NCBI GenBank assembly: GCA_031257095.1
Contig: JAIRPI010000010.1
Span: 1 to 44,501 of the forward strand
Source of the DNA: Mycoplasmataceae bacterium
GTDB lineage: Bacteria > Bacillota_I > Bacilli_A > Mycoplasmatales > Mycoplasmoidaceae
Direction of reading: 5' to 3'
Length of the DNA: 44,501 bases
Shown here piece by piece: positions 1 through 44,501 of the stretch. The notes beneath the pieces are model-generated. The model did no database searches. It saw nothing but the letters and a program-made list of their open reading frames with translations, and was not told the origin of the DNA. How positions within the stretch are numbered: position 1 is the stretch's first letter; every line of letters starts with the position of its first letter. The translations under genes and the position numbers were made by a program.

Positions 1-64
1 ATTGCGAAATAATTTATCGATTCAGCCATATTAATTTATATTAATATTTATATAATTGCTTAAT

Positions 65-138
65 GCGGGCATAGTTCAATGGCAGAACTATAGCCTTCCA
101 AGCTATTAATGTGGGTTCGATTCCCATTGCCCGCTCCA
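65..138 (+). tRNA. tRNA-Gly (anticodon UCC)
   Basis: A 74-base cloverleaf with an encoded CCA end. The acceptor arms GCGGGC and GCCCGC pair, the T-loop GGTTCGATTCC is present, and the anticodon TCC lies at 97-99 in a CTTCCAA loop. It reads glycine GGN codons. It ends only 4 bases before the GTG start of the giant permease, so the two may share a transcript. A second glycine tRNA (GCC) lies at 31098. Confidence 0.97.
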
Positions 139-142
139 AATA

Positions 143-3100
143 GTGTTAAATTTAACTAAAAATACATTGCGATCATTTAAAAAGAATGCGGCAGCAATCG
201 TTGGTTTAACATTTTTAACTTTTGTGTCTTGTGCGTCTTTTACGGTGTTAAATGCTACAAGTCATAACATTTCATCTACTTATAATAGTTTAAAACACGA
301 TAGTAACCTGCATGACTTTATTGTTAATGAACAATATAATACAGGTGATTTCTCATATAAATTACAAAGTTCATATGAAGGAAAAAGCAGTGATAATGAG
401 TCAATCCCATGACCAACGCAAACTGGAAGTGGATCATCATATACAAGAACTTATGGATATGAATTAGATGTCCAATCACTTGAACCAAGTAGTGTCATTT
501 ATATATTTTGGAGTGAAAACAAAGACAATCCTGCTTATGATGATTTGCTAAAACCAGACATTGTTATTCGTAACAGTCCAACACAATTCACATATGAGAC
601 TGGCGACCACATAAGTAATATGGATTATAGCGATTGCTATGCCGAGTTCTCAATTGATATAAACGAGATTAACAATAAGTTGCACGACATTAGTGGAGAA
701 CTATCTCAAGCCGCCACAACCACGAACACGCCAATTTTTACATATTTAAAAAATAACGGCGCAGAGGCTAGAGAATTTAAATCATTTAATATCAACAATT
801 CTCCAGATAATGTTTACTATAAAATTATTGACACCAATACCGATAACACAATTGATAAATTGCACATCTTTAATGGTCGCAATAATTTCACTAGTGGGAA
901 CAAAACACTTGATGTGTCTGATTTTAATCCACTCCCTAAAGAAAAATTAAAATATATTACTAGTCAAGATAAAGACAATGAGAAATATCTTACTACAAAC
1001 TCAATAATTAATTATGGTGTGTATTGATTAAATAGTTCCGATTACAAAAACCGTTTTTTGACTTCATTATCCACAAATCAACTAGATGCACTTGGTGCAT
1101 TTTGAGCAATCTTAGCTAACGGAACAACAAATGATAGTGATTTTAATGGCGTTATTAATAACATTAATAATTATGATTGACAAAATTTAAGTAACGAAAA
1201 CAAGACGGACATTACTTATGCACTTAAAGGCTACACAAAAGGGTTTGATAAATTAATATCGGGTTATAAATGAACAATCACCACCAATAGATCAGCTATT
1301 CCTATTAGTTGATATATCCAAGATTGGACGGCATCATTTTCTGTTGTTAACCCGCAATATCTTAATGCTAATAAATTAGCACCTATTAGCGTTAGCGATT
1401 TAGGGGCTAATAATTGAGATGATTTTAAAAATTTGATGAATAGTAGCAAGCAAGATAAACGTGAACAATTGATTAACCAATATGTAAGCAAAAATCATCA
1501 ATCAGCGATTAACATCGCTACCGGTTTACCAACAATTATTATTGGTTCTGGGATTAGTATTGATTTTGTTTATCCGATTGTTGACTTTGCTCATTTATCA
1601 CCAAATTTTTCACGGGAATGTTTAGTTTTTGGAAATGATCAATTATATAGTCGTGTTATTGATGGCTATCGTTCTAACACAATTGAATCATTTGTTGTTG
1701 CAAAGTTTCCTAAAGGCGTAGATCATAAGCAATTTCTTGATAAGGTTAATCAAGAAGCAAGCACTGTATGCAACTTTCCTGCAGGAATAAAATGTGCTTA
1801 TTTAGCTACCGATACAACTGATACGTTAAATCCCTCAGCGTTACGAATCCAATATATTCCTAAATTAATTGATGGGATAAAAGCCATTACATGGCTCTTT
1901 ACTATTTTTATATTATTGATTAGTTTATTTATATGTGCTATTATTGTTTTTAGTTATATTGGTTCTTTGCGACACCAAATAGGTATCATGCGAGCCAATG
2001 GTGTAAGAAAAAGAAACATTATTGGATCGTTATTACCATTTGCAATTATTCCTGGCATTGTCGCTTCGATTGGCGGGTATTTTTTAGGATGAGCCTTGCA
2101 AAAACCAGCGTTGGGCTTATTTAGTAATTATTGAACACTACCAACACAATTCTCATTAATAAATTTATGAGTATTGTTAGGAATGCTATTTATTTTTTCT
2201 ATTGTTTATATAGCAATTATTTGCATTGCTGTTGCTAGTGTTTTACGAACCGATGCTCACAAATTGATTCGGGTTGGAGCGGAGTATAAGGTTAATATTG
2301 TTGCCCAAAAAATAAAACAACCATTGAAGAAAACCTCAATCCTCTCACGATTTAGAGTGTCGCTAGCTTTTAATTCGCTTAGTAAGTTGGTTGTTTTGTC
2401 ATTAATGACATTAGTTAGTTGTTGTTCATTAATGGTTGGGTTTGGACTAATTAATAAATTTGACACAGCAAAAAATAAAACTTTTGATAGTCGACAATAT
2501 TCATTTGCGATAAATTTAAATACGCCAACAAATGCTGGCGGACAATATTATCCAATCGATGCAGCATCGGTTGGTTGTTCAGGTTTTATTAGTTCAGACA
2601 AGGATAATAAAAAAATATGAATCCCTAATAGCCATTATGCTGGTGATAATTTTTATAGCCTAGGTGATGATTCAATGAAAAAAATTACTGGGTCAACCGC
2701 TCAAGATGATGAATATTCATGAGATGAATATGGAATTGGTAAAAAATATTTTGAATTAGCATTTGGATTAACAGATTTAGCCTATACATTGACCGACGGC
2801 AATGTTGAAAAGGCATTTTTTGAATATAACGCCGGCAATAACTTTGATAGTTCTAGTTTAGCAGGTAAAGTTCATGGTAACATGATTTATCCAACCATTG
2901 GTGATTCAACTGGACAAAATAATGACATTAATTATTTAAAAAATATGTCATTATCTAAGTTGAGTTCCAATTTCACCGTTGGACTTGGTAAAAGTACATC
3001 AAACCCATGAACATATACCGGATCTTTAATCCCCGAGAATCAAAAAAATATCATTGATAATCGTTTTACACTTTTAACCAAAACCCTAGGACAAATTGAA

Positions 3101-4972
3101 GGTATTGACATTAGCAACAACATGTGGACAGATAATCCGCATTGTCCAAATAATATCAAGGAAGCACACAAAGATTTTGAAACCCGTAAATTATTTACTG
3201 ATTTTTCTATACCTAATGCTTTTTTTCAACCAGAACGTGATAATAGCAAATATCCAAAAACTGAAGACAAAGATAAAGATGGTAAATATTTGAACCCACC
3301 GCACTATTCCTTCAATCAAAAAGCAGCAACGGCTATTCCTAGTTTATCAATTAAACCAAGATTTGCGGCTTTGTTAAACGCCTTCTATAGTGAATTTCCG
3401 CTTGGTGGTGAAGAATTTAATAAAGATAATATAAATTATGATACTGCTATTAACAATGATTGTATACTAGCATATAACCAAGTTCCATTAAAATTGAACG
3501 ACCCAGTATTAGCAAATAATGATGAAACATATACACATATTGACGCCACACACAACAATGATAATATTAACATTATTGGGATAAAAGATGATACAAAATA
3601 TGTAACCTTAAAAAAAGGTGACAGCAACTTATTAAGTGCAATTAATATCAATAATATTAGAAAAGGCTATTATCCAATAATTGTTAATCAATATGCAGCA
3701 CACAAATATGGTTTAAGTGTTGGTAAAACCTTCACGGTTAATATTACCAATCAAACAAATAGGTATAACAAAATTATTGGTAATAATATTGACGTTGATG
3801 GTTGCCCAAACCCGCAACAAACATTCAATGTCGTTGGCGTTTGTGACACCTATCAAAATTCTGATTTTTTCATTAATCAACAATTAGCCAATTGAATGTT
3901 AGGTTTACGAAGTAAATTGACCGATTTAAATCAAAAGGATTTTCCAAGCAACACCAGCTTTCATAATTATTACAACAATACTTATCTATTACCATCACAA
4001 GACTATATGACACCAGAAAAGCCATATGGTTCTTTTTTAGGCGAATATTATACAGGTTATAGTAAGAAAGATTATATTGTTGATTTAAATCATCAATCTA
4101 ACCCCAGCGATGGAGTTATTAACCCGGTTGGTGCAAATTACGATGAAAACAACGGGCAAATAAACCCATATGGATTTAATGGTATTTTTACTAAAAATCC
4201 TAATGGAAGCAATATTATTAATAGCGTTATCCCATTATATTCACCATCAGGCATTTACCCTCCAAGTGACCGATTTGCTAGTTTCAAAACACAAAAAATA
4301 TTAGGAATTGGCACTAATTTACAATATGCAAATTATGTAAGTGGGATTCGTGATAGTGCAATTACTAATGCTTTTAATGTGTGAAAAAATCAAACTGATT
4401 CCAACCAATCAGAATCTGCTTTTGCATCATATCTAGGTGATGCAAATGCAAATATCACCTCGCTATATAACAAACTAGCAACCACATATGGGGAATCGTG
4501 TGTAGTAGCTTTAGTAGCGGGAGCTAATGATAAAAATAGTAGTAACACAATCTTTAATCATTTAGCTGATACAACTAATAAGATACAAAACGTTGTAGCG
4601 ATTGTGTTTTGTTTAATGTTTTTAATAATTGTCTTATTAATGTCGTATTTAGTTATAACTAGTTCAAAACGACTAGCTTCTATGTTAAAAGCATTAGGAT
4701 ATAATGATAAAGAGAACGCCCTATCATTTATGTCTCTTTATCTTCCAACACTAGTTATTGCATTCGGTTTCGCTATACCATTAAGTTATGGGTTGATGTA
4801 TGGTATTCGTGAATTCTTCTTTCGTAGTGCCCAGTTATTAATATCTGCTTCTATGCCATGATTTAGTTTTGTTGGTGCAACATTAATAACTGGGGCAATG
4901 ATGGGATTGTGCGTTTTATATGCATATCGCTCATTATCAAAAGTTAATGTTGCAGCAGCAATAAAGGAGTAA
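143..4972 (+). CDS. Giant FtsX/MacB-type ABC transporter permease (MG468-like)
   Basis: Reads through as 1609 residues when UGA is Trp. The layout is a duplicated FtsX module: TM1 at about residues 15-37, a large external domain, TM2-4 at about 582-701 (with an IGIMRANGVRKRNIIG cytoplasmic loop typical of FtsX permeases), TM5 at about 744-770, a second external domain of about 700 residues rich in Asn/Tyr, and TM6-8 at about 1484-1595. The start is GTG right after the tRNA; there is no clear ribosome site, so TTG at 167 is an alternative. The next gene is its ATPase, one base away. By family, such pairs extrude or extract lipids, lipoproteins or peptides at the membrane; the substrate is unknown. 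Size and partner resemble the M. genitalium MG468/MG467 pair. Confidence 0.88.
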
Positions 4973-4973
4973 T

Positions 4974-6317
4974 ATGCCAACTAAAGAACAATATATTATT
5001 GAGTTAGAAACAAAGAAAAAGAGAATTAAGGCTAATCTAACTCAAGGATATGAAGATTTAAAAAAAATCAAACAGCGATTTTTTGGTAAAAGTCCAAAGA
5101 ATAATAAGGAATATATTTTTATTAAAAAACAACATCATTTATTTAGTAAATTCTATGCTCGTGTAAATTATTATGAATGACAATATTTTTCGATCATTAG
5201 CGATCTTTTAAAAGCGCGCTTGTCATCTAACCAACATGTTTATGATTCTTTAAATCGTCACGAATTATTTCAATATATTTCATTTATTGAAAAATATTTT
5301 ACGAAAAATATTGTTCCCATTAATTTTCATATCGTGCAAAGAATTAATCGGTTGGTTGCTAGAATGAATAGATTGTTAATTAAATCCATATACATTAAAC
5401 ACACAAAAAGCAATAAACCAAATATCACAGAAATTCAACAACGATTATCGGCTATTCGTTGCTCGAATTTGATTGCGAAAATTGATGCCATAAAACAATA
5501 CATTGATGATATCAAAACCAAACATTTGAATATGTTTCACAGCTCATTAGTGCGTGAATTAGAAAAGAAAAATAGGTCTTATAAACCGCAACCGATAGAT
5601 ACCCAAAAAGATGTTGTTGTTTTAAAAAATGTCTCTAAATACTACATAACTAACACACTTGCCACTAAAGTTCTAGAAGACATTAACCTCACCGTTAAGC
5701 AAGGTGAGTTCGTGGTAATTCTTGGCCCAAGCGGTTCTGGCAAAACAACTTTATTAAATTTGATTTCTGGTATGGATCGTCCTTCCTATGGCGATGTTAT
5801 TGTCAATAACCAGTATATATCGACATATAATAACGAACAGTTAACATCTTTTCGTCGCCAAACATTAGGGTATATTTTTCAACAATATGGGCTATTGCCA
5901 AACTTAACAGCGCGTGAGAATGTAGAAATCGGACAAAATTTACAACCGAGCGGTGAAGTTCATTTAGATATTGATGAAATACTTCACGATGTAGACATAT
6001 ATGATTTTCGCAATAAGTTGCCAAACGAAATGTCTGGTGGGCAGCAACAACGTGTTTCAATTGCTAGAAGTTTAGCAAAAAATCCAAAAATTATTTTTGG
6101 CGATGAACCCACTGGTGCTGTTGATGAGCAAATGACAAAAAAGATTATGAAATTATTTGTAGAAATTAACCGCAAATACAAAACAACCATTGTTATTGTC
6201 ACTCATAATAGTTTGTTTGCACAATTGGCAACTAAGGTTATTAAAATCAAAAATCATCGTATCATTGAATTAATTTCTAATCAAAAGCAAAAATCTGTTG
6301 ATGAAATTAAATGATAA
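4974..6317 (+). CDS. ABC transporter ATP-binding protein (LolD/MacB type) with long N-terminal extension
   Basis: 447 residues; UGA-Trp occurs at 5178 and as the last codon before TAA. The ATPase domain begins at about residue 215: Walker A GPSGSGKT at 251-258, Q-loop in YIFQQYGLLPNL, signature MSGGQQQRVS near 353-362, Walker B IIFGDEPTGAVD, and a switch His in IVTHN. These are hallmarks of the LolD/MacB/FtsE subfamily that energises FtsX-type permeases. The first ~210 residues are a basic, probably coiled-coil extension absent from ordinary LolD. The ATG follows the permease stop by one base (GGAGTAATATG), so the Shine-Dalgarno lies over the permease stop and the two are translationally coupled. 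Confidence 0.93.
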
Positions 6318-6323
6318 CTATTT

Positions 6324-6689
6324 TTACACAAAATAAATAAGATATTTAATGATACTAACGCTATCATAATCAACATTTACGGTTGAGGTTTGATCACTAA
6401 ATTCGTATTGTTCATTAAATGTTACATTATAAACAAATTCATTATCTTGATTAAAGGCATATAACAACGAACAATAATAATAGTTTTTATTGATTTCTAT
6501 TGAGCAAGTGTTTATTTGTTGCCGATTTATAAAATTATTAATTTTTTTATCTACTATCAATGAGTTCTCATTGTTGATTATTAATAAAATTCCATATTTA
6601 TTTACATCTATTGGAACAAAAAGAACACATGATGTTATTAACACCGAAATAAATATAACACCAAAAATAAGATAATTCAACCGTTTCAT
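6324..6689 (-). CDS. Unknown single-pass membrane or anchored protein
   Basis: 121 residues ending in a true TAA. Residues about 7-27 form a hydrophobic segment ending in TSCVLF, which could be a transmembrane anchor or a poor lipobox. The rest is polar and outside if so anchored, rich in Asn, Tyr and Ile. It is convergent with the ABC ATPase gene, 6 bases away. I do not recognise the family. Its uninterrupted frame, absence of UGA and the hydrophobic N-terminus support a real gene; the plus-strand ORF over the same stretch is a shadow. Confidence 0.6.
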   Translation of the reverse strand: MKRLNYLIFGVIFISVLITSCVLFVPIDVNKYGILLIINNENSLIVDKKINNFINRQQINTCSIEINKNYYYCSLLYAFNQDNEFVYNVTFNEQYEFSDQTSTVNVDYDSVSIIKYLIYFV

Positions 6690-6715
6690 ACTAAATTGTA
6701 ATAAAGTAAACTAGA

Positions 6716-6937
6716 TTAAATCAGATTGTGTTTTGTGAAAACTTCTAAAACAAACCGGTTAAACTCTTCCTGTTTTGCTCAACGAGCATCGTTCTTTTTT
6801 TCAAAAGCCTCTGCTCAATCCCTAAATCATTTTGGCGCCACGTTTATTCCTTTATTAATTATAACACATTGAAAAGTGACGCCGATTCAGTCTTCTCTAT
6901 TTGATTTAGTTATTTCATATTCTTTATTCTCTTTCAT
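6716..6937 (-). CDS. Small coiled-coil family protein, copy A
   Basis: 73 residues with UGA read as Trp (four times). The N-terminal module carries the conserved pattern EYEITKSN-x3-WIGVTFQCVIIN then VAPKWFRD, followed by a short charged helix (FEKKNDARWAKQEEFN) and the family ending VFTKHNLI. Similar proteins are encoded at 7064, 12500, 29132, 32694 and 33010. A ribosome site AGGAG precedes the ATG. Copy B lies immediately upstream on the same strand and is its closest relative, so the pair looks like a tandem duplication. The -35 box that other copies share (TTGAGA) is changed to TTAGGG here, so expression may be weaker. Function is unknown; I cannot place it in a named family. Confidence 0.75.
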
Positions 6938-7007
6938 TTCATCTCTCCTACACATATATTTACAAGAAAAAAATATTTTTTCCCTAAATATTTTCAAAAT
7001 TTTAAGA

Positions 7008-7034
7008 TTTTCCGAGCGTAAAACGATAAATAAT
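7008..7034 (-). repeat. 27-nt repeat upstream of copy A
   Basis: A 27-base block containing TTTACGCTCGGAAA on the minus strand. It is repeated with 2-3 differences at 7390-7416 and 29084-29110, always just upstream of a small-family gene. It marks copies A, B and the truncated copy as one subfamily duplicated with upstream DNA. Confidence 0.75.
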
Positions 7035-7063
7035 GTTTTTGAATCACTGCATATATAAAATGC

Positions 7064-7315
7064 CTATTTTAAGTTGTTTCTCTTAAAAACTTCTATTACG
7101 TATTTATTAAATTCTAGCTGCGCTTTATTAAATTCTTCTTGTCTTGCTCAACGAGTGTCATTCTTTGCTCACCTTGCATCATTCTTTTTTTCAAATTCTC
7201 TAAATCACTTCGGTGCCACGTTAACTCCTTTATTAATTATATGACATTGAAAAGTGACACCGATTCAGTCTTCTTTGCTTGATTTTGTTATTTCATATTC
7301 TTTATTCTCCTTCAT
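7064..7315 (-). CDS. Small coiled-coil family protein, copy B
   Basis: 83 residues with UGA as Trp. The N-terminus is nearly identical to copy A (MKENKEYEITKS, then WIGVTFQCHIINKGVNVAPKWF). The helix is longer: it holds a NDARWAK/NDTRWAR duplication and an EFNKAQLEFNKYV repeat, ending VFKRNNLK. Thus copies differ mainly in the number of charged helical repeats. The start is ATG with GGAGG about 11 bases upstream. The promoter box TTGAGA-N17-TGTAAA lies at 7339-7367. Copy A is next downstream. Function is unknown; oligomerisation through the coiled coil is an inference. Confidence 0.8.
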
Positions 7316-7338
7316 TCTTGTATATACCTCCATATATA

Positions 7339-7367
7339 TTTACAAGAATTTCACCTATTTTTCTCAA
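7339..7367 (-). promoter_or_regulatory. Family promoter box for copy B
   Basis: On the minus strand TTGAGA is followed after exactly 17 bases by TGTAAA. The same hexamers and spacing precede copies C, F and G. Confidence 0.7.
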
Positions 7368-7389
7368 ATTATTTTTAAAATTTTTGAGT

Positions 7390-7416
7390 TTTCTGAGCGT
7401 AAAGAGATAAATAATG
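7390..7416 (-). repeat. 27-nt repeat upstream of copy B
   Basis: Second occurrence of the TTTACGCTC-containing block, about 20 bases upstream of the copy B -35 box. Confidence 0.75.
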
Positions 7417-7555
7417 GTATTAAATTTTTGTGTGTAAGAATGCTTATTTTTGGTTGTTTCTTTGGAAAACATCAACCTAAATATACCGTCAAATCTAGAG
7501 TATGAAAACAAGAACAGAATTTAATGGTCTATTTAAAATATATATCACATAGTTG

Positions 7556-7561
7556 TATAAT
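7556..7561 (+). promoter_or_regulatory. TATAAT -10 box for the BI-1-like gene
   Basis: A perfect TATAAT ends 7 bases before the ATG at 7569. The transcript would then start at or next to the start codon, which favours 7569 over the in-frame ATG at 7524 that lies upstream of the box. Confidence 0.6.
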
Positions 7562-7568
7562 TAAAAAC

Positions 7569-8426
7569 ATGGAAAATACACCAATAACTAATAACATGGA
7601 CCAAGATGGCCCACCTAATTCACGACAAAAATTAGGGAGACTATCATCATTAACTAAATCACATATTTCATTATTCGTAAAAGGTTTAATGTATTCAGGA
7701 ATAGGTTATTTAGTTATTGGGCTATTTAGTTACTTATTGTGGTATGTCATTAATAAAAATGTCCACATTACTAATCAAGATAGTTCTTTCACTATTATCT
7801 TAATTGTTAGCATAGTAGTTATGCTTGTCTCTTCGATTATGGGCATGGTGGCAACATTTAAGTTAGCAAGGGGCACACTAAAATTTGGTTTTATGATGTC
7901 AATTTATATTATTTATATCATTGCCCAAATTTTAGCGTTTAGTGCTTTGTTTTGGTGTTTTACACAAAATTATGCAACAAATCAAAAGGGAATACAATAT
8001 TTATTATTAATATTTGCTGGTGGTGGGTTAGCGTTTGTTATTTCAGCATTAATTGCTAAAGCAATGTCGAAGAATGCAGTAATTAAATTTAGTCGTTTTG
8101 TTGGCTATTTGTCAATTGGGTTTTTAGTAGTACTACTATTGAGCGTCATTATTAATGTTGTACTTATTGTAACAAAACAAATACAGGCATCATATATTCT
8201 CTATACCTCATTAATTTCTGTTTCTATTGTTGTCTTCTTTATTTACTTAATTTATGATATGAGTATGTTGTCAAAAGTACAAGAAATATTTAATATTGAA
8301 GACAACCAACAACAAGCTAATGTGTTAGCGATGTTCTTTGGTTATCGTATTCTTGTCGATTTAATTGCTTTAGTGTGAAATATTGCGATGTTAGTACTAC
8401 GTACTAGCGGTAGAGCACGCCGTTAA
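7569..8426 (+). CDS. Bax inhibitor-1/YccA-family membrane protein
   Basis: 285 residues, almost all membrane: seven hydrophobic segments from about residue 32 to 280 after a polar N-terminus. The penultimate region has IYLIYDMSMLSK, matching the family's IYD motif after TM6. The last segment FFGYRILVDLIALVWNI is typical of the BI-1 C-terminal half-helix. Family members are pH-sensitive calcium-leak channels in the cytoplasmic membrane; the role in mollicutes is unproven. UGA encodes one Trp near the end. The gene stops one codon before the convergent scpB stop, with no intergenic space. Confidence 0.82.
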
Positions 8427-8981
8427 TTATTCTTCGTCGTCTCGGTAAAAATTGAAGTCTTCTACAGAGATATCTTCAATTTTTTGTGTTGGTAAATCCT
8501 TAGCATCTTTAATACCAAATAAATTAAAAAATTTTGTACTAACTGAATATTTATATGGTCTCCCAGGTTCATCACTACGTCCAAGATTATTAACTAATCC
8601 TAAATTTTCTAATTTATGTACTATCGCTTCCGAAGATTTGCATCTAACCTCGTCAATCTTTGACATGGTTGTTGGATCGTGGTAAGCAATATATGCTAGC
8701 ACTTCTAACATCGCTGGTGATAGTGGATTCTTCGTTCGCACATCAATTAATTTTTCAATATATTGTTTGTTTATTGGTTTAGTTAATAAATAATAGTTGT
8801 CATTATAATTTTGAATTATAAACCCACTATTTTCATTAGCATTGTATTCATTATTTAACTCTTTGATTAATTTACGTATTTCATCGATTGGACAATCAAG
8901 CGAACGTTTCATATCATTTAATGTAATGCCATCTGAGCCAGCAACATATAATAAACTTTCAATAATAGATTTTTTATTCAT
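8427..8981 (-). CDS. scpB: Segregation and condensation protein B
   Basis: 184 residues, the usual ScpB length. It has the two winged-helix domains: an N-terminal one opening IIESLLYVAGSDGITL and a second around NPLSPAMLEVLAYIAYHDPTT with the conserved GRPYKYSVSTKFFNLFG wing. ScpB dimers bind ScpA and the SMC ATPase to form condensin for chromosome segregation. The ATG overlaps the scpA stop by 8 bases, as usual for this pair. It is last in the folA-scpA-scpB operon. Confidence 0.95.
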   Translation of the reverse strand: MNKKSIIESLLYVAGSDGITLNDMKRSLDCPIDEIRKLIKELNNEYNANENSGFIIQNYNDNYYLLTKPINKQYIEKLIDVRTKNPLSPAMLEVLAYIAYHDPTTMSKIDEVRCKSSEAIVHKLENLGLVNNLGRSDEPGRPYKYSVSTKFFNLFGIKDAKDLPTQKIEDISVEDFNFYRDDEE

Positions 8982-9729
8982 TGTTTGTTCCTTTTTGTAT
9001 TATAAAATCATTACAGCTTTTATCAACAACTAATCTTACTATATTTTGCTTTGCTAATTCAAGCAAGGCAAGAAAAGATGTAACAATGTATTTTAATTCT
9101 ATTTGTTCTTCTGGTAACAAACCTAAAAAATCACTAAAAGTAGTGTCTTTTTTAATTTTACTTACTAGTGGTTCGATATCTTTAATAACAGTCTCAACAC
9201 TTAATTCCTTAATTAACATTTTTTGATTATTCAACATTGAAAATGTTCATCGCTCAACAACTGTATTTAGCGCTTTTAATAAAGCGCTAGTATTCATGTG
9301 TTCTGGTAATTCTATCGGTGTTTTTTCTTGACTCGCGTATTGGTTTAAATCGTCTGGTTTTTTGCTATACATTGATGCTCGTAGTGATTGCTTGGACAAT
9401 AAATAAGTCGAAGCCTCTTTGACTTTTTTATATTCTAGAATTTGCTTGATTAATTTATCTCGCTCATATTCAAAATCACTGCCACCACCATCTAATGTTG
9501 TTGGCATGATTTTTTTGCTTTTTAATAAGATTAATTGCGATGCCATAGCCAAATATTCACTAGCAGCATCAATTGTGATGGTATTAATATTATTTTGAAT
9601 AAATCTAAGATATTGTTCACACAATTCATTAACATTAAGATCAAGAATGTCCATTTTTTTATCCTTAATCAATGTTAATAAAACATCTAATGGGCCATCA
9701 AAATCATTTAATTTAAATTGTCATTCCAT
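8974..9729 (-). CDS. scpA: Segregation and condensation protein A
   Basis: 251 residues when UGA is Trp, including Trp3 and another about two thirds along. The N-terminus MEWQFKLNDFDGPLDVLLTL matches the ScpA hallmark F-x-GPLDLLL. The kleisin bridges the SMC head domains and binds ScpB. The ATG follows the folA stop directly (TAAATG), and the end overlaps scpB by 8 bases, so all three are translationally coupled. The start was set by the conserved N-terminus, which precedes the longest stretch free of UGA. Confidence 0.95.
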
Positions 9730-10185
9730 TTATTTCCTTGACCATCACTCAGCATTAAAAATTTCTCCCTTAATCGTTTTCACTAATTGAAATTGACTGA
9801 AATCAATATTTAAAAATCGATTACAATGATAATCTTTTTTAATTTTACTAACAATATATTCATCAGCTAAAGGAGCAAATGTTTCATAAATCGATTTACC
9901 GCCAATGATGTAAATATGATGATTTTTATATTCGTTTATTACATCTTGAATTGAGCGGAAAATTTTTACATCGCTACGATTAAAATTAGGATCGTCAGAA
10001 ATAACAACGTTGAGACGATTAACTAGTGGTTTACCAATTGATTCAAAGGTTTTTTGACCCATAACAACAATTTGATTGTGGGTAACTTGTTTGAAGTGTT
10101 CCATCTCTTCTTTTAATTTTCATGGTAACAAATTATCTATCCCAATGCCACCATTTATGTCTTGGGCTCAAACGAGTGTGATCAT
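9730..10185 (-). CDS. folA: Dihydrofolate reductase
   Basis: 151 residues with UGA-Trp. The motif order is that of DHFR: N-terminal ITLVWAQDINGGIG, LPWKL with the substrate-site Trp-Lys, HFKQVT, VVMGQKTFESIG for NADPH binding, NVVIS, and IYIIGGKSIYETFAP. It reduces dihydrofolate with NADPH to tetrahydrofolate for one-carbon transfer. The ATG lies 8 bases from a -10 box shared with divergent uvrC. First gene of the scpA-scpB operon. No thymidylate synthase gene is in the window. Confidence 0.95.
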
Positions 10186-10191
10186 ACAATT

Positions 10192-10203
10192 AAATTATAA
10201 TTT
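10192..10203. promoter_or_regulatory. Palindromic -10 shared by folA and uvrC
   Basis: AAATTATAATTT is a perfect 12-base palindrome. Read on plus it gives TATAAT at 10196-10201, 6 bases before the uvrC ATG. Read on minus it gives TATAAT at 10194-10199, 8 bases before the folA ATG. Neither side has an obvious -35. Confidence 0.55.
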
Positions 10204-10207
10204 ATAA

Positions 10208-11983
10208 ATGACTGATGCATTCGCATTTAAACTTAGTAAGATTCCCCATGCACCTGGTGTTTATTTATGAAAAAATATTTCAAATGAAATAATTTACATT
10301 GGCAAAGCAATCGATTTATTTAAACGAACTCATCAATATTTTTTAAAGCATGAAGATGGTAAAACAAATCTACTTGTAAATGAAATTAGCGATATAGATT
10401 TTATTGTCGTTAATAATGAAAATGAAAGTTTAATATTAGAAGCAAACCTTATTAGAAAACACCAACCTAAATATAATGTTTTATTAAAGAATAGTAATAG
10501 TTACCCTTATATTGTACTAACAAATGAACCGCATCCACGACTTTTATACACTAACGATTTAAAGACCAATAAAGGTAATTATTTTGGTCCTTTTGTCAGT
10601 AATAAAATTGATGCATACAGTTTGTTTAAATTACTAACAAGAATACTTCCATTTCGTAAATGTAAAACAACTCCTAAACAAAAATGTTTATATTATGATA
10701 TGCATCAATGTCTTGGACCATGTATTAGAAATATTGACCAAAACGCATATACACAATATATTCAACAGGTTCATGATTTTTTTGGGGGTAATATCAAAGA
10801 AATTGTTACACAGTTAGAAATTTCAGAAGAAACACTATCCAATAATATGAATTTTGAAGAAGCACAAAAAACACACGAAACTATCAAAGATTTGTTGCGC
10901 GTTGCTAAAATACTAAAAGAGTCACAACTTGTATTTCTCAAATCAAATCAAACCGTTGATGTAATTGGTTATGTTATTAGTAACAACACTATTTGTATAA
11001 CTATTTTTTCATACATTGATGGAAAATTATTATTAAAAAACAACCAAATTTGCGATCTTTACGGTCAGGGAGAAGAAGAAATACTAAATTACTTATTTCA
11101 ATATTATGATAACAACAAAAATCTACCAGCTAATGTGTATATTTCATTACCAAATAACTTATTAAAGCAATTAACAAATCAATTAAAAATTAATTTTATT
11201 AATCCATTAACTGGAAAATATAAAACAATTATTAAAAATGCTATGGATAATGCTCGTAAGAGTTTGGCTAGCAATTATTTGGTATATAAAAATAAATTTA
11301 ATCGCTCAGTAAAAGCTTATGAAGATTTTAAAACATTAATTGGTAATTCGCAACTATCATTAATCCATATCTTTGATATATCTAATTTATTTAGTGAGAA
11401 TAAAGTTGGCGCAATGGTTGTTTTAGAAAATGGTAATTTTAATAAGTCTTCATACAAAAAATTTATTATCAAAGATGCTAACTCTATTTCTGACACACAA
11501 TGTATGCGTGAAGTTATTCAACGTCAATACTCACGCGCTATTAATGAAAACAAAAAACTTCCAGGTTTAATTATTGTGGATGGTGGCAAACATCAAGTTA
11601 ATGTTTGCAAAGATGCATTGCATCTATGTAAATTAAACATACAAGTAATTGGTTTAGCAAAAAATAGCAAACATCAAACTGATAAAATTGTCTTTGAGAA
11701 TGGTACTGAATATAAAATACCTATTAATGGTAATGTTTACCAATTTTTATTAAATATACAAGAAGAGGTTCATCGATTTGCGATAAGTTTTTTTAAACAG
11801 AAAAAAATTAAGCAATTATTTAATTCCCAACTTGATAATATTCCCGGCGTTGGTCAAAAAACCATAAAAAAATTATTAGATTTTTATGGTTCTATTGATA
11901 ACATCAAAAAAGCAAATATTAGTGAAATTGAGCAATTAGTTGATAAAAAAACAGCAAAATTAATAAAAACTATTTTGAAATAA
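10208..11983 (+). CDS. uvrC: Excinuclease ABC subunit C
   Basis: 591 residues, normal for UvrC. Order: GIY-YIG nuclease (PGVYLWKN ... IYIGKAIDLFKR) at about residues 10-90 for the 3' cut, a Cys region, the UVR motif NNMNFEEAQKTHETI for UvrB contact, an RNase H-like nuclease for the 5' cut (IVDGGKHQVN, EEVHRFAI), and a C-terminal helix-hairpin-helix pair (IPGVGQKTIKKLL). One UGA-Trp lies at 10268 in the GIY-YIG domain. It works with UvrB (14949) in nucleotide excision repair. Its 3' end overlaps convergent recU by 14 bases. Confidence 0.97.
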
Positions 11984-12476
11984 CATTTATTGCTTGTTCT
12001 AAATCAATGATTCCTGGGTAAATAATTGGCAAACTAAGACAATTATTTTTAATTTCTTGATATGGAATAGTTTTATTTTTTTGCTCAAGGTGTTTAGCAA
12101 TTCACGAAATTGGCAAAACAAAGAATTGTTCATGTTTGTGAAAATAAATGATAACGAATGCTAAAATTTTGGTTTTTAAACATCGTAATAAGTAATCTAA
12201 TTGATGTGGTTTAATTTTATTAAGAGCAAATTTATCATCAGATGTTTCTTTGACTTCAAATTCTACATGTTTATCATTAATAAAGCCGGTATAGTCAACT
12301 AATGATTTATCTAATAATTTCCCAACAAACATGTTATTTTCCATTGCTCTAATTATTTTAAAGGGAATGTTTCTTTTCTCTATTAACCCAACGTTGGATT
12401 GTAAATAGTAGGAAATAGTCCTATTAACTATTTCTTCGGCATACATGCCTTTATTAGTGTTTATTATGTTATTCAT
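11970..12476 (-). CDS. recU: Holliday junction resolvase RecU
   Basis: 168 residues with one UGA-Trp. The family pattern is clear: NKGMYAEEIVNRTISYYL at the N-terminus, the catalytic stretch VDYTGFINDKHVEFEVKET (D, then E-x-K of the PD-(D/E)XK fold), then KIKPHQLDYL and a hydrophobic AFVIIYFHKHEQFFVLPI. RecU cuts four-way junctions made during recombinational repair and stands in for RuvC in Firmicutes and mollicutes. The last 14 bases overlap the uvrC 3' end on the other strand. Confidence 0.92.
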
Positions 12477-12499
12477 TTCTACCTGTATTTATCTTTTAA

Positions 12500-12733
12500 T
12501 TACTCAGTCTTTAAATTATTAAATTTAATGACTGATTCAAGTCTAGATTCAACTTTTTCTAGTCTAGTTTCAATACTAGCAACTTTTTCAACTAATGGAT
12601 CAAATCGTTTTTCGACAAATTCACTAAATCATTTCGGTGCTTTCACATCATTAATTATAACAAATTCGAAAATTGCACCTATTAGCCTAGTATCAGTTGC
12701 TTTGACTATTCTATATTGTTTATTACTTCTCAT
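12500..12733 (-). CDS. Small coiled-coil family protein, copy C
   Basis: 77 residues. It shares the N-terminal module (KQYRIVKATDTRLIGAIF, then IINDVKAPKWFSEFVEKRF) with copies F and G. The helix carries repeats of the form (V/I)E(T/S)RLE at about residues 52-66, i.e. heptads for a short coiled coil, and ends IKFNNLKTE. AAGGAGG lies just upstream of the ATG. The promoter box TTGAGA-N17-TGTAAA is at 12755-12783, back to back with the rplJ promoter. UGA encodes the Trp of PKWF, a residue kept in all copies. Function is unknown. Confidence 0.82.
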
Positions 12734-12754
12734 TCTTTCCTCCTTACACATATA

Positions 12755-12783
12755 TTTACAAGATTTTTGACCAATTTTCTCAA
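12755..12783 (-). promoter_or_regulatory. Family promoter box for copy C
   Basis: TTGAGA and TGTAAA on the minus strand, 17 bases apart, identical in layout to those of copies B, F and G. Confidence 0.7.
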
Positions 12784-12801
12784 AAAACTTTTAATTTTGT
12801 A

Positions 12802-12807
12802 TATAAT
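12802..12807 (+). promoter_or_regulatory. TATAAT -10 box of rplJ-rplL
   Basis: Perfect TATAAT at the head of the ~125-base leader before rplJ. It lies about 20 bases from the divergent copy C -35 box. Confidence 0.6.
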
Positions 12808-12932
12808 AACGAAGCATTAACCAAAGAAAGTAACTGGCTTGTCCTTAATTTGTTACCGAGGTGAATACACTTTTGTATCACAATAAATTGGTTAATTAAC
12901 CAATTGTGTTTGTGTTAATGCAGGTATAGGTT
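12808..12932 (+). ncRNA. Ribosomal protein L10 leader RNA
   Basis: A ~125-base untranslated leader directly before rplJ. It contains AAGAAAGTAACTGGCTTGTCC and distal arms (AATTGGTTAATTAACCAATT at 12885-12904) that can pair. Position, size and the L10/L12 target fit the L10 leader, in which excess L10(L12)4 binds the RNA and represses its own operon. A covariance-model search would settle it. Confidence 0.6.
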
Positions 12933-13418
12933 ATGAAGAAAATAATTGAAAAGAAAGATGTTGCGGTCAATGAACTTGCAAAGGATTTAGCTAGCGCTAA
13001 ATCAATTGTAATGTTTGAATATTTTAGCTTGTCGGCTAAACAAATAACAGCGTTAAGAAACCTTTTGCATAAAGTGCAAGCAAAGATGTATGTTGCTAAA
13101 AATAACATCATTGCTAGGGCTTTTGCAAAGGCTAACATCGCTGAGTTTAAAGAAGCTATTGGCCCAAACGCATTATTAATCGCTAATGGTGATGAAATCG
13201 CACCGTTTAGAGAACTACACAAAATTTTTAAAGATAACAAAAAAATTATTTATAAATTTGGTGTATTAGAGTCAAAAGTAGTTGATGCTAATCAATTTGC
13301 GACTATTGCTTCATTACCTAATAGAGCAGGTTTAATTTCTATGCTTTTATCTTGTTTACAAGCACCGATAAGAAATTTAGCTTATGGATTATCTTCTATA
13401 AGTAACAAAAAACAATAA
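12933..13418 (+). CDS. rplJ: 50S ribosomal protein L10
   Basis: 161 residues. [20 protein letters not shown] followed by the [18 protein letters not shown] and [15 protein letters not shown] segments are typical of L10. The protein forms the base of the ribosomal stalk and carries L7/L12 dimers. It starts after the leader RNA and is followed by rplL after 5 bases. In family members the C-terminal helix anchors L12. Confidence 0.97.
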
Positions 13419-13423
13419 AACAT

Positions 13424-13798
13424 ATGGCAAAATTAACAAAAGAACAAATAATCGAATCATTAAAAGAAATGAGTTTACTAGAAGTAAACGATCTAGTAAA
13501 AGCAATTGAAACTGAATTTGGTGTATCAGCTGCTGCTCCTGTGGCAGCAGCTGCTGGTCCAGCAAGTGGTCCGGCCGAAGCTCCAACTAGTGTAACAGTA
13601 ACATTAACTGATGCTGGTGCACAAAAAGTAGCAATCATTAAGTTGTTTAGAGAAATAACTGGTTTAGGTTTAATCGAAGCTAAAACTGCAGTGGAAAAAA
13701 CTCCTGCTGTTGTTAAAGAAAACATTAAGCCTGAAGAAGCAGAAGAAATTAAGAAAAAATTTGAAGCTGCTGGTGCTAAAGTTAAGGTCGAAGCTTAA
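13424..13798 (+). CDS. rplL: 50S ribosomal protein L7/L12
   Basis: 124 residues. It has the N-terminal dimer domain ([20 protein letters not shown]), an Ala/Pro/Gly-rich hinge at about residues 35-55 and the C-terminal factor-binding domain ([40 protein letters not shown]). It recruits translation factors to the ribosome. Codons here are less AT-rich than in neighbouring genes, as expected for a highly expressed gene. A strong hairpin follows. Confidence 0.98.
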
Positions 13799-13806
13799 TT
13801 CAGTAA

Positions 13807-13856
13807 TAATTAATACCAAAAACATGGACTATTGTCTATGTTTTTGGTATTAATTA
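13807..13856 (+). terminator. Long hairpin after rplL
   Basis: A 50-base near-perfect inverted repeat: 23-base arms around a TATT loop with one G-U pair. The 3' arm contains TTTTTGG, but no long U run follows. Probably the rplJL terminator; it may work in both directions. Confidence 0.7.
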
Positions 13857-13897
13857 AAATTAAAAACACTAAACTAATACAATTTAGTTGCTGATTG

Positions 13898-14140
13898 TTA
13901 ATAATTGATTACGGGGGTGACGTGGTGTACAAACACTACGGTGAATAATACTATTAATGTTATAACGGCAATTACATCAAGAATAGTAATAATAATTAAG
14001 GCTTTTTTACTAACTCTTAAATCTAATGATTTATCGTTTGTCTTCACTGCATACATAATTCAACCACCTAAACACGACAGAAACAACGATACTAATATTA
14101 TTGCTAAATTTCAATTTGAACTGCTACTTCTTTCGCTCAT
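13898..14140 (-). CDS. Small two-pass membrane protein
   Basis: 80 residues with UGA-Trp at positions 10 and 27. Two hydrophobic segments lie at about residues 11-31 (ends GGWIMYAV) and 47-72, joined by a basic loop KTNDKSLDLRVSKK, so both termini should be outside or both inside. GAGGAAATT precedes the ATG as a ribosome site. It lies downstream of rubrerythrin on the same strand, separated by a hairpin. I do not recognise it. The UGA codons at plausible Trp sites and the ribosome site argue for a real gene over the antisense ORF. Confidence 0.6.
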
Positions 14141-14157
14141 AATTTCCTCTTTCGAAG

Positions 14158-14207
14158 TTAATTACACATAAAAATATAAATTTTTTTGTATTTTCATGTG
14201 TAATTAA
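14158..14207. terminator. Hairpin between rubrerythrin and the small membrane gene
   Basis: Arms of about 21 bases (TTAATTACACAT...) pair with two mismatches around an AT-rich loop. Probably ends the rubrerythrin transcript; no U run follows, so it could instead be regulatory. Confidence 0.5.
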
Positions 14208-14314
14208 GAAAAATGGAGCAAAAAAGTGAAATTGTCTTAAATTACTATATCGTAGTAATTAATATTTAAATTTACTAAGTGCTTTATATTATTTATGATT
14301 GAACAATAAACAAC

Positions 14315-14875
14315 TTAGTAATTTTTAGTTGGCGCTTGTTCGAAGTAAGATTGTGGATGTGAACAAACTGGACATAATTTAGGTGCAGTTGTTCCGACAT
14401 GTGTGTGCCCACAGTTTTGGCATTTTCAAGAAATGGCTTTATCACGAGCAAAGAATTTACCACTCTTTATTGCACTAGCTAAATCTAAGTAACGTTTTTC
14501 GTGTGTTGCTTCAATTGCTGCTACACCTTCCATTTTGGTAGCAATTTCAATGAAACCTTCAGCACGTGCTGTTTTTGCCATTTCTTTATACATCTTAGTT
14601 CATTCTTCGTGTTCGCCAGCAGCGGCGTCTAACAAATTAACTAAAGTCGTTGGCATTTTGCCACCTTTAAGTTCTTTAAATCATAATTCAGCGTGTTCTT
14701 TTTCATTACCAGCTGTTTCTTCAAATATTTTTTGAATTAACACATACCCATCTTTCTTTGCTTGCGAAGCGTAATAAGTGTATTTATTACGTGCTTGTGA
14801 TTCGCCAGCAAAAGCAATTTGTAAGTTCTTTTCTGTTTGTGTACCTTTTATTGATTTTTGTTTAATATTTTCCAT
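14315..14875 (-). CDS. rbr: Rubrerythrin
   Basis: 186 residues with UGA-Trp. The ferritin-like diiron domain shows FAGESQARNKYTYYA, FEETAGNEKEHAEL, then AAGEHEEW and EATHEKRY, giving the expected Glu and His ligands. The C-terminal rubredoxin-like domain has CQNCGH and CPVCSHP, a Cys4 iron site. Rubrerythrin reduces hydrogen peroxide to water with electrons from rubredoxin, typical of anaerobes. A TATAAT box lies about 8 bases before the ATG. Uncommon in mollicutes; pairs in function with the rubredoxin/flavodiiron operon at 31174-32501. Confidence 0.95.
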
Positions 14876-14948
14876 AGAACTTCATTATAACAATTAATTG
14901 GCATCGTGATAGAATATTTAGAATATTTTTATAGATAATAAATAATCA

Positions 14949-16922
14949 ATGAATAAGTTTAAAATGATGACCAATTTAACACCTAAGGGTGACCAAGTAA
15001 GGTCGATCAAAGAGCTTACTAATAATATCAAAAATAACATCAAAACACAAGTTTTATTAGGTGCTACTGGGACTGGTAAAACATTTACGATTGCTAATGT
15101 TATTAATAAAATCCAACAAAACACATTAGTTATTGTCCACAATAAAACACTAGCGGCACAATTATATGGTGAGTTTAAAACTTTATTCCCCGAGAATAAT
15201 GTTGAATACTATATTTCTTATTTTGATTTTTATCAACCAGAAGCATATATTCCGCGAACTGATACATATATAGAAAAATCAACAAAGACAAATCAAGAGA
15301 TAGAGATGATGCGTTTATCAACTATTAATTCTTTATCTTCTAAAACACCAACAATAGTTATTGCTTCTGTTGCATCAATCTATGCTTCAGTTTCTCCTCA
15401 CGATTTTCAAGACTTTAAGATCGTTTTAAAAAAAGATAATATTTACAACTTAAAGCAATTACAATATGACCTTGTTAAATTACAATACCAACGTAATAAT
15501 ATTGAATTAAAACCGGGAACATTTATTGTCAAGGGCGATATTGTTGATATCGCACCAGGTTATGCTGATGATTTCTTTATTCGTATTAATTTTACATATA
15601 ACAAAATAACCTCAATTACAGTATTAGATAGCACAACAAAAAAATTAATTAGAGAATGAAATCAATATGTTGTTGTTCCAGCTAATGAGTACATCCTTAA
15701 TAAAGAACGATGGGATGAATCGTTAAAACGTATCCAAAAAGAATTAAATGAACGTTTATCTTTCTTTAAGAAAAATAATCGGCTATTAGAAGCACAAAGA
15801 TTAAAAGAAAGAACAGAACGCGATATCGAATCACTCCAAGAATTAGGTTTTTGTAGTGGTATTGAAAATTATTCAGCACATCTCGAATTAAGAAACTCCG
15901 GTTCTACCCCCTACACTATCTTTGACTATTTTGACAAAGATAATTGACTTTTAGTTATCGATGAATCACACATGACTATTCCCCAAATCAAAGGAATGTA
16001 TAATACTGACCGATCAAGAAAAGAAACATTAGTTAATTATGGATTTCGCTTACCTAGTGCGTTAGATAATCGTCCATTAAACTTTGCTGAATTCCAACAA
16101 AAAATGAATAACGTCATTTATGTTTCAGCAACACCAAACCAATGAGAAATTGACCAAGCGAAAGGATTAGTTGTTCAGCAAATAATCCGGCCAACTGGAT
16201 TATTAGACCCAACGGTTGAAGTGCGAAAAAGTGAATATCAAATTGATGATATTGTAAATGAACTAAGAAAACAAGTTGACAAAAAAGAAAGAACATTTAT
16301 TACGGTTTTAACCATTAAAATGGCTGAAGCGTTATGTTTACACTTACGTAAATTACGTTTTAAAGTAATGTTTATGCATAACGAACTTAAAACATTAGAA
16401 AGAACAAAAATTATTAATGATTTAAGAAAAGGAACATTTGATATTGTTGTTGGCATAAACCTGCTCCGTGAAGGTTTAGACGTACCAGAAGTTTCTTTAA
16501 TTTTCATTATTGATGCTGATAAACCAGGTTTTTTTCGAAGCACCCAAGCGTTAATTCAAACTTTTGGTCGGGTTGCAAGAAATGAACACGGTCACATTAT
16601 TATGTATGCTAACCAAACAACTAGTCAAATGCAAGCCGCGATTGATGAAACCAATCGCCGTAGACTAATTCAACAGGAATTTAATAAGCAAAACAATATT
16701 ACTCCACACACTATTGTTAAACCATTAAATGAAATAATAAGTGCAAAAGAAGATATTAAAGCATTTGATGCTTATTTAAAAGGTAAGAAAAATATTGTTG
16801 GTAAAACAAGCAAAGCGATAAGAATATTAAAGAAAGAAATGCTACAAGCTGCTAAAAATAAAGAATATGAGCGTGCAGCTTATATTCGTGATATGATTAT
16901 TGAATTTGAAGAAAATAAATAA
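14949..16922 (+). CDS. uvrB: Excinuclease ABC subunit B
   Basis: 657 residues, full length, with UGA-Trp codons (e.g. 15657). Walker A is GATGTGKT near residue 41, then [20 protein letters not shown] (beta-hairpin region that clamps DNA), the DESH box at about 15960, helicase motifs including [15 protein letters not shown] and [12 protein letters not shown], and a C-terminal UVR motif [12 protein letters not shown] that binds UvrC. It verifies damage and loads UvrC. No UvrA gene lies in the window. Confidence 0.98.
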
Positions 16923-16945
16923 CTATTGACTTTTATTAAATATTT

Positions 16946-16951
16946 TATAAT
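16946..16951 (+). promoter_or_regulatory. TATAAT -10 box of tRNA-Thr
   Basis: Perfect TATAAT 7 bases before the tRNA. TTGACT at 16926 is a candidate -35 but is only 14 bases away. Confidence 0.55.
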
Positions 16952-16958
16952 GAATTAT

Positions 16959-17034
16959 GCCGACTTAGCTCAATTGGCAGAGCAACTGACTTGTAATCAG
17001 TAGGTTGTTGGTTCAACTCCGATAGTCGGCACCA
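16959..17034 (+). tRNA. tRNA-Thr (anticodon UGU)
   Basis: A 76-base cloverleaf with encoded CCA. Acceptor GCCGACT pairs with AGTCGGC, the anticodon TGT at 16992-16994 lies in a CTTGTAA loop, and the T-loop is GGTTCAACTCC. An AT-only inverted repeat (AAAAATAAT...ATTATTTTT) at about 17036-17064 may end transcription. Confidence 0.97.
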
Positions 17035-17085
17035 AAAAAATAATTAAACTTAGTGATTATTTTTGTATATTATAAATACGTTTAA

Positions 17086-19059
17086 ATGGGTAAAAATAAA
17101 CACGCTGGTAAATTTACGTTAAAACAATTCGCATGAAATGGTTTTAACTTAACTGTTGGGATAAATTTCTTGGGTAGTCTAGCGATTTTATCAAATGCAA
17201 AAACATCTGGTGGTAGCGAGCTTGGCTTAGGCTTTAATATTTTGTGAATCTTTGCTATTATGGGAATTATTGCTGGTAGTTGCGCATTTGCTTTTTCTCG
17301 TTTATCAAGAATTCATAAACAAGATGCAAATGGTGGTTCTTATATATTTGCTCGTGCGGCATTTGGTAGATTTCTTGGTTTTTTAACAATCTTTTTAAAT
17401 TACATTTTAACGCCATTGGTTATGTCTAACCAAATTTTAATGTTTGTAAAGGCTAATTTAGATCCAACAATGGCAACCGGTGATGCCGAAAGTACTTTCT
17501 GATTGGTTGGCTGAACACGTCATTTAGGTAATTGAAGTTCGTTGTTTTATGATTTATTAGGAATTGGTTTGGCTGCAGTATTTGTTTTAATTGCTTTCTT
17601 TGGTACAAGATTGTTTAAAAAAGTTATGCGTGGTGGAATGTTTTTAAAATGAGCGACAGCTTTATTCTTTATATTGTTTGGTATTATTGCTGCTATTTTA
17701 CCAACAACTGATAATGGAAATTTGCATCATTGGGCAAATGTTACAACAAGTAAGGGTGGATTAACATTTAACCATTTCCTAAGTGCTTTCTGTGCTTGTT
17801 TTTATTATTTTACTGGTTTTGAAATGTTTGCTAGTTCTGGAGCAACTGTTCAAGAACCAGAAAAAAATATATCAAAAGGCATATTGTTTGTTATGGTTTC
17901 TAGTTGTGTTTTTTACATCATAACAACATTCATATTTATGATGGCGGTTACCACTTTTGACCAAAACATAGTCACTGGTTTTTGGCTAAGAATTCATAAA
18001 GCGGAACCTTGGCTGGGGTGGTTGTTGTATGCTGGACCATTAATCATGCTTGTTAATACAATTTGCTCACGAGGAGTGTCGTGTTCGATGTTGTGTTTAT
18101 ATGGAGGTACAACTTTACAGCCAATGTCACAAGAAGGATATATTAGTGATAAATTTGGTGAACAAAATAGTCATGGTTTCCCAATTGGGGCGATGAAAGT
18201 TCACGTCGTAATCATTGCGATAACAATTGGGGTGTGGGAAATAATCCCCGATATTATTACCGGATTTACGGGGGCAAGTTTTATTAATGTTAATACAATT
18301 ATTTCTGCCGCCTCTGTCTTTTTCATGCTGATATATATCTTTATTCTTTTATCAGCATTAAAATTTGCTTTCAAAAAAATTCTTTTTATTACATGATTAG
18401 AATGATTTTTATATTTCGCGGCTTTATTCACCATGATACTAGTTACTGTCTTCCACTATAAAGACCTAATTGATAATCTAATTACCACAAAGCATGATTA
18501 TTTAGAATCGCTTAAAGTTGAAGACAAACACAAATATATAAATGCCATTGTTAGTTTAGGCGTTGAATTATTCTTTATTGTTGGTTGTATATTATTTGTG
18601 GTAATTGTTTATTTTACCTACTATGCAAAAAAATACAAAAGCCGATTACAAAAAAATCCAAACATTCAAAAAAAATTGAACACCGAATTCCGTTTATTAA
18701 GTGGTTGAAGTTTTTTTGGGCGAGCAATTGGATTAAAAATTACCAACTTTTTAATAAAACGTACACAAAAAGTTAACAAAAGCTATAGTAATGCCGAAGA
18801 TAAAAAATTTATTGCTAAATATAAAAAGAAATCTAACTCTTTCATGAAAAGGATTGATCAAAATATTAAAAACTATTTACAAGCATTAGACAATGCCAAT
18901 GCATATAACAAACAACATGGTTTAGATACTAATAATGATTTTAATGTTGCTAAAAACAAAACCAATCAATTAATGCGACACATTAATCATCACATCTTAC
19001 AACCACCAAAAGATTATCGTTTACAAGATATAACAGATATTCATCAAGTAGTTGCTTAA
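17086..19059 (+). CDS. APC-family amino acid permease with long cytoplasmic tail
   Basis: 657 residues with many UGA-Trp. About a dozen membrane segments run from residue ~18 to ~513. The start resembles the APC superfamily: FAWNGFNLTVGINFLGSLA, then a TM1-like NGGSYIFARAAFGRFLGFL and a later FTGFEMFASSGATVQEPEKN, matching the family's G-[FY]-E pattern before the proton/substrate site. Residues ~514-657 are a basic, Asn/Lys-rich, non-membrane tail of about 140 residues. Substrate is not predictable from sequence; it imports amino acids or peptides' breakdown products in a cell that likely cannot make them. A tRNA-Leu follows 3 bases after the stop on the other strand. Confidence 0.85.
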
Positions 19060-19062
19060 GTT

Positions 19063-19146
19063 TGGTGCACTCGATGAGATTTGAACTCATACGTAATTAC
19101 ACGCTACCACCTCAAGGTAGTGCGTCTGCCGTTCCGCCACGAGTGC
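19063..19146 (-). tRNA. tRNA-Leu (anticodon GAG)
   Basis: An 84-base class II tRNA with encoded CCA. The minus strand begins GCACTCG, which pairs with CGAGTGC; anticodon GAG (complement of 19111-19113) sits in a TTGAGGT loop with stem CTACC/GGTAG. The variable arm GCGTGTAATTACGT fits leucine. It reads CUY codons. Confidence 0.95.
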
Positions 19147-19162
19147 AATATTATTATATTGT

Positions 19163-19168
19163 TATAAT
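19163..19168 (+). promoter_or_regulatory. TATAAT -10 box of coaD-coaX
   Basis: Perfect TATAAT ending 6 bases before the GTG start of coaD, so the transcript probably begins at the start codon. Confidence 0.6.
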
Positions 19169-19174
19169 AAATGA

Positions 19175-19615
19175 GTGATAAAAAAAGCTATTTTTCCTGG
19201 TTGTTTTGACCCTATCCACCAAGGACATATAAATATCATAAAAAAAGCAGCAAAGCTCTTTGATAAAGTTTATGTTGCTATTTCTATTAATGTTGATAAG
19301 AACTCTAGCAATATTGATATGCGTTTAAAAATTGCTAAGCAAAAACTAGCAAAACTTAAAATTAAAAACATTGTTGTTATTAAAAATACAAAGATGGTCG
19401 TTGATGTTGCTAAAGAATATGGTTGCGCATATATTGTTCGTTCTATTAGAAACATCAATGATTTTAATTACGAAATGAATATTGCTAAAAATAATTTTAA
19501 ATTAAATAATTTTATCCAAACAATATTCATGGTTCCTGATAATAATTTAACGACAATTTCAGCATCTAATTTACGAGAAATTGCTCGTCAAAAAAAATTA
19601 ATTAATAAGGCTTAA
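19175..19615 (+). CDS. coaD: Phosphopantetheine adenylyltransferase
   Basis: 146 residues. It has the nucleotidyltransferase motif with HQGH (IFPGCFDPIHQGHINII), RSIRNINDFNYE for phosphopantetheine binding, and the C-terminal TISASNLRE, a form of ISSTxxR. It transfers AMP to 4'-phosphopantetheine in the coenzyme A pathway. The start is GTG; the ATG four bases upstream is out of frame, and there is no other in-frame start. No ribosome site is visible, in line with a leaderless transcript. coaX follows after one base. Confidence 0.93.
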   Translation: MIKKAIFPGCFDPIHQGHINIIKKAAKLFDKVYVAISINVDKNSSNIDMRLKIAKQKLAKLKIKNIVVIKNTKMVVDVAKEYGCAYIVRSIRNINDFNYEMNIAKNNFKLNNFIQTIFMVPDNNLTTISASNLREIARQKKLINKA

Positions 19616-19616
19616 T

Positions 19617-20366
19617 ATGAACCACCTTATTTTCGATGTTGGTAACACATTAATTAAAATTGGTGTTGTTAAAAACAACAAGATTGTTAAAATTCTTACT
19701 ATTTTAACTAGCGAATATAATATTAAATCATTACAAACAATAAAAATTAAAATTAACAAAGTTTTTATTGGATTTGTTAATGATGTTGGTTTAAAAATTG
19801 TCAACGATATAAAAAAACTATTCCATATTAATCCATTCGTTTATAAACCATCATGTTTTAGCAAATCATTTGATTTATCACAATTTAATCAGAAAGAAAT
19901 TGGGGTTGACATATTAGCTTTTTCCTATTATTTAAAAAATAAATGCAAACATTCAGTAGGTATTTGTGCTGGCACAGCAACATTTATCGTATTAGTTAAT
20001 AACAATAAAATTCCTGGTGTGCTATTATTACCAAATATAACTAAATCGTTTAATCATACATTTAAAAAAACACAATTAATTAATCATCAAAACATTAATG
20101 TAAATCAAATTGATTTATCACTAGCCCACACAACTAAAACGGCTATTAATAATGGTTTCGCTTTTAATTTATTTAGTTTAATTAATGGTGCAATTAATTT
20201 ATATGCTAAATCTAAGGCAATTAAATGTTGTGTGACGGGCGGTTATATCCCAAGTAACTTAACATTTCAAAAACAATTATGTAAACATTTTGATAATAAA
20301 TTATTTTTTGTGGATAATGCTGTTTTGTTAGGCTATTTGCAATTTAATAACGACAATCATTTATAA
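19617..20366 (+). CDS. coaX: Type III pantothenate kinase
   Basis: 249 residues. The ASKHA-fold landmarks are present: DVGNTLIKIG (phosphate 1), GVDILAFSYYL, CAGTATFIVLV (phosphate 2) and CVTGGYIPSN near the end. CoaX phosphorylates pantothenate without feedback by CoA, the first step of the pathway whose fourth step is coaD just upstream. The ATG is one base after the coaD stop. The gene is free of UGA. Confidence 0.9.
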   Translation: MNHLIFDVGNTLIKIGVVKNNKIVKILTILTSEYNIKSLQTIKIKINKVFIGFVNDVGLKIVNDIKKLFHINPFVYKPSCFSKSFDLSQFNQKEIGVDILAFSYYLKNKCKHSVGICAGTATFIVLVNNNKIPGVLLLPNITKSFNHTFKKTQLINHQNINVNQIDLSLAHTTKTAINNGFAFNLFSLINGAINLYAKSKAIKCCVTGGYIPSNLTFQKQLCKHFDNKLFFVDNAVLLGYLQFNNDNHL

Positions 20367-20367
20367 T
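20362..20367 (+). promoter_or_regulatory. TATAAT -10 box over the coaX stop
   Basis: TATAAT overlaps the coaX stop codon and ends 6 bases before the next ATG, so the following gene may have its own start of transcription. Confidence 0.45.
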
Positions 20368-20373
20368 CATTCT

Positions 20374-21261
20374 ATGGCGTTAAAATGATTTGATATTGCT
20401 AGCAAAGAACGACGTTGATATCGCAAGCAGATCATTAATACTTATATTCAAGATATAAATACCTTACAAGATAAATATGTTCAAATTAGAAAAAAGACAA
20501 ATCGTGCCCAAACACAATTTGATATTTACAAAGAGAAATATTTAGAAGAGAGACAATTAATTAAGCAAGAGGCACGATTATGTCCGACATTTAAACGAAC
20601 AAAATATGAGAAGTTTATTCAATTAAATCACGACAAGATTAAAAAGAATAAAGATATTTTTGAAAAAAACATTATTCTTAACCAATTAAAAAACATGAAC
20701 ATCAATCAAAAATATCATCTAAAGGAAATAAGTAATCAAGAGCAAATTAAACATGCGATTGCTAATGGAATTTCTAAAAAGGATCTTAAAGTATTAAAAA
20801 AGCATTTATATTACGCAACAATTGACAGTAATTTTTCTAAATACGAACAACAAGTCGAGCAAATTAATCAGCATAAACAGTTACAACTAAAGATGCTAAT
20901 GAAAAATAAAGTATGTTTTAAACGCGATATTAAAAAAGAATCATTCGCTAAGTCTTTAGTAAATCAGTGTATGGTGATGAAGAATGATTTTTTAAAACAA
21001 TATCGCTATGTACAACAAGTAATCAAACGATTTATTAAGTTATATAACCATGATTTTCCGCATGCGGTTGCTAAAAATTGTTTATCTGGACTAAACTATT
21101 TAATAAACTATACATATAAAACACAATCCAAAGTTAATAGTTTATTAAAACACAATACTAAAACAAAAGAACTAAATAATCTCAATGTGTTTTTAATTAA
21201 ACAAGAAAAAGTAATCAACAAACAACGAACAACATTTGCTAATTATTTAAATAAAGTTTAA
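20374..21261 (+). CDS. Unknown helical, lysine-rich protein
   Basis: 295 residues with UGA-Trp at positions 5 and 15. No membrane segment or signal. Composition (Lys, Gln, Asn, Glu; few Gly/Pro) and heptad-like spacing at about residues 25-110 and 155-200 indicate mostly alpha helix and coiled coil. I recognise no domain. It follows coaX by 7 bases but may have its own -10 box; its stop overlaps the convergent polC stop by 4 bases. A structural or nucleic-acid-binding role is conceivable from the basic charge but not shown. Confidence 0.75.
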
Positions 21262-24200
21262 AACAAACTAGTTTCTGATGATTCTGGTAGTTCATCTAAA
21301 ACATGATTGATGCTTAATGTTTCGTAATGATTTTTATTAATTTTTGTTCGTTGCCTAAAATCATCGCGTGAAATAAATTTCTTTTCATTCCGTGCTTCAA
21401 TTATTGATTTAGCAACTTCGATCCCTAATCCACTAACCACAATAAATGGAAGGTAAATAGCATTACCTTCAATAACAAATGTGCTAGCTTGCGATTTATT
21501 GATATCAATCATTTTTAATTCCACACCTCTTAATCAACATTCTAATGCCACACGTGAACATACTTCTAAATCGTGCACTTTGTCAATCTTGGAAATGCTC
21601 TCATTCTGTTTTTGCATTTGCTTTCTTAATTCAATCAATTCAACAATCTTAGTTTTTAATGCTTTCGGGCCGTTAGTCATTGATAATAAATCAAATTCCT
21701 TAGCAAAGATAGAAAAATAGGCAGCATAAAATTCTTTTGGATAATAAACTTTAAATCACGCCATTTTCCATGGCATTAAAGCATAAGCCACGGCGTGAGC
21801 TTTGGGGAATAGATAAGTAATTTTTTTACAAGAGTTAATATACCAATCTGGTACTAAGTGTTTTTCACTTTGTAAGGTTTCTTCTCATGTCGGATCAAAC
21901 CCTCCGCCTTTTCTTAATACTTCAGAAATGGCAAAGGCATATTCTTTATCAACATTTCATAAAGTAACTAGCTGACTAATGATGTCTTCCCGACAAGCGA
22001 TAACATCTTTAATTGTTTTATGTTGATTCTTAATAATATCTTCAGCATTATCTTTTCAAACACCAGTTCCATGACTTAACCCAGCAACTTTAACTAGATC
22101 AGCAAATGTTTTTGGTTGACATCCTTTTAAAATACGCATCGCATAATCAGTTCCATACTCAGATATGCCTAATGTCCCCAATAAAGAATCCTCTAATAAA
22201 TCCTCCTGCCTAATTTTTAAACTTTCAATACTAGAAAATAAGGACATCGTTTTTTTATCGTCAAAAGGAATAGTGTTTAAATCAACACCAGTTAGCTGGT
22301 GTAGATGTTCAAGCATTGTTGGCATATCTTGTCCTAGTACATCAAATTTTAATAGTGTGTCGTGAATAGAATCAATATCGAAATGTGTGGTTTTCCAATC
22401 TTCACTATTAGCATTTGGTTTTTCATCAGCTGGATAATTTACGGGTGTAAAGTCTTCAATTTCATTTTGGGCAGGAATAATTACAATTCCACCAGGATGT
22501 TGTCCGGTAGTTATTTTGCAACCTTCCAAATAAGTGCTTAATCAATCAATTTTACCAAAGGTAATTGGTGTAGTTGGGAAATTTTTTTCAAAATAACTAC
22601 GCACTTCGGCATATGCTTTTTTCTGTTGCATCGTGGAAATTGTTCCAGCTCTAAACGTGTGGTTCTTACCAAATTCATTACGAATAAAGTTGTGAGCCAT
22701 AGTTTGGTATTCCCCGCCAACATTTAAATCGATATCTGGAGTTTTTGGTTTAGAGGGTAAACCCAAGAACGTTTCAAATGGAATATCATGTCCATCACCA
22801 CAAAGGAACGCTCCACATTTAGGACATTTTGCTAATGGTAAATCAAAACCATCAGCATATTGCTCACCAATATTGAAATCACTATATTGACACTTTTTAC
22901 AATAATAGTGTGGTTTTAGTGGGTTAACTTCACTAATACCTGATAAAAAAGCAACTAATGATGAGCCAACTGATCCACGTGAACCAACACTACATCCGTG
23001 TTTATTCATATATGAAACAAGGCTATGACAAATTCAATAAATAACTGAGTAACCATGATTGACAATTAATCGAACTTCTTCCTCGATTCTTGCAAGAACT
23101 ATCTGTGGTAATTGATCACCATATAATTTTTTAGCATTATCATAGATACATTCTTTTAATTTATTATCAACATCTTCAATTGATGGTGGGTGTGGTTTTA
23201 ATTTTAATGGTTGTAAGACATCGATCTTATCAGCAAAAGCAATGGAATTATCAATAACTATTTCATGAATTAATTGCTTGTCTTTTAGAAATTCAAACTC
23301 ATGTAACATTTCATTAGTTGTTCGTAAATGTAAATCAGGAGCAAATGTGTTTGTTTGATTATAGCTGTATAGTCGGTGGGGAATTTTCTTAATCGGTTTA
23401 TGATTGATAACAATTTTATAGACATTGCGGTCTCATTCATCGAGAAAATAACTATCACTAACAGCGATTGTTTGTTTATTACATAACGTTGCGAAAGCAA
23501 TAATCTTCTGGATTATTTGCTCATATGCTTTTTTTGTTAATTCACCACGCTGGATTTGTAATTCGTAACAACCAGGCGGACAAACAAAGACATAGTCGTA
23601 CCATTTTATTGTTTTAATTAATTGGTCATCTAAACCATTAATACAAGCATCAAACACTTCACCTTCCGTTGGATGGGAAACAACAATCAAATCATCACGT
23701 AGTTTTTCAATCTCATCAACATAAATAATTGGTTTATTTGTGAAATTTGTCGTTAATGCTGATGAAACTAATTTATACAATTTTTTAATACCTTGTTGGT
23801 TTTTAGCATAAACAACAATTGATGGTGGGAAAGTTGAGTCGACATAACTAGCTACTTGCGGTGAGTTATTATAATCTTGAAAAGTAAGCATTTTTAATGT
23901 TCGCATCTTATCGATCATATTCATCCATACCTTCGCTAATACTTCACAATCAGCGTCAGCGCGGTGCGCTACGTCCTCACTATAAACAATATTATTCTCG
24001 GTAGCGATATAACCTAAGGTATGCTTCTTGTATTTGGGGTTGATGATACGCGAAACATACATGGTGTCAATACAAGTGTTATTAATAACATCTAAACCAC
24101 AACTAGCTAATTTCTTATTTAGAAAACGCAAATCAAAATTAAAACCATTATGAGCTACTAATACAGCATCACCAATATATTGTTTGAATTGTTTTAACAC

Positions 24201-25730
24201 TTCAATTAATGGTGGTTGATTAGCTAACATTTCATTGGTAATGTGTGTTTTCTTAGAAATGAAATCAGATAATTTTCCATTAATTTTAATAAGTTGATCG
24301 AAACGATCAACGATAACACCTTCTTTTAAACGCACGGCCCCAATTTCAGTTATTTCATCATATTCACTATTTAAACCAGTAGTTTCAATGTCAAAAATAA
24401 TATATTCTGTTTTATCAAATTGCGCGTTAATTGGCTTTCTAATTGCACCAACTTTACGTTTTGCTAGCAATAATTCTACACCATATAATGGTTTTATATT
24501 ATTAGCAGTAAGAATCTTATTTATTTTCTTACTTGCAATATATCCATAAGCGTGAACGTTTGAGCGGTCAGTAATTCCAAACGCTTTTCATCCAAATTTA
24601 TTTACGCGATTGATAATTTCATCAATTGACATGATTGAATCGCAAACTGTCATTTTGCTATGACACATTAATTCAACACGCTTTAGTTTAGCATCATCAA
24701 TAATGTTAAATTTGGATGGAGTACCGATATGGATGATAGCGTTCAATGTTGAACGCACATCGTGGTGAACATTATTGACTTTTTTACAACGTACAGCCAC
24801 TTCTACCCAATCACCAACATTAAATTCTTTTAAATAAGATTCTGGTAAATATGAATTAAAAGTAGCGTTAGCTCATGAGTTATTTTCGGGGATACCAACG
24901 AAGGCGGTTAAAGTAATGGCTGACTGGTAGTCGGTAATAGTAATATCGTAGCGTGGTTTGTCTTTCTTAGCGTTTGCTACCGGACTCATTCTGACAATTT
25001 TTCCTTTTATTTTAGCTCGGAAACTATCATCATATTCAATATCTATTGCATATTGTTCTAGTTGCTCAATAGTTTGTATCTTAGTTTTGAAAGCATCAAT
25101 GTTCTTTTTGTTAAGAACTCTTGCTTTTTCTAAGCGTTCTTTATTTGGGTCAATATTAATAGTAATTTGTTTTTGTTTTTGATTAGAGATAGTGTTGGCA
25201 ACATCTTCTTTTCATTGTTTATTAACAACATAATCAAATTCGTTAACATTTAAATTAACAGTGGCAAAAAAATCAATTAGTGGCTTTTCGATTTTTTGTA
25301 AAAACGTTTTACTACTACTACTTTTATAGGTTACTAATAATTGTTGATTGACAACAACAAAGGAGAAATTATTAATAAAATCCGTTGGTAAAACTTTTGT
25401 TTGATTGTTAATAGTAAGAAAAATACTAATCAAATCACTAAACAATAAATTTTCTTCTATTAGTGGCGGTTGATTAAAGCGTAAAATGATTAAATCACAT
25501 AATTTTTTATCAGTATTAGGAAAATTGTTTTTATAGTAATTAGTAATAATGCTTGCGAACAATTGTTTTGTGATTGGTTTTTTTGAATTGAAATAAAAAA
25601 TTATTTTCCCAGTCTCATTACATTTGGTAAATTTGAATGATGTTTCATGATCTTTTAGCAATTGCCAATCATTGTCATTAATTAATCCGATATTTAATAA
25701 TTTTTGTTGAATATCGTGATTAGTGGGCAT
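21258..25730 (-). CDS. polC: DNA polymerase III alpha subunit, PolC type
   Basis: 1490 residues with many UGA-Trp. Order: N-terminal domain, OB fold (~210-300), first part of PHP ([10 protein letters not shown]), the 3'-5' exonuclease inserted in it ([20 protein letters not shown], Asp near 447), the rest of PHP, zinc-finger Cys pairs (CKKC, CPKC near 945-972), [12 protein letters not shown], and catalytic PDIDLN near 998-1003. It is the processive replicative polymerase of Firmicutes and mollicutes. PHP metal ligands look lost: the usual HLH is MCH and TDHG is TDRS. A TATAAT box lies at 25751-25756 on the minus strand. dnaE is at 38952. Confidence 0.97.
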
Positions 25731-25817
25731 GAAGTTTAAAAGTGTTATTTATTATATAAAAATAGTCAATAGCAACGACTGTTAGCGATAAGATTTTTTA
25801 TAAATAAAAACTCAATT

Positions 25818-25846
25818 TTGCTACATTCTTAAATAATTCTTATAAT
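25818..25846 (+). promoter_or_regulatory. ptsH promoter
   Basis: TTGCTA and TATAAT separated by exactly 17 bases, the best full promoter match in the window. The expected start of transcription is within about 2 bases of the ptsH ATG. Confidence 0.75.
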
Positions 25847-25854
25847 TAATTAAT

Positions 25855-26121
25855 ATGAAGTCTGTACAATTAACAATAACTGATCCAATCGGCTTACATG
25901 CTAGACCAGCTAGCAAATTAACCGCAGAAGCATCTAAATATAAATCAGATATTACCATCACGTTTAATGGGCGTGTGGCAAATGCTAAGTCGTTAATTAA
26001 TATTATGTCGCTAAACGTTAAATCTGGTGCAATAATTGAGTTAGTTGTTAAAGGTTTAGATGAAGAACAAGCATTCACAGGCTGCCAAAGCGTAATGCGT
26101 GCTAATGGTCTTATTAAATAG
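25855..26121 (+). CDS. ptsH: Phosphocarrier protein HPr
   Basis: 88 residues. His15 lies in GLHARPAS, the site phosphorylated by enzyme I, and Ser46 lies in AKSLINIMSL, the regulatory site for HPr kinase. HPr passes phosphate to sugar-specific EII proteins during uptake. The gene sits right at its promoter with almost no leader, and its last 17 bases overlap the start of the next gene in another frame. No other PTS gene is in the window. Confidence 0.97.
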   Translation: MKSVQLTITDPIGLHARPASKLTAEASKYKSDITITFNGRVANAKSLINIMSLNVKSGAIIELVVKGLDEEQAFTGCQSVMRANGLIK

Positions 26122-26434
26122 TAGTCAATTTTTATTACAAGATACTGATAGTTCTTCTAGTAAAATAGGCTGATCTAAAAACTCATGACCTTTTTTAGTT
26201 AGTGGTCTTGTGTTTGTTGGCTTGGCTTGTTTTCTTTGATATTTATCATATCGTTTTAGTCATAACAAACCAAGTCAAGAAACATTAGCTAGATATGGTT
26301 GATTTTCTAGATGAATAATTAAGAATCGTTTAATTTTAATTATGATTGGTGCGGCTTTTTGTTCAATTATTGCTGTGTGTTTCATTCTACAAACATTTGG
26401 CATTATTGTGCCAATGCAAAATAACCTCGAATAA
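26105..26434 (+). CDS. Small two-pass membrane protein overlapping ptsH
   Basis: 109 residues when six UGA codons are read as Trp. After a Ser-rich start, hydrophobic segments lie at about residues 32-52 (WPFLVSGLVFVGLACFLWYL) and 78-104 (LILIMIGAAFCSIIAV...), with a basic stretch between. It starts inside ptsH in the +1 frame and its stop overlaps the next ATG (TAATG), so it is coupled on both sides. I do not recognise the family; size and topology recall SecG-like or accessory membrane proteins, but no motif supports that. Confidence 0.65.
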
Positions 26435-27207
26435 TGACAATCACAGCGAAGAATAATAAATTAATAGTTTTAATAAAAAAATTAATTGATGATCGTAAAT
26501 ATCGTTACCAAACTAACTTATTCGTTGGTGAAACAATAAGAGTTATAAAAAGTTTGTTAACTTCTTGTAATTGTCAGAACTTATTAGTTTTAGACAATAA
26601 TCGAAATCGACAATTACTCAAAAACATAAATAACGATAAGCTAAATGTTACATTTATTAATGAACAGATATATAAATATATTTCTTCGTTATCTAATGGT
26701 GACGGATTTATTGGTATTTTTAAAATGCCGAAATTAGATCTTGATATAGCTAGCAATAAAAAATATCTGATTCTAAATAAGTTACAAAATCAAACTAATC
26801 TTGGTTTAATTATTCGTTCAGCATGCGCCTTTAACATTGATGGCATATTTATAACTAATCAAAGTGTTGATGTTTTCCACCCAGATGTTATTCGTTATTG
26901 TATGGGTAATCTATCAGCAATTAAAATTAAATGTGTAACAAGTTTAAACGATATTATTAAGCCGCTTAAAGAACACGGTTATACTGTCTATGCAACCGCC
27001 ATTAACAATAATAGCAAAGAATTGCAATCAATCAAATTTGCCAATTCTTCAGCTATTTTAATTGGTAATGAAGGGAACGGAAACACAAATGAGGATATTA
27101 AACTTTGTGATGAGGTTGTTCATATAAGAATTAATAAAAATGTTGATTCTTTAAATGTTGCTATTGCAACATCAATCATTTGCTATTATTTACAGAGTAA
27201 ATATTAA
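26434..27207 (+). CDS. TrmH/SpoU-family RNA 2'-O-methyltransferase
   Basis: 257 residues. The SPOUT core is in the C-terminal half: motif 1 NQTNLGLIIRSACAFNIDGIF, motif 2 LIGNEGNG, motif 3 RINKNVDSLNVAIATSIICYY. The knot binds S-adenosylmethionine and methylates ribose in rRNA or tRNA. The N-terminal ~95 residues resemble the RNA-binding substrate domain. Which nucleotide it modifies cannot be told from sequence. Its ATG overlaps the stop of the preceding small gene by one base. Confidence 0.9.
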   Translation: MTITAKNNKLIVLIKKLIDDRKYRYQTNLFVGETIRVIKSLLTSCNCQNLLVLDNNRNRQLLKNINNDKLNVTFINEQIYKYISSLSNGDGFIGIFKMPKLDLDIASNKKYLILNKLQNQTNLGLIIRSACAFNIDGIFITNQSVDVFHPDVIRYCMGNLSAIKIKCVTSLNDIIKPLKEHGYTVYATAINNNSKELQSIKFANSSAILIGNEGNGNTNEDIKLCDEVVHIRINKNVDSLNVAIATSIICYYLQSKY

Positions 27208-27228
27208 GAGTAAATTATTAAAACACAA

Positions 27229-28728
27229 TTAGTAAACTTCAATATTAGAAATTTGTGGATTATTTTTAGAGTCAAGAATTTGCACTCGTATTTTATTTGT
27301 ATTGATAGCCGTGTTAATTTTTAAAATTCTTTTATATCCAATCGTTGTGAATGTTTGCATTTCTTTTGTTTGTCAATCGTTATCACTTGAAGAGTAACCT
27401 TTGCTACTGTCTCAATGCCCATCAAGGAAATCAATATTTTCTCACCGGTTATTCTGCCAAGCTTGCACTTGAAAAGATTTAATTTTTTGTCCATTGGCAA
27501 TGTTTTCTTGAAGCACAATATAGTTGAGTGTTTTATTTGTATCTAAATCGAGCTCTGTGGAATTAGTATTTTGTCCTAATCGATTACCAAAAGCTTGATT
27601 GATTTTTCTTTTATAATCTTTTAGCAAATTAACCTCATCAGTGGGGATTAATCCATCTTGATTAGGAGGGACATTCAAAATTAAGCCAGCGCCGCGACCA
27701 ACTGAGTGTAAATACATTTGAAATAAATAATCAGCAGTTTTCAATTGTTGACTAGCTTGTCAAAATCACTTATTTTTTGTGATAGAAGCATCACATTCAG
27801 CTGGCAATCAATAATGACCGTTAATATCACCCGTGTTTCATTTTAGTCAACATGCTCGATTTGATGTTTTATCTGTCCATTTATTAGCTAAAGGATATGT
27901 ACAATCAAAAGTATTTCAATTATCATCCCCCATATATCCTAATTCATTCCCACAAGTTCTAATATCAAGACCTTGCGACATAACCGCATCTGGTTGCAAC
28001 TTACGGATTAAATTAAAAATTCTATTTCATTGGTAATAACTAACATAGTCTCATGATCTTGTATCTTGTGGATTTTGAGGGTCAACCCCCCCCGCACCAC
28101 CATAATAGCCACCGTTTGGCGCACGATTTCACGCATCACAATCAAATCATACTTCTGAAATCTTACCATAATTGGTAAGTAACTCAGTTAATTGGTTACA
28201 GTAGTAGTCAATATAATGAGATGTAGTAAAGTCAGCACGAGAACGATCTCATGGTGAAAGATAAATACCAAATTTTAACCCGTACTTATTGCAAGCATCA
28301 GATACGTCTCTAACAACGTCGCCGTGTCCATTCTTATAATGCGACGAACTAGCAACAGAATGGTCCGTGTATGCACTAGGTCATAGGCAAAAACCATCAT
28401 GATGCTTGCAAGTTAAAACAACTTGTGAAAACCCAGCATCTTTGAAAGTTTTAACCCACTGATCAGCATCTAGATTAGCTGGATTAAAATCTTCGGGGTT
28501 TTCATTACCTCACCCTCATTGATTACTTTCGAACGTATTTATTCCAAAATGAACAAAAGCAGTCGTTTCCAATTTGTGTCAAGCTAATTGACGACTTGTT
28601 GGTGAATTTGAATAAGATAATTTACTTGGCGTTTTATGAAAACAAGAGGAAATTATAGGTACGAAAGTGATTGCTGCTATTGTAGAAAGAATCACAAAGA
28701 AGCACTTGTTATTTATTAATTGTTTCAT
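27229..28728 (-). CDS. Lipoprotein alpha-L-fucosidase (GH29)
   Basis: 499 residues with many UGA-Trp. Residues 1-29 are a lipoprotein signal with lipobox ISSC, so the enzyme is anchored outside. The catalytic barrel shows [45 protein letters not shown] and SEVWFDCDAW, where Asp196 matches the GH29 nucleophile. [18 protein letters not shown] closes the barrel. About 120 C-terminal residues resemble a beta-sandwich sugar-binding domain. It should release fucose from host glycans. A run of eight G (C on plus, 28086-28093) lies in the barrel near residue 213, in frame here. Confidence 0.92.
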
Positions 28729-29131
28729 ATTTTGTATAGTGTCTAGTCTTACGATTTCTTTGCTAAGACAATTTTTTAAATTATATAAAATCTGCTTATT
28801 TTGTGCATTATTTTTGTGGGTTTAATCTTCCCACCGATAATTGGTTTAGCATAAGCAATTCCCGTTCTTATACATCGCAAAAAAATTAAAAAATAAGGCA
28901 GGTAATATTTAAAAAATCATGTGGATGTGACATACTAAATACAGTTTTTTCTCTTATTTGCTTTTATATCAACAATAAAAACCTTTATTGCTTAATTGTT
29001 CTTTGGTTAAGTTATTAGTCAAATAGTAACAAGGCATCATAAACCACTATATCTTTTTAGTTTTATACGCGATTATTTAAAAACATTATTTATCTATTTA
29101 CGCTCGGAAATTCCTTTTTTATTAAAAATCT
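28729..29131. other. Gene-free stretch of about 400 bases
   Basis: No supported gene on either strand. A short plus-strand hydrophobic stretch at about 28800-28855 (FVGLIFPPIIGLA, then TAA) could be a relic of a membrane gene. The 3' part holds the 27-nt family repeat and a -35-like TTGAGA leading into the truncated small-family gene. Confidence 0.5.
29084..29110 (+). repeat. 27-nt repeat upstream of the truncated copy
   Basis: Third occurrence of the TTTACGCTCGGAAA block, in the same position relative to the family box as in copies A and B. Confidence 0.75.
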
Positions 29132-29446
29132 TTGAGAAAAATAGGTGCTACTTTTGAATGTGTTATAATAAATAAGACTGTGAATAAACCACCAATTTGA
29201 TTCCAAGAATTTGAAAAGCGTAATAACGTTAGGTTTGATAGAATTGAAACTCGTTTATTAGAAAATGATGCACGGTGAGCAAAACAAGAAGAATTTAATA
29301 AATATGTTAGTGATTTTATTAAACAACAATTAGAGTTTAATAATCAACAAACTAAATTCAATGAACATGTTAGTGATTTCATAGAACAACAAGTTGAGTT
29401 TAATAAGCATGTGACAAATGTATTTAATAGAAATAATTTAAAATAA
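29132..29446 (+). pseudogene. Small coiled-coil family protein, N-terminally truncated copy E
   Basis: The frame reads IGATFECVIINKTVNKPPIWFQEFEKR, clearly the family N-terminal module, but the start codon, the KxYxITK segment, the -10 box and the ribosome site are gone. The -35-like TTGAGAAAAATAGG runs straight into the module, so a deletion joined promoter and gene; GGTG occurs at both expected ends. Possible starts are TTG 29132 or GTG 29180, neither with a ribosome site. The C-terminal helix is the longest of the family, with three (E)FN-x-HVSDFI(E/K)QQ-type repeats, ending VFNRNNLK. Either a decayed copy or a repeat reservoir. Confidence 0.65.
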
Positions 29447-29626
29447 TTAAGAAAAAAACCTTTTATTATGAGGATATGTAAGAAAGAACTGCAGAGAAAC
29501 AAGAACTCTAATCATTTACAAATTCAGTGATACTTATTTTTTAGTTTCACTAGCCATTGAGTTTTTATGTGTTTGATCCACAATCTTTTTAATCAACACT
29601 ACTTAAAAAATAAATATAATTTTTAA

Positions 29627-30487
29627 ATGAAGAAATGTGCCATTGTTGTCGATTCTTGTTTTAATATTCCTAATGGGAAATATAAGGACTTATATATTAT
29701 TCCTAATATCATTAACGAAGAAGTTGATGGTAAGATTGTTTCTTACCGCGATGGAGAAACAATTAATAATGATCGACTATGTGAAAAATTAAATAATAAT
29801 GCAAAAATCTCAACTTCGACACCAATTATTGGTGAATTTATAACATTGATTGCTAAATTATCAAGTGAATATGATGAAGTTTATTGTTTGTGTATCCCAA
29901 CTACCATCTCTTCCACATACAATAATTGAAAAATGGCTGCCGAAGATTATAAAAACGTTTTTGTATTTAACCAAACACTTGTCGGAAGGCTGTCTAGTTG
30001 AACAATCGACGACATTGTTCAAACAAGAGATCATGGTAAATTAACAAAAAAGTATGTAGAACAATTAATTAATAACAGCACTAGTAATCGAGCAGGAGTA
30101 ATAGTTGTTCCTGATGTTTCCTATTTACAAAAAGGTGGACGAGTGAAAGGGTTTAAAGCTTTTATTGCTAATGCACTACATCTCAAACTAATCATTAGCT
30201 TAGATAAAGATGGTTTACAGTTCCGTGATAAGTCGTTATCAATCAAGGGAGCTGTAGACAAAATGATAATATGAATTGATAAATTAATTCATCTAAAATC
30301 AAAACAAATAAAACGTATTGTTATTATGAAGTCTGCTGTTTCTGTTGAACGGTTTAAAATTGATGAGTATGTTGAATTATTAAAACAAAAAATTCCTGAT
30401 GTAAATATTGAATATGAATGTCTACCAGCGGTTATTATCGCTCACACAGGTCCAAATTATATTGTCTTGGGAATTGAAGTAGAATAG
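29627..30487 (+). CDS. DegV-family fatty-acid-binding protein
   Basis: 286 residues with UGA-Trp. The family signatures are IVVDSCFNI at the start, STSTPIIGEF, a PTTISSTYNNW loop, VPDVSYLQKGGRVKG and the C-terminal IIAHTGPNYIVLGI. DegV proteins bind a fatty acid and, as FakB, present it to a FakA kinase for phospholipid synthesis from host lipids. Start ATG 29627 follows TATAAT at about 29610. pth follows 4 bases after the stop. Confidence 0.92.
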
Positions 30488-30491
30488 TAAT

Positions 30492-31070
30492 ATGGCTAAC
30501 TATTTAATTGTTGGATTAGGAAATCATCCAGAACAATATAACAATAGCCGCCATAATTGTGGCTACTTAGTCGTTGATCATTTAGCAAAAGAACTAAACT
30601 TAACTTTTAACAAAGAAAATTTTAGTGGCGTTTTTTGTTCGTTTTCTATTGAAGACAATAAATATTTTATTGTTAAACCAACAACATTTATGAATCTTTC
30701 TGGTGATTGTGTGACAGCAATAATGAATTACTACAAAATTCCTATTAGTAATTTAATTGTTGTTTGCGATGACGCTGATGGATTAGTTGGTTCTTTAAGA
30801 ATTAGAAAGGACGGCTCTAGTGGCGGGCAAAACGGACTTAAAGATATCATTAATAAAGTAGGAACAGATAAATTTACTCGCGTAAAATTAGGTATTGGCA
30901 GACCAGAAGATCATCATATTTCATTAGCTGATTATGTCCTTTCAAATTTCACAATGGAACAACGGCACAAAATTGATTTAGTTGTGAAAAAAACGTGTGA
31001 AATGCTAATGCATTATATAAATGGCAAACCAATCGATTACTTAATTAGCCAATATAACCGCATTTGGTAA
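30492..31070 (+). CDS. pth: Peptidyl-tRNA hydrolase
   Basis: 192 residues, normal length. YLIVGLGNHPEQYNNSRHNC holds the catalytic His of NxRHN; TFMNLSG, VVCDDADGLVGSLRIR (catalytic Asp) and GGQNGLKDI follow. It frees tRNAs stalled as peptidyl-tRNA. It lies 4 bases after degV and probably shares its transcript. Confidence 0.97.
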   Translation: MANYLIVGLGNHPEQYNNSRHNCGYLVVDHLAKELNLTFNKENFSGVFCSFSIEDNKYFIVKPTTFMNLSGDCVTAIMNYYKIPISNLIVVCDDADGLVGSLRIRKDGSSGGQNGLKDIINKVGTDKFTRVKLGIGRPEDHHISLADYVLSNFTMEQRHKIDLVVKKTCEMLMHYINGKPIDYLISQYNRIW

Positions 31071-31097
31071 TAACGAATTTTGTATAATATTAAACAC

Positions 31098-31171
31098 GCA
31101 GATGTAGTTCAGTGGTAGAACGCAACCTTGCCAAGGTCGAGATGCGAGTTCGATTCTCGTCATCTGCTCCA
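31098..31171 (+). tRNA. tRNA-Gly (anticodon GCC)
   Basis: A 74-base cloverleaf with encoded CCA. GCAGATG pairs with CATCTGC, anticodon GCC at 31130-31132 lies in TTGCCAA, and the T-loop is AGTTCGATTCT. TATAAT at 31083-31088 serves as -10. The convergent flavodiiron gene stops 2 bases beyond its end. Confidence 0.97.
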
Positions 31172-31173
31172 AA

Positions 31174-32364
31174 CTATTCGATAGATTTAGCAAAATCACT
31201 AGCAATCTTAGTTGCTTCTTTTAATTGTTCTGCAGTTGGTGAAAAACATATCCTAATGTTTGGTTTATGCACAGTTATTTGTTGGTTGGTTAGCATACTC
31301 TCCATTATCATTTGTGCTTCACCACTTCATCCATAATCACCAAATACTAATGCTTTTTTATTTTTTGCATTAATGACATCAATATTATTAATTAAACAAG
31401 CAATTGGTGGAACAACATTTTTGTTTAGTGTTGGGCTGCCTACGCAAAATGCTTTAGCTTTATTTAAAATAGAAGCAAGTTCTGCTAATGGATAAGCATT
31501 AATATCATATAACTGACATTCAATGTTTTTATTTGCTAACATTATTCCCGATTGAATGGCTTTAGCAATTTGCGCTGTATACCCATATGCTGAAGCATAA
31601 AAAATGGGAATACTTATTTTTGTTGGACTTAATGAACAATGCTTATCATAATAATCACACACATAACTAAACATTCCGTTTTTTGTTAATATTGGTCCGT
31701 GACTTGTACATACATATGAAATATCTAATGACTTAATAATTTCTAATCCTTTTTTAACGTAACTAGGAAATGGGCCAAATATTGCTCCATAGTATTCACC
31801 AACAGCTTTTTGATAAGCGGGTAAATAACTTATTTGTGTATCAATCATTAATGGTTCACAATAATGGCAACCTAAAAAATCACAAGTAAAGATAGTTTTA
31901 GTCTCTTTCATATAAGTGAACATGGAATCTGGCCAGTGCAAAAATGGTGCAACAAAAAATTCCAAAGTGTTGCTCCCAATGTTTAATGTTTCACGATCTT
32001 TAATAACATGAATTTTTAAAGGTAGTTTTAATATATTGGTTAGAAATATTTTACTTGATGCGGTGCAAAATATTTCTATGTTTGGTGCTTTAGTTAATAA
32101 GGTTTTCAATGCTCCAGTGTGATCTGGCTCACAATGATTGACAATCAAATAATCAATTTTTTCAATGGGAACGATTTCTTCAATATTTTTAATGAAGGCA
32201 TTAGTAAATCTTTCGTGACAACCATCAATTAATACATTTTTTTTATCTTTAATAATATATGAATTGTAACTCGTTCCATAATCAGTGCGCATTACAATAT
32301 CAAAAATTCGCATGTTGGGGTTTAAAACCCCAACAGCGTATATACCATTTGTTACTTTGAACAT
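31174..32364 (-). CDS. Flavodiiron protein (class A)
   Basis: 396 residues with one UGA-Trp. The metallo-beta-lactamase-like diiron domain has NHCEPDHTG (His77, Glu79, Asp81, His82), FLHWPDS, TCDFLG and TSHGPI, giving the ligand set. The C-terminal flavodoxin domain (from about residue 250) has FYASAYGYTAQIAKA for FMN. Such proteins reduce oxygen to water or nitric oxide to nitrous oxide. The rubredoxin gene 2 bases upstream is the expected electron donor. The start ATG follows the rubredoxin stop. Confidence 0.95.
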
Positions 32365-32366
32365 GT

Positions 32367-32501
32367 CTACTCTTTGGTAAATTGTGATTTATCAACACCA
32401 CAAGCAGGACAAGTTCAGTCGCTTGCTAATTGATTGAAAGGTTTACTTTCGATTGATTCATCATAAACATATCCACATACTTCGCATTTAAATTTTGCCA
32501 T
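32367..32501 (-). CDS. Rubredoxin
   Basis: 44 residues with UGA as the Trp of DWTCPAC. Two iron-ligand pairs are visible: CEVCGY and CPACG. The usual length is about 52-54; the loop between the pairs is shortened by roughly eight residues, leaving the core intact. AGGAG with good spacing precedes the ATG, and a TATAAT-like box lies about 20 bases up. It forms an operon with the flavodiiron protein and may also feed rubrerythrin. Confidence 0.95.
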
Positions 32502-32596
32502 ATTTTATTCTCCTATGGCGGTATTATATACTAATTGCATGATAAACAAAAAAATATTACAAAACTCGACAAAATTTAGATGTTTTTAAAAATAAT

Positions 32597-32625
32597 TTGA
32601 GAAAAATGGTCAAAAATCTTGTAAT
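32597..32625 (+). promoter_or_regulatory. Family promoter box for copy F
   Basis: TTGAGA, 17 bases, TGTAAT. A leader of about 60 bases follows with a small inverted repeat (GTTTCT...AAGAAAC), longer than in the other copies. Confidence 0.7.
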
Positions 32626-32693
32626 ACTATATATGAGACAGATGAGAATTAATAAGTTTCTATCAAGAAACAACCGTGCGATGAGGTTTAATC

Positions 32694-32915
32694 ATGGCTA
32701 GACAATATAAAATAACAAAAGCAACTTACGAAAAACTAGTGGGTGTCATTTTCGAGTATGCTATAATTGATGATGTGAAAGCGCCGAAATGATTTACTGA
32801 GTTTGTTGAGAAACGATTCGAACCAGAGATTGCCAATATCAAAACTCGATTAAGTGCTTTAGAACATAATGACAAAGTAATCTTTGACATTCTTAAACGT
32901 AATAACCTAAGATAG
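32694..32915 (+). CDS. Small coiled-coil family protein, copy F
   Basis: 73 residues with UGA as the Trp of PKWF. The N-terminus MARQYKITKATYEKLVGVIF is nearly the same as in copy G, as is the DVKAPKWF-x-EFVEK segment. The helix is short (IKTRLSALEHNDKVIFDILK) and ends RNNLR. GAGG lies upstream of the ATG. Copy G follows on the same strand with its own promoter. Function is unknown. Confidence 0.82.
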
Positions 32916-32939
32916 ATTTTATATAAAACTATAACTTTT

Positions 32940-32968
32940 TTGAGAAAAACAGTCAAAATTCTTGTAAT
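32940..32968 (+). promoter_or_regulatory. Family promoter box for copy G
   Basis: TTGAGA, 17 bases, TGTAAT, as for copies B, C and F. Confidence 0.7.
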
Positions 32969-33009
32969 AATATATATGATAACAATAGTAAAATGAAGGA
33001 GTCGAGCCA

Positions 33010-33261
33010 ATGGCTAGACAATATAAAATAACAAAAGCAACGTACAATCGACTCGTCGGAGTGATTTTCGAGTATGCTATAATAAATGATGTGAAAGCAC
33101 CAAAATGATTTAGCGAATTTGTTGAGAAACAATTTAAACCATTGGCTGCTGATGTCACCGATTTAAAACTCAGAATGGCGAATGTTGAAACTCGATTAGG
33201 TGCTTTAGAACATAATGTTGAAGTAATCTTTGACATTCTTAAACGTAATGATTTGCATTAA
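33010..33261 (+). CDS. Small coiled-coil family protein, copy G
   Basis: 83 residues. The first ~45 match copy F almost residue for residue, and so does the ending ALEHNVEVIFDILKRNDL. Between them copy G has about ten extra residues, with (L/V)xxRL(A/G)xxE-type heptads, so F and G differ by a coiled-coil repeat unit. GAAGGAG precedes the ATG. The tandem pair lies between the rubredoxin operon and the mgtA leader. Confidence 0.82.
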
Positions 33262-33293
33262 TTTTTAAACAAAAAAATAATTGATTATTAATA

Positions 33294-33313
33294 AAAATCA
33301 TTATAATGATTTT
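33294..33313. promoter_or_regulatory. 20-bp palindrome over the mgtA -10 box
   Basis: AAAATCATTATAATGATTTT is a perfect palindrome and contains TATAAT at 33302-33307. TTGATT at 33281 is a candidate -35. A perfect palindrome over the -10 box is the layout of a repressor operator; Fur/PerR-type sites look similar. Confidence 0.5.
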
Positions 33314-33324
33314 AAGGAGGATAA

Positions 33325-33387
33325 ATGGGCCAAGAACCTTACGACGAGTTTTCGGGAAAGAACTACTGGTACATTTATCTTTTTTAG
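33325..33387 (+). CDS. Leader peptide upstream of mgtA
   Basis: 20 codons ending in TAG, preceded by a perfect AAGGAGG with 5-base spacing, one of the strongest ribosome sites in the window. The peptide starts MGQEPYDEF and ends in an aromatic run NYWYIYLF. About half of the third codon positions are G or C (GGC, TAC, GAC, TCG, AAC), against few in the neighbours, and Trp is UGG rather than UGA. It lies 30 bases before mgtA. Acidic/proline-rich starts of this kind occur in the enterobacterial MgtL leader, where they stall or destabilise ribosomes at low magnesium; that parallel is an inference. Confidence 0.6.
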   Translation: MGQEPYDEFSGKNYWYIYLF

Positions 33388-33396
33388 TTTAATCCC

Positions 33397-33417
33397 GCAA
33401 GTCGTTTAATAACTTGC
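33397..33417 (+). promoter_or_regulatory. Small hairpin abutting the mgtA start
   Basis: GCAAGT and ACTTGC pair around a 9-base loop; the arm ends at the base before the mgtA ATG. No ribosome site for mgtA is visible nearby, so the hairpin could link leader translation to mgtA translation. Confidence 0.45.
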
Positions 33418-36081
33418 ATGAAAAAAGAAAATAAACAAACAAAAAAACAATTATTTGAAAATACTAAAAATAAATTATTACTTTATGCTAATCAACCAGT
33501 TAATAATGTTTTAAAAGAACTAGACTCATCTTTATCTGGTTTATCAAATGATAAAGTCCCAATATATCAAGAAAAATATGGGAAAAATTTAATTGGTAAC
33601 AAAAATCGTTACCGTTGGTGAAAGTCGTTACTTGAAGCAACGATTTTAAATCCTTTCTCTATTATTTTGATGGCTATTGGCGTTTTAGTCGTTACTGTTC
33701 TTAGTTCGCCTGATTGGTATTCATTTGGTATTATAGTCGCAATTCTTTTAGTAACTGTTCTACTAAAAGTAATCCAAGAAGCGCGTTCGAACAAAGCGAG
33801 TGAAAAATTAAATGAAATGATCGAAAATAAGGCTTTGGTTGAACGGGATAATGTCAAAAAAGAAATTCCTATTGATGAAATAGTACCTGGAGATATTGTT
33901 TGGCTTGCCGCTGGCGATATGATTCCAGCGGACATGATAATTATTAGTAGCAAGGACTTGTTTATTACTCAGTCAACATTAACTGGTGAATCAGAACCTT
34001 GTGAGAAGTTTAATACTAACACAAATAAGAAAACTACTAATCCATTAGAATTAACTAACGTTTGCTACATGGGAACAACCGTGGCTAGCGGGACGGCTTA
34101 TGGGGTTGTTGTAAATACGGCAAATAATACTTATTTGGGTAGGATGGCAAAAACCATTAGTAAGAAACGAACACGTACAAGTTTTGATAAAGGAATTAGT
34201 AGTGTCAGCTTATTATTGATGATTACAACCATCGTTATGGTAATTACCGTGTTCTTATTACAGGGTTTTATTTCCCATGCACACGACCGGTGAATTCAAG
34301 CGTTAACATTCTCTTTAGCGTTGGCGGTTGGTTTAACTCCCGAATTATTACCGATGATTCTTACTGCGAATTTAGCTAAACAATCGTTTAAGATGGCTAA
34401 GCAAAAAACGATTGTCAAAAACATTAACTCTATCCAAGCGTTTGGGGCAATGGATGTGCTATGTACTGATAAAACAGGTACATTAACTGAAGACCACATT
34501 GTCTTAGAGCGCCATATTAATGTAGAAGGTAAAGATGATAAACGTGTTTTAATGTATGGTTTTTTAAATAGTCAATTTCAAACAGGGTTAAAAAACGTTT
34601 TGGATCGTGCGATTATTGATAAAGCAAATAGCGAACACGTAAGTAACATTTGTAATCAATTTGTTAAAATTGATGAAATCCCTTTTACTTTTACTAGAAG
34701 AAGAATGTCAATCATTATCGATGAAAAAGATAATAACGACAATATTCGTTTAATCACTAAAGGAGCAATCGAAGAAATACTAAAAATTTGTACGGTTGCT
34801 GAATATAAAGGAAAAGTTGTTAAAATTGATAAAAAATTAAAAGAAAAAATTTTAACAACAACAAAATTAATGAATGAACAAGGGATGCGTGTTATTGGTG
34901 TTGCCACCAATAATATAAAATTATCAGCCAAACACCAATTTAGCGAAAAAGACGAAGTTAATATGAAATTAATTGGATATATCGCTTTACTTGACCCGCC
35001 GAAGTTTTCTGCTAAATCTGCCATTCACGATTTACAGAAAAAAGGTGTACAAGTAAAAGTATTAACTGGTGACAACGACATTGTTGCTCGTTATATTTGT
35101 GAACAAGTTGGTATCCGTGGAGCAAAAGTTCTATTGGGCGAGCAAATTGAAAATATGACTGATGAACATTTGCGAAATGTTGTGATGAAATATAGTATTT
35201 TTGCTAAATTAGCACCAGATCAGAAAGTGCGAATTGTTAATGCTATTAAATCCATGAAACATAGTGTTGGTTTTATGGGCGATGGAATTAATGATGCTGG
35301 AGCAATGCGCGCAGCTGATTTGGGTATTTCTGTCGATACAGCCGTTGATATTGCTAAAGAAAGTGCGGATATCATCTTGCTCGAAAAAGATCTTAATATC
35401 CTAGGCAAAGGATGTGTAGAAGGAAGAAAAACATACGCTAACATTATTAAATATATTAAGATGACTGTTTCTAGTAATTTTGGGAATATGTTATCAATGC
35501 TTGTTGCTAGTATATGATTAGCAAGCTTTAATATTTTACCAATGCGGCCTGAGCAAATATTGTTGTTGAATCTTATCTACGATCTGGCGCAAATATCATT
35601 ACCATGAGATAATGTTGATGAAGATTTTTATTCAAAGCCACGGAATTGAAATGCTAGTTCAATATTAAAATTCATGTTATTTATCGGTCCGATAAGTTCC
35701 ATCTTTGATATAACAACATTTCTAATATTATTTTATGTACTAAAAATCAATGATGGTAATAAGGCAAATGATTTATCATTTTTCCAAACAACATGATTTT
35801 TAGAAAGTTTATTAACACAAAGTGCAGTTATTTTAGTTCTGCGTTCGAACAAACCACCTTTTATCCGCACAAGACCATCAGCGGCAGTAGTTACTTCGGT
35901 CTTTATTACAACTATTGTGGGGTTAATTTTATCATTAACTCCTCACTTAGAGCCGATATTTGTTTCATTAACAATCCACCCAATTATCTTGCTTTATATT
36001 ACCGCAATTATTGTTGGTTATGCGACAACTGCGCAACTATCGAAAATGCTTTATATTAAATTGTTTAAATCTTGGTTGTAG
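33418..36081 (+). CDS. mgtA: Magnesium-translocating P-type ATPase (MgtA/P3B type)
   Basis: 887 residues with UGA-Trp. The N-terminal cation ATPase domain is followed by TM segments, the actuator loop ([12 protein letters not shown]), TM4 with [10 protein letters not shown], the phosphorylation Asp351 in DKTGTLT, the nucleotide domain, [19 protein letters not shown], and six C-terminal TM segments from about residue 690. [10 protein letters not shown] and [20 protein letters not shown] point to P3B magnesium pumps more than to calcium or potassium types. It follows a leader ORF and hairpin. The convergent pgk stop is one base away. Confidence 0.9.
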
Positions 36082-36082
36082 T

Positions 36083-37321
36083 TTATTTATTTTGAATACA
36101 TTCAATCCCAGGAAGTGGTGAACCTTCAATAAACTCTAATGAAGCACCACCACCGGTTGAAATAAAACTATAGTCATTTTCGCTATAACCCAACGTTACG
36201 ATGGCTGTTGCGCTATCACCACCACCAATTAAAGTAAAAGTTCCATGAGAAACTGTTAAGTTTTTTAAACACTCACAAATAGCTTTCGTTCCTTCTTGAA
36301 AATTATTAAATTCAAATACTCCACATGGGCCATTTCAAAATACTGTGCCGGCATTTTGTAATTGTTTTGTAAATAATTTTATTGTTTCTTTACCAATATC
36401 TAATCCCATTACACCTGCTAGTCCTTGTTCTTTCGTACGATATATTGGTTTGACATCAGCAAATGTTTCACCGCACATAAAGTCGATTGAAACATTAATC
36501 TTATCGCCACCCTTAGCTAATATTTGCTTAGCACTATCGAGCATTTCAGGCTCATATAATGATGTGCCAATATCAACGCCTTGCGCTTTTAAAAAGGTAT
36601 AGGCCATACCACCACAAATTAAAATCTTGTCAGCAATATTTAATAAATTGTCAATAACTTTAAGTTTATCACTAACCTTTGCCCCGCCTAATATTGCGAC
36701 TACTGGTCTAACCGGATTGTTAACAACCCTTGACAAATTCTTAATTTCTTTTTGAATTAATAATCCGATACAACTAGTTTCAATGTTGTTAGCAATACCA
36801 ACGTTAGAAGCATGTTTACGATGTGATGTACCAAATGCATCGTTAACAAAAACTTCTGCTAAAGATGCTCATTCTTTACCGAGGTTGTTATCACATTTAG
36901 ATTCTAACTTAACAACTTCACCATTAGCATTAACATCGTTATATCTTGTGTTTTCTAACAAGATAACATCCTTTGGTTTCATCAATTTAACTGCATCAAC
37001 AACTAATTGACCGGTGCTTGTTGGGATAAAGGTTACATTAACATCATTAATCAATTTAGCTAATTCACTAGCAATAGGTTTTAATGATTTTTTATTTGAT
37101 TTAATGTCATCGATTGATTTAATTCGTGATAAATGACTTAAAAGAATAATTTTACAATTGTGTTTGATTAAATATTCAATTGTGGGAATGGCAGCAGCAA
37201 TACGTTTATTGTCTTGAATAACACCATCCTTAATGGGAACATTAAAGTCGACACGAACAATAACGGTTTTGTTGTCTAATATAACATCGGATAATGTTTT
37301 TTTAGAAAGAATGTCTTGCAT
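36083..37321 (-). CDS. pgk: Phosphoglycerate kinase
   Basis: 412 residues with UGA-Trp. Landmarks are [34 protein letters not shown], the hinge [15 protein letters not shown] and the C-terminal PGIECIQ. It makes ATP from 1,3-bisphosphoglycerate, one of two substrate-level steps in glycolysis. The ATG is one base after the gap stop, so gap-pgk is an operon with pgk second. Confidence 0.97.
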
Positions 37322-37322
37322 A

Positions 37323-38330
<1,008 letters not shown>

Positions 38331-38346
38331 CTACGAAAATATCTGG

Positions 38347-38352
38347 TATAAT
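38347..38352 (+). promoter_or_regulatory. TATAAT -10 box of the lipoprotein gene
   Basis: Perfect TATAAT ending 6 bases before the ATG at 38359, so the transcript is probably leaderless. Confidence 0.55.
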
Positions 38353-38358
38353 ATACAT

Positions 38359-38851
38359 ATGAGAAAAATAAATTTATACAAGAGCTTGTCTCTTGTTTTA
38401 ATAGGGGGGGGGTGCTTTAGCAGCCATTCCCATTGCATTAACAAGTTGTAAGAAAAAAGATAAGGGTGGTGAGGATTTAAAAAAAGTTGATAAATATTTG
38501 AATTTAACTTCAAATAAAGTTACATGGGGTGGGGACGTTACCTCACAGAAACAAGGTAGTAATTCAATTGGAACTCTTAAAGTTGAAAATACGATGTTAA
38601 TTGGTTTTTGTACGAATTCTAATCCGAAGGTTAATATTGATAATAAAAATGAAATTTTCATTACGGGTGCTAATTCTTCGGGAGTGAACTTTATTAAAAT
38701 CATATTCAATCCAACCGATCCAACAACATTACCAGTTAATACTGGAACCTATACATTAACATTTGAGGCAACGATAACAAATCTCGATAGTCCATTTACA
38801 CCAATAGAAAAATTCATTATTACTGGTATTGAATTGGTCGTTACGGCCTAA
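38359..38851 (+). CDS. Phase-variable lipoprotein, in the OFF state here
   Basis: From ATG 38359 the frame begins MRKINLYKSLSLVLIGGG and then stops at a TAA after 30 codons. The tract at 38404-38412 has nine G. With eight (or eleven) G the frame continues as GGGALAAIPIALTSC, a textbook signal peptide with a TSC lipobox, into the 117-residue frame that ends at 38851 (163 residues in all). The mature part is polar, beta-rich and has no Trp codons read as UGA; it ends in repeats of Thr/Ile-rich strands that suggest an Ig-like fold. I do not recognise the family. A sequencing error in the tract is the alternative. Confidence 0.8.
38404..38412 (+). repeat. Poly-G tract of 9 in the lipoprotein signal sequence
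   Basis: Nine G in an AT-rich genome, located between the hydrophobic core and the lipobox. Gain or loss of one base changes the reading frame; eight G restores it. Confidence 0.9.
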
Positions 38852-38951
38852 TTTTGTTTCATTTAAAAAAATCTAATTTGAAATCTGTAAATCTTTACAA
38901 ACAATTCATATCAGTTTACTTACTTAATATAATAGATACGCCAATTAATCA

Positions 38952-41879
38952 ATGTTCGTTAATCTCTGAAACCATACATGTTATAGTTTACTCTCATCAA
39001 CAACACGAATAGATGATTTAATTCAAAGTGCAATAGACAATAAACAGAAGTATGTTGCTATGATTGATAGCGATAACATGCATGGTTCAATTGAATTTTA
39101 TCATGCATGTAAGAAAAATAACTTATTGCCAATTATTGGTTTACAAATAGAAGTTGACAAACAGACTATTCTTTTATTTGCATTGAATAGTAATGGTTTT
39201 CATAATCTTGTGAAAATCTCATCATTTATTTTAACCAATAAAGATAAAAGTGCATGAGATTGAAAGGATTTTATTGATGATATTGTTGTTGTTGTTAACA
39301 ATATTGACAACTACAAAGATCTAAAAAAGCATAAGTATCTCTATAGCTATGAACAAAATGCTAGTAACCCCATTGCGATAAAGGAATGTTTTTGCCAGAC
39401 AAAAGAAGATTTATACTTTTTAGATATTTTATATTGTTTAAATCACGACCTTTTGTATGATGACATGGAAGAAGATAAAAAACATAATGATGTTTTTATT
39501 TCTCATGAGCACATTAAAAAAGTATTTAGTGAACAAGCATTAAAAAATTTAGAAGAGTTATTGCCTCATTTTAATCTTGAATTAGATCTAAATAAACAAA
39601 TGCATTTCACCAAATACAACGAGAAATATAAATCAATTGATTTATTAAAAACTCATTGCAAAGAAGGTTTAAAATATCGATTAACTAAATACCAATACCC
39701 TAATTACCCGTTAAGTTACATTAACCAATTAAAACACGAACTAGAAGTTATTGAGCAAATGAATTTTGCTGATTACTTTCTTGTTGTTCAAGACTATGTT
39801 AATTTTGCCAAGCAAAATGGGATATTAGTTGGGCCTGGAAGAGGAAGCGCAGCAGGTTCACTAATATCCTATTTACTAGGAATAACGGCCATTGATCCAA
39901 TTCAATATGAATTAATTTTTGAAAGATTTCTAAATTCATCAAGAAAATCAATGCCAGATATTGACGTTGACTTTCTTGATGAACGAAGACAAGAAGTTAT
40001 TAATTATATGTTTGAAAGATATGGGTATGAAAAAACAGCACACATCATAACTTTTCAAACAATAAAAGTAAAATCAGCAATTAAAGATGCGGGAAGAGTC
40101 TTGGGTTATAATTTTAAAACTTTAAATCAAATTACTGCGCATTTTCCATTCATGATTGAAGAAATTAATGGTGAACAATTGAAACAAATGATTGAAGGTA
40201 ACAAAGCATTATCATTAATTGCAAAACAATATAAAGAATTGTTTGCCGTCGTTTTTAAGATAATTGGCATTCCACGACAAATTGGTGTTCATGCAGCGGG
40301 AATTGTCATTGGTGATCAACCATTATGAAACTTAATTCCCGTTGCTGCATATAGTGATGGAACTTTAATTACCCAATACCCAATGGAATATTTAGAGGCA
40401 TTTGGATTAATTAAAATGGACATTCTCGGTTTAAGTAATTTAGCAATTATTGATAAAACAATTAAACTAATTGCTAACACGCATCATATCAAAATTGATA
40501 TTCATAATATTCCACTTGATAATACGAAAGTATTTGATCAATTATCTAGTGGGGATACAGTTGGTATTTTTCAATTTGAATCAGATGGAATGACTAATTT
40601 GATGACCAAAATAAAACCACGCACAATTGAAGATTTATCTATTGTGTCATCATTATATCGTCCCGGCCCACAAAAAAACATCAACACTTATATTGAAAAT
40701 CGTAATCATCCAGATAAGATTAAATACTTAAATGATGATTTTAAAAAGATTTTAAGCCCAACTTTCAATATCATTATCTACCAAGAACAAGTTATTGAAA
40801 TAGCAAAAAAAATTGGTAGTTTCAATAATGTTGAGGCAGACAACTTTCGTAGAGCAATAACTAAGAAGGACACTACCCAATTAACAAACTTTAAAACAAC
40901 ATTTATTAAAAATGGCCAACAACACGGATATACTGACAAGCAATTAGAGGAATACTATGCATACATTTTAAATTTTGGTGAATACGGTTTTAACCATTCG
41001 CATTCAATTGCTTATGCATATGTTTCTTATTGACTTGCTTACTTAAAAACGATGTATCCATTAGAGTTTTTAACAACCCTGTTAAACAATTGTAATGGGG
41101 CAATCGATAAAATTAAGGGATATGTGCAATATCTTAAAACAAAAGGAATTAAATTACTACCACCATCAATCAATGATTCACAATTTGAATTTAGTGTCCA
41201 CCATAAAGATATCGTTTTTGGTTTAAGTGCGGTTAAAGGATTGGGAATTAGTGTTATCACTAAAATCATAACTGCACGTGAAAAAGTGGGTGGTGCATTT
41301 AAAGATTACCAACACGCAATCAAAGAATTAAACGATAACGGCGTTGGTTTAAAAACAATTGAAACGTTAATTAAGATTGGTGCATTTGATTGTGTGTTAA
41401 ACGGTAAGACACGATATTGATTATTAATGAACTACGAATCTTTCTTTGAAAAAATAGTTAGTTTACCAATTAACGAGGTAACTGTTAACGAAGAAATCAA
41501 TCGCCAATTAGAACAATACCAATATGAGTTAATTGGGTTGTCATTTAACGAACATCCATTAACAAAAATTAAAGCTAATTACTTATCTTCTAAGAAAATT
41601 GTTGATTTAGCCAAAGCAACAACAATTGGCCAGGTTTATAATGTTATTGTAACATTAGCAAACCTACGAACAATAAAAACAAAAACCGGTTTAGATATGG
41701 CATTCTTAACCATTGAAGACGATACATATTTAATTAATAAAGTAGCCTTATTCCCCGGTTTATATACAAAACTATACCCGACATTAGCGATAAATGAGAT
41801 CTATACAATGACTATCAAACCAACCACCCAGGGATACCAATTGTTATCTGCTGATAAAATTAGTAAATTAAAGCATTAG
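38952..41879 (+). CDS. dnaE: DNA polymerase III alpha subunit, DnaE type
   Basis: 975 residues with UGA-Trp. The polymerase core is intact: GPGRGSAAGSLISYLLGITA near 294-313, catalytic PDIDVDF near 335-341 and a second Asp further on, AKLKT-like helix, then helix-hairpin-helix (GVGLKTIETLIKIGAFD) and OB fold (IGQVYNVIVTLANLRTIKTK). The PHP domain is degenerate: the usual HLHVHTEYS reads NLWNHTCYS and TDHGNM reads IDSDNM. In low-GC bacteria DnaE extends primers before handing over to PolC (21258). Start ATG 38952 gives the standard FVNL opening. Confidence 0.95.
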
Positions 41880-41928
41880 ATAAATGTTTTTTTAATATCG
41901 AATATGAATATTTAATCATAATATCTAT

Positions 41929-42936
41929 ATGAGAAATATAACTAAAGTTTTTATAACTGGTACAAATCTATTAATGATATTAACTCCAGCATCATTATTA
42001 AGTTCATGTAGCACAAAAATAGAAGTGCAATACATTGCGCATCGTGGAGCACCAGCAGGATTTAATGATGCATATAGTAGACGGTTTGAAAATAATAAAG
42101 AATCATTTTTAAGTGGTGGTGAACAAGCAAAATTTATGGGACTAGAAACTGATGTTTATAAAACATCTGATAATAAGTGGGTTGTTGTTCATGATGATAA
42201 TCCTTTTATGGATTCGGCTACTGGTAATAGGTTAGCCGGAACTTATGTTGAAGAAAAAACATTTAATTACTGTATTAGTCAGCAAATAGTCCCTTCAAAG
42301 GCATACCCATCGTGAGTTATTGGTGGTGGCCACTATTTAACTAGTTTTGATGAATATTTACAAATATGTAAAGATAGTGGGAAAAATGCAATTATTGAAA
42401 TTAAAGAACCATCGCATTTGGCCGCTACATATCCATGTAAAGGAGCTGCTGGTTACTTAATGCCAGATGCGAGCACAAATTATTTACCAGATTTATGAGA
42501 TCAGATTGTAAAAAATGGTATGGAAAGTAATTGTTACATTATTAGTTTCCAGGAATGTTATATCCGATGGTTTAAAACTCACCACACTGAATTAGATGGC
42601 AAACATCGTTTACAACAATTATGTCATTGAAAATATGATGGTGCTCCTGACAAAGACGATAAATACAATACTGATTTTGAAACACTAATTAATAACGGAT
42701 ATGATGTTAGTGCTGGTGATCCAGAAACTGCATATGTTGGCGTAAATGATTATTTACCAATTAATAAAAGTATGATTGATTATGCTCATAGTAAAAATCA
42801 AAAATTTGGTGTGTGAACCGTTGATATTAAGAGCATTGCTGACCAATACATCAAATGAGGTGTTGATTTTATCACAACTGATTGTTATAAGTTTGTTAAT
42901 AGCAAAGAAGATATTCCACCACCATTATTTGATTAG
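41929..42936 (+). CDS. Glycerophosphodiester phosphodiesterase lipoprotein
   Basis: 335 residues with UGA-Trp. A signal peptide ends in the lipobox LSSC near residue 27. The GDPD barrel starts at once: IAHRGAPAGF (catalytic His, Arg), ENNKESF, GLETDVYKTSD (metal Glu, Asp) and VVVHDD (second His); later IIEIKEPS and GVWTVD with the terminal WGVDFITTDCYKF. It cleaves glycerophosphodiesters to glycerol-3-phosphate and an alcohol, outside the cell. In pneumonia mycoplasmas a related enzyme feeds peroxide-forming glycerol metabolism; no glycerol genes are in this window. Confidence 0.93.
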
Positions 42937-42984
42937 TAAATAATTTAATGTTCTATTAGGCGATTGTTTCTAGAAAGGCTTAAA

Positions 42985-43050
42985 GTTGAAATCTTATCAT
43001 TTTTGAGTTGAAATATTAACATTTTATAATTGAAATTTTATCATTTTTCT
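42985..43050 (+). repeat. Three 22-bp tandem repeats upstream of the AAA gene
   Basis: Units begin at 42985, 43007 and 43029, each with the core TTGAAAT and a TATCATTTTT-like end. Unit 3 supplies TTGAAA, a -35 box 16 bases before TATAAT (43052-43057). The spacing is two DNA turns. Confidence 0.75.
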
Positions 43051-43051
43051 A

Positions 43052-43057
43052 TATAAT
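43052..43057 (+). promoter_or_regulatory. TATAAT -10 box of the AAA gene
   Basis: Perfect TATAAT, 7 bases before the ATG at 43065, with TTGAAA at 43030-43035 in repeat 3. Confidence 0.6.
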
Positions 43058-43064
43058 AATAACC

Positions 43065-44318
43065 ATGAATAATAAATATAAACCTAGAATATTAGATAAA
43101 CTACTACAAAATAAAATGAATTCTGTAGGTGGTATTTTGATTTTAGGGCCTAAAGATATAGGTAAAACATGAATGGGTCAAAATTTTACTAAATCGCAAA
43201 TATACTTTAAACAAAACGAAACTACACTGCAACAAGTAAAATTAGATAATAGTATCGCTTTAAATGGAAAGTTCCCCAGGTTAATAGATGAATGGCAACT
43301 ATATCCTTGAATCATGAATGCCGTAATAACCAATATAGGGTTCATAAATAAAAATAATTTATATATTTTGACTGGTTCATCAACCCCAAACGAGAAATCA
43401 ATTAAGAACTTACATAGCGGTGCCGGTAGAATAGCAAGATTAATGTTAAGGCCATTAACATTATTTGAAATGAATTTATCAAATAAACGTGTAAACTTTA
43501 GAGATTTATTTGCAAATAAAAAAAAGAATATTACTTTTATAGGTGGATTAAAATTGCAAGACTACATAAATGTAATATTGAAGGGTGGATGACCGAGAAA
43601 CTATTTTCTTGATGTGAGCACTGCATGTGACAACATGATTGATTATGTTGAAAATATTTGTGAAGTTGACTTACAAGAATTAGATTCACCACCTAATCCT
43701 TCTAAAATGAAAGATATTATGTCAGCAATTGCTAGAAATATTGGTACACAAGCTGAAATAAAAACTATGGCAAAAGAAGCAAGGATTTCTCGATTAAATA
43801 CTGTATCTAACTATATGGAACAATTAACAAAAATTTTTATATTAGATGAATTAAAACCGTGAAAAACACATATAAGATCTAGTGTAAGAATAAGGCAATC
43901 ACCAAAGTGATATTTCGTTGATCCGTGTATTGCTGTTGCTTGCTTGCATTTGACATACGAAAAATTATGAAATGATTTTAATGCATTTGGTTTTTATTTT
44001 GAATCACTCGCTATTAAAGAATTAAGGGTATATGCAGATGCTTTGGGTGGTAAAGTATATTTTTATAAAGATACCACAGATTTAGAAATTGATGCTATTG
44101 TCGAAACAAGAAACGGTTGAGCCGCATTTGAAATTAAGCTAGGCGATGATAAGGGAATTGAAAAGGGTATTAAAAATTTAAAAAGATTCAAAGAGAAAAT
44201 TCATGATTTTAAAAATAATAAGCCTACATCGTTCAATATTATTACTGCGGGTCAACATGCTTATACTACCGAAGATGGAATCAACATTATTCCGTTATCG
44301 CACTTATATATAGATTAA
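43065..44318 (+). CDS. AAA ATPase with C-terminal DUF4143 domain
   Basis: 417 residues with UGA-Trp. The AAA_14-type ATPase has Walker A GPKDIGKTW near residue 26, Walker B-like RLIDEWQ, and a sensor region ILTGSSTPNE. Then a winged-helix-like linker (EARISRLNTVSNYMEQL) and the DUF4143 domain: FESLAIKELRVYADA, DLEIDAIVE and AAFEIKLGDD, the E-D-ExK pattern of PD-(D/E)XK nuclease folds. Such proteins are common in bacteria and mollicutes, with unknown targets; DNA or defence roles are guesses. The terminator at 44417 follows. Confidence 0.9.
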
Positions 44319-44416
44319 AAATTATTGCTCTAATTAATAGACATTGTGGATTTATTAACATCTAACATAAATATTTTTATAACACCGCATTATGTTATAT
44401 ACTTATATAAGCTAAT

Positions 44417-44443
44417 AAAAGAACTGAAAAGTTCTTTTTTTTT
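44417..44443 (+). terminator. Rho-independent terminator or rpmG attenuator
   Basis: AAAAGAAC pairs with GTTCTTTT around TGAAAA, followed by a run of T (nine Ts). It lies 100 bases after the AAA gene and 14 bases before the rpmG start. Confidence 0.8.
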
Positions 44444-44457
44444 AGCCGACAATTGTC

Positions 44458-44501
44458 ATGAAAGCAAAAGCAATACTTGTATGTTCAAAATGTAATTCAC
44501 G
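44458..44501 (+). CDS. rpmG: 50S ribosomal protein L33, 5' part only
   Basis: The first 14 codons read MKAKAILVCSKCNS before the window ends. The L33 start is usually M-x-K-x-x-L-x-C-x-x-C, so the CSKC pair at the right distance fits. The open end means length and remaining Cys cannot be checked. A terminator-like hairpin sits directly upstream. Confidence 0.65.
   Translation, partial: MKAKAILVCSKCNS

Follow-up and report, generated by a model that had tools for sequence, protein, structure and literature searches.

A nine-G tract in the signal peptide of an orphan lipoprotein gene, a putative contingency locus of an uncultured code-4 mollicute

The G9 tract and the gene behind it

Does a run of nine G inside a predicted signal peptide act as a genetic switch, or does it mark a gene that has simply been lost? 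In the stretch of DNA analyzed here (44,501 nucleotides, referred to as the window), the comparative sequence data make it highly probable that the tract belongs to a slipped-strand contingency locus, through which an uncultured code-4 mollicute would phase-vary a small surface lipoprotein. Very probably the gene is turned on and off by changes in tract length, a type of switch that mycoplasmas are already known to use. The genome of the window, G000, is a MAG of 665 kb in 27 contigs, and its GC content was about 31% over those stretches that were read. Translation table 4 was used because the long genes of the window contain in-frame TGA codons.

The gene starts with an ATG at 38359-38361 (+ strand). 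The tract begins 45 nt from this ATG and comprises exactly nine G at 38404-38412 (+). It covers codons 16-18, which belong to the hydrophobic segment of the signal peptide; relatives carry equivalent tracts. The preliminary description had stated that the frame with nine G ends after 30 codons, and this proved correct: the ATG frame as assembled (38359-38451, +) yields MRKINLYKSLSLVLIGGGCFSSHSHCINKL, 30 codons in code 4, and then meets a TAA. A second frame (38411-38851, +) runs through 146 codons before it reaches a TAA at 38849-38851; it starts with GALAAIPIALTSCKKKDK, that is a lipobox followed by the basic and polar beginning of a mature lipoprotein. The lipobox L-T-S-C lies at 38438-38449 (+), and its cysteine is residue 30 of the lipoprotein frame when numbering starts at the ATG, as it is in signal peptides of relatives. 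Read in that frame (MRKINLYK... LTSC), the sequence has the basic N-terminus, the hydrophobic stretch and the lipobox cysteine of a type II signal peptide; the preliminary description, too, had named a lipoprotein signal here. Cys30 would then be lipidated and the protein exposed at the cell surface.

Upstream, an extended -10 promoter element, TGG-TATAAT, was read from the sequence at 38344-38352 (+). It was not picked up by a two-hexamer promoter scan; its TATAAT-N6-ATG spacing is that of a lipoprotein family in the related genome G002, described below. With the extended -10 element so near, the predicted transcription start falls on or adjoins the ATG, and the mRNA is therefore probably leaderless. 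The divergent neighbor, 43 bp away, is gapA, encoding GAPDH (37323-38315, -). Downstream follows an intact gene (38952-41879, +), the product of which we take, by sequence recognition rather than family search, to be a DnaE-type DNA polymerase III alpha.

The preliminary description had pointed to poly-G in an AT-rich genome, and the tract is far above chance expectation. Dinucleotide shuffles of the window gave an expected G9 count of 0.01, and the G runs actually present are three of length 5, none of 6 to 8 and one of 9. The long open frame past the tract, noted before as well, turned out to be of high coding quality. Measured against 28 genes of the window, its codon-usage score was +23.3, whereas the other five frames (two sense, three antisense, each with 1 to 14 stops) scored between -0.7 and -35.9. 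GC content over the three codon positions was 0.36/0.40/0.23, compared with 0.40/0.31/0.21 in the genes. Because of this codon-usage score and the gene-like codon-position GC, the 38411 frame is a real gene without decay, under coding constraint now or until very recently. The length of the tract sets the reading frame of a genuine coding sequence.

ORF callers list the lipoprotein frame only from a TTG at 38498 (117 aa), and this standard choice of start would turn the tract into noncoding upstream sequence. We find this hardly credible, since the coding signal is already present before the TTG, the signal peptide encoded upstream is homologous to those of relatives, and the scan gave no promoter-like site just upstream on the same strand.

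The mature protein is an orphan. Neither the 36 genomes of the genus nor the genome_contigs set yielded a homolog, and searches with the protein against Pfam, NCBIfam, PHROGs and PDB gave no credible match (none at all in Pfam, nothing above the cut-off in NCBIfam). The LRR_5 domain of BspA-type leucine-rich repeat surface proteins, present in other tract genes of the genus, was not found in it by the Pfam search. An AlphaFold single-sequence model was of low confidence (pLDDT 46), and a pattern search of the viral_contigs set for the tract region gave no match. The single weak match within the own genome (C5:165543, L025) was dismissed as chance: it contains an internal stop, and at that place the opposite strand makes the better coding sequence.

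Some further features of the window may be recorded here. A G8 run at 28086-28093 lies in frame inside a gene for an alpha-L-fucosidase (GH29-type) lipoprotein (27229-28728, -) and is possibly a second contingency tract. A small protein of 80-100 aa occurs in six copies (32676-32915, 33010-33261 and 29132-29446 on the + strand; 12500-12751, 7064-7333 and 6716-6997 on the - strand), which share a similar N-terminus, K.YKITKAT...VG..FE..IIN...APKWF.EF.EK, and a coiled-coil end; only one copy weakly resembles DUF16. An ordinary ribosomal protein L10 leader RNA (Rfam RF00557) was detected at 12803-12921, just above the gathering score.

Equivalent tracts in the genome and in the genus

G000 as a whole contains 19 G/C runs of at least 8, against about 0.65 expected from a first-order model; runs of exactly 7 numbered only five, with 3.2 expected. 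In 179 kb of this genome the G/C spectrum was bimodal (5, 2, 14, 4 and 1 runs of length 6, 7, 8, 9 and 10), and A/T runs dropped steeply (193, 30 and 2 for lengths 7, 8 and 9); this sample was picked around the tracts, which makes the counts over the whole genome more reliable. All 19 tracts were read individually. Thirteen fall in the N-terminal part of an exported protein: within its cytoplasmic leader, within its signal peptide or just past the hydrophobic stretch. Seven of the thirteen keep the frame and six do not, the call at C5:131088 assuming that the promoter-proximal ATG is the start. The remaining six lie within genes, mostly encode glycine and are in frame in five cases. BspA-type or other leucine-rich repeats were seen on some products of the tract genes. 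Among close paralogs of G000 with homologous tracts, 68-73% identical, L018 has a G8 in frame, while L023 has a G8 in frame at 1915 and a G7 out of frame at 674. Another pair, of 64% identity, has a C8 out of frame in L013 and in frame in L017.

Could the ninth G be an assembly error, the true tract being in frame and the gene constantly expressed? The source is a MAG and the homopolymer is nine long, which would fit. On the other hand, the housekeeping genes of the window are intact despite 44 A/T runs of 7-8, and out-of-frame tracts recur across many genes and in other assemblies. We therefore regard an artefact as very improbable.

The same design was found in relatives. Of the 36 genomes of the genus, 30 contain one or more G/C runs of length 8 or above, and in several other species a G8 falls within the signal peptide of an exported protein or lipoprotein (for example L185, with MKKRILTTIGFGLLTTGGGASIVSLNLSSC; L190, with MNLNKSKILTPIIMSFIFLTGGGAASLLSSC; L106; L121; L125). 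The example in L125 (genome G033), MKRLKLLTTISLGLLGGGLLTSIPLISTSC, carries its G8 in frame, 45 nt past the ATG, and its lipobox cysteine at residue 30, both positions being exactly those of the window gene. Apart from G033, signal-peptide tracts were detected in G027, G026, G009, G023, G029 and G003, the last of which (L180) has two tandem genes with a G8 out of frame. Other species have a signal-peptide class M(K/R)RINLIKTI...LTSC, to which the window signal peptide corresponds in its N-terminal half, with Cys30 in both; a match of this score was reached by 0-2 of 2000 shuffles.

As a side observation, the gene divergent from gapA in L144 of G033 is again a lipoprotein gene. It has a similar signal peptide, MKKTKLIGTLSLVMVSGGLMTTIPFISTSC, a body of BspA-like repeats and a G7 tract at another position than in the window gene. 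The gene next to it carries a G8 that touches its TATAAT.

The richest comparison was provided by G002, in which one signal peptide, MNKTKIGFSLLGIALI-GGG-IGLSTSLTSC, precedes the very different mature proteins of 20 lipoprotein genes (L293-L312). In all 20 the G tract starts 48 nt past the ATG, at codons 17-19. Its length is 8 in ten genes, 9 in six, and 11, 7, 6 and an interrupted 5 in the others, leaving 11 genes in frame and 9 out. In seventeen of the 20, a C7-C12 tract also adjoins the TATAAT on its upstream side, 16-18 nt ahead of the ATG. Because of this promoter C tract and the G tract in the signal peptide, each such gene likely has two independent switches. Among paralogs and relatives, homologous loci were thus found in both frame states and with varied tract length.

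Taken with the tract itself, its frames, the coding quality, the genome-wide excess of tracts and their placement in exported proteins, these differences in length and frame were all directly observed. The contingency reading, already put forward in the preliminary description, is strong because of the comparative part of this evidence: the G002 paralogs that vary in tract length and frame, the G033 gene with the same 45-nt offset and an in-frame Cys30, and the paralogs within G000.

We propose that slipped-strand mispairing during replication would alter the number of G inside the signal peptide. Tract lengths that keep the frame would give a prolipoprotein with Cys30, to be lipidated and displayed on the membrane; with other lengths, translation would end after about 30 codons and release a dead-end peptide. 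The lipoprotein would be single-copy and the assembled sequence its OFF state. MutS was absent from all 36 genomes of the genus in a search that was positive in 11 of 14 control genomes, and replication slippage may well change the tract length within the window species. The gene had been described earlier as switched off. This holds for the assembled consensus, which is out of frame, and not necessarily for each cell.

A fixed pseudogene, its frame lost once and the sequence now decaying, might also be envisaged, as the sole assembly is out of frame and the body is an orphan. However, 146 stop-free codons with a strong codon-usage signal and a tract at the position it takes in the intact lipoproteins of relatives make this highly unlikely.

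Slippage of the polymerase or the ribosome on the G9 could instead supply some in-frame product, and hence low expression without any change in the DNA. Ribosomal frameshifting at a G10 was indeed raised for the P48-like protein of M. agalactiae, which was detected although its gene is out of frame (PMC2824730), and poly-A transcriptional slippage in Buchnera is mentioned in PMC2831843. Such slippage needs no differences in DNA length or frame, yet the homologous tracts of relatives show them. As a sole explanation we consider it unlikely, somewhat less so than decay of the gene or an artefact; it might act on top of a DNA switch.

Leader RNA and tracts at other levels

Another observation concerned a 5' leader element of about 125 nt, which gave about 85 matches in 9 of the 36 species, roughly a dozen of the weakest being probably chance or reverse-strand matches. 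It was found in G023, G024, G026 and G027 and, weaker, in others; examples are L174 6482-6606 (+), L177 2382-2504 (-), L173 4117-4240 (+) and L168 3917-4041 (-), with further stretches in L162-L169 and L194-L223. The element spans from about 6 nt past the TATAAT to shortly before the ATG of genes for exported proteins or lipoproteins, and high-scoring copies contain a G7-G10 near the 5' end. In the consensus fold this G tract is paired with a U/C-rich strand, and a terminator-like hairpin stands at the end. Covariation was strong: both sides were changed in 27 of 36 pairs in an alignment fitted to the model, and the covariation seen there was reached by 0 of 500 shuffles; in an unfitted alignment of ten copies, the count was 16 of 36 pairs. 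Neither the leader RNA nor the window locus had a credible counterpart in Rfam. The leader RNA is absent from G000, where a model hit at a gene end in L015 was rejected as due to chance.

Tract placements at three levels were thus seen in the sequences of relatives: poly-C or poly-G by the -10 element, poly-G in the leader RNA and poly-G in the signal peptide. Length of the leader tract may control expression. That homopolymer switches, layered at promoter, leader RNA and signal peptide, control the exported-protein repertoire of the genus is a tentative proposal, which we hold to be possible rather than probable. If true, the leader RNA with its variable poly-G helix would represent an RNA attenuator of a new class, in which tract length does the tuning.

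Tracts were also noticed in methyltransferase and restriction-modification genes of relatives: a G9 in an N6_Mtase gene (L128, 1500-1508), a C9 in a D12 methylase gene (L135, 1502-1510) and a G8 in an HsdS specificity domain (L118, 1501-1508). These genes are candidate phasevarions.

Relation to known variable surface proteins

The closest precedents of the window locus are the poly-G lipoproteins P68 of M. bovis and P48-like of M. agalactiae. The tract of P68 ranges from 8 to 10 G between strains, nine giving the full-length product, and the P48-like gene follows the same poly-G logic with a G10 (PMC2824730). All are mollicute lipoproteins in which a G8-G10 in the 5' coding region puts signal peptide and lipobox in or out of frame. 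For P68 the length difference between strains was shown, whereas the window gene is known from one assembly; its tract is located within the hydrophobic segment of the signal peptide, and kinship in sequence is not established, the window protein being an orphan. A poly-G is also present in the 5' region of every spma lipoprotein gene of M. agalactiae (PMC2824730). The Spma system resembles the present one: different mature proteins carry a common signal peptide, and every gene has a poly-G at its 5' end. Their tract, however, is in the untranslated region and not in the signal peptide, a 5'-leader arrangement that does occur in relatives of the window genome.

Ca. Mycoplasma girerdii, likewise an uncultured mollicute, offers a parallel: metagenome reads revealed repeat-length variants of its surface-protein genes, and a mod gene is under a G8 (PMC5476646). 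Its BspA-like and mod genes share with our locus the switching of surface proteins by repeat length, the majority state often being OFF. There, mostly dinucleotide repeats are involved and variation was shown in reads, whereas the window locus is a G homopolymer in an assembly. Active length variation of a poly-G was reported for a methyltransferase (PMC9465063). The surface proteins Vaa of M. hominis and P78 of M. fermentans, as cited in PMC2831843, are turned ON and OFF by reversible frameshifts in a 5' homopolymer too, which is poly-A there and poly-G in the window.

Among the open-licence papers searched, we found none that describes the scale seen here, a cassette in which a signal peptide comes with one tract at the promoter and another that sets the frame, or the leader RNA. 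Poly-G switching of signal peptides, known for a few lipoproteins of ruminant mycoplasmas, would be a widespread strategy in this uncultured mollicute genus. A single cassette of signal peptide plus tract can serve many different mature proteins, and metagenome reads could be used to gauge surface variation in organisms that nobody can culture.
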